Below are positions 1-64,000 of a stretch of 64,000 bases of DNA, in pieces (within the stretch, counting starts at the first letter, position 1; each line of letters opens with the position of its first letter). Below the pieces are notes generated by a model that was not told the DNA's origin, ran no database searches, and saw only the letters and a list, made by a program, of their open reading frames with translations. The translations under genes were made by a program, and so were the position numbers. Source of the DNA: Tetrahymena thermophila SB210 (lineage: Eukaryota > Ciliophora > Oligohymenophorea > Hymenostomatida > Tetrahymenidae); assembly GCF_000189635.1 (NCBI RefSeq), contig NW_002476508.1, forward strand, positions 62,001-126,000, given 5' to 3'.

Positions 1-2914
1 TTAAATATCTTTCGTAGGGTCTTTGATACAAACTTTTATCTTAATCTTCTTTGACTAAATTCTTGACTTTTGCAAGTGGTATCGAGTAGTCAAGCTGCAA
101 AGCTTTACGAATATGAACTCCTGCATTAAGTGTGTTTTCTTCAGCCAATTCGCTTTTAGCTAGTTCAAGATGAAAATTCACACGCAAGGCATGATCATTA
201 CTTTATATTTTTTCCAAATATTCACAAGCTATAGTGAATGCCTTAACAACGTGTTATCTATATGTTGCATTCAAAAAAGGTAAACTAATATTCCAGATTA
301 ACACAGCACCATCGTATACTAAATCTGAATCTAAATACCTTGAGTTTTTGTTATTTCCTATTGCCTACATAGCCTTTAAAATAAATATTTTTGATATAAA
401 ATTACTTCAATAATAAATTTTTCATTAAAATTAATGTATTTAACTTAAAAATAAGCTATTTCATTTAATATACTTTCATCTAAATAAACCCAAAAATATC
501 TGCCTTCTGATTATGAATATTAGCTAATTAAACATGATCAATAAAATTGATAGATTGACTCAAATGATTTTGCTCTTTGAAATTTTAAAATTCAAAAAAG
601 GTACCATCAATATTAGCTTTTTCAACTTAAAAATAAACTATTTCATCTGAATTAATATAATTTCATTTAAAAAACCTAAAAAATTTTAGACTTAAGAAAT
701 TTGGGATGTTAGGAAAAATAAAGAGATTTATTGATTTATGTTGTGTTTGCTCTTAGAAGTTTTAAAATTCAATAAAGGCACTAATAAAATTAGTAGTGCA
801 TTCAATTTAAAAAAAATTTATTTCATATGTAAATATTTCCATATATAAAAACCTAAATGAATTTTATTGGGAATGTTAGTTATCTAACTGGTCTAACACT
901 ATATACGTTGACTGATGTGATTCTGATGTTTGAGTTTTTGAAATTTTTAACATAAACGGGTAAGTTCGGAAAGTTAAATTTTATCATTGTAAGTATTTTT
1001 GAGTCGATGTTATAAACTGTTTAATTATTTTTATTTGCGGCTATAATTTTTCCCCTTCTAATATTTTAATCAAAAGTATTCGTATTATGCAGTAGTGTAA
1101 ACAATTTTTTTTCTTTTCTAATAAATTAAAACACAAATTGAAAAACTGCCATCAATTCATTATTTAATTATAATTAAATAACGAAAAAATTCTATTTGTA
1201 TTTTACATGCATACTTGTTTGTTTGTTTATTTATTTTATTTACTTATAAATGAAGGAAGAAAGGAAGGAAGGAAAGAATAAATAAAATAGTAGTTAATAA
1301 AAAAATTATATTTAACAATAAATATTTTTCAGAATTTAAATGTTCGTTCAAAATTAAAAAATAATCAATTAATTACCTTTTCAAGTATTTTTAATGCCTC
1401 TATTCTTCTATCAACTTCTTACATTTTTATTTATACTTAATTTAATCTCATACCAGTTTTATTATCAATTAGAGGTCCTGCTTTTTTAATACGTAATTCA
1501 GCTTTGTTGTACTCTTACAGAACTTGCACGGGCTAGCGGACACGACTTAAAAATGAAGTAATTGAATCAGCTATATTAATTAAATTGTGATGCAAAGCTA
1601 TTCTACCTGCTTCAGCAAGTCTTTCTAAAATAATTGGAGCAAGTTTGTTAGTCTATGCCATTTCATTACCAGGTAGAATTGAACTACTCATAGAATTAAT
1701 CACATTTATAAGTTCTTTTTCTATTTGGGCTTCTAAAATTAGTCCTGATTTCATCATTTATAAAGTTAATAGCAGCTTCCAACCTCTGTCATCTTCTTTA
1801 TTTGACTCTATTTCTTTTTTAATGTTACCTAATTAGGCAGGATTTTCTTTACAAAGATGGATCCTCAGTCTCAAAAGTTAATCTTGAAAATTGCAAGGTC
1901 CCTTCTTTTTAGTATTTTCCCATAACCTATCCAAAACCTTAATTGCTTCTTATTTCTAGTCGCTATCATATAAACACTAAAAGAGGATCCAAGTATATCT
2001 ATAAATAAATAAATATATTTATTTATTTATTTTATAAAATCAAAAGAAATAGATAAACAATTTTTAAATTAAATTCTAAGTCAGCAAATTAAAATATTTT
2101 TTTAATTTTTTAGCGCTTTTTGCATATCTTTTTGTGAATTTATCTATCGCTCATTTTAATTATTTAAATAAATATAACTTCTTTTTATAAGATTCAGTGA
2201 ATTAAAAGATTTAACAAATATGAAATTCCAAATAATGCCATATGTTTAAAAGAATATATCATTTGCTCTATTATAATTGACTGATAATTGAAGTGATAAG
2301 AATTATTATTTAAAATGAGTGATTTACCTACAACGCCAATTATAATCAGGTTCATCTACATCGTCAAATAATTAATCTAGAGTTTTAACTACATCTGTAA
2401 AATATTTAGACCAATTTTATTTAATCATAAAGCGAATTATGTTATAAACGCAAACTGAAGCATTGTAGATTAGAAACGAATATTTATTTTTATCTGAATT
2501 TTTAATAATTTCAAGTGCTTCATTTACATAGCCTAGAGATTTTTAAAGATTTGTTATCATTTCCTCTCCCTTTAATAATTCTTAATGTCCATTTAAAGCG
2601 ATAAGCCTAGCCTTAACTAGAAGAGCTCTAATATACATTTAACCTTTTGATTTATTTCTTTAGAAGAAAAGGTCTATGTAATATTCGCTAAGTTTCTCAT
2701 GACCTATAATTGTAATTGCAGTTTCTGCAAAATTGATGATTGTATCATAAGACAAGTTTATAAATGAATCACGAATGTTTTGCTTAATGAGTTTGTCTGC
2801 CTATTCTATACACTATATGCTCTTTTCTATTGAATCTTCTTAGTCTTTTTTATTTCTATAATAGACAGCTTCGCTAAGTAAATTGTTTATTTCTATTTCT
2901 ATGCTATGAGACAT
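1..2914 (-). CDS. CFAP46: CFAP46 (axonemal central-apparatus protein), 5' part, runs off the left edge
   Basis: Read with TAA/TAG as Gln, three exons join in phase: 2914-2328, 1998-1377 and 373-1, giving the first ~527 residues; the 3' part lies outside the window. The ATG at 2914 begins MSHSIEIE and follows an AT-rich leader. Recognition rests on CFAP46-like stretches: YNASVCVYNIIRF, then VVKTLDQLFDDVDEP with a downstream W (exon 1), RLAEAGRIALHHN (exon 2), and YDGAVLIWNISLPFL with YERYL (exon 3). The family is a TPR-like helical scaffold of the C1d projection of the ciliary central pair and affects motility; vertebrate and algal members are over 2,000 residues, so only a fifth or so is seen. 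The intron at 374-1376 is unusually long and holds degenerate tandem repeats. The plus-strand open frame at 1645-1836 is an antisense shadow of exon 2. Confidence 0.85.
421..950. repeat. Degenerate tandem repeat, about 3 x 170-180 bp, inside a CFAP46 intron
   Basis: Three consecutive units begin near 421, 591 and 768. Each opens with a ttcaa/ttcat motif, then an 'aactta(a)aaataa.ctatttcat' segment, then an 'aaacctaaa'-like segment, and ends near 'gttttaaaa'. Units have diverged by substitutions and small indels. No coding frame was seen. Confidence 0.6.
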
Positions 2915-3057
2915 CTTATATTACCTATTTATTTATTTGTGGATTATGCTGTAATATATAATGATGATCCTTAATTGTATAATATAATCAACTAGCCTTT
3001 TTATCTAATTAATTTGAAATAATCTAAAGTTCTTTTTTGATATCAATAAAATTCAAA

Positions 3058-3094
3058 ATAAACAAACAAACAAACAAACAAACAAACAAACAAA
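3058..3094. repeat. (CAAA)n microsatellite
   Basis: About nine uninterrupted copies of the tetranucleotide aaac/caaa. Similar but shorter TTTG or CAAA runs occur near 25700-25725 and 30681-30699. It is a simple repeat with no sign of a function. Confidence 0.9.
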
Positions 3095-6000
3095 AAAGCA
3101 TACACTTTTATCTTTGATTAATCTTTAAAACAATAAATTAAATTAATTTAAATTAAGCTATTATAAAATAATAAATTTAAATATCCAATTTTATTAATCA
3201 AATTAACAAACTTTCAAAACAAAAAACTTTATGCTTTTAAATAAAATTATTATTTTAAATAAAAAGATTTATTTTTTTTTTATGTTCTCCCATTTTTAAA
3301 CAATTAAATCTCAACAGAAAACAGACAAATTAAGAATCAATTAATCAAAAAAAGAAACAAATACTTTTAAAAATTAGAGTTAACATTATTTTTTTATTTC
3401 TTTATCTATGAAATCATATCAATATGTAAAGCAAAATGGTTTTATTTTTTTCTTAAATAATTAAATGATAAAATAAATATTTTTTATTGCTTAAAAAATA
3501 CTAAAAATTTAATTTATCAAAAATATTTGATTTATAAAATTTTTTTTGATTAAGTAAAAATATCTTTATCCTAATTTCATTAAAATTAAAAAATTTGTAA
3601 TGAAATTATTAATTAAACTTGTTATATTATTTTTAGGAGAAATTTTTACACATTTCAATAAGTTGTAATTAACTCTTTGTCTTCTTTAATAAATTATACA
3701 TGAAAAATTTTAAAAACATTTTATAAGAGAAAAATAAAAGCCTTTAATTAATCAATAATTTGATACTGATGAAATTTTTTTCATCAAAAATTATAATTGA
3801 AAATAAAGATTGGGAGTTGATATTAAAAATAGAAATGGTTTACTTTGAATTTGAATTTGTTACAAATGTAATTGTAAATAATATTTCTTTTAAAAAAGGA
3901 GTAATTGCAATTTTATAAAATCTAAATTACATAATTGAATTAACTTTAAATAAATAATGATTGTCTTTTTTTCAAATTCTTCAAAATCAAGATCTCGAAA
4001 AAAATAAACCACTAAATAACTACCTCAATCAATAACTCACTTGATTTTAATTAAAATAAAAATTTTTTATTTAAAGAATATTAGTGTAAATAATAGATAT
4101 TTGATGGTAATAACTAGATGTTAAATAAATTTTTAGTGGGAAGAGAAAACTCTTTTATTAAAGTGAGTAAAGTTTTGATTTTGCCTGATTAAACAATTAC
4201 AAGAATAAAAAAAAAACAGTATCACAGTATGTATTTGAGTGGATTAAATTTTTCAATTACTATGACAAATTAATTAGACTTTAGAATGTTTTGCAGTATT
4301 TTTAATGAATTTATGTATTATGACGTGTTGACGATTAAAAAATCTTTTTATGCTTTTATTATTATATGTTTATTTGTACATTATAAATTTTGAACATATA
4401 AAATAATACGTAATTGATTCTATACTTTTTAAAAGGTTAGAATCTATAATAGGCAAGTAGTATTTAAAAGTAGTGTTTTTGAGTATTATTTTATTTATGT
4501 ATATTTTTTTTTTGTGTAAATTAAATTTTTAGATTATTCGACTTGGTTTGTTTGATTTCAAGAAAGAAATATTTCAATAAAATGTGTTTTTATTTTTTTC
4601 TGAGGTTGATTTTTGATTAATTATTTGATGCTGCTTGTTTCTAGTAAATTTTGAATTTAAATGATTAAAATATAATATCTTTAATGACTATTTTGTTAAA
4701 TTCATTTGATCCAAATGACTTCGTTTGCAAATACGATATATTCTATGTTGGGTAAAAGTGTTCGATCAGTCATGAAAAAACGAAACAAAAAAGTGAAAAT
4801 GTGTGCTTAGGTATTTTGAGCAAAGATATGCCTTACAAAACTATAACCAGAAATAGACAATTTAATTTACTGTATTTACATACTTTAAATTGTTTTTCAA
4901 TTTTTTACAATATTAATAAATAAAAAATATAACTTTGTTGATGATAGAGACAACTTTTATTTGTATTAAACTGATTTTACTCCCTAAAATGTATTATATA
5001 AGCTGTGTAAATAGAATAGGATATGAAACACTCAAACACCTATTAATGAAGCCATAGAGACTTAATAAATATTTTTTTTTATGAAATATTTACATAGCAA
5101 TATAAATCAAATATAGGTGGTAGTGTTTGTTAGATGTTAAGCTATTTATTTATTCATTAAGTGAATACTTAAGTTTTCAATACTTTCTAATAGCTTTAAG
5201 CATATTAAATGCTTATGAAATTTTTTATTTTTGGTTACAAAATTTTATGCTATCATGTGAAATAGCTTATAAAAACAATTGAATCTCTAATTTAATTTGA
5301 GTGAGTGAGTGTATTTATTTCTCCTGTTTAGTAAATTTAATCCAATTTTCAATACTTAATTTTATATTAGTAAATAAACCAAGGGAGGGTAAAAAATTTT
5401 TATTATTGTAACTCATAAAAAAACTGAATGTAAGAAAATAAAGATTAAAGAAAGTGAAAGAAAATGCCAAAAGGTTAACAAATCTGATAGTGTTGAACTT
5501 TTAGTTAAAAAAAAAATGATATTCAACTAGCATTATTTTAATTAATTTTAATAAATTAAGCAAATTTTATGGAAATTTAGCTGCTTTTTTTTACTTTTGA
5601 GGACAAGGAAAAAGATATCAAATGAAAAATTTAATACAAGAAAATTTTATTTATTTTTTAATATTTGAGCAAATTTAAGTTTTAAGGAATAAATAAATTA
5701 ATTAAATTAAAAATGGGAGTGTCATAAAATTTTTGATTATAAATTTATGGATAAGATAATCATTAAAGTGATGTAACTATTATATTTTTAGGGTTAAAAA
5801 AAATTTATTTCATATAACTATTAATTGATTAATATATATGCTAAATTTTGATCTTCTTTGATTTATCCTTCTTCAAATTAATCAAATATAAATAAAATAA
5901 TTGCTTGAGAAGACAACTAATTAATTTATTTATTTAAAAGTATCTTTTCGAAAATATATTTTAATGGAGCTATAAAGCTGATAAGATTTGGATCGAACAG

Positions 6001-6207
6001 AACTATGTTAAAATTGAATATGTCTTAATATAAAAATTTTTATATATCTAAAGATAAAGCAAGTGTAACATATTTTTGCTTTAATTTAGATGTAGAGTAA
6101 TTTTATTAAATTACGCATACAAAATCAATCAATAAAATACTTTTGAAATGATAGATATAAATATCTATTTATCAACTTAAATTAAAGATGAATAAAATAT
6201 ATAAACA

Positions 6208-7084
6208 TCATTTACATATGCATATGTTAATATATATTTAGAATTAAGATTAAATCTTTCTTTTTTCTTCTTCTTCTTTCTCTTTTATGTATAGATAGCT
6301 TAACTAATTCATTCCTAAGCATTTTAACTCTCCTTCCAAATAGTTCTATAAAATGTTTAAAAAATAAAAAAGACACAATAATTTATTTTTTTAACTTTGA
6401 TATAAAATTAAATATTCTAGCTCATAAAATAGATACATAAAAGTAAATCAGTAAATTTGTATTGTAGGATTTAAATTTACCTTTAATTCAGCCGTTCTCT
6501 TTATTTAAATTATAGCATCAATTTAATTTGCATCAAGCACTTAAATATCACGAATACTGCTTGAAACTAACTAATAAAAGATATTTATTTATTAAGTTAT
6601 CAAGTCTATCTCTATAAAATTAATTACCCTTATTTTTTATTGAACTGTCAAAATTAAATAAAAAGGATAAAATCTTATAACATTATTCATTCCTTCAATC
6701 ATTCTTTTATATTAAAATTAACACGCCTTATGAGTTTTACATAAAAAATCAAAAAATATAAACCCGCGTTAGAAATTATATTATTATTTGTTTGTTTCTG
6801 CTTATAATCGTATTCCGAAATATAATAAAATCATAATAAACATCATAATAAGCTTTTACATTTCTAACATTTATAAATAAAACATACAAATATCTCAACT
6901 AAAGCTAGAACTTCTTACTCTCAAGAATTTAATTTGATTCTATAAGAAATTTCTTTAAAAGTTTTTGGAATGTAGACTGATTGTCCTATATAATCAGAAT
7001 CTCATATAAATACATACATACATTCCATTCATAAAGTAAGGCAAAATATTTCTATAGATTATTACTCAGAAATTAATTAAACAT
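6208..7084 (-). CDS. Candidate small multi-exon gene of unknown function
   Basis: Four exons can be joined in phase on the minus strand: 7084-7022, 6985-6888, 6559-6481 and 6345-6208, giving 125 residues from ATG to TGA. The segments look protein-like, for example FQKLLKKFLIESNQILE, then IRDIQVLDANQIDAIIQIK, then NYLEGELKCLGMNQL, ending in a Lys/Glu-rich tail. Introns are GT..AG; the first is only 36 nt. The acceptor before exon 3 is uncertain, since two nearby AG sites would change the model. A further TGA-free frame runs upstream to about 7490. I recognise no domain. It may be a real short gene, part of a longer one, or a relic. Confidence 0.3.
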
Positions 7085-10000
7085 GGGTAATAAAATTTTT
7101 TATTAGAATTTTCAAATTTCGTGCTTACCCGTGCGTGATGTGACTTGACTTGATTATTTAAGGCGTATAAATTTTGATTAAAAGATATATGTTTTTATTA
7201 ATTAATTATTTTTAGAGAACAGTATCATAGACAATCAATTAATAAGCATACAAAAATACTAAATATTTTGGGGTAGTATTTATAAATAAAGTTGAAAATT
7301 AAAGGTATTTAGTTTATTCTGAAAAAATATTAACACACGCTTTGTTTGTGTCTTATTTTCTTTTGAAATGTAAATATCGTATCAGTAGATGATTAGACAT
7401 TAATAAATGACAAACATAATAAATATATAAACTCAAAAAAAGGAAATCTATTTCTTGAGAAATTTCCCAATTTATCAATTTACCTAGAAAAAAAAGAAAA
7501 ATTCATATTTTTGATATTTATAATTTTATCTAAGAGCTTTGCTCATTGTAATCATTTTTTTTGTTGACATCTTTGATAAATAAATAAAAATAAATAATAT
7601 TTAATTAAATGTATGAATGTATGCTAAATAGTTAGTGTACGTTTTCAAAATTACAAAAAAATTAGTATTTATTTATTTACTAATTTTGAAAAATGTTATA
7701 GAATAGTTTATTTTATTGGAGGCCAATATAATTATTAAAACATGCAAGAACTTTACTCGATATACTTTAAATTACCTCTAAAGTGGTTTATTGTTTAAAG
7801 AATCACAATACCAAGATATAGATTGATCTGTTAAAACTGCAAAGCCTACTTTCAACCCTATCAAAATAAATAAAAAGCTTTGAGAGGTATTTAAATTTTT
7901 CAAAATAAATTAATAAAAAGGTCTTTAATTAAATTTCATTGAGGATTTTTTTAGCAAGTATTTTGTTAAAAAATCAATAGACTGACTGACTGATAGATAG
8001 ATATATAAATAGATTAAATCTAATAGAGTGGTAATATTTAATATACTCTTGTTCTAATAAAAGTAAAGCAAAACAAGCTTTACTTTAAAATCAATTTTCT
8101 AAGTTAATAATAAAAGATTTTTAAAAACGCATTAAAAATATTCTATTTTTTCGTTCATCAATCAGCCAGCCAATCAATCTATCAAAAATAATTTTAGTTA
8201 GCCTGCTGAGAGGTATTAGAAACATCTCATTTTTTAAAGCATTAGCAAATAAACAAATTGTCAAATAAAGATTATTTTTTAAGTAGGGAAGTGATGAATT
8301 TGACTATCCTTTAAAAAAGAAATGGCTAATTCTACCTTATTAAGAGATATAAGCATATTAGGTTGTTAAAGACTTATTCATTTTAATGTTTTGAATTAAA
8401 AAAGCATAGATTTCCTTAATTAATGCGTTATAATTAGCTGCATAAAGCATTTTAGTTTTTTAATATTTGCTAAAATTTCCATATGCTTGCTTTTTTACCT
8501 TACCTATTCTCAAATGATTTTATTAAATTTTTAGGTTTTTAAATTTTGAAATATTGATTAATTGATTGATTTATCAATTGTTTTCTTACTTACTTACTTA
8601 CCTCACATGTTCCTTAATTGTTTTGCAGTAATAGAAAATAATATTTTTGTAATTTTTACAGCTAATTTAAAAGTTAAATTTCAATATTTCTAAATGCAAG
8701 CATAAAAGGATAAATACTCTTAAAAGTATTTATTTGCTCTAATTAATTTATTCCTTGCTTGTTCTTTTAGTTTAATAATAAATTCCATTCTTTGGATTAT
8801 TGATAAAAATTTGGTTATCTATGGATAGATTATTTTCTTGATTTACATTAAGAGCAGAATTTCAATAAATCAAGAAAATACTTATAACTAAATTTTATCA
8901 AAAAATATGTGATTGATCTTAGTTAGAGACTTTGTTTCAGAATATTTGTATGAAAATGATTAAAAATATACATATATGTAGAACTTTTCATGCTTTAAAA
9001 TATTTTGATTCTGATAAATAAGTCTATGAGGTAATACAGTTTAAAGTTCACATATTAATTCATTATTTTTTTTAAAGATATCTAAAAATTTTTTGGTTTT
9101 GATGTGTGTTAACAAAAGCTTAAATGTATTTTTAATTCCAATTTAACTATTCTGCTTAAATCAGAAAGTAAAATTTTTCTTACTCTGCAATTAAGCCTTG
9201 TTTAATGAAAATCTCGTATGATGCAATTTTTAAAAAATTAAAAACACTGCAGGAGCTTTTAGCACTCCAATAAATTTTCTATTTTTAATTCATTAAATGT
9301 TTAATGAACACAAAACAGAAAAAAAAAATCTGTGCTCTTTAAAATTGAAATAATTTACGAGGGAATTCAAAAGGAGTATACTGAGTTACTTGTTGAATCA
9401 GAAAATGAAAAAGAAGAAATGTAAAATCTAAGAATATTTTTTTAATTATTTTTTGCATCTGGTAGTGTTCTTTGCCATTATTTTCTTTTAGATGATGTCA
9501 ATAAAATAAAAGTATGTGATGAATTTTATCTTATTTGTAAGATAAATAAAGAAAGATATGCAGGGGTAAATTTATTCCAACTTTAATAAAATGACAGTCA
9601 GTTGAATTTATAAGTTTTGAAAGATACATCGTAAATTGACCATAATCATCAATATACCAAATTTTAATTTTTACAAAATCTTATTAGTTGTTTAGAATTT
9701 ATTATTTTAAATAAATTAATTATTTATTTATTTGTTCGTTTTCTGTATTCTATTTTTATGGGGTAAGATAGATTTTTATTTTGTAAAGAAAATTTATTTA
9801 TTTACAATCTTTAAATGCGTAGATAATGTTTTTATGTAATTTGATGCTAATTAATTTTGATGCTATGAAACACTTATTATTATTAAAAAATAAATACTTT
9901 CAACACTTAAATATCTTGAAAGCAGCAAGCGTTGTTGAAAAAGAAACAAGTAATTTTACAAAAGAAATTAATTACGCAGTTTATAAGGCGAATAGAGTTA

Positions 10001-12933
10001 ATTATAAAAAAAATATGGAATCTTTTAAGATACCATGAAAGATACATAAATACATTAACTAATTTTCTTATTGAATTACTCAAACTTGATTGATTTATTT
10101 TATTATTTTTAGAATTTAGTGAATCAATATAATGAATATTTTTTAATTAAAAATAATACAAAAAAAAAATAAAAAGATAAATCGAATAAAAATAATAATT
10201 TCAATTATTGATTGATACTTATCCAAAATAAAAACACTCGTTATTATAAACAAACCATCATTAATTAATTAATTCAATCTATCTATCTATCATAGATAAA
10301 TACCTTCACATATTGATACATAATTAAAATAAAAGCAAACTAGAAATAAATAAACAAACAAACAAAGCAATACAAGCAAAATACTTATTAACTCACTTTC
10401 TAGTAAATAAATTAATTAACACTCCTAAATTATAAACTACACCAAATCAAGCAATCTCATCAATCCATCTATATTCCCTTTAATCTGCCTAACATATACA
10501 ACAGCCATTATCAAAGGCTATTGGCATCCATCCTCTCACATCTAATTAGATTCCTTATCTGAGATCTTTTTAAAATACCTCGCTTGATGTAACAGTAAAT
10601 GACTTCCAGCGAATCACTCGACAGAATCGAGTGTCCTTAATAACAAATTCCTAATGAATAAAAACTTATTTTAGACTAATAAAAAAGTGAATATGATAGC
10701 AACATACTTAGAGTCATGCTCCAAAAATATTAGGTAAATAACATTTATCTTTTATTATACTCATAAGAAGTAAATCCCACATAAAACGCTCATTGAGGCA
10801 TACAAGTTCGCCATTCTTTTTTGGTCAAAATTTAAAAATTTATGACTGCATTCAATATTTCCTAACTCTTATTTTTTTTGTCTCTTTTTAGCATTGAAAA
10901 GTATCAAATCTTTTTTTCTCTTTGATTATGAATGAATGAGTGAACTTTTATATGGAATAAATAACTAATAAATTAAACATATGGGAGAAAAGAATGATAA
11001 TGCGTAATCAATCAATTAAATGTTAGGAAAGAGGGTTTTTCCTCCTTCTATTAATCAACTTGACCTTCCATGTTTAAGCTACTACATACAAAAAATCTTT
11101 AAAAGGAAGGTACATAAATCATTTTTTAGAACTTGTTAAGCTAATTTAAAAAAACAGTTTAAACTTTCCTTTCAAGCCCTTTTAAAAATAACCTAATAAG
11201 CAATAAAACATGAGCAGATCGATAAATAAATATCATTTAACGAATATCTACCAGAATTTAGTACTTTAACAAAAGTTTTTATCTTCCTGACATTTAAAAA
11301 GTAGAATAAATTATTTTAAAAATTGCTCTTGCTTCCCAGAGCATGAGCACGCTTTTCTTCTTTTCAGCAATTTATTAAAGAATGAAAGCAAAATATCCAA
11401 CGCGCTAATTTTTAGGTTTTTTCAATACAAATTAATGAAGAAATATTTTCTTTGAGAAATTTTAATACAACAATATTGATTTAATTGTAGGTCAAAAATG
11501 ATCAGATTCTATTTTTTAAAGTAGCTTAAATAAATCGTTTTATTTTCCAACTTATCTGCAATTTATTCGTTAGCGAATGATCCCCAGAATTTGTCGAAAA
11601 TTTTATAACAAGCAAATCAATTCGACTATCAGATTAAAATTATGTTTTTGCAATATGGCAAAAACATATTTAAAAAAATTGAACATAGATTAAAAATACT
11701 TAATACACAAACAAGCTAAATAGCTTTCAGTACTCAATAAAAAAAACATTCCTTTTTTTGATCGAATATCAAATTAATTATTAATGAGTTTGTTTTACTA
11801 ATTTTCCCCACATTTGATTTTGCAAAAAAAATTATTGATAAATTTTTAAATTTCTAAATCTTTCTATTCCCCTTTTGCTTTGCCTCTCTCTATTGATCTA
11901 AATTTTCTTACTTTCTCTCTCTTTTTATTAAATAAATTGAAATTATAAATAAAGGATCTTTAATTTTTACATCCTTACCATAAATAAAGGAATGAATGAA
12001 TAAATAAATAAATTAAAAGATTGACTGATCAACTATTTGTTTAGACTTCTTTTCTTCTTCATTCGATATTAAAAGTTTCACTAATTTGTCATATCTTTAT
12101 TAAAATTTTAGAACTATTAAAAACTCTAAAATATTCTAAACACTATGCGGGATTTATTAAATCATCTTTTAATTTCTATATTTTCTTTCTTTCATTTTCT
12201 TGGATTTGGGTTAACATTTTCGCTATTTGATTAGAAGACACATCATCAATCAATAGTTTTAAAATCAAACAGAAAGTCTGATAGATAATTTTCCCTCACT
12301 CCCTCTAAATTTTAATTTAAATATATATTTCTATTCTTTAAATTTTCATAATTTTGAATTTAAAATTTCCCTTTATGAAATATATTTTTGAAGATTATTG
12401 TTTGTTTTTTAGTTGTTTTTTGCCACCCAAGAAATGAATGAATTATCAATATTAATCAATCAATCAATTAATAAATCTAATCTTATTTTGATTCATAATA
12501 AAAGGAGTAGCAACTAAATCGTATAGACATGACTTAGCAAAGTAGAAATGACAAGGAGAATATGAGAAATACTCTAAAATACGCAGTAATTACATAAAAT
12601 TATTTCTTTAAAAACCCACCCCTTCAAAAATTTATTTACATTTTACGTCACAAAGCCTAATATAATTACTCAGAAAAGGCGAATAGATAAATCGATTTTT
12701 TTTTTCTTCGTCTTCCTAAATTTGAGACAAAGTGGTCTTGAAATTGACATTATAACACCTATAATTAATTCTGATACAAATTTGTTTTTTTTCTTTTTGT
12801 GGTGAATATCGAGACAATAGAGATTTCTTCAAAATTAATTTTTAAACATTTGATTTACCTTACATTAATTACCGATTATAATAACAAACAGTTCTAATAA
12901 ATTCAGAATCAATTGATCACCTAAGCAGCTGAC

Positions 12934-14121
12934 ATGGCCTTTTCCAATATGCTCACTATCCAACTCTAAGCTCATAAGTTCATGGAAATTGCTATCTTAC
13001 AAATGAACCAAGACGAAAGTTATTACAGCTTTTATGCATCATGCGCCACTAACATGGCATATAAAGTAAAGCACTTTTAATAATTATTCAAAATCTTAAC
13101 TTAACTATTAAATTTAGCTTAACATTCACTGCATCGTAGATTGCTTCGAAAATTATGAAGTTTAATAAATACAAACTCTTTAATTTAAGACCTTTGAATT
13201 TGAAAAGAATATCAATAGATATTTAAATTGGAACTGCTAACTCATCACTGCAAGCTAGTTCTTCTACTATTTCATCGATTACCACTTCTCTTAAAGATAA
13301 GACTGGATAATTAGGGAAGGCATTTAACAAATTTGCGATAAAATTGTAGATATCTATCTAGGTAAGTATTTCAATCTCAAATCAATCAATCAACTTACTT
13401 AATTATTTATTTATATTATTTAGAATATTAATGGAGTGCTATTTCTATTGCTCTTGGGTTCCTTTCTTACATCTTCTAATAAAATGAAGAAGAATTTGAT
13501 TACCTTTGTTTCATTATCTAACATTATAAATAGGAGTTCTCTTAACTTGGTTAAATTATTGATGAAGAATAAATTTTATAAGTAAGAGAACATTTGAATG
13601 ATTAACAACTTCAGTAGTAACAACAATAACAACAACAGTATTAACAGTAACAAGATTATTATGAAGATGAAGATGATGAAGAAGAAGATGAAGAAGAAGA
13701 ACAAGAATAATTATAATTATAATTATAAATATAATAGTACTAATACTAAGTCAACCAACAAATCTAAACTTGTTAGGATTAAAAATAATAATATTAACAT
13801 GAATTTAACAATGTTTCTTCAGATAATGATTAATACTACAAAATACTCTCCAACTCAAGCTCTTAAACTATAAATTATGAGCAGGAAGAGTATGGCTCAA
13901 TTAACAATATTGAGATATCTTATAACAAAAAAAGATCATCCACCTAATATACTTACTAATCATGCTATAAAAACTCATAGGATTAAAACACTTAAAAGAC
14001 TGTAAGCAAAAGTAGGTCCTATAGCGAATAAATAAAGCTAAACTAGGATCATGAAGATATATTTGAATCAAAGAATGGTGATCAAATAAGAAAGAAATTC
14101 AAATAATCTAACGATTAATGA
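12934..14121 (+). CDS. Unknown protein with acidic, Gln-rich C-terminal half
   Basis: Three exons (12934-13065, 13118-13361, 13424-14121) join exactly in phase to a 357-residue protein ending at TGA 14119-14121. The first ~170 residues look folded and helical, with aromatic-rich stretches (NQDESYYSFYASCATNMAY, YFIDYHFSQRQDW). After about residue 175 it becomes low-complexity: runs of Gln mostly encoded by TAA/TAG/CAA, an Asp/Glu block (YYEDEDDEEEDEEEEQE), then Ser/Asn/Gln-rich sequence. Introns of 52 and 62 nt have clean GT..AG ends. I recognise no family. The acidic and Gln-rich tail resembles those of many ciliate nuclear proteins, but that is only a compositional hint. The open frame at 13598-13873 is the same DNA in the wrong frame. 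Confidence 0.7.
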
Positions 14122-17100
14122 AATCAATAAATAATCAATTTAATTTATTTTAATGACTTTAGTCATCTTTAATTGTTGATTGATTCCTTTATTAACAAAA
14201 CACATATTAAACAAAAATCATCTATTTCAGAGTAATTAACCAAAATAAATAATGTGCCCTATAGAAATAAAAAGTAATAAAAGCCTAATAAAAAGATTTG
14301 AGTTACTTTAATTTAATAAATGAATGAATAAAAAATAAATAAATAAATGAAAACTAATCAAAATAAATTTTATATATACATAAAAAATAAATAAATAAAT
14401 AAAAATGAAAATAACATTTCATCGATTGGATATATAATTAATTCTTACCATTAATTAATAACCCTACAAATTTAATAATAAACAATTAAAATTATCAATT
14501 AAGAATTGAATAGCTCAGTTCAAATAGTTCAAAAAAATTTATGGTGAAGTGATAAAACTAATAATTTTATCAAGAAACAAATGCGCAAAATAAATATACT
14601 CCCTTTCAACCAGCATCTACGTATCTACCTCACTCACTCACTCACTAACTAAATAAATAAATAAAAATAATCTAATTAAAAATAAATAAATAAAATCTCA
14701 GTTTAATAATCTATTTCAAATATTAAAATCTATACTTAGCTCCTCTCTTATCAATTACTCTCTAAATTATCTATCTCTCGACCGAAAACACACAAACAAA
14801 CAAATAAACACTCATAAATATTTCAATAAAAAATAAAATATACACAAATAAAAATATCAATCGCTATTTCAATCGATTAGCAGTATCTTTGAATAAATCA
14901 CTAATCATATAATTCTTGTAATGCTGAATCCTAACTTAAGTTACTGTTTCATTACTAGAAGTATAAGAAAAGCTCAGCTTTATAGCTTATCTAAAAATAA
15001 TAATAGAAACTTTAATAACGAAAAAGAACCACAAACAAAAACAACCAACCTACCTACCTACTTATTAAAAAAACAAACAAAAAAAAGGAAGCAAACAAAA
15101 AAAATAAACAAACAAAATAATTAAAAAACCACATACTTAGTCCATGCCACTTTATAATTTAATAAAAATACATACTTTAATGCATTAAATAAAGTAAGCA
15201 AATGGGAAGTATAAAGTAACTAAAGCTAAAAAATCCGAGTAAAATGGGATTTATTTTAAAATATACTGCTAATTATTCTTATTTATTACAAAACAAAATC
15301 TTCAAATTAAATAAAATTATTTCAAAACTTATATTATTTTATCGTCATTTCAATTCAAATATTTATTTCTATCTTTTATATTAAAGTATTTCATTCAAAA
15401 CCATTTAAAAATGCCATAAAATTATCAAAAACTTTTACTTTTTTTATTAATTTTTTATTTTAAATCAATGAAACTATATTAAAAACTATTCTTAGAACTT
15501 ATTGCTTTGTCATAGAAATGTTTTCTAGCTTAAATTTCTTAAAAGATCTATTAAACACGGTAATCAAATAGTAATAATGCAATTTATAAACAAGTAAGGT
15601 AAATATTTAATAGAACATAAGTGATATAATTTTATGCAACCAATAATGAATGAGGTTAGTTAATTTTTCCTTTTTTGGGAAATTGAAGAAAAAAATTTTG
15701 AAAATTAATTTGAGGAGTAAAAAAAACAAATTATTGCTTGATTTTATGTTGTGAATTTTGATATTATTGTTGTACATTTGGAGAAAACTTAATTTCTGAA
15801 GATGAAAAAACTTAATTAAGAATAGACTAAAGAAGGAAGGATGATTTGTTGTTTTTAAGATAAACGGTAATTTGAAAAAATTGTTAATAATTATTTCAAG
15901 TAAAAACTTAATATGAACTCAACTTTTTAGCTTTTTGAAAAATTGGTTAGGGTTTTAATAAATTAGAAAGGATTTTTTTTTTCATGTGATTGATTGTCTA
16001 TGAATAAATCAATTTGCTTTTTTCTTTTTTGTTTGTTTGCTTGTTTGTTTATTTATTTGTCAAGGCAATTAAAATAAAAAGGAGAAAAATTGATAAGAGT
16101 TCTAATTATTTTTCAAAAATGTAATTTAATTAATATTGGCGAAATCTTATTAAATATTATAAAAATTATTGACGTAAAAGCTTTTGTTTTATTTTTTTTT
16201 AAATTTTATGACTGATAGAAATTCAAAGTATTTTTGATATAAATAAATTAGACACAAAAGCTATGTTAAAATAATAAAAATATCTTTTGAGTGAAAAATT
16301 GCGTAAGATAATTCAAGCAAATTTTTAAATTTTTGCTAGCTTTGTTTAATAAATTTATGTTTTATTAGGATTAATTTTTAAAAATCAGAATAGTTTGCAT
16401 TATTTTTTATATAAATCAGAATTTTATAATGTTTATCAAGCAAGGTAGCAGATAATGCTTGTTTCAAATAAAGTTATTTATTTATTTATTTTTACTTAAA
16501 AAACTAAAAAATTATAATAAAACACTCCGTTGGTATTTATTATTGTGGAAATTAAAAGTTATATGAAGATTATAAATAGTAGTTTTTACAACTATTATAA
16601 TCTCTATTCAAGTAAACATAGAGATTTTTATGTAAGCAAAGTGAGCTTGCTTCTACAAAATGAGAAGGAATGGATGGATGTGTGGTTTTAATTGTAATTA
16701 ATTTATTAAAATATTTACAAAGATTATTTAAATTTGTCTGAATTTTATCATGTGATTGTAGTTGATTCTCATAATTAAATGTTATTAATTATATATCTAT
16801 TAGTGATTAATATTCGTTTTTATCAAATAATCAATCAATGCTTCTCTTAACTTGTAATTTCCCATCACAAGATAAATGTTTTTTTTTTTTCCTTCTTCTT
16901 TTTGCTTACATTTAGCACTAAATTTAACTTAATCTTTTCAATGAGTAGAATCAAAAATCTTTTTTAAACATCGAATCATAATCAATCAGTTTATAAAAAA
17001 TTCTTAGCTTTTAGCATTCTTAATTTAATTTAAAAATATGAAATTTTCTTGTTAAAATTTTTTGTTTAGCTAATTTTTGCATATGGCTTTAAAATCAGTA

Positions 17101-20100
17101 TTCCAAAATTGACAATCATCGAATGTTTTTTTGAAGCCATTTATTATATTTTTTTCTTTTTTTTTTGATAATTGCAAAATTTGAATAAAAAAAGAAAAAA
17201 AGTGTGACTATGGGTGAGATATCATTTTTAATTATTGAAGAATTGAGAAATTAATTCACAAAATAGAACAGATTGTAATGTATTTTTTTTGAAATTAGAA
17301 AAATATCTTAAGAAAATCATTAAATAGAAAATAAATAAATCTACCAAGTACTTACATTTTTCTCTTAAAGCAAAAAATATTATTTTGAGCAAAGAATAAT
17401 AAGCAACTGATTTTTAGCCTAAAATAATTATTAATGGACATATTTATAATAAAATTCATCTTATTTTTGAGATATTTATTTTTGATGATTGATTATTTTT
17501 AGATTTCCATAGCAAAAACGAAGATTGTTCGAAAAAAATATAAAACTTGTCTACTAACATAAATGAATGAGGCATCACATAATTTTTACTTAATTGTAAA
17601 TATAATATAATAACTCATCTTAAATGTTTTTTTTCATCGTTTTAATAATAGTATTAAATAATTCTTTAAAATACTTGTAAATTAAATAAAAAAAATTATG
17701 TAATGTTTTATTAAAGTATAAGACAAAAGTTTATGATTATCAATTGATAAAATTAAAATTAATTTTGAAGGTTAGAGGAATCTTTCTTTATATTTATTTA
17801 TTTATCTATCTATCTATCTACTTAACAAATAAACATTCTTATTGCAATTATATGCTCTTAATTAAACATGAACATATAAATCTATTTATTCTGAATAAAA
17901 TAGATTTTTATTAAATCACTTGAATTGAAGTGTTTTCAAACTAATATTTAGAAATTATTATGTCATCATTCTTACATTCATTAAGAATATAATATTCACT
18001 TATACCAAACTATTCTTCCGTTAAAATAACACAAAATCTAAACAGTAAATATTAAATTTTAATTCTCCTTCAAAAAAGAAAAAGATTTTAAATTTGTCTC
18101 TTAACAATTAAAATTTGTTTTCTTGTTATTATTATTGCTAAGCATGAAACGGCAAAATATTAAGAAAAAATTAGGTAATCAAAAAAAAATAAAATTTGAT
18201 TATAACATAAAAATACATATTTATAGATATCTTTTGCATAGTATTTTTTAAACTATTAAACACTTACTGAATTAAAATTTGGCAATAATATTCTCACTAT
18301 TCCTATTTTCAGTCAAATATCTACAAAATTTGCTTTGATATTGTGTAAGTGAAATTAAATTTCAAAATTTTTAAATCTGTAATAATCGTATAATGACCAT
18401 ATCTTTTTATTTTGCCATATTGGGAATACGTATTTTAAAATAACTTAAATTAAAAAAATTTAGCGGGTATTTAATTTTTATAAATCTAGTAATAAAAAAT
18501 ACTCCAGTAGATTGATTTTCTTTAAATATGTAAATGAATTTGTAAAATGGCCATTTTATTTTTTATATTTAGGCAAAGCGATAGCAAAATCATGAAATGA
18601 AAAGTAAAAAGTTGTAGGATCTAAAATATTTTTTCCTAATTTAAAAAATTTGAGAATAAAAACTAAAAATTTGCTAGTATTTAACATAAATAGTGTAATG
18701 TTACAATAAAGAATAATTTTAACAACGAGAAAGAGCGTTAAATTTTCTTAGGAAACACTATATAAAAATCAACATTGATGTTTAAAGCGTTTATACTATC
18801 TCTGCTCTTACTACTTGTATTTTTTAAATTTAATTTTTGATTAATATCTTTGAAAATTCAATAAAACTTTAAAAAATTTGTAATCATTAAAAGCTAGCTG
18901 CCTCACTTATCTATAAATAATTAGAGAGAGAATAGAAAGTAATTGAAGATTACTAAATTTTTTACAATTTATTCATAAATAACTTTTCAAAGTTAAATAT
19001 TTTGCTTTTATATTCAAATATTTACTGTATATGAAATCCATTCATATATTAGTAATATTTTTTATCGAAATTCATTTAAAATATTTTTCTACTGCAAATT
19101 CTATCTTTTTTAAGGTTAAAGGTAAAGAAAAATAGATTTTTTATTTTATTTAAATTAAAAATCAAACAAAAATTGTGTTACTTTGGTTTTTAAATTTTGT
19201 TTTTTTCTATTCAAGCTTAGTAGGTTGATAAAAAAAAAGATTCTGATCAAACTAAAAATTAACATAAATTGCTGTGTAAACTAAAATTCGAAATACCTCT
19301 CTTAACTTATAGAAAAATATAGTATAAAAATTCTCTTCGCTCCTTAGTAATATTAATTACAATTCCACTCTTCTTTTTAAATTTAAAATAATTTACCATC
19401 AAAAAAATCAAATATTAACATATAATTTAAAATCATTAAACAAATTTGAAGATTATAAATAAAGCTTAATTGTTAAGTAATATTAACTCAAATTTTCATA
19501 TTTTATTATGTTAGTTACTTACTATTTTTATATTTGTTTGATGCTATTAGTTGAGATTAATTTTTTCACCAGTATAATTATAGAAGTTTCTTTTCAATAG
19601 AAAATTTAACTTGTTTTTTATACTATTTTACTTTTTTGCTTAACTATTACTAAAACGAATAAAAAATAAATATTTTTCCATTTTTATATAACTAATTACT
19701 CATAAATTTTAAATTAAATTGTTTTTTTATTTTAATTTACAGATTTTAATATTTAATATAGAGATTATGTTATTTGAGCAGATAAATTAATATTTTAATT
19801 TTACTTGTAATATTTTTTGTTTCAATACAATAAATCAGTCAAACTCTTTCCTATAAATACCATAAAAACGAAAATATTATTTATTATATTTTTTAATTTT
19901 TATGATATAAAATTAGGTAACAATCTTTTAATTACATTTTTAAATAATTGTTATAAAATCATAAATAAAAGATTAATATCTACTTAAATACAAAAAATGT
20001 TTCTTCAGATTTAAAGATTAATAAATAAATAAATAAATAAATAAAATAGTATTTGTATTTAGTTTCAACATTTAAAAATACATCAAATTACATTAAAAGT

Positions 20101-21740
20101 ATTATTAAATAGTCTATCCTATAAAAAGTTATTTGTAATTTTACTTTTTAATTTGAAATTTAAATTCAAAATAGTTTTTTTAAAAACCAATTAAAAATTA
20201 AATCATAAATATTTATCATATTTAATTCTATTAAAATAATTACAACCTTTTTTGCTAATAATTTACTATGAATTAAAAATTAAATAAAAGTATAAACCAT
20301 ATTTAACCTATAAAAATAAATAAATAGATATTATTTAATTTAAAACAATCAAAAAGTAAATAAATTTTACCAAACTCTATTAAATAATAATATTAATTTA
20401 TTTTAATTTAAAGCAATTAAAAATTAAATAATTTTTATTCATATTTAAATTAATTTAGTAATTAAATAAATCAATATTTTTACTATTTAAATTTATTAAA
20501 ATATTAATTTTGGTTTTTTTAATTTAAAAATAATTTAATAGAAATAAAATTAAGTTTTAGTATTTTTATTGGTTATAATATTTAATTTATAAAGTAAACT
20601 TTGATGTTTAAAAATTTAATGAATTGCTATTTTAATAAAAATTGCTCTATTAATAATTAAATTTTAGCTAAATCTGTTTTTTAATTATCAAGAATTTTGT
20701 AAGAAAAGTTTAAAAACTTCTAAAACTATAATTTTTATTTTATTAATATTTTTTGTTTTAGCATGTATAAAAATAATTTAATAATAATCGAGAGGAAAAA
20801 AATTTGATTTAACTTATATAATAACTTTATTTTATTTTTCTTTTGGATACTTTCAAAATTTTTTATTCAAATTATTAAAAAATTAGACTAATGTTTCTAT
20901 TAAAAAATGATTAATATGATGGATATTATTAAGCAAATAAAAATACTATTTGGTAATTTGATATTGATTCACACTTTAAATTTAAATTTAATTGGTTTTT
21001 AAATCAAATCAAATTAAATTGATTTATTTTAATTTAGCTTTCTTTTACTTAATTATTTATTAATTTATTTGTTTATATATTTTAAAATGATAATTGTAAA
21101 AAAGAGCAAAATAATTTAATTGATTTATATTAATTATGTTTTTTTTATTTTTAAAATGATAATCATAAAAAAGAGTTTATTTAATTATCTTCTTTAGAAT
21201 TTTTAATATTTTTAATCTTTTAATTAATTAAAATATTGTTGTTGTGATTTATTTTACTTTCAATTAATTTTTAAAAGAAAGAATTTATTATTTTTAAGCT
21301 ATTCTTTAAAGAAAAATTACATTTTTTAATCTCATAAAAATACAAAGATTAACTAGTTAAGTACAATTTTTAGTTTGAAGATTAATAAAAGTATTTTAAT
21401 TGGAGTGTTTTTTACACAACAATATTAAAAACAAATAAAATTAAATTTATATCTTAAAAATTTTAACAGTATGATTTTTTTAATTTAATTTTAATTAGTA
21501 AAAAAGTAAAAAAATAAATAAATATGTAATTTTTAACAGTAAATTTTTATTAATTGAGATTAATTATGTTAAATCGTATTTTTTTTTTAAAAAAATAATT
21601 TATTTTAACAAAAACATACTTTGGTATTATCTTAATTAAAGATTGAATTTGTTTTAATAAGCGGGAAACGAATTAATTGATATTAATACATAAATTATTA
21701 CTAGACACTTTAATGATAATAATAAATAAATATAATCTAA
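14122..21740. other. Long AT-rich gene-free stretch
   Basis: No convincing gene is visible in about 7.6 kb. It contains simple repeats of TAAA/TTTA and TCTA type (for example 17797-17822 and 20022-20045) and homopolymer runs. A frame at 14921-15124 gives 67 residues but ends in a Lys/Asn/Thr microsatellite-like tail and has no recognisable domain. From about 19,400 to 21,700 the DNA is almost pure A/T and looks non-coding. Confidence 0.6.
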
Positions 21741-22469
21741 TCAGCGGATTAGCTTTTCATAGAATCTAACTATGAGATCGGGAGAAGCATACTTAGCAAT
21801 TTAGCTACTTGATACTAAATATTATTTAGGATGTTTTCCAATTGTGACTGTGTAAAGAGATTTTCCATCATCCTTAAAAACGTGCAATATGGAGGTTATA
21901 TCACTCTTTAAAAGAAGTTTACTGACATCCTTTTAATAATTATGAATTTCCTTCCTATTTATTTAAATTAATTTAATTTTAAGTATAACAGTTTGTTTGC
22001 TCATTTCTATTTAAATTTCTTACACTGGATCTAATGCTTTTTTATCTAATTTAGGAGTAGATTTAGGATTAGATGCTTTTTCAACTGATTTTTTAACACT
22101 TCTCTTAGTAGTTGAGCTAGATTTACGTGTTTAATGAGTTGAAGCTCCTTTTTTAATTGATTTCTTAATGGGTGTCTAAGGTTTATCATTGCTAAGTAAA
22201 TGCTTTCTAAATATAATTAAAATTGAAGTTAAAAAAATTATTCAACCATTTGCTTATATTAATTAATAAATTATGGTTGATTTATTAATTGATGTAATTG
22301 TAAGGGATTACTATTGGTATTTTTTAAGCATATTCTTATCTAAAATATTTTTAGCAGGTTCATAAGTAGCTTATTTGAGAGAGTAGCCTTTCCATTAGAT
22401 ATGGTATTCAATCTAACTTCCTTTTTTTCTATGTCCTATAATATTTTCTACTTCGTAAACTTTTGTCAT
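21741..22469 (-). CDS. HP1-like protein: chromodomain plus C-terminal chromoshadow-like domain
   Basis: Two exons (22469-22312 and 22206-21741; 105-nt intron, exact phase) encode 207 residues. Residues ~4-50 form a chromodomain: YEVENIIGHR, then IEYHIQWKGYS, then ATYEPAKNIL. The positions expected for the aromatic cage are Tyr, Trp and Tyr (TYEP where HP1 often has TWEP). A Lys/Ser/Thr-rich hinge follows (~55-110), typical of HP1 linkers that bind nucleic acid. The last ~75 residues (from about VILKIKLI to IAKYASPDLIVRFYEKLI) have the size, position and ending of a chromoshadow dimerisation domain. Known HP1-type proteins bind methylated histone H3 tails in heterochromatin. In ciliates chromodomain proteins also act in programmed DNA elimination; which role applies here cannot be read from sequence. 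Confidence 0.85.
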
Positions 22470-25400
22470 ATTTGATGCTTTTTTTTTTTTGATTTAATTA
22501 ACTATTTCTTCTTTTATAAATATATTAACTGAATTTTTTTTGTTATCACAAATAAACTAATCAAACAAAAAAACAAGATATGCAGCACCAAATTTTTTAT
22601 TTATTCTTTATATTTAGAAATTTTCTAATGTTATCCAAAATCAAAAGCGCCTATAAATAAAATTTCAAACGATTGTATTTTATTATTCTATTACTTTGCA
22701 ATTTCTTCAGAATTTATTGATCAAAATAGTTTAAAATCTATACATAATTTTTATTGCTACAATTATTTATAACTTAAATTCTATATTCAATTAAATAAAA
22801 CTAATTTTATAAAAAAAGAACTTTTTTCAATAAAAGATTTATTATTATCTTTTTTTATATTATTAAGATATTACAAAAAATAAATAAATATGTATAAAAA
22901 AATTAAATAGTTTCTGATCAAATTAGGGAGGGAGATTCAAAGAAATTGTATCATTTAAAATTTAATTATTTTAGATTTGTTTTACATATCAAACTAGTTT
23001 TGATAAAATAAAACTAAAAATTAATTAGTTTGATAAACCATATCAATATTTTATTAAAAATATTTTGAATAAATAAAAGATGAAATATTATATTCAAATA
23101 CTTTAAAAGTTTGAAATAGACTTACTTACTTATCTTCACTATAAAGCTATAAGAAGAACTAATTAAAATGATTACTTATTTATTTATTTAAAAAATAAAT
23201 AAATAAAAGTAAGAAAATTAAAAAATTTTAACTAATTTTAATAATAAACTTTCTGATAAAACATATTATTCTGTTAAAATAAGATTTTTGACTTGAAATA
23301 AGAATTTTTTGTATATTTCCTTGTTAAAAATAAATTTTTATTTCTTAATTAAAATAAAATTATAAGAAATTAATTAATAGAGTGACTTGAGTAACTTTAA
23401 AAATAAGAAAAAATATTTTTAATTATATTATTTGAGGTTTAGCTAAATATTTTTAAATTTTAGCAGAAAAAATATTATAATTTCTCTTGTTTCATATATT
23501 TATTTTAACTTTTTTGTTACAAAGATTAAATAAAATACTTAAATTTTTATTAAAAAAAATTAGATTAAATAATGAGATTAATTTTTTTTATAAATATGGA
23601 TAAAATGAAATTATTTAAATTCAGCAAAAAACAAAACTTTCAATTTTAAAACTTATTAAAATTGGTTTATTTATTATATTAGTAAATTAATTGAGTTTTT
23701 GTCATTAAGCATCAGGGTTAATATCATTAATCTTAAGTTTATTTGAAATTAATTTGAATACAATTATTTATTTATTTAATTATTTTATATTCTATACATG
23801 TAGAAATATTTACTTTAATTATATTCAACATATTTAATTTGTTAATTCAAATTCTGAAATTTTAATACTTTTACAATTAATGTATATTTTTTATCTTAAA
23901 AATAATGACTAATAATAAAATCTTCCATGAATTAAATTTTTTCTAAAACAACACTAAGATGCAAAATAAGAAATAATTTGATTTAAAGAATAAATAATAA
24001 TTTTAAAATTTAGGTATTAATGCCTTTTTTATTATTTTTAAACAAAATTTATAATTTTAAATTAAAATATTTATATTTTATAATAGTTATATGAATTATT
24101 AAATATTAATTTTAATTTATTTTTATTAAAGTAGTCAAATAAAAAAAGTAAAATTTTACTATATCTGAGATTATATAATTAAATTAAAAATTCATAAAAT
24201 AAATATTTTATGGTAAAAATTAAAATAAAATATTTAATTAATCTATCTACTTTATAGCAAGTAAATCCAGGGATAAAGTTCTTACTTTGACACTTCTACA
24301 AGAATTTAATACATAGAAGTGCTATATATTGGTACTTATTTATTGCAAATTCATTTTTAATGTTATTAGAATAGAAAATTAAAATTCGAAATCATGTTAT
24401 AAATATTAAATAAAACTTATTGAAAGAAAATAATTAATTATAAATAATTAAAAATTTTTCATTTCTTAAATTAAAAAATTTAAATATTTTTATTAATTTC
24501 AAAATGAAATTTCTTAAATAAATTAAGTAAATCATACAAAATTTAAATAAATTTCTAAAATTTCAAATTTTATGTGAATATTTTTATTAAAAATTTGATT
24601 ATGCTAATAATAATTGATACTGACTTATTTTATAGAATAGATAATCTATAAAAAATAAAATAATGAGAATAATTTAATTAAGTATAAACTCTTAAATTAT
24701 ATGATAATATATATATATATATTTATTTATACACAGGAATTAAATAATTTTATTAAATTAGATATATATTAATATAAGTAGGTGTATTTTAAGTATATTA
24801 AAATATTAGTTAATATATTTAATATAATATATTGATAGATTGATGTTGTCATATATTTATTTAATCTCCATTTATTATTGATTCTCTTTTTATTTTTATT
24901 AAAATTAGTGAGATCTTTAGTTAAATAGATAGAAAGATTAGTTGTTCATTTGTTATAAACGACTTAATTACTTAGTATTCATTAGATGAGTAATAAGAAT
25001 TTATAAACATTTATGTTTGCTAACTTTTGATTTAACCAAAATAGAGAATGAAGGAGTGTATTTACAGTTACTAATTTGTTACTTACTGGCATATTGGATA
25101 GAATAATTAATTATTATTATTATTAAGTGCATTTTATTCTTAAGTATATTTAATATATTAATATATTTAGTTAGAAATAAGGTCTGCAGCGAGGTGAAAA
25201 CAGTAGTATTATTAGAATTACTTAAAATAAGTCTTTTGATACTAATGTGTCGTTACAGATCTTAAATCTCACTGATTAATTGATATATTTAGCGAATATA
25301 GGCTCGAAATAATTATACATATTTTATATGTTAGATTTCATATATGGTAAAATAAGAAGTCTATCCCATAGGGGTATTTTTGACACTCATTTTTCAAAAT

Positions 25401-25857
25401 TTTAAAACATTTTAAAATTTTGAAAAATGAGTGTCAAAAATACCCCTATGGGATAGACTTCTTATTTTACCATATATATGATTTCAGCAGAAATAATCTT
25501 TCTCCTTGAATTAGTATTCAAAATACTACCATTGGATACAGATTTGATTTTGTTAATTAATTAAATGATGATCACTATTTGATTATTAATTATTAGTTTT
25601 ATTGCTAAATTCTTACAATTTAATTTTAACATTTATATATAAGGATTTGATTAAATTATTTTTATGAAACTATTTAAATTAATTTTTTGAAATGGATGTG
25701 TGTTTGTTTGTTTGTTTGTTTGTTTATTAATTTGTTTGTTTAATTTGTTATAATTGATCATTAAAGAATGATTTTGGTTTAATCATATTGATAAGATTCA
25801 TTAAGATAGATCTGCATGCTTGCTTTAATTAGATCATATAATAAATTGGTTTATATT
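22470..25857. other. AT-rich intergenic stretch containing a palindrome
   Basis: No gene is visible in about 3.4 kb between the HP1-like gene (its promoter side lies at 22470 and up) and the 3' end of the PP2C gene. Apart from the palindrome at 25340-25477 it holds a small hairpin near 24290-24323 (cacttcta / tagaagtg) and TTTG repeats near 25700-25725. Confidence 0.6.
25340..25477. repeat. Perfect 68-bp inverted repeat with a 2-bp centre (hairpin or MITE-like)
   Basis: The arm at 25340-25407 is the exact reverse complement of 25410-25477, with only 'ca' at 25408-25409 between them. The arms are richer in G+C than their surroundings (ataggggtat, gacactcat). The sequence gatttca occurs just outside both ends (25334-25340 and 25480-25486), which could be a target-site duplication. 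No coding frame was seen. It could be a non-autonomous fold-back or MITE element, or an assembly artefact of palindromic type. Confidence 0.85.
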
Positions 25858-28800
25858 TCAAATGCTAGAGCTATTATCAGGAGACTCAATAAGCTACAAT
25901 GAATTAATGTAGCAGAGGTAGTAATTTTGTAAGTTGACTGAAAGGATTGTGGTATTGTCTCTATGGCATTGCTTTTCATTATATATGCTCTCAACAGCTT
26001 TCTATGGGAATTCTATGAATCCTTCACTGCACAATTCGTTAGCTGTACTGATATTGTAATCCTATTAATTATAAATTAATTTTATTAATAAAATAGATAA
26101 TTATAATATTTAAATTAATCAGTTGGTTAGAAAGTAAGTAAGTAAGTTAGCTGAAATGATATTTTAATTAATCTGTTTGTTTGTTTATTTATTTTTTAAA
26201 TTCTGTTTATTCGAGCTTATAAATTTAATTTTTCTTTCGCCTAACAATAGAATGATACTTTAATTAATTAATTATTGCCACTGCTTTATCTTGTAAATTA
26301 ATTGAATCAAAACATAACTTTGTTGTATTAATTTATAATTTTTTTTGGATTGGTTGGCTGAGATAATCTGGCTGTGAATTTATTCAAAGACTAGCGAGTT
26401 ATAAAAATTTAAATAAATTTCTCTAATTAAATCAGTTTCAATTTGTTAAAATCAAATGACAACTTTCACAGATTATCCATCAAAATTTATTTTCTTTTTA
26501 AACTAATTTAAATTTGCTTGCTCACTTAAATTAAATTACTGAATAATTTTTGCGCATTTTTTAAATTTATATGTGTGTGAACGCTTGCTTGATATTATCA
26601 AAAATTGATTTATTTATATATTAGTAAACCGGATAGACCAAACATTTCTAACAATTCTTTTAAATCATTCAAGGTATTACATATTTATTTAAATCTGGCA
26701 TCCACTTTTTAAATACAAATAATCTTAATTATTGCTCTAATCTTCCTTTCTTTCTTTATTTTATTTTTTGCTTGGTTACAATAATTGAATGTATTTTGTT
26801 GGATAATTTTGAAAATATTTCAGCTAAATACTTAATTGTTTCTTTAATAAATGTAAACTAATTGTAAGTTGAATAATAATTATTATTTGTATTACATGCC
26901 ATAAACCATCTGAAGCAAGGACTAAGAAGATGTCTCTGAATTAAAATTCACTCAAAAGTGAATAGATATCGTAGACTATAATTTCAGGTTCGGCTATGAT
27001 AAATGGTTTGTATCTTTTATCGCCAAAGGCACGAGTCACATTTAACTCACCAGAAACTCTAAGCTAAGATCCACTTCTTAAACAGAATCCATTTTAGCTT
27101 ATAATTCTTTCAACTTCATCTTTACGATTGCTAGGAGTATGATCAAAAGAAAGATCTCTTGAGTTTCCAAATTTATCGAAGATGACTGCCCTGCAATCAC
27201 CAAGATTGGCTACATAAATATTTCCATTTACAATTAAGGCGCAAACACAAACACATCCGCTACCTTAGAACTCTTAGCTTTCTTAGAAATATTCGTCTAA
27301 TGAAATGAAGGCTTTTGTTAAAACAAAAAATTAATTAATATAAAAAATATGTCTTAATTTGTAGATTTAATTTTAAGTAACACTTTTCAAATAGTGAATG
27401 CTTTTACATTAACAATGAAGAAATTATAATACTTTCTTTGCTATATGCATGAATAAAAAATAATGAATCTAATAATGAAAGTCATAGTAGATATTAGTGG
27501 GATGACTGATTGATTATATTGTTACTGAATTCAAAAATATTATGAAATCAGTATTAGTTTAAAAATTTGTATTTTTCTTTTGAAGTTGAAAGGACAAAAA
27601 AAATAAAATTAGAATTTTTGAAATTTTCAGTTATTAAAATAAGAAGTATTTTGAATTCCTTTCAAAATATTTCAATTAAGAAAGTAGACAAAAATAAGAA
27701 AAAGAGAGTAGAATTAATTACTGCTTGTTATAGCTTCTTCAACATTATTAAAGAAAGAAGGGTGCGAGAGAATAGCTTGGAACAGATTATTTTTGAGGTA
27801 ATTAGCAATACTATCATTTCCGTGTCCATCAAAAACTCCGTAAAACTGAAGATTAGGATAAGAGATATAGACTGAGTACTAAATTTTTATAAAATGAAAA
27901 AGATAAGTAAAAAATTATAATTTTTGTTTGAAATCAATAGATTGATTGATTAATCTTGAAGAATATATAAAACTATCTATTTCTTTGCAAAATAAATGTG
28001 AATGAGTGAGTGTAATTGCGAAAAGTAAATTCATTCTAATTAAAATGAAAAGTTTAATTGTAAATTAATTAAAAATTGCAAATAGCTAGCTAACTAACTA
28101 AGGCTTAGAATAATATATGTGATTTTTGTTGTTAGTATATGGGTTTTATAAAAAGAGAGAGAACTAATAAATTAATTAAAACTCCTCCGTTCGCAGATTA
28201 TAGCTGCCAAAATATTTTGTGTAGGACTTAGATTTATGCTAATATATTACTTTAGCTTTCTGCTTGTTTGAATAACAGCAAAAAAGAGTATTAAAGATTG
28301 TATTATGTATCTCTTTTGTGAGTAAAATTTAATGATTGTAAGTAAGTAAGTGAATTATTAAATTTAAGGAGAGTTTGTTTTCAAATAATTTGCAAGAAAA
28401 AAATATTAGTAGAAATGAAACTCTCAATACGATCTACAAGTTTCAAAATATTTAATTTGTTGAATGTATTTTTAATTGTGAATCAGGAGTTAGGTTTTTG
28501 TATAGCCAGTATAGTATCTAAAATAAGAAAAGAAAGAAATTTTGGTATTAAAGCTTTAATTATTACCTTGTCTTGCATTTCCTTTCTATTTCCTTTGATT
28601 GATATGCAAGAGTAAAGAGAATTAGATTCTTTTAAGTCTGAATCCTACTCAAACATATCTGATTAGTACTCCTAGTCACATGAGTAGGTGTTTTGATCAG
28701 CACTTTCCCCTTCTTCTTCATCGTCGAAGGCAAAGGGTAACTAGAGTGGCTTTTCTTCTGAAGAATCATCATCGTCTTCGACCCCACATACTTAAATATC

Positions 28801-29196
28801 ATTTTCATTTAGTTGATTGTCTTAGACTTTCATTTCGCTATAAGAAAGATTGCGTAAGTGTGAAAAAGTCTTTTAATTTGTGTCTTCTCCGACTTATTGT
28901 GTGTTCTACGAGAGGTCATCCTAGTTGTTGTTGCTTTCTTCAGTAGAAGAATCTTGTTGCTGCAACATAGGATACTCGCGCAACTTCTCAAGACTCTCAC
29001 TTTGGTAATTGTTTTGGAGTTTCTCATCCGAAAGACTTTGCTATCCTTAGTAATTATTATTGTCGATTGGGGAATTTTAGTAACTATTCACAGTAGTTTA
29101 AGTGGAGTCAGACTACATTTTGAAAGGAGAATTCGAAGAGAAAAAGATGTTGTTGGAATGATTATCGATCACTTCATGCTATTGTAAGGATATCAT
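25858..29196 (-). CDS. PP2C-family (PPM) protein Ser/Thr phosphatase
   Basis: Four exons (29196-28567, 27878-27722, 27311-26896, 26061-25858) join in phase to 468 residues. Residues 1-~190 are low-complexity (Asn, Gln, Ser, Asp, Glu) and of unknown role. The catalytic domain then shows the family motifs in order: NRKEMQD (203-209), FYGVFDGHG (Asp227), GSGCVCVCALIV and YVANLGDCRAV, DHTPSNRKDEVERI, GELNVTRAFGD, LASDGLWH (Asp397) and CHRDNTTILSV (Asp436). PP2C enzymes are Mn/Mg-dependent phosphatases of phospho-Ser/Thr. The Asp residues of the metal site are kept, but the glutamate of the usual MED motif is Gln208 here. Intron 1 is long (688 nt). Open frames on the plus strand between 27567 and 29187 are antisense or intronic shadows. 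Confidence 0.9.
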
Positions 29197-32100
29197 TGCA
29201 ATTAAATAGTAAAATGACGAGGAAAAGATGGCAAAGATGGGTTTGTATATTTCTTGCTAAACTTCTTTTGTTATCGTGATTATTAGTTTTTTTTCTTTAT
29301 ATATTTTTGATTGTTTGATTATTTTAGTGCAAATAAGTTACCACTAATATTGATTAAGATCTATAATTGTTTTGTTTAATTATAGTTATTATAATTAATC
29401 TTATTGTTTTTCTTTTAATTTTTACTTTTTTAATATTTCTTTTTCAAGTTATTTTTTTTAGTTTATTTTTTGAATGTTATCAAATAATCTAATTAATCTA
29501 AACAAAATAGCTACTTTGTTTGTTTGTTTATTTGTTTGTTTGTTTTCTTTTTGCTTGCTTTTTTTGTATACATAAAGGCATTGTTTGCATACAAATATGA
29601 ATTATGTGACTAAATATTATATCACTTCCTAAATCGATAAATCAATAATAAAAAAAAAATTTACTAAGTTAATTTTAATATAAAAAATTGATTGAATAAT
29701 TCTCATTTTTGATCGATTTCTTTGTATTCATTTTATTTATTCGCTCTTTTATGAAGCACACATGCAAAAATATGAAAATATTATTAAACCAAATGAAACT
29801 TTTCTATTAAAAAAATAAATAAATAATAAATATAAACCAAAATATATTTGATTTAATTTAAGATACTATGCAAATTCGATATTAAGTATAAATTTTCTTC
29901 TATTTCCTTGCTAATATATTAAATTTAACTATGCCTTACTATAATTAAAAATGCTAATTTACATACTAAACATACTTTTAATCATAATTAATTATTTATC
30001 TTCTTACCAAATAAAATCAGAAGAAGAAAACTGCGAATTAATAATTCCCCTTTAATAAATTGCAGCTTATATGAAACTAAATAATAAAAAAGTTTTAATT
30101 TTTTTTTTCCCCTCTTTTCTTTTCATAATTACTTTTGTTATTTGCTCTCCTACTCACTCATATTTTATATAAAATTTAACTACTTTAACATTATTACACT
30201 CCACAATTTACAAATAATTTATCTCCATTATAATCTTATCAAAGGCAAATTCGAGTTTTCTATTGCCTCTCTCTGTTCATAATTACATTATTAGCATAGA
30301 TTTAATATTTCAAAGTATATTTATAATAAAATATTTGAAAATATAATAATAACTTTTTAGAATATCTAGAATTAAATAGAATAGATTTGTTCCCTCTACT
30401 TTCTGATCAAAAAACAAAAAAATTACCTCTTTTCTATTAATTGCTTCTTATAAGTTATTTTGCACTTAAATAATAATGCTGATTAGTTTTTTTAGCCTAA
30501 AATATTTATGATATTTATCAATTTTGATTACATTTCTAAAGTTAGTAATAAAAAATTATTAGCATAATACAATAACAAATTAATTTGACTGTGGATAAAA
30601 ATTTTTTAGCTTATCTTGTCTTTAGTTTTCATAGTAATATAAAAGAATTCTTTTATTTTATTTTAGATTTATAAAAAATAAACAAACAAACAAACAAACT
30701 TTTGGCTTGGCTTAAATATTTTATATACAAAAATTTTAACAATCTATATGAATTCCGCTTATGAAATTCGAATACATATTTAACCAAGTATTTATGATAA
30801 TCAAGTTTTGTAACTTTTATTTATTTGCAGGATAAGTATCTCTGGGATAAAAATTGAAATATTCGAACAATACACTTTTAAATTTTAGATTATATTTTAC
30901 AAATAAACAAAAAAAAATAAAAAAATAAATAAATAATAACTGTTTGCGGAACAATATCAAATTTTCAAAATTCTTCTTAAATTTTAAAATACTATATTTC
31001 TAAACTTCTAGAAGAAAAAATTCAAAAATATCCTTTTTAATTTAATAAATTATAAATACTTTTCTTCTATAGTAGTTGCATTTTAATCAAAAAGAAAAAA
31101 AGAATGAAAAAGAGAGAGAAAGAATTAAATAAATAAATAAACAAACAAAGGTTCATCTAATAAAATTAATCAAATAAATAAATCTATTTTCAAAAATTTT
31201 AAATGAAAATATCCTTCTGATTTATTTGAAATATCTTCTTTTTAAATAAAATCTATCAAGTAAGAAATATAGGTAAAAAGTAATTAAAACTTGGCAAGAA
31301 TTAGTTGTTTTTTACAAAATTTAACAATTTATATTAGAAATAATTCTAAATAATCTAAATTCCTATTATCAATCAATTTCAAAAAAAAGTTTAATTAAAC
31401 TAAGATAAATTTATAGTTAAAATTAAGTGAAATTATAAATTTAATTCGAAAATATATAATAATATATTAATTTTCCTTAAAAGAGCAAAAACTTAATTGT
31501 ATATTTGAATACTATGATATATAAAATAAAGTTTAAAATAAAAAATTATTTTATAAATTTACTCCTCTACATTTTCTCAATTATTTTTAATCACGTTCTT
31601 TTGATCTTCGCTTCAATATTAAATTATCTAATTTAGGATAAATTTTTATCTTCTTTATTTCAATTAACTATTAATATGGATGGCGCCTCAAAATATATTA
31701 ATTTTAAAATAGTTATATTTTTTTCTTTCTAATAATTTTACAAATTTTATTTGGTTTAGTTTTGATTTAAGTTATTTTTGAAAAACTTTAGGGATTATTT
31801 ATATTTCGAGGTAATCGTATTTAAGCTAGGGATTACGATTTAAAATAAACATTTGTCATTTTTATTTTGAAAGGTGATTGCTATAAAAAATTTATCTTCT
31901 TTATAATTTAGAAAATTAATTTAAAATCAAATAGAATAAATGAAGAATGCAAAAAATGAGAAATATTTAAAGTTATGAATTAGTAATTAAGATATATATT
32001 TATATATATATATTAGATTGATAGAAAACTTTTATTATTAATAATAATATATTTTTTAATATTTCGATATTGAAAACAATAATTTATATTCTAATTCTTT

Positions 32101-32659
32101 CAATTAGTGTTTATTTTTTTATTTATTTACTTATTTACTTACTGATTTATTCAATGAAACACTCTATATTTCTGGAAATAAATGTCATCCATCTATCCAA
32201 TTTAATCAGAAAAATATATATGAAATGGTATCTAAGTTATAATTTCTTAATATAATATACTTTTGCAGCTCAATAATTTATTAAATTGTTATTTTATTTA
32301 TATCTTTGCAGTTAGAGAAAACTGAGTTATTATTTTATATAGTTATACTTAAGCATGAGAAACTGACAATTATTAAATAACTCTTTCTTTACTAAAGATA
32401 TTTTTAATTACTTTCCAAACAATTTATGTTTGCTTTGCTTAGGTATTTATTTTTTTTATATTAATTTTGCTTGATATTTTGATTTGCATAGTTATTTATT
32501 TATTTACTTAATTGATTTCATTTATATTTAAAAATTAATTTTGTAATATCATAGAAATAAATATAATTTTTGTTAAAACTAATTATTAATTATACTTTGG
32601 TTAGGAATTAAAAAGTTATTTTAGTACTTACTATTGTCTGTTATAGCCTAGTAGGACAA
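29197..32659. other. Gene-free stretch between the PP2C and coiled-coil genes
   Basis: The right side of the PP2C start is its presumed promoter. The remaining ~3.4 kb is AT-rich with TTTG and AAAT simple repeats and no supported gene. A hydrophobic frame around 32070-32255 lacks an ATG start and consists of low-complexity Ile/Leu/Tyr sequence, so I do not call it. Confidence 0.6.
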
Positions 32660-34492
32660 TCATTTAGAACTAACTAATTTGATTGCTTGTTTGGTGTTGA
32701 TTTCTGGCTAAGACTTTTAATCTTATGTGGTTTATACACTATTTTTAATAGGGGAAGACTCTTTTGATTTATTTAAGTCATACTTGTAATATTTCTAATG
32801 GATTATTTCTATTTCTTATTTTTCTTTTAGAATGTATTCTTCTTCTATCATTCTAATTTTATTTTCTTTTTCTAACTCCAATTTCATTTTTTCTTCTTCA
32901 GCTAAGTTTTCATGAAAGATAAGTTTAATTTAATTTTAATCAACGTTAAAAATTTTATAAAATTACTTAATTAAGTCTTGCTTTTCTCAAGTTAAAAGGA
33001 CAATTTTTCATACTCAAATTCAATTTAATCTATTTTAAAGTTCTTTTCTTCGTTAAGACTTCTTTTTTTGTCTGAAATAAAGTTAGCTACTATGCTGTCT
33101 ATAACACTTATACTTGGTTTTTATCTATGCTGTCTAGATGTTAAGGCCTATTTCGGGGGAGCATTAGAAATATATTATTCTACTCCTGCATCAAAGTTAG
33201 AGCATTCTGTTTTGCACACATCTTTTAATTTATAAAATAAATTTAATATTTTTAATAAATGAATATATCTTAATTAATTTTAAAGAATTAATAAAATCAT
33301 TAATAAAGTTTATATCAGCTTTAATATCCTTTGGCTAACTAAATTTTTAGTAAAAAGCAATAGGATCATGTGTAAAATTGTTCTAGCGTTATGAATTTGA
33401 AGATATTTCACTCGTTTTAAGATATGATTAATGGGTAATTTAATTTAACTTGTTGCTATATTGATTTAATTTTTAAAAATGTATTTTACCCAAATTTAAG
33501 TGAAATTTCTTAGAAGATCCTGATGGAGGAGTGGAACATTTTTCTTTGATTTTGATTCTTTTATTAAGACGTTTTAAGATGTTGTTCGTTTGTTTCTTAA
33601 GATCTTTTTCTATAATTATTTCTTATTCAATAACATTTTCATCTTAAATATCGATTAATTTTGTCACAATAGCATCAGTAATTCCTACTACTGCTTTTTC
33701 TTCAAATCCCTTCATTTTCTCCTTCGTTTCTATTTATTTTTTTTCCTTTTCTTTTGCAGTAATTTACATCTGACTTTCTTCGCTTTCAAATCTTATGTTT
33801 TGAATTTAGGATGATGATGATTCAGATGCGTAATTTTCGCTTTTTTACTTCTCATAAATCTAAGATTTTATTGGTGATTTAACAATTTATGGATTTTATT
33901 ATCGAGGAGCAACATATTTATTCATCGCCTTAATTACATTTGCTTGCTAGTGAAGGTGAACAATTTTATTTTTATAGTAAATAAATTTATCATCATTATT
34001 TGAGTCATAATATTCAACAGCCAACTAATTAATTAATTAATAAACGGATAAAAATATTTAATTTCATAAAATCATTTTTCAAATTAAATTCAATAAAATA
34101 AAGTGATAAATTCTTAATGATTATTTTACTGTGTAAAGCATTATAAGCTCTTTTATTTTATCTAATTCAATTTCAGGAGTCTCCTCAATAATAACTTCTA
34201 ATTCTCTAATGTTTTTTTCAAAATTTGGTGGTAATGTTCGCGAATCAAGATAATCATCAGATTCTACTGATACTTATGTGGAATTACCACTCTTCAGAGG
34301 ACTTGTGTTTGTATTTACAATTTATTATATGTTGCTGTGCTTATGTGTGGTAATATTGGTTTGTTCAATTAATTCTTAAGGTATTGGATGAAATCCATTT
34401 GCTAGCTTGCTATTATAATTTGAATTATTCTTAGTCTAAATATTGTTTGTTTGGACGCAACTCTACGCGCTGCTTTGTTGTTTCCAAAACAT
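32660..34492 (-). CDS. Unknown protein with Ser-rich linkers and a C-terminal coiled coil
   Basis: Four exons (34492-34130, 34024-33340, 33221-32967, 32901-32660) join in phase to 514 residues, ATG to TGA. Residues ~1-90 are Asn/Ser/Thr-rich. Residues ~95-160 form a helical segment spanning the first splice junction (IKELIMLYT, then LAVEYYDSNNDDKF, then a helix rich in Asn/Val/His), which resembles a small helical bundle. A Glu/Lys-rich region follows, and residues ~400-470 are a predicted coiled coil (EEEKMKLELEKENKIRMIEE). The donor of intron 2 (gttagc) is chosen because it alone keeps the frame, so that junction is the weakest point. I recognise no family; the composition would suit a cytoskeletal or scaffold protein, but that is a guess. 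It lies 1.27 kb from the 3' end of HGH1, on the same strand. Confidence 0.7.
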
Positions 34493-35761
34493 GATTTTGA
34501 AATCACAGAAATTCTCTGAATCTGATTTCTTTTAAGTTATTGTTAGTCCGTCTAATAATACTATGCTAACCTTTAAATTCTTCCCTATATACTTTTAATT
34601 ATTTCTCTGTATTTTGGAGAATATATATTTGGATGTTAGTTAGTTTGTTAAAAATTTAGATGAATGAATTATATTTTGCTTATCAAAAGTACTTACTTTT
34701 AATTTGCAAACAAGTACACTTTCTTCCAAATTGAAAATCAAAAATTTTTCAATTGATATTTATATGTATTAAGAAAACTATGCAAGCAACCAAGCTAGCT
34801 TTATTAGCTTTGATAGATTAATAAATTGATCACAAATAACCTAAAAATTTGTATTTTTAGAGATTGTTTCATCAAATCATGTTTTTTCTTAACAATTTTT
34901 TTTGTAGAAAGAAAATAATAAATTAATATTATTAAAATAAACTTACTATCATAAATAATATTTATTTTAATAAATGCCATTACATTTTTAACACAAATAT
35001 TAAGAATTATATACTGATTCTGTCGAAATTAATGATTATTCACTACAATTTTAACAATTAACATTTCGAAAGATAATTGAAATTCAAAAAATAATCAAAT
35101 TTATTACCGTTTTTATGCATTTATTATGATTCAAAAACATTTATTGCAAAATTACTCTATCTTTAACAATAATAAAATTTTTTGAGTGATTAATAATTAT
35201 AATTATATTAAATCAATAGTTCAAATTTATTAAAAATATTTGATTTATCAACTTTTGAAGTAAATAAAATAAATAAATTTTGTTCTTTAAAAATATCAAA
35301 ATTAAATATGTTTGTTTTAATTTTACTTTAAAAATATGTACCATTTTAACTTTACAATCTATATTTTTCTCCTTTTTTAAGATAAAGCTAGCAATAAAAT
35401 TGAGAATAAAATAATGGCAATTATATTTTTTAAAATAATAATTGTAAAATTTTTAACAATTTTAAAGGTTGCATATTAAAAAATAAAACTCTAAATATGG
35501 TTGGTTGGTGAGGTTTTCTTAAATTATGAAATATCAGAATAATAATAAATGAAAGATATTACTCAGATAAATACTGAAATTACAAATGAAGTATTTTAAT
35601 GGCAAACTTATTAAGCAAGTAATCAAACAAAAAGCATTATTTAAGCTTTAATATAAACATTAAAATGAGTTACATACAATTATATCTATAATAAAAAATA
35701 TTTTTCTTGTAAATTAACTCTTATTTTTATTAATACATTTATGAAATTTTTATTTTTTAAA
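34493..35761. other. Intergenic stretch between the HGH1 3' end and the coiled-coil gene start
   Basis: About 1.27 kb of AT-rich DNA without a supported gene. Both neighbours are on the minus strand, so it holds the HGH1 3' untranslated region and the upstream region of the coiled-coil gene. No motif stands out. Confidence 0.6.
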
Positions 35762-37139
35762 TCAGTAAACCATTTGCATGACTTCAACCTTCTCCCTACC
35801 GTCTTAGCCAATATTTAAACCAGACATGTAAGCTATGAGATTTTGAAGAGCTTTTTATTAGTAGTTTGGATTAGTTTCATTGAAATCAACATTTGTCAAA
35901 GTTAAAAACAAATCCAAAGCAGTTAATAACTCTTCTAATTCTTATTATCTGCTTACTTTTTCCTTATCAAGAGTGAATTTAATTGCATCTTTTTTCATAT
36001 CATAATCACTCATTATTAATTCTAAGAATTATTTATCTTTTTCGTTTGCATTTAAGTGATTAGCTGCATACAAAAAGTTAGCTAAATATTTTGCTACTGT
36101 GTCAACAAACTTAATCTATTTGAAAAATATAAAAATTTTTTTAAAAATATATTGAAAACTATTTTCCATCATATATTTGTAATAGCTTTGATAAATTATT
36201 ATCAAACATTTAAGTTGATTATTGATAAAGACAAGAAAGCAATCAATTTTGGAAAATATTTAAAATATAAAACAAAATTTTACATTTTCTGAAAAGAGAC
36301 GGGCAACATATTCCTTATTCTCATATTCAAACATGCAATTTCTAAATGCTTTCAAAATAGCTACACGCTTAGCTCTGCTTTAGTGGAAAATATACTTAAG
36401 ACATTTTTCAGGAAGTTCGTTTTCAGGACGAATCAAGTATTTACGAGCTTCAATATCACTTGAAATGTTAGTCAAAATATTTGAGAAGAAACGAGTTAAA
36501 TCTTAAATGGTATCTTTTAAGTAAAGTTCATAGAGAATACGGAAGTTATATCCTTCTTTATTTTCATCACCTAATTATAAAAGACCAGCTTTACCTTCTT
36601 CGTGTTAAGTCATATTAGAAAGAAGGAGGAAGCACAAATCGCAGACAAGCTTTTAAGGTTGAGTATAGCTAAGATGTTCATCTCCATTAAGAGCCTTTTT
36701 ACCTGTGTTATCCTTTAAAACTTCAGTGATTGTATTCTTAATCAATTCAACTATTCTATCAGTACTCTTCAAGTCAATCAAATGCTTTTAGAAAACACCA
36801 TCTTGAGTAAAATTAATCAAATTACTCAAACAAATAGTAGTGAAGCGCTAAATTTATTAAAATTAATATGAATAAGAATTTGAAGAGAATAAAATCTTTT
36901 AATAAATTAACTAATTAATATAATTTTACCTAATCACCTATGTTCTTCACAAGAGATGAAATAACATCTGATTCTTAAAACAAAATACGGTTGTCGGGAT
37001 TGCTAGAGCACTAAATAAGAATGGCAAGTGCTTGCTTTTTAACTTCAGGTTTAGGATCCTTGATTAATTATGCCAAATCGTCAGCTATTTCTTAAGTTAA
37101 TTCGAATTAGTTTTGAGTGGTATCTTCTGTTTCAGCCAT
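35762..37139 (-). CDS. HGH1: HGH1 homologue (armadillo-like chaperone of eEF2)
   Basis: Three exons (37139-36930, 36847-36284, 36115-35762) join in phase 0 to 375 residues, close to the size of known HGH1. Family-like segments are VKKQALAILIQCSSNPDNR (N-terminal armadillo repeat), FTTICLSNLINFTQDG, DLCFLLLSNMTQHEEG, LTRFFSNILTNISSDIEAR and, most diagnostic, RVAILKAFRNCMFEYENKEY, which matches the conserved 'LRNCCFE' region. HGH1 is a cytoplasmic co-chaperone that helps fold translation elongation factor 2 together with TRiC. The C-terminal third is more diverged. Codon use is somewhat better balanced than in neighbouring genes, fitting a well-expressed housekeeping gene. It is divergent with the dehydrogenase gene that starts 826 bp away. 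Confidence 0.85.
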
Positions 37140-37965
37140 TTTTGTATATTTAATATTATTTGCTAACTAACTAACTACTTCTATTATTGTTGCTTTTTTA
37201 GTATTTAATTTAATGATTTTTATAAATTTGAGATTATAATTTTGATATCTTAGTTGGGATTGGTTATTTTTATATTAATTTTTGATATCACTTTCTTTCT
37301 TATTCTACATAAATCTTAAATAAGTTTATATGCTCTCTATAATTCATTTCTTATAATTACTATTTCGATTATAAGCTTAAGTTTAGCATGAAATGTATCT
37401 TTTTAAACCAAAAATGGATAAGTAATCATAAAAATATCAGTTTTTAAATTAAAATTATTTTCAATAGAGGACTTATTTTATTTAGATTTTGATATTTACT
37501 TCAAGCATAAGTTGAAGAAAAAGCAAAAATTTTAATTTTAGCAGAAAAAATAATTAAGTAAAATAGACTTAAAAGGCACCTAATAATGGATATTTTGTTT
37601 TATAAATATTATTTTTAACGATAAATTGAAAGAAATTAATATTGATAAATTCTGTTTTTATTCATAAATTTTATAATAAATTCTTCCTGTTTTTTCGGGA
37701 GCTTTGAAAAAAAAAATAATAATAATTCTTTTTGCTTTAGTATATATTGGCTTTGATCAGTTTTTAATGTTCTTTGTTTCTATCAATTAGCTTTGTTTTT
37801 CGATTTTTCTAAGCTTTTATAGATGTTTTCTAAATATCTTTAAGAATTTTCGAAAGAGAATCAATAACTTTATCCAAATTTAGAAATTAGAAATTACTTC
37901 TAAATTTTTTAAATTTTGGCAGCATTCACAAATATTTTATAACTGTGTTTTGAATATAAAAGCAA
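37140..37965. promoter_or_regulatory. Shared upstream region of the divergent HGH1 and SDR genes
   Basis: These 826 bp separate two start codons pointing away from each other, so both promoters must lie here or overlap. The DNA is AT-rich with no motif I can name. Assignment rests on gene layout only. Confidence 0.4.
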
Positions 37966-38961
37966 ATGGAAGTATTTTTCTAAGGATTGGGATTATGCTC
38001 TTTTGTATTAGCAGGCTCAATAGCAAAAAAAAAATTTTATCCATATTTAGTTAAAAAAAATATCTCCTTGCTTAAAAGCAAATACAATCCAAACGGAAAT
38101 AGCTATGCCTTGATAACAGGATCTTCTGATGGAATAGGGAAGGAGTTTGCGAAATTGCTAGCATAAGAAAATATGAATATAATTTTACATGGTAGAAATA
38201 TTTAAAAGCTAAATACCGTTAAAGAAGAAATCATTAAAGATCCTAAAACTAGCAAAGATATCAAAGTAGAAATATTCGAATAAAATTTAAATGAATTAGG
38301 GTTAAATATCGAATAATAAGCACAAACAGTATTAAATTAATACAAAATCTAATTATTGATAAACAATGCAGGCATAACATCTGTAGAATCATTAAAAAAT
38401 TCTAGTGTTGATGATATGTAGCAATTAATTAACACAAACATAACATCTCCGATTGTCTTTTCAAAATATGTAATCTAAAATCATTTCAAAAACGAATAAG
38501 AAGAATATGGAATCATTAATATAAGCAGCTTAACTGCTGATTTTCCTATAGGATTTATAAGCATTTATTCTGCTTCTAAATCTTTCCTAAATGCTTTTTC
38601 ACAATCTTTATAATAAGAAACAAGTTCAAATATTTAAATAACTTCAATCAAGCCTTATTATATCTCTACTAAAATGACCAGATTTTAAAAATTAAGCTTT
38701 GACACAATATCTACTTAAGAATTTGTTAATGGAGCAATAAATTCATTTTTACACAAGCAAAATTGTTCATGCGGAAATTGGAAGCATGAATTAATATATT
38801 TATACTACAGCTTAATACCATCATGGATATTGTAAAAAAAGTTAACTTAAAAAATGGAAATAGTTGCAAATTAGCTCTATAAAATAAAATAAATTGGATT
38901 AAAAAGACAAAAATTAAATAGTTAAAAATAAAGTAATTCATTGGAGGATAAAACTAAATGA
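37966..38961 (+). CDS. Short-chain dehydrogenase/reductase, 17-beta-HSD12/KAR-like
   Basis: A single intronless frame of 331 residues in the ciliate code (37966 ATG to 38961 TGA). An N-terminal hydrophobic stretch (residues ~7-20, GLGLCSFVLAGSIA) could be a membrane anchor. The Rossmann fold shows the NAD(P)-binding TGSSDGIG (51-58), the structural NNAG (133-136), the catalytic Ser of INISS (near 188) and YSASK (Tyr201, Lys205). An ER-like N-terminal anchor with TGxxDGIG is characteristic of the group that reduces 3-ketoacyl-CoA or 3-ketosteroids (KAR1, HSD17B12). Substrate and location are inferred from that resemblance. The C-terminal ~70 residues are Lys/Gln-rich. It is divergent from HGH1 and convergent with the cNBD gene 252 bp downstream. 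Confidence 0.9.
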
Positions 38962-39213
38962 AATTCATAAAATTTATTAATTAATTTAATTTAAATTGTT
39001 ATAATAAAAAAATATTTATTATTTTTATGTACATTAATAAAATAAATAACTATTTTAAATTTACAAAAACATTAATTATGATTTTATTTAGTCTTTATTT
39101 GTTTATTTTTAACTTTTTAAAATTTATTTTTTCTTGAGAAAAATTTTATTCAACTTTAATATTTTAAATTTATAAAATTTTATTTTTGGTTTTTTATTTA
39201 AAAAAATAAAAAT

Positions 39214-41936
39214 TCAGATCTTTTTATTTTCATTTTTATCATCAGCTAATTGTTTTAGCATTTAAAACTTTTGAATATATCTGTGATTTGTCAATTATAA
39301 ATTGGCTTATTTAGGAAGGCTCTTAAAGCTAGACTCGCTTATACTTCTTGTTTTTTTATTGATAATTATCTTAGGAGGAGGTGGTGGACATATTACTGGC
39401 AATTTAATATAACTCACATCTTTTTAAAGATTTTTTTCTTAGCTTGTATCGGTTTAAAGCTAAGCAACACTAGAATAAGAGTATCCTGTAGATTCGTATC
39501 TAGACTGATTATTATAGTTGATATTTTATTTTAATTGATCGATTTTCTTAAAAGAAAGATTGTAATAACTTATTTATTAGTCAGATTATAATCTTTTTAG
39601 ATTTTTTAAAGATTAGGATTTTTTTAAATCTGTAAAATTGCATTAATCTTTTAATGGTTTTATTTTATTTTAATTTTTATCGTTTTCACTTTCATTTTAT
39701 CCCATTTCTTCGAAAAGGCTAGAAAAATTTCTTGATTTTTGTTTTGGATGCTATTTATTTATATTATCAAAAGGCTCATATTGCTCATCTGGAATTTCTG
39801 TTAAAAATTGAGCTATTTCTACAACTGATTAGTCTTGGTTTTCTTCAGTTGGAAGAGTTTTTATTTTAGGGTTTATCATGCTTTCTTCTTATTTTTGTCC
39901 TTCAAGTGATGTTTATAGAGCTCTAAAGTCTTTATACAATGGATTTTATTAATGAGAATAGTTTTAGTTTTAAAGAATTAGTTGTAATTTATTTGGGATA
40001 GACTTATTTTAGATAGAAGTCAAACTATTTTCTTAATTATCAGCATTATTTTCGCAAAATGACTTTTTGTACTTAATTTTATAAGTAGATTTTAACCTAA
40101 ATAAATAAGGATCATAAGGCATTTTATAAGTTCCTTCAGGATACATGTGCTCAGATAAGTTAGGAAATCTAAAATTCTCTTTTGGGATTTGTTTGAATAT
40201 TCTTTAGTTTTCTTCACTAGTTTTAGCAATTATCTCAGTTTATCTAGTGATATCATTTGCAATTATTAAATCTTATTATCTTTTCAAATATTTTTCTGAG
40301 AAATGTTTATTTAACTTCAAGTGTGATTGTAATTCAGCTGCATAAGTTTATTGCTCACTAAAAAATTTATCTACCACTTCTTATGTATGCTAATCATTTA
40401 TATATATTAATTTATTATTGCTAGCTTGTTCAATCAGTTCTTCTCTAGCATGCCTGCTCTATAATTTAGCTTAGGCAGTAAGTTTTAAATTTTGTAAATA
40501 TCCCTCAACGTGCACTTCTTCTAATAAAAGCTTTTATTTTTAAATATTAAATTAATAATCAATCATATATAAAATTAATTAATTTTATTTTATACTTTGT
40601 AATCAATTTTAAGAAGAGTTACTGTTTAAGATAAAACAACAGCAGAATTAGTTCTTTTGCATCCATTGAAAAATATATCTTCTTCACCAAACAGTTGACC
40701 TTTTGAATAGATTGTCAATTTAATGACATGCTATATTTTTAAAGTATTTCCTACTGAATTGCTAGGTACTTATTACTTTTAGGCTAATTGATCAAATTCT
40801 TCAAGCTCTTACCCTTCACTTTCTTTCTTTTCTTTTAAGTAACGAAAGTTTTTTTTTTTGGAAATCTTTTCGTCAATTAAAATCTGTGAAGGACTCTTTT
40901 TTTAAATGATTTCTACTTCGCCATCGAGTACCAAATACAAAAAGGGATCTAATTGATTTTAATTATAAATTGTTTGTTTTCTTGAATAAGACAATTATTC
41001 ACTGTTTCATAAAATTCTTTGAATTGTTAACAAATGGATTCCTTTGAAAAAAGGTTTTATTTCTACTATTTTTTAGTCTATTTTTTCTTAAATTTAATTT
41101 TTGGCTTCTTTCACAGCTTCTAAAGATAAGCAGAGCACAGTGGCTTTTGATTCTTAAAGCTAGCTTCCTCCTATTGCAAATGCTTTTTTCTTTTAAGTGT
41201 AGCCAAAATCAGTTCCTTTAATTTGTAATGTTTCAATTTTTTTATAGAGTAAAACTCCATTTGCATCAAAGACGCGGATTTTTCCTTTTTCTTCATCAAT
41301 TTTTTTGAATGCATCCAATTAAATTTCTTCATTTTTCTTTCTTTAGAAAAGCATTTCTTATTCTGAAATAACATTTTCCTTGTCATAGTATCTTTTCTTT
41401 TTTTTGCTTTATTCTTTTTAGAGTTCTTCTTATTTTATCAATTCAGCTTCATTTTAAACTTCTTGAAAAGACTTAGGATAAAATATATCTATATACCCAT
41501 TTAATAAAATATAAAATTGCTATTATTCTTCATTAATCTTATAAATAACTTCTCCTTTGCTGACATATTTAATCTTCATAGAAGGTATTAGCATCATTAT
41601 AAAATCTTCATAAAACTAATTTGGAATCTCCATTCCTTAAATTATTTAAGTATAGCCTAAAAAATTAATCACTTTCTACAAATCCTCTTGACTTTTTTAT
41701 TCAGATTTTAGAATTATATCTATGAAATCCTTCATTTAAAAAAACTTCTTAATCAATAAAAATAAAATTTAGTTTTAAATTACTTAAAAAATATGAGGAA
41801 GATCTTTGGGTGCAGGATAGAATTTTTCTTTCCTTCCCTTTATCTTTGAGAGTTTGTACTCTTAATATTTTAAATAATCTTCATTGTTGACGTTCTCATC
41901 TCTGATTTAGTTAATTTAGTTACTGTCTTTGTTCAT
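39214..41936 (-). CDS. Protein with two cyclic-nucleotide-binding domains, carrying one in-frame TGA
   Basis: Two exons (41936-40596 and 40530-39214, 65-nt intron) give 885 codons open except for one TGA, codon 310 (41007-41009). A first cNBD lies near residues 100-190 (YVSKGEVIYKINEEQQQFYI, LLNGYIDIF). A second begins at about PFFKGIHLL and continues, after the TGA, through SRKQTIYNQ, FLYLVLDGEVEII and GQLFGEEDIF. The C-terminal half is Gln/Lys/Ser-rich with a Pro run near its end. In the second cNBD the spacing across the TGA fits the usual domain length, so the codon sits inside helix sequence rather than at a natural end. Such proteins bind cAMP or cGMP; kinase regulatory subunits also carry two cNBDs, but no inhibitor or dimerisation motif is seen. 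The TGA could be sequence error, a null allele or recoding. Confidence 0.75.
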
Positions 41937-43572
41937 TTTTATAATAAATTGTTTTGTTGTTTAATTAATTAAGTAATCAATCAATAAATATATAGATTGA
42001 ATAATTGGTTTATAAAAAATTTTAATAGCTGTCCTTCCAAAATCAGTAAGTTAATTATTTTGTAAATATTTCCTTATTGTAAGTTAAAAACAATTAATTT
42101 CAAGTTTCGTAATAACCAATCTGTAAAGATATCAAAATAATTTAAATCAGTAGTTAAAATTATTTTAATAAACTCTTATTAGTAAGTATTTCCAAAATAA
42201 TTCATAAAAGTATAAATGAAAAGAAGAAAAAAAAAATTTGAGTATTCAGTAATTTAGTTTGTTTAAAAGAAATTTATCAAAGCAAAGTTCCAAAAAATAC
42301 CACAAATTTTAGATATTAATAAAGGAGAGAATTTTAAAATATCCACAAAAAATAATACTTACCAGCTTATCAAAAAAAAAAAAAAATCTGCCAGAAATAA
42401 TCTTTATCCACTTAATTATATTTTTTAAAATTACATTTCAAAATTTCAAAATAAAATATTTAATTCAAAGTTAAAAATATTTTTACTAAAATTCATTTGA
42501 ATAATTTAAAAAAAATATTTTGAATGAAATTAATAAAATATTTTAAAAATGTAATAAATGAAAGAATAAAAATATAAAATTATATTATTTATTTTTTATT
42601 TATTGTAAATTAAAAAAAATAGATTGAGGATAATGTAAAATAAATAAATGACTTGTGGATATTTTATTGAAATTAAAGAGAAAATAAAACAATTTTTTTA
42701 AGTAAGAATTTATTAATTTTTTCTTCTGAATTTTTATTTTGAAAAAACGATATGAATGAACAAATTGATTGCTATTTGATATATTCATATTTAACCATTT
42801 TAACAATTATTCTAAAAATATTGAATTTTATTTACGAATTAATAAGTAAATAAATTTGGTTAAGGAAATTAATTAATTTACTATAAAAACATCAAAATTT
42901 ATATTAAAAGTTGCTTTTTGCAAAATATTTATTTAGAATTAAACATAATTTATTTTGTATTATGCAATTAATGAAAAAGGTTTATAATTAAATAAATAAA
43001 ATGTTAAATATAAATTATTTATTAATTTTTTTTAAAAAATTATTTTTAAAAATTGTTTATTAATTTAAAAAATGCTTAGATCTAAATAAAATATCCCATC
43101 CCATATTCATTTTTTATCAATTAGATTTTTTACAAATTTAAAAAATGAAAGCAAACAAATAATCATCTTTCACACCTTTGTGAAGGGTTTATTAATTTTT
43201 GATAAAAAAAATACATATTTGTTTAATAATATTTGTATCAATGGATAATAGCTTCTGAGAAAATAATTTTAAATCAAATGAATGAAAAAAATAAAAAATG
43301 TCAAATAATAAAATAATGGCAAATGAATGAAATATAATAATTCTTAGCAAAATAGAATGAAAAAAGATGAGAGAACTACTAAGTTTAATAAAGACTAAAT
43401 TAATTAAGGCGAATTAATTTTTAGATAGGAAGGAAAGGATAATAAAAAGTAAAAGGGAAAAATAAAGGACTAATTCAAAGATACTGTTGGAAGGTCGAAA
43501 GCATAATTAAAAGAAAAAAGGATAAAAATTAATCTAAAATCAAATATAAAAAACAAAGACATAAGTAAAGAA
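41937..43572. promoter_or_regulatory. Upstream region shared by the divergent cNBD gene and RPS16
   Basis: About 1.6 kb between two start codons that point away from each other. The last ~250 bp before RPS16 are strongly purine-rich on the plus strand (aaagg, gaaagg runs), perhaps leader sequence of the ribosomal protein mRNA. No defined promoter motif was identified. A frame at 42600-42806 is AT-rich and not credible as a gene. Confidence 0.4.
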
Positions 43573-44993
43573 ATGAGCCAATAAAAGCCTCAATTAGTCC
43601 AAACTTTCGGCAGAAAGAAAAACGCCGTCGCTGTTGCCTCCGTCAGACCTGGTAAGGGTCTCCTCAAGGTCAACGGTTCCCCCATTGATATGATCAACCC
43701 CTAGATCCTCCAAGCTAAGATCTACGAACCCATCCTCTTACTCGGTCAATAGAAGTTCGCTAACCTCGACATTAGAATCAGAGTTAGAGGTTCTGGTTAC
43801 ACCTCTTAAGTCTATGCCATCAGACAAGCTCTCTCCAAGGGTATCGTTGCTTACCACGCTAAGTAATTAAACAATATCATTTATTTAGAAATGTTTTGAA
43901 ATGCAAACGAGATTGATTGATTGATTAATTGACTGATCATTTACCATTCAATAAAAAATCAATACAATTTTGCTCCTTTTAGCATTCTTATTAAATCCAG
44001 ATTAAAATAAAAAAGATAAAAGTCATTTTTATTACCATCAATCATAATTTTATTATTTAACTCAATATTTTTACGGGAATGCGCATGTAGTTTGCTACAA
44101 ATTACTCAAAAAGGAAAATAATAACTAACTATTAGCTTGAATTTAGATTAGTAGATATCTATAAATATAAAGCAAATCTAGCAGTTTAGTTGAATTTAAT
44201 CAGCTAATAAGTTAACAAATCTAGGCAAAGAACTTTCAAATATTAATATACTAATATAGAGGTTCTAAAAATAAAGGAATTACAAATGTATTTCTTAGAT
44301 ACTCTTGCAAAATCTAATAGCAAGGTTAGGAAACGAAGAATAACAAAAAATAAAGCATAGTAAACTCCTAAAATAATTGATATTCTGGATAAGATTCATA
44401 AATATTTATCAATAGCGATAAAAGAGCAAATGATAGAGCAATTATTCAGAAATTTATAAAAAAACAAAAGGAAAATTAAAATTATTAAACTAATAAGGAG
44501 TTAGTATGATGTAAATAAGTCTAAAAAGGATAGCTTGAGTAATTTAAAAAGCTGCTACTTAAAATTTTTTAGGATCCAAAGAAAAGTTTATGTTTGAGTT
44601 AAATAAATAAATAGCTAATTACAAGGCAAATTACTCAATAAATGTATCATAAATCTTAAATAAGATTATTGTTCAAAGCAAATAACGAGTATTTTAAAAT
44701 TATGAAAGATTGATTGGTTTTAAATCTGCAATAAAAGCTAAGGAGAAGTTTAGCAAATTTTATAAAAAAAAAACATATTTTAAATTTTCAAAACTCATTA
44801 TTTATTTTTTGATTTACTAACTAACTTACTAATTAAAAAATTTAGATACGTCGATGAAAACTCCAAGAGAGAAATCAAGGAATAATTGATGCAATACGAC
44901 AGATCCCTCTTGGTTGCCGATCCCAGAAGAATGGAACCCAAGAAGTGTGGTGGTAGAGGTGCCAGATCTAAAATGCAAAAGGCTTACAGATGA
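43573..44993 (+). CDS. RPS16: 40S ribosomal protein S16 (uS9)
   Basis: Two exons (43573-43862 and 44846-44993) join through a split AAG/AAA Lys codon to a 145-residue protein of normal family length. Diagnostic segments are [78 protein letters not shown] and the C-terminal KMQKAYR, the conserved tail that reaches the P-site tRNA. uS9 is part of the small-subunit head. Codon use differs sharply from the neighbours: many C-ending codons (GTC, GCC, TCC, CTC), as expected of a very highly expressed ciliate gene. The 983-bp intron is long for this window and contains a coding-like frame on the same strand (see 44085-44889). Confidence 0.98.
44085..44889 (+). other. Coding-like frame nested in the RPS16 intron
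   Basis: From an ATG at 44085 the frame is open for 151 codons and can be spliced (34-nt intron 44539-44572, gtaattt..tttttag) in phase to a second frame ending at TGA 44887-44889, 44 bp inside RPS16 exon 2 but out of its frame; total 256 residues. Unspliced, it ends at TGA 44595-44597 with 170 residues. The predicted protein is very basic and helical ([59 protein letters not shown]). The sense strand is A-rich like exons rather than T-rich like most introns here. No family was recognised. With a single stop codon, chance remains possible. Confidence 0.3.
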
Positions 44994-46668
44994 AAACCTT
45001 TCTATTATAATAAATACTTTTTAATTGTTATAAATTGCGATAATATAAAAAATAACTATTAATACTTATAATAATACAAGGTTTTTATGTTTTCTCAGTC
45101 TAAATATGTTATTTAAACTAAATTTGAAGATATCATATTACTAAACACTCTCCTCACTATTTATTTAAATTCAAACTCATTCATTCATTAATACTTGTTT
45201 GTTAAATTACTTTCATTTTTTTCAAATCAATTGTTTTTGCAGCATTTTATTAATAATTAAATAAATAATTTTGTTTCTAAAAGCATATTTTGAGTATAAA
45301 AATACAACTCAAGTTGCCATATAAAAATAAATGCAGACAGACAGACTCTCTGATATTCATTTAGAATATTAAAAACTAAAAGAAGAAAATATTTTTGAAG
45401 GAATACATTGATTTTTCAATAAAATCATCTCTGATTTTTATAATTATGAATTCAAATCTCAAATAATATGAATACACATTTCTAAAATAAAATAAATGTT
45501 TCTAACAACACACACTTGTTTCCTTTTAAAAATTATAATTATATATAAAAATCTATTTTATTTAAGCATATCTTATTTTAAAAGTAAATTAGATTTTCTA
45601 AGAAGTTAATCATTTAAGATATACTAATATTTGATTGATATTTTTATTGTTTTAAATAAATTTCTAAAAATAATTAATAAAAATTTTAAATAAACTGCCA
45701 TGAATAATGCTAGACAAAATTTGCAAAACACACAGAAAGTATGCTATTTGCAATTTTAGGATTAATTTAATCATATAAATAATAGTTGTTAAAAATATAT
45801 AAATATAATAAAAATTGGTTGAATATAAACATAGTGATTAAATACTGAATTCGATTATATTTTTGTAAATATTAAGAAGTGATTGACTTATTTAAATCTG
45901 TATCTTTCATCGATTTAATCTATAATAACTGATTTATAGGTTTGTTTAATTGTATGTATGTAAGAATGCAATTTTGAATCTAACTATCTTTCTTTTAAAA
46001 TTAAAACCTTATCACTCTAACTTAGTAATAATTAATGTTTCTATAGCAAGCACTATTGAGCAAATTTATTTATACTTTTTTTAGCAATGTTTTCTAGGTT
46101 GTGTTAGTTAAATTCAATTTAATGATATGCATTTTAATTAATAGAGGAAGGTATCTTTAGCATTAATTGATTTTTTAGAATTTTTTGAGTTGAGAGACTA
46201 TCAATTAATTATAGAAATAAATAGCTTGTTTGCTGCTCAAAATAGATGAATTTTTGATGATAAGAGATTTATTATTTTGAAATAGGTTTCCAATATTTTA
46301 CAATATTGATCGAATGATAATAATATAAATATAAAGACTAGTCGAAAAGCAATTCAGTACTGATGATTCAGCCAAATTTTATACAAATACATATTTTTAA
46401 CAATTTATCTGATTGTTATCGTTCGTTTGTTTTGAAAGCGATTGAATAAAATTTTATTTTCATAAGTTAGCAGCTGTTTTATATCGAGCTAATAACTAAA
46501 TAAGTAAATATGTTAAATATTTATTTATTTTTTTATTTCAAGTTAGTTTGTTGTCTGTCATAAATCAATCAAGCACTTATTAATGAGGTGTAATAAAAAT
46601 TTTATATGTGTTAGTTGCATCATTCACAATAAGAATGAGCCTTAATAAAAGAGAGTAGATCTTTAAAC
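44994..46668. other. Intergenic stretch between convergent RPS16 and RRM genes
   Basis: About 1.7 kb of AT-rich DNA with no supported gene; both flanking genes end here, so it carries their 3' untranslated regions. Confidence 0.6.
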
Positions 46669-47723
46669 TCAGTTAATTAATAAAACCTCCAATTCTTAAT
46701 TTTCTAATGTGGCTTCATTATAATTTTGAACAAAGGTTTGTGCATCACTAAGCTAGTAATATGATATTTCAGCTTCTATTAATTTCTATTACAAAAAAAA
46801 CATTTAAGTAATTAATTTAATTTCAAAATCTAAAATATTAATAAGAGGCCAATTATTAGTAGGCAATAAATATAATAAGTAAATAAATACAGAGTCAGAG
46901 TTGCAATTAAATGTGGTAGTAATTGAGTCAACTTTAACTTATTCTTTATCAGAGGCAAGTTCCTATTGGGATAAAAATTATTGTTTTATAATTTTATTGA
47001 TAAATTAAATGGTTAGTTACATATATTTCATGAGAATTAATGCTAGAAGGAAGATTCTTAACCTTTACTGTGTAGAGTTTCTTAGGAATGGTCACTTTCT
47101 TACCCTTTTATTATAAGAAAATATACAGTAAATAATATGTTTTAGACAAAAATGTAAAATTAGATATAAATCAGTATATTTTACGGCATTTATTGTTAAC
47201 TGTCTTGGAGGATTTTGTGAATTAGAACCTTGGCCGAAATGAGAATCATTATGATTGTCATCTTTTCTCTTTAATATTGATTAGAAAAAAATTAAATTGA
47301 TTAGACACAATTGAGTTTAAGTTTAATGCAAAAGATAAAATGATATCAGAAACAAATTTTGGAATTAAGAAATGATTTATATGAGAAATTTTCTAATTCT
47401 ATTACTCCCTTTGATATAGGCTTTGAAATCTTCTTAACTTAATGATATCTATCTTTATTGTCGTTTTTTTCATATCTGTCTTCCTTATTGTTGCGGTAGT
47501 TATTATTTCTATTATTGTTGTTGTTATTATTATTATGAATATTGGGCTTATTGTTTGTTCTTTTAATGAATTTATTGCCATTATTGTTGTTGTTATTGTT
47601 GTTATTGTTGTTATTATTGTTATAGTTTCTCTTAAAGCCCTTGTTATTATTATTTTTATCGCTCTTTTTTTAGTTTTTCTTGTCTTCTTCAATAAATTCG
47701 TCTAAAGCTACTTCTTCACTCAT
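46669..47723 (-). CDS. RRM-domain RNA-binding protein, Aly/REF-like, with Asn-rich N-terminus
   Basis: Five exons (47723-47406, 47268-47185, 47104-47021, 46962-46891, 46785-46669), all in phase 0, encode 224 residues. Residues 1-~105 start MSEEVALDEFIEED and continue as an Asn-rich, Lys/Arg-containing tract. The RRM occupies the C-terminal half: RNP2-like LYTVKVKNLPSSI, then ELASDKEQVKVDSI, then RNP1-like IEAEISYYQL and DAQTFVQNYNEATLENQELE, closely following the Aly/REF pattern '[20 protein letters not shown]'. Aly/REF proteins couple splicing to mRNA export; the acidic start and basic tract are compatible with that, but the tract is mostly Asn repeats, so the assignment is tentative. The AT-rich segment 46786-46890 is treated as an intron because skipping it restores the domain. 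The frames at 47402-47705 are shadows of the Asn tract. Confidence 0.75.
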
Positions 47724-49359
47724 CTCTTTACTTTTTATACTATTTTCCTAATTTACTTTCTTTTTTTCTTTTGATTTTAAACAATTTATTTGTATATTTA
47801 TTTATGATTTGTATTCATTCACTTAATAATCTTCTTATTTTATTTATCAATTAATTATTTAATTAATTAATCAAATAATTGATAACTAATTTATTAATCT
47901 TATCTCTCATTTTTCTCTTCTACTCGCTTCTTAAATTTTCATTGAATCAATCATTCATTATTCAATAAATCTTATTATATATCTATCAAATAAAGCTTAA
48001 TGTATTTAAATCAATTAAATATTTATAAATTTAAGTTATCACAAACACAATCTATTAGTAATTACCAAAATGACACATAGGGACATTCCTACCTATTTAC
48101 TCTCTAATTCAACAAAAAAATATTTTATATATTTTCCTTCTGATAAATATTATTTTAAAGCATTCTTATCATTTTCTGAAATCTTGAAAGGTAAAATAAA
48201 AAATATTTTTTATGTATTTAATAAACTGATTTAAATAAAAATGAATTTAAATATTTATTTTTTATGCAAAAAGCCAAAAGAAACTACTTCCTATATAGTT
48301 ACAAATAAAAACAAATAGTTCAAAAATTCACTTTTATCTTAATAATTATTAAGCAATTTAGTGTTATTAATTTTTTTTAACTTTTAAATTCTATTTTTTT
48401 AAAAATTATTGTGTTATTTTTTTAATTATGATAATTAATAATTAAAAATCTAATTAAAAAGAATTTAAAATTTAATTTATTGCTTTGCTATGTAATATTT
48501 ATACTGAAAAGATATTATTAATACTTTAGATTATTCTTTTTGAGGAATTAACCTTTAAATTAATAAAAAACTAACCTTAAAATTTTCAATCAATCTAAAT
48601 AATTATAGTTGTTATTAGAATGAACTTTTTATATTAAAATCTATTTTTTTATTTTTATGAAATAAATTAATAATTTTTATTTGTAGAGAATAGCTTGAAT
48701 TATTTTTAATTTTATATAAAAAAGACGTAGACTATTTAATTATTTTATATTAGTTTATACATTAGATTTTACTTGATTCATAAAAATTATTCCAGATTTT
48801 TTATTTTATTGTGAAGGCATAGATTATTAAATTATTTTATTTTCGCATTTATATATTGAGACTTATTATAAATCTTGTAGAAGGTTTGTAAGGTCATTAC
48901 GAAGGGATTTAATTATTTCAATTTTACAATAATTTTTATTAGATGTTTATTTATGATTTGCAATTTATTACAAAATTAAAAGCATTAAAAAATTTTTTAA
49001 ATTACTTAAACCATTTCATTTTTCTAAAAATAGCTTGATTTTTTTCATAATAATAGAATTGTAATATTGATTTTTTATGATTGTTTTAAGACTAAAGGAG
49101 GAAGTATTTTGATAAATTCTAGTGTAACATTAAAATTACTTTGATTGTAGTGCCATAAACTAGCTCTTGAACAAATATTTGGTTAATAAATAAATATTTC
49201 GTATCAAAGCTTTGTTAGATTTATATCACTAAAGTTTTTTTTAATCATTTTCAACTTTAAAGTGCATAAGCAAAAAAAAACAAATATATTTAAGTAAAAT
49301 TAAAAAGGAATTTTAAAAGTTGTAATTTTAATAATATATAAAAATACAAAAACCTAAGG
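47724..49359. other. Intergenic stretch between the divergent RRM and TPC genes
   Basis: About 1.6 kb, AT-rich, no supported gene. The two neighbouring start codons face away from each other, so both upstream regions lie here. No named motif seen. Confidence 0.6.
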
Positions 49360-52300
49360 ATGTTTGATAAAGGTGTCCATTTTAGGGATAACGTTGATGT
49401 AATAACTATTCATCCTTATTAAAATTTTATGAATTTTAAATATTCAAAAGTCTTAAAGTCGAAGCAGGACTCAAAAATCAATTCTGAGTAGCTATTCAAT
49501 TAAGTAGAATTATAGAGAGTCTATTAATGAAACTTTAAACAGCGATGTAAGTGCAATAGCTAAATTAAGTGACTTTAAAGATTTACTAATTGGTAAAACA
49601 TTTTTAGCATTAAAAAGGAGTTTTTAGATAGATAAAACATTTTAATTATGTCTTTTTTTATCATAATATAGAGGCTAGAACTATTAATACAACAGAAAAA
49701 GGATTAAAAAGTATGAAAACTTACAACAAATTAACGCTGCTTAGATAATTCTCATTTGTAATATTAATCCTATTAGCTTTTTTCGAAAGGCCAATTTGGT
49801 GCACTAATCAATATAATGTAATTAATTAGCTCAAAGTCTTACTCACTTACTTAATCTTATTTTTAATGAGGATTTTAGATAAATCAACAAACTCAAAATG
49901 TGATTTGTAATTTATTGACTAATGACTTATTTATTAACTAATATATAGGATTATTGTAGAGTATCGCCAGAGGGAGTAAGGATACCTACTTCAAACATTC
50001 CCTACATTTAAATACAATATTATTATCCGATTGAAATACTTGTTGTGTGTTTTTTGACTTACAATAGGTATTTAAACTAGTCCTTTCTTAAAGTTAATAA
50101 ATAAAAGTATTGGTTTTATACAATTATTACGATTACATTAGTTCTTATTACTGAAGATATTGTTAAAGCAACGTATGATGCCTATCCTATAAACATTTCT
50201 TTATTTCTAAAGCCTCTTTACTTCATTTCATTTAAGTAAATTGAAAAAAAAATTTTGATACAATAAATTTAACTCAAAATAAATTTTTTTAATAGCCGCA
50301 TTTTGAGGAGAACCATAAAGATATATGCAAAGATCATTTAAAAAGTTCTTCCTATATTTATAATAATTGCCTTAAATATAATGTTTTTTGCTCTTTTGGG
50401 AAGAATTATTTTTTACAGTAAATCTCTATAAAAAGCTTTTAGAAAATTTATATTTAAATTATACTAAAAATTTAAAAAAAGACTAACAAAATGAAAACTA
50501 CTTTGATAACTTTTTCGATTCTTGGTTTAACTTTACAGTGTTATAAACTACAAGTAATTTTCCTGATGTTATGATGCAGTATTACAACGAACACAGATGG
50601 GCTCCTATCGTATTTGTGACATTTCTATTAATAAATCTTATTTTGTTACTTAACACAGTTTTGGCTGTTTTCTACTCAAATTATAAAAAAGAAATGGAAA
50701 ATGATACTAAAAAATTCTTCTTCAAAAACAAAGAAAAAATTCATGAATATATTAATAAATACATAATAACAAATCCAAATAAAGCTTTAAGTAAATAAAA
50801 TTAGCAACTTCTACAAAGTTTCTTGTAAATATTTACAAAAAGATTTCATCTAAATTAAAGCTAAATAAACTTTTTAAATTAATCAGGAAATTTCATGTTA
50901 GAAATTAGCACTTCTCAGCAAGTGAATAATTCAAACTTTCATAAGATCTTGAAATTAAGACATATTCTAAGTCATGGATTCTAAGATTATTTAGAAGTTT
51001 TCAATGGAATATTTTTACAGGCTGCTTGAGCTTGTTTAACTTTACAGTTTTGTATATCATGGTACCATCTTTGTCATAAAAAACAGATTTGGATTTATGG
51101 GCTAATGTGAATTTTTGCATTAATCTAGTTTATTTCTTTGAATAATTGATTCAGCTCATCATATTTTGTAAGTTAAATTCAATTTTAATTAAATAATTAA
51201 TTAATATTTTATTTTTATTAATTAATTATCAGCAAAAAAATACTTCAAGGTTAAGAAATACTATATTTTTGACTTTTTTGCTTCGATAGTTATAATTACT
51301 TTATTATTAATATATTATTTTACTGGAGAAGACAGTGTATTGCCTTACTGCATGTACTTAATATGCACTAGATTAATTAGATTTATTTTTATCTTATTTA
51401 AATTCGAGTCTATCAAAACTATTTTTAGAACTGTCTATGAGTTTGTTCCTTTGTTTGTGAACTTATTTGGTGTTCTCATCATCATGTTCTTTTTTTTTTC
51501 AGCTTTAGGTATTTAAATTTATTATTTGTGCATATTTTAACTATCATGAAATATAATAAAAATCTAGGACAACATATATTTGGTGGAAAGATGACCTATA
51601 GCTATCAAGCATAAATAGATGAAGAATTACATACTGAATATTATGTTTTAAATAATTTCAATGATTAGGCTACTTCTCTAGTATTGCTTTTTGAGTTACT
51701 AATTGTCAATAATTGGATGCTTAATGTAAAAAAAATAATTTGAATAAAAAAAGATTATATTTTTTTACCAGTATTTTTGAAAGTTTTTAAATATTGTAAA
51801 CATTCATGAAGCAAATTCATATTTATTTTATAAAAATTTACAAATCAACCCATAGTTTTTATCAACACCATATGTAAATTTAGAGTTTAAGGTGTATTAA
51901 AAAATGAAGATTTATAGTGTATATTAATTTTAAGAGTGATTTAATAGTTGAAATAATAAAATAGGTCTAAGCTCACTAAATTATCATGGGAACAAAAAAT
52001 GTGAGATATTTCTTCATACTGTGGTATATCGTATCTGTTGTAGTTTGTATGAATATTATGGTTGCATTTATTATAGATCATTTAGTCAATAAGTTTAACG
52101 ACTCTGATAATTAAAATGATTCTGCTTATAATTATGTGCAATAATAAATACATGAGTAAAAGTAATTGAACAAGCAACATTCTTTAAAGTTCTCTATCTT
52201 CTCTTAATAATCAGAAGATATTTTTCAAGAATAGCGAAATACATTACCACACAATAATGATGTAAAAAATAAACAATAATATTTTTAAAATTAATTTCTT

Positions 52301-52388
52301 TATTTATTTTTTTTGTTAAAAGTTTTCCAAGTAAAGTATTTAAGCCTTAGATGAAGAAGACGAAGAAGAAGAAGGATCATATGAATGA
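49360..52388 (+). CDS. Two-pore cation channel (TPC family)
   Basis: Eleven exons join in phase to 718 residues: 49360-49398, 49451-49592, 49672-49817, 49949-50235, 50296-50417, 50482-50824, 50887-51167, 51233-51508, 51568-51725, 51965-52261, 52323-52388. Domain I includes the S1 motif LLAFFERPIWC, the S4-S5 stretch RILRRTIKIYAKII and pore filter QTTSNFPDVM (to residue 276). Domain II has S4 with spaced basic residues (CTRLIRFIFILFKF) and pore LLFELLIVNNWML (to residue 597), then an S6 rich in Val/Ile. Both filters match TPC patterns (TANNPDVM, VNNW). TPCs sit in endolysosomal membranes and conduct Na+/Ca2+ in response to PI(3,5)P2, NAADP or voltage. The inter-domain linker is short and shows no EF-hands, more like animal than plant TPC. 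The C-terminus is acidic (EEDEEEEG). Confidence 0.93.
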
Positions 52389-53410
52389 TATTTAATTTTT
52401 CTCCTTCAAAATCTTATTGAATAATTGTTCTCTTTACTCATCTTGCTTCATTTTAGAAATAAAAAATTTTACTTATAACTATTTCAATTATTAATTATTT
52501 TAATATTGTTTTTGATTAAATTAATATAAATCAAAAACTTAAAATATTTTATATTATCTGTTAAATAGCTTTGAGAGATTTTAATTGATATTAATTTAAG
52601 ATTTTAATATATTTATCAATTTTTTAATTTATTTTTTCTAAAAACAAAAGAAAAATTACTAAATTATCATATTTTTAAATACAAAAAACTATATAAAATT
52701 CAATGATTACCCATTTTGTTTGATCGATAAAAATTTAAATTTGAAAAATTAATTATTGGTTGTTGAGTAATGTGAGTGTTAATTTCATAATTAAAAATAT
52801 TGGCTTAAAATTTATTTATTTTTACTCATTTTCAAATTCAAAAAGCTTTACTTAGATCAAATTCAATTATTAAATAATGTCAAAACGACTATGGAAAAAA
52901 TAGTGTATCAAAAATGATTTGCTTAGAATGCTGCATCATAAATAAACATAAGCATTATTTTAAGAGATAACCAAAAAAGAAAATTTTTTATATATAATTT
53001 CTTAAAAAAGTAAGGAATTTAAAAAAATATATTCTTAAAACTACTTAGCTCATACCATTCATACCATTCGAGCTTAACTTAAAAACTCAACATTATTTAT
53101 AAAAATAACTTTATAAAATAGAACTTAACTCAAGGATTCAAAAAAGTTATAATGCTTATTAAGTAGTATAGGATTTATTTTTATAAATACCAATATTGGT
53201 TTAATATGAATGAATATTTTTAGATATTTTTTAATTTCCAAATAATATTTAATAGCATTTTAGCATATCCTCTAATTCTAAAAACTTATCAATAGAATTT
53301 TTTGAAATATTTAAAATCTTAAGTAGATATAATTTAAGATACAAAAATTTAAAATATAAATTTACTCAATAATCTTTAATTAATATTTTTAGTGATAAAT
53401 ATAAATAAAC
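52389..53410. other. Intergenic stretch between the convergent TPC and ABCC genes
   Basis: About 1 kb of AT-rich DNA carrying the 3' untranslated regions of both genes. No gene, and no repeat beyond simple A/T tracts. Confidence 0.6.
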
Positions 53411-56400
53411 TCAATTAATTCTATTTTTGTTGATCAATTTAAGGATTTCAGAGAACTGAGACTTCTCATTAGACAATAAAACACTAGGGTGATCGTATTC
53501 CACTACTTTTCCGTGATCCAAAACAAGTATTTTATCACTTTCAAGGATGGTTTTTATTTTGTGAGCTATGGTAATCATCAAACAATCTTTGAAGTTTTCA
53601 TTTAAGATTTTAGTAATATGTTATTCCATCTTCTCATCTATATGACTTGTTGGCTCATCTACAATAATAATTTTATTTTTTCTAAGGAGGATTCTTGCAA
53701 TACTGACTAACTACTTTTCACCTTCAGAAAGATTTTCACCCAGTTATTTAATCTAAGTATTAAAATAAAATATTTAGTTTTATTTTTCATTAAATTTAAA
53801 TTAGGAATATAAAATAAAATAAAAAATAAGTGAGTTCATTACTTCAGTTTAAAGTCCTTTTTTAAAAGATGAAAACACTGAAAATCCACATTATTAATAG
53901 ACTTGCAAGATTTACTATTCAGAATATTTCTCGTAGGGATCTAAATTTTGTTTGAGAGTACCTTCAAAAATATATGACTCTTAACTAACCACACTTATGA
54001 TGCCTCTCAGTTCTTATAAGGAATATTACTTGATACTTTTTCCATTTATAATCAAGTCTCCTGAAACTAAATCTATTATTCTAGTAAGAGCTAGAGTAAT
54101 TGAAGTTTTACCTGCACCAGTACGTCCTACAATTCCAATTTTTTAGTTATTTTCCATTTTAATATTTAAATCTTATAAGCAATTTGGTAGATTTTCTCTA
54201 TATATAAAGCAAGCATTTTTAAATTATATTTCAACTTTATTTTTCCTTTAGCTTTGATTGTTAATCTCTTATATATCAGAATTTTAGCTCACCATTGAAG
54301 ATTAAGAATTATTTGAAATTCTTGAGCCATTTAAATTTGCATTATAGTCTTCTTCAACTATTCCTCTTTTATTAATTAAATATTTTTAGATTTAAAATTA
54401 ATACAATTTAAAAGTTAATTAACAATTTACTCTTTTAATTTTTAGCATCTTTCATAATTAACCATATGAGTTTCAACTTAAATATAAATTGCAGCAAGAT
54501 TTATAAAAAAGGAGGATGCTGATTAAATATTTTGAGAGATTACTGTAGCATTGTTTACATCAGTACTGGTATCAAAATACTATTAAGTTAAAATACATAC
54601 ATTAATATCATCTTAAAAATATTAAAATAGAAATACCATAATTGTGCCACAAACAATCAAAGGAAAAACAGAAATCAAAGAGCTAATACATTCAAACCAA
54701 TTTTAAACACCATTAACTGAAATTTGGTTGCTAAGATCTAAATCTACTGCTTACTAGTATTTACTCTTTACACTTTAATAATCAATACAATTTCTCAAGT
54801 AAAATATTCCTCTTATGTATTCAGAAAGGCAATTTAAAATAGGGCTTTTAGAAGTTGCCTCTGTTTATCAAATAAAATAAATAAATTAATTAGTTTATTT
54901 AATAATTGTAATAAATATTTTTTAAAAACATGAATTAAGATTTAATAAAATTATATTTGAAAATCATTTAAAATTCTATAAATTCAATTGTAATTAGATT
55001 AAAAATAAAATTTGTGGATAAATAAAATAAAATAAATACCTATTCTAACAGTTTATCTCTTTGCTTTAATAAAGTAAAAGGCTAGATAGATTCCAATAAA
55101 TAAATAAACAATTACAATAGGAATGACTTTTATATTTCCAATGTAACAGCAGATTGTAAAACTGACAATAAGTAAAGCGATATTTATCATGATAGTTTTT
55201 AAATCTTGTTAAATGAAAATATCTATTTCATATATATCTTTGGATAATCTATTCATCAAACGACCAGTAGTGACTATATTGTAAAATTTAGTAAAAGATG
55301 CTTTTAAAAGCTTATAAACAGTTGTGTTGTGTAAAAACTTAGAGAGATAAATCATTGTAAACACAAAAAGTGACTCATATGCGAAAATAATGATCAGTTT
55401 TATAAATTCATACATGCAGAAGTACATAATTAATTTGAATTGATCATCTTTTTCTTTCTATGTTGGGTCTTTAATATTTTTCATATTTGATGTTGTAAGA
55501 GTAGATAGCATACTAACTCCAACCATAGCAGAAAGCACTTTTTAATAATAAATATAAAATTAATTTTAAACACATTCATTCCATAATTAAGATAAAAGCA
55601 ATCTTTGTAATTTAAGTAAAAATAATAAAAAAAATAGAAAGAAATATCTAACATATGAAAAAGGCTAAGACAAATTTATATCCTCCAATAGTCCTGATGA
55701 ATTCAAAGTAGATTTCTTTTTTGATTGTTCCTGATTGAATATCTTCTACTTGAATTAACTTTTTAGTAAGGGGTTCGATGGAACTTTATTGGTTCTATTT
55801 AACGTTGCTTTTAAAAATGACCTAAGATTGCTTTCTTTCATTTGCTTCTTCTTATTCTTTTTATTCAGGATTCTCATCTTTGTTTAAGAAATTTTTGATT
55901 TGTTAGTATTTTCCTTACTATACTATTTCTCCATCTTTTATGATATATATTATATCGGCATTTTCCATTCCAATAAGGTTGTTCACAAAGATTACTCTTG
56001 TTTTAGATTTGAGCATCCCGTTAAAACATTCTCTAGCAATAAATGTAGCAACACCTATGTCTAATGCGCTCAAAGGATCATCTAGAAAATAAATATCAGA
56101 ATCTTTATAGATAGCTCTAGCTAAGTTAATTCTTTTTCTTTAACCTCCTGATAAAGAGTCACTATTCAAAAATATAAAAATTAATTTTTTTTAAATGAAA
56201 ATTAATGAAATTAGTTACCCCTTTTCTGCTATGTTAGTTAAATCACCATCTACAAAATAAGTCAGATCTTCTTCTAAGCAACTTGCTTGCAGTGCTTATT
56301 TATACCTTAAGTGATTATACTCTTAACCAAATATTATATTTTCTTTAACTGTGCCTTATATGATCCATGGTTCTTGTGTACTTAAGCTTACTTTACCATT

Positions 56401-58359
56401 TATTTATACCATTTCTTCATAGGCTTTCTATCCTCCTTTAACCTCCATTTCACCAAGGATACCTTGCAAAATTGAACTTTTACCACAGCCCAGACTTTTT
56501 AAATTGATAAAAAGTTTACATTTAAAAAAAATAAATTTATTTTTAATTACTCTCCACAAAAAACAACAAATTGGCCATTTTTTATTTTTAAGTTTAAGTT
56601 TTTCACGCTAAAGTTTTTAGAAGCTATTGACAAAGATAACCTCTCTTTTTTGTTAAGTTTTACAGATTTTTCCAATTAGGAAACATCGATTGAGCTTTTC
56701 CATTCAAAATTAGCATTATCCAAAACAATAGAAAACTATTGAGTTTAATCTTCATTTGAGTTTATATTATAACCATTCTGATATTAAATTTATTTTCTAT
56801 GGGCATAGACATAGCTTTCAGATAAAAAATGATCTATTCTTTTCATAGAGTTCTTACCTACCACTATACCTTAGATTGCACCAGGCATAGCCATAATGTA
56901 GACTAGCACAGTAGTGAATGAAGTAGTTATCAACAAATAGTTTTCATAAGTATTTATGCCAAATAAAAATGAAACGATTAAAATGTATAAAACATTAATT
57001 GAATTGGTAACAAGGTTATTCACTGTAGACAAAAAGTTTAGGTTTCTCAAATTTTACACTTCTTTAACTCTTTTATCCTTAATCTATTTTTAAAAAAAGA
57101 AACAAATAAATTAGATCGATCATTCAATTAATTAATTTTTTTTTGTGTGGTAAAAAAATTAATAATAAATAAAATTCAATGAAATTACTCTATCATTAAA
57201 GTAAGACTCCATACTATTATACTTGATTGTCTTAATGCCTCTGAACATTTCCTCTAAAGATCTCATTCTCAAATCTTTTTTATGCATAAATTTATTGTAG
57301 ATTGATCCATAGAATCTTCCAAAAACGAAAGCAATAATCACATATACAATAGCACAACCAAGCATGATTAAAATTATATCAATCTTTTAAAGACCTAAAG
57401 CTACAAACATAATAGCAATTGCAACAAGAGGAAAAGAGAAAGAAAGGATAATTATATTTTATATGTAATTAACCACCTTAAATATTTTTAAAATTTAATC
57501 AATAAATAAATAAAAAATAAAATTATTTTAGAAATTGAAATGGTTGAAAATAAAAAGTAAATAAATAAATACCTGAAGTATATCTACTTAAATAAAATTA
57601 AGAATATCACCAATCTTATAATATTAATTTCTAAGAATTGGATAAGTATAACATTTTTCAAATATCTTAATGCTTAGGGCACCTGTCATTCTTATAGTAA
57701 GTAAACTCTAAGTAAATAAAAGATGTTTTTAAGCAATTTGTTTATATTTATATCAATAAATTACATAGTAAAAGTTGTAGTTTGTTCTTATTATTGATTG
57801 AAAGAGAATACTAACTAGTTATGCAAATATTCCTGGCAACAGAGGTGAAATAGATTAACCTCTATCATCAGAGTTCATAGCAGATAGTAATAACTAGATA
57901 GCAAGCAAATTTACCAATAAACCTGCTAGAGTTAAGAAATACAAAAGACAGACAATAGCAATTTCCTCTTTTTTTATAAATATTTTGTAAGTAGAATTAA
58001 AGAAATAAAATTACTTTTAAACATTCTGTAGAATGTTGTCCTGATTTTTAAGGTAATTTTTGGATCATTAAGCACTTCTTCAAAGATTTTGTTGAATTTC
58101 TCAAAGTTTACTTAGCTTGAATCCTTTTTGCTCAGTTTAAATATGTCATCTTGATTAAGATCTGCTTTTTAAGATTTCTAAATTTAAATGTTAAATTTAA
58201 GCATTTTTGATGAAAATAAATATCTACTTTCAGCAGAGGATTGACCCATGAAAATAAAATTCTAGAAATAAAGCTCATTTATTCAAATGGGCTTTCATTT
58301 TAATCTTTTTTGTCTTCTTCAACGAGCACTTCGTTCATTTAACTTTCAGAATGGCTCAT
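53411..58359 (-). CDS. Full-length ABCC (MRP)-type ABC transporter
   Basis: Twelve exons (58359-58228, 58177-58015, 57967-57765, 57707-57573, 57476-57189, 57083-56551, 56494-56219, 56161-55653, 55537-55040, 54860-54431, 54365-53843, 53752-53411) join in phase to 1,343 residues, the usual size of a short ABCC lacking TMD0. Order: N-terminal [18 protein letters not shown]1 ([32 protein letters not shown]); NBD1 with Walker A GDLGCGKS (split by an intron), STQEPWI, signature LSGGQRKR and Walker [15 protein letters not shown]2 ([17 protein letters not shown]); NBD2 with Walker A GRTGAGKT (1136-1143), LSEGEKQL, Walker [13 protein letters not shown] and H-loop ITIAHK. NBD1 has Asp at the catalytic Glu position while NBD2 keeps Glu, the known ABCC asymmetry. 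These pumps export conjugated organic anions; the substrate is not readable here. Confidence 0.96.
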
Positions 58360-61300
58360 TTTTATTAATTTATGAATGTATTTAGTAATTAATTAATTGT
58401 ATATTAAAATTAAATAAAAGTTAGTTTTTATAACTTTGGCTAAGTTTCTGATCAGCAAAATTATTTTTTATAATATTTTAAATACAAAAAATATTTAAGA
58501 TTTAATTAGGTTTTTAAGTTATTGTAAATTGAAATACTTATGTTTAATTTTTAATTTATTTGTGTCTGTCTATTTATTATAACCTTTTATGAAGTATAAT
58601 ATTTGAGAAATTAATTAAAAAATCTGTAAAACTTTCCATCTAACCAGAAATTAACATATAAATTTATAATTTGATGTATATTCTTAAATGAACTTATTTC
58701 AAATATATGTTAAATGCCTTGTAACATTTATTAAATTTCTGATTAATTCTTAATTAAATTTTAATTTTCATTATAACCATATTTTTTTTGATCATAATTA
58801 AATTGACCTTATGGCCTTCTGGTATAGACTTTCATATAACTATCTATCTATCTATATATGGTATGCAAAACCAAAAAAAAGCTTTTTATATATAAATAAA
58901 ATATAATAAACATGGATGAGGTGTATTTTTATTTTTTTAATTAGAAATTCTAGTCTGCCTTTTTATGTATCCAAAAAAGTAATTATTTTTAATATTTTAT
59001 TTAAATAAACTTTGTAATAATATTATTTATTTTATATTCATATTTTAGTTACATATAATGTCTTTTTATTCTTGATGTTTTTTTTTCTTTTACAATCTTC
59101 GAATCTAATTTGATTTTTAATTTAAAAAGTTATTAAAAATGCCATTTTTTCTTGAATAAAAATATTATAAAATAAGATTTTGCTTGCTTATTAAATATCC
59201 ATTTCATTTGTAATTATTGAATTTTTTTAGTATATTTAATGTTTTTTTTAAAGTTAAATTAGTACATTAAAATATTCTGCTGTTACAGTAGTTATTTAAT
59301 TTAATAATCAATTATTTACTGCTTACATAATCCTAAAAATAGCTCTTTAAAACCATAAAATTAAATTAATATTTTGATTTTTTTCTATTCAAAACAACCA
59401 ATTTCAAGATACAATTTATTTATTGTTTTTTTGATAATGATATTCAAAATAGAAAAGCTAAATTAAAAAATTTATTCTTAAAAAGCTACTCACAAAATAA
59501 TTTTTAAATAAAGAGAAACAAATCTAGGTAAAAATATTATTATGACTGTTAAATTTACTTTAAAAATAATAAATCTTATTCTTTAAATATATTTATATTT
59601 TTTGACTAAGTAACTTTTTAAGCTATCAATAAAATTACTTGTTTTAATAAATTTATTATTAATTATATTAAAAATTAAATTTATATTCCCTTAATAGAAA
59701 TATGTAATTTTTAATTTATCAATCAAATTATCTACTCATAATTAATTTTTATATTGACTGATGATTTTTTATATGATATTAAAATAGATGTTAACCAACC
59801 AACCAAAAATTATAAAATACTTAAAAATATTTATTTGCTTATTTAACTAAAATTTCTCAAAAAAATTAATAAATTACGAGTAAAAATGGTTTAATTTATA
59901 AAAATAATCAAATAAATATTTTAATTAATAAATTTTTAGAATTTATTTATTAAAATTCTACTAATTGTAAAAATATTTGTAAAAAGTTTGATGATAAATA
60001 AAATAATCATAAATATTTTATAATAAACGTTAAGAGTTTAAACTTTTAGAAAAAATGTTTTTGGCTCTATTAATTTTTTGAAAATAATAAAAAAATATCT
60101 ATTTTCATGTAATTGTTAAAACAGTCTTTTTTTATTGAAATTCTTTAAAAATTCAAAACTTTTTTTTACTTTTGAATTATTAGTATTAGTCAAAAAAATC
60201 TTGGCATTTTCTAAATTATATAAATAAAGCATTTAAAACAAAGTCAAGTTACCATTATCTAGAATTTCGAATAGTAAGTATACCTTCACCTTTCATTAAA
60301 ACACTTTCAGTTTATAAATCATTAAGATCTTAACATTGTGAATCTGTCTATTTTTTCATGAACAATAATAATATTAATATGTATAATATAGATAGAAATC
60401 ATAAATAAACTTATTTATTAAATATTCTAAATTAAAACTAAGTAAACTAACAATTTATCTTTAATTAAAATAGATCTAATAATTATAATTGAGTTAAATA
60501 AAAACAAGAATACCTTTAAAATTCTTATATTAAATCATTAAATAATATTCAAATTGTCAAAGAAGCATAAAAATAAAATTAAGTAATATGACTTTTTTTT
60601 TATTTCTAATCAAACAAAAATTAATTTCAAGTTATATTTTTTGTTAAAAAAATATTTTAAGTACTTCACATTCCATTATAATTTTTATTTTGTGCTTCAA
60701 AACTTTACATTTTGAGTAAAATTTTACTCTTTGGGTAAATGATGCAAAATATCAATTAATGCAGTCATAAACAACAGAATAGATTAACTTTGATTGCTAA
60801 TATAATTTATTTTTCTTATTAAATAGTTTTTATTTTATTTTGTTATTTTTAAGTAGCTTTAGTTTGATAAAATAATTATTTATAATTAATTTATTAATAA
60901 TAATTATATTTTAAATTGTATTTTCTATACAAATTTTGGCATTTCAAAATATTTTATTGAATATACTGTAAAGATCTCATCGTGTAAATAAATATTCACA
61001 CTCTTAATATCGTAATTTATTAGCCTAACTACCCATGAATTTACTTATTTAGCTTTTCTATATTTTTTGAAGAATTTGCAATGATTTTGATAAAAAAAAA
61101 ATGAATTCAAAATATATCCCTCATTTATTCTTTATTTAACACATATAAATTCCTTTGAGCTAAGATTTTTGACTAAATTTTTAGGAAAAATATTTATTTG
61201 TAGTTAACAAAAAAAATAGGCAATTTAGGAATAGTAAAAATTGAAATTATCTTACACTTTTAAGCATTAAGAATGTTAATTATTAATGTTAAGCAATTAA

Positions 61301-61989
61301 TTTTTCGCTCACAAATTTAAATTTAATAAATGATTTAATTTGAGTAAATTATGATATTTAGGAAAAGTAACAAATAATTTTGATTTTCCTATCAACAATA
61401 CAAATGGAATTATAACAAAGTTATTTTATTAAATTGTTCTATTTTTTATAAATTTATAAAATAAATATGTAATTTATGAATTGCTTGCTATTTTTAAGTA
61501 TTTAAAACAATTGATAAAAATAATTTAATTGTATCTTTTGAATAAATTAGATAAAACTTTAAAATATATTTATTTGTTTAGTTGATATTTAATTATGGAA
61601 TTGAATTCACTTACTATTATTTGAGAATAAATAATTCTTAAAGTAAATTAAATTTGTTTTAATTAAAAAAAACATAAATTAAGTAATCATACAGTATAAT
61701 CTTTACAATATCTTAAAAGATAGATAGATTTTATGATAGCGCATCATTATATATACTGACGCTATTCTAAATGAAAATTCTATGGGCTTAATTTATTTAT
61801 TTCGAAAAGATAAAGTAGAATATGAAATAACCAAACTTTAATTATCAAAAATTTGATATAAATAAATGCGTGTGTACGATATTGATTAAAAGTAATAGTA
61901 AAAAATATTAAAACAAACAAATAATTGCAAATAAGTAGAGTATTTAACAGATAGCAAAAATCAATTAATAATTAATTAGATAGCGAAAA
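58360..61989. other. AT-rich stretch between the divergent ABCC and LRR-like genes, with one weak gene candidate
   Basis: About 3.6 kb, mostly A/T. A possible two-exon minus-strand gene joins 60359-60284 to 60210-59723 in phase (187 residues, starting MKKQTDSQCQDLNDLQ). The first exon looks coding, the second is Ile/Phe/Leu/Asn-rich and could simply be AT-rich DNA. No family was recognised, and support is too weak for a gene call. The rest shows no structure beyond A/T tracts. Confidence 0.5.
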
Positions 61990-64000
61990 ATGGATAAATA
62001 ATATCTTCCAACAGCCGAAACAGATCTTAACTACTTTGTATCATATTCAGCAAGAAGTATCTTCTTTTACAATGCAAAGTAAAGCTACTAAAACTCATAT
62101 TTTAAGTTTTAAGTGAGAATAAATCTCATATTGTCAGTCTTTGTAAATATTTATGTTAACGATAATTATTATTAAAATAGTTACAGCTTAGTTGAGTACG
62201 TTATCAAAGAAAACTCTCTCGAATATTATAACAGCGTCACATTTGACTTCTCCAAGTAAGATATAATTTTTATTAGATTAAATTATTAAAATAGGATATC
62301 TAAAAGTGCAGTAGATGTTATTTTTTCTCATTTTTATTTACAATATCTTAGGTAAATTAATTCTCAAGAAGAAGTAAAGGATGCTATTAAAGTATTGCAA
62401 TAAATCATAGAAAAGCTTTTAGCTGCACAATTGGAAAAATTTTCTTTGTGTCTCGCAGGGTAAATATATTTTAAGTTAATAACAAAATGTTTTATTAAGT
62501 ATTTTTTCTTGTAACTTTAGTTGGGAAAGTGTTTTCACTGATGCTAACTTAGAGAGCCTTTGTAATTCTGTAAAGAAAATGAAGAAGCTTTAACATTTTT
62601 GCATATCATATGGATACTTATAGACAATCAAAGTAAATATTTTAAGCACCAATCTCATTAGTAATTTTTGAATAAAAATTAGATAACAGAAAATGCTGAA
62701 TTAGATAAAAGAAATCGTTTTATTAAGAGTTGGTTTGGTCATCCTAATTCAGTGTTCACAGGAAAGGGATTGAAATACATGAATGAAATGCTGAAAAAAG
62801 TTGTTAGTAAAAGAAAAGACTTCAAATCATTTGATTTAGATTTATTTAGGTAATTAATGACGCAAGCAACTTAATTCATTTTAAATTATTATTTTAGTTA
62901 TAGTGATTTATTTTATTAATATTTAAAATAAATATCTTTACTTTACTTTTATTATCTAGATGCTCCGAGCTTAATCAAAAAACTATTAAATACACAGGAG
63001 AAATTCTAAATACTTTGGCAACTTCTAAAAACATGGAAAATCTCTCTGTCACTTTGTGGTATCTTCAAGATGTGGACATAAAGCTTTTAAAAGAACCTTT
63101 CTTGAAATTTTTTAAAGCCAACCAAAACTTAAAAGAACTTAATTTCTGCTTTAGCATGTAATGTATTTTTATTTTAGGCAATAATTTTAACAAAAATTAA
63201 TTCAGTAAATTTGGTTGATTTCTTCAATTTTTTTATTAATAAATTCCATCAAAGTTTATCAGTAAACAAATATTAAACATGTTTTATTTATATTTTTAGT
63301 ATGAAGTTGACAAGAGAAGGTTTACTCGTTTTGGAAGAAATAATTGAGTGTTTGGTTGAGAGTTGCCAATAACTCCTTTTATTTAGAATCAATTTAAGTG
63401 CATCTAACGCAACTGTAGATAGCTACAACACTGAAGAAATAAATATTTTGAATAGAATTTTCTTGAGACTTGGTTGTCTAAACACTCTTCAGTATTTTTC
63501 TGCTACACTAGGAAAGTAAATTAAATTAATTAAATATAAAAATTAATTTTTTTGAGTTTGAGCTTGAATTTGGCTGGATATAATTTGATAATTAAATTAA
63601 TTCTTATATAAAATAGCTGGTTGAATAAATAACATTTGACAGCTGACATTTTAGTATAATCTTTAATTTTCCTTTTGGAAAACAATCCTATCCATCACTT
63701 GGTCTTAAATATTGGTAGCGAGTAATAAAATTGAATATTATTATTTCTAAGAAGAATTTAACTAAATATTTTTATATAGTTTAAGAGGTGGAGATACAGA
63801 GTGCTTGAAAGATGCTAAAGATGTATTCAATATGTTGTCAAGATGCAAATAATTATAAACATTAGTCATTTTAATCAATGGCTGGAAAGACTGCGCTTAA
63901 GCTCATTGTAAGGTTGCTGAGATGCTTGCAGGCTTGATTGAAAAAAATGAAATTACTACTTTTGGTCTCAATTTAATGAATGCTCGTGATAACGACCAAG
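61990..64000 (+). CDS. Leucine-rich-repeat-like (ribonuclease-inhibitor type) protein, 5' part
   Basis: Nine exons are visible (61990-62078, 62181-62255, 62352-62459, 62521-62632, 62683-62849, 62960-63157, 63300-63515, 63617-63721, 63780-64000+), giving about 425 residues before the window ends. The start is MDKQYLPTAETDLNYF. The protein repeats a pattern of 'LxxLxxxLxxxxxLxxLxLxLxx' units, for example KNMENLSVTLWYLQD, NQNLKELNFCFSIM and CKQLQTLVILINGW, with helices before each strand, as in RI-type LRRs. All introns but one (after 62632, phase 0) interrupt codons in phase 2, usually next to a repeat boundary, as if exons were duplicated units. Such proteins form curved binding surfaces; the partner is unknown. 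Ciliate genomes carry many lineage-specific members. The 3' end is outside the window. Confidence 0.75.

Follow-up and report, generated by a model that had tools for sequence, protein, structure and literature searches.

Gene layout at the locus

The window, the 64,000-nucleotide stretch of Tetrahymena thermophila SB210 DNA analysed as a whole, carries on its minus strand a gene encoding a protein with two cyclic-nucleotide-binding domains (cNBDs). The features of this gene, together with the segments discussed below, are as follows.

41936-41784, minus strand: exon 1, from the ATG at 41936; 51 codons, modelled by eye from the frame
41783-41748, minus strand: candidate intron 1; 36 nt, GT...AG, near the 5' end of the gene
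41747-40596, minus strand: exon 2; contains the first cNBD, the internal TGA and most of the second cNBD
41090-40596, minus strand: alignment span of the second cNBD, interrupted by the TGA; PF00027 at 35.9 bits if read through
41031-41002, minus strand: 30-nt GT...AG segment over the TGA, the intron considered in an earlier sequence-only reading; judged not to be an intron
41031-40981, minus strand: 51-nt GT...AG segment over the TGA, sharing its donor with the 30-nt segment; judged not to be an intron
41009-41007, minus strand: internal TGA; codon 298, or 310 with the 36-nt candidate intron counted as exon
40595-40531, minus strand: intron 2; 65 nt, GTATAA...AAAG
40530-39214, minus strand: exon 3; C-terminal region, with the terminal TGA ending at 39214
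39213-38962, minus strand: 3' interval, reaching the convergent dehydrogenase ORF and without a SECIS-like hairpin

Candidate intron 1 may be exon, because it is in frame and stop-free. Its length places it in the class of introns whose authenticity PMC5014332 doubts. The C-terminal region encoded by exon 3 gave no Pfam match above the cut-off and no paralog in a genome search. The convergent ORF at 37954-38961 on the plus strand matches short-chain dehydrogenase (PF00106, E 1.5e-35), and because it ends at 38961 the likely 3' interval of the cNBD gene is only 252 nt. A neighbouring ORF on the minus strand (35762-36946) matches DUF383 (PF04063, E 2.9e-12).

From the ATG at 41936 the frame runs for 873 or 885 codon positions before the terminal stop, with a single internal TGA. 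Downstream of that TGA, 575 codons are open, spanning the 65-nt intron, to the TGA ending at 39214, so that the frame is open on both sides of the stop. At the trinucleotide frequencies of the window, 873 codons should contain about 15.6 TGA, and under a simple model the probability of finding one or none is 2.9e-6. Over the identical stretches, each of the other five frames contains between 3 and 14 TGA upstream and between 7 and 30 downstream. The interrupted frame is no chance ORF. Codon-position composition is similar in the 297 codons before the TGA and the 575 codons after it, and no second lesion was seen in the gene frame. No restart Met is present in the 145 residues read after the TGA (to 40571).

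Searches of the genome (101 Mb, 445 contigs) by DNA and by protein pieces demonstrated that the gene is single copy in the assembly, with neither a second allele nor a duplicate there. No whole-gene paralog with a TGA at the matching codon was found, and the flanks of the TGA gave 0 matches to prokaryote and viral contigs, as expected. The genetic code in use here reads UAA and UAG as Gln and UGA as the sole stop, because both the telomerase gene and the telomerase RNA of the assembly point to T. thermophila. TERT of PDB 6d6v chain A, which we take to be T. thermophila telomerase, agrees with a stretch of the telomerase gene at 226/226 aligned residues; the one gap in that alignment, of 21 codons, is an intron. 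The telomerase RNA in the assembly presumably resembles that of T. thermophila.

The interrupted domain and the short segments over the TGA

The piece after the TGA matches the Pfam cNMP_binding family (PF00027) with an E value of 2.4e-9 (37.5 bits against a cut-off of 27.5), and the piece before it, the first cNBD, falls below the cut-off (E 0.0056, 17.1 bits). A PDB search with the downstream piece returned no match. When the piece was read with X at the TGA codon, phmmer gave weak PDB matches to cGMP-dependent protein kinase 1 (E 0.064 for the whole sequence, 4.5 and 6.5 for the domains), which aligns ungapped across that codon. By alignment, the TGA falls in helix 1 of the second cNBD. Of the relatives found in the genome, L002 and L003 are the nearest, with 25-26% identity in a search that read Gln codons as stops; L002 shows 20% identity in an alignment with table 6. 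Because the cNBD matches are clustered, many about 5 kb apart, on contigs C22, C33, C91, C112, C145, C174 and C428, a tandem expansion of cNBD genes is suggested.

We measured the helix stretch in a MAFFT alignment, beginning at the aromatic pair that precedes the helix and ending where the barrel starts. It is 30 residues long here with the TGA counted as one. Among 26 other T. thermophila cNBDs it is 30 residues in 15, 31 in six, 28 in four and 34 in one; this set comprises L002, L003 and 24 of 30 fetched loci, and the six left out before alignment (L005, L007, L014, L015, L016 and L028) have an upstream helix that is broken in frame, as judged by eye. As aligned, the helix spacing calls for one residue at the TGA. 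Six of the 26 cNBDs with differing helix length (L017, L021, L025, L026, L031 and L034) were left out before a 20-row profile was made. In these 20 rows the column of the TGA holds F (7), K (4), S (3), Q (2), N (2), H (1) and M (1), and neither Cys nor Trp occurs there in any of the 20. The column is variable and gives no indication of the residue formerly encoded. The cNBD profile score of the helix residues was reached by 2866/20000 nucleotide shuffles, 2806/20000 residue shuffles and 6340/42632 window positions; by this measure the helix residues taken alone show no significant likeness to a cNBD.

What the sequence-only reading had observed at this site is real. Its lone in-frame TGA at codon 310 of 885 is confirmed at 41009-41007, 310 being the count when the candidate intron is read straight through, and 885 was matched as well. 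The claims that the TGA interrupts a single domain, lies inside a helix and takes the place of one residue were right, the helix position by alignment and the one-residue spacing by the helix lengths given above. TGA had also been called the genuine terminator of the other genes in this DNA, and the cNBD gene itself ends in one.

Could the TGA be spliced out in frame within a 30- or 51-nt intron? Both segments are GT...AG and both are multiples of three, and 51 nt is close to the usual intron length in Tetrahymena, for which PMC5014332 gives a mode of 56 bp; the same source describes 50-70-bp 3n introns as enriched for in-frame stops. L003 has a true-looking intron near the corresponding place (1451-1506; 56 nt, GTAAAT...ATAG), and the chance-level profile score of the helix residues is also what such an intron would allow. 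In L003, however, helix 1 of the second cNBD is exonic, and the intron follows closely behind it. This 56-nt intron contains a TGA and so mimics an interrupted frame. Excision at the TGA would leave a helix stretch of 20 residues (30 nt) or 13 (51 nt), compared with 28-34 in the 26 other cNBDs. As a weak argument, GTA starts 15 of 16 readable introns, whereas the segments over the TGA start GTTAAC; a GTT donor occurs in one of the 16. That sole exception is a likely intron of the kinase locus L046, with donor GTTAAT. PMC5014332 further suspects introns of 24-45 bp as annotation artefacts and reports 45-62-bp 3n introns as under-represented. Because the helix residues are not significantly cNBD-like, it is the spacing that speaks against an intron, and on that ground, not on residue similarity, we reject both segments. 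Splicing out of the TGA is, in our view, quite improbable.

Selenocysteine, readthrough and the use of UGA elsewhere in the genome

The same TGA could in principle encode selenocysteine. A tRNA-Sec gene is present in the genome (68.6 bits, above the cut-off), and six selenoproteins are reported in T. thermophila (PMC2612030). The expected accompanying features are missing, however, as SECIS-like hairpins number zero in the 713 nt downstream and zero from the TGA to 38501, and Cys is found in the column in 0/20 cNBDs. A cNBD is not a redox site. The scan used for the hairpins recovers 6/6 of the published T. thermophila elements (PMC2612030, Table 2) and fires in 10/178 background windows. Rfam likewise placed no SECIS within 38000-42500, where its model is insensitive in T. 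thermophila; because RF00031 yields one weak match genome-wide, this is no test here. With a negative scan and a sensitivity control of 6/6, selenocysteine was rejected, and we regard it as barely credible.

Partial readthrough by a near-cognate tRNA would yield short one-cNBD and long two-cNBD forms from a single mRNA. It would fit the intact frame downstream of the UGA, and the authors of PMC6879139 attribute to readthrough pressure the excess of backup stops that they see in ciliates whose sole stop codon is UGA. Against it, no stimulatory element was found, Rfam yielding only three sub-threshold matches to unrelated families. A leaky stop context has C after the stop codon; here the following base is A. 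Moreover, the UGA lies inside a folded helix and not between domains, and the search for a whole-gene paralog with TGA at the same codon was negative. Readthrough has no positive support, and we hold it to be highly doubtful.

A cNBD search (151 matches reported) gave no in-domain TGA among the matches listed, and an ABC family search gave TGA in 0/19 of those listed. In a kinase family search, 15/139 of the matches listed contain TGA in the matched span, and in all 15 the TGA lies in an intron or past a frame change, as judged by eye. These control searches score only the best candidates and are not a genome-wide count. In this assembly it is unusual for a conserved domain to contain TGA. Because in-domain TGA is absent among the listed control matches, in-frame TGA is no general habit here; and because the controls oppose a general sense UGA, the causes that remain are those confined to a single gene, namely a nonsense change, an error or gene-specific readthrough.

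The list of possible causes offered by the sequence-only reading was sound and its members can now be ranked, with its interpretation overall partly supported. Two of them fared poorly: the 30-nt intron is disfavoured by helix spacing and by the doubt that PMC5014332 casts on 24-45-bp introns, and recoding lacks positive support. A SECIS element, proposed for inspection downstream of 39214, was not found by the scan described above.

Nonsense change or sequence error

We conclude that the TGA is probably an ordinary recent nonsense change at a single site in a dispensable T. thermophila gene, which is single copy, encodes two cNBDs and is intact apart from this codon. Such a change requires nothing unusual. 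Translation would yield a truncated product of 297 (or 309) residues that breaks off within helix 1 of the second cNBD; it would keep the first cNBD and lose the second together with the entire C-terminal part. The change would sit in the sequenced macronuclear DNA, and may have been inherited through the germline or fixed somatically by random assortment; the macronucleus is reported to have about 45 assorting units (PMC2998532). A further TGA could arise through 147 of the 7857 single changes possible in the gene, and none is seen. The lesion is taken to be young because no second TGA or other lesion has appeared despite these opportunities; assuming equal rates, its age would be below about 6% neutral divergence. 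The divergence of T. thermophila strains from SB210 reaches about 1.2%, and a comparison of 22 strains shows variation at 2.25% of positions (PMC10868616); null alleles are therefore expected. Two considerations count against the nonsense reading. Germline base substitution is described as very rare in T. thermophila (7.61e-12 per site per division; PMC5585995), and an intact 575-codon frame past the stop is equally expected from an error or from a readthrough gene.

The main rival, which we consider unlikely, is that the gene is intact and the TGA stems from an error at one base in sequencing or assembly. All but one base fits a working gene. An earlier complete SB210 assembly underwent Illumina polishing before use (PMC10868616), and the genome is described as AT-rich and hard to map, with an incomplete reference (PMC5585995). 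On the other side, the recent SB210 descendant D18 is reported to show, after polishing, only 48 differences from the reference (PMC10868616), a figure to be read with the caution that the window may be from another assembly. Substitution errors of this kind also appear rare here, because the three family searches list no in-domain TGA among their matches. We infer that the base is real, the product truncated and the gene dispensable.

A lone stop most likely represents no new way of reading the genetic code. If the cause is ordinary, the concern is one of annotation, as gene-finding software may span a stop like this one with a false 30-nt intron, a type of artefact that PMC5014332 suspects. 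If the base is real, the strain would be a natural null that does without the long two-cNBD form. Only if ribosomes pass the UGA would the gene bear on whether a one-stop code tolerates or uses readthrough. We know of no UGA recoding in Tetrahymena other than selenocysteine, and no report of one appeared among the literature records listed; true readthrough here would, as far as we know, be the first.

Several known systems resemble this gene in part. Condylostoma, with context-dependent UGA (PMC4967479), likewise has internal and terminal UGA within one gene, but all 64 codons are sense there, and the matches listed here contain no in-domain TGA. The T. thermophila selenoprotein genes (two GPx, three TrxR and one SPS2; PMC2612030) share an in-frame UGA in a code where UGA is the sole stop, whereas the cNBD gene has no SECIS and no Cys in the column and encodes no redox enzyme. 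The ultra-short 3n "introns" of Tetrahymena annotation described in PMC5014332 are similar in that a 30-nt in-frame GT...AG segment could bridge the stop, and differ in that its removal here breaks the helix spacing. Nonsense (null) alleles and young pseudogenes have, to our knowledge, no differing feature, and the cNBD gene shares with them the lack of a second lesion, its single copy and one stop in a conserved frame that is elsewhere intact.
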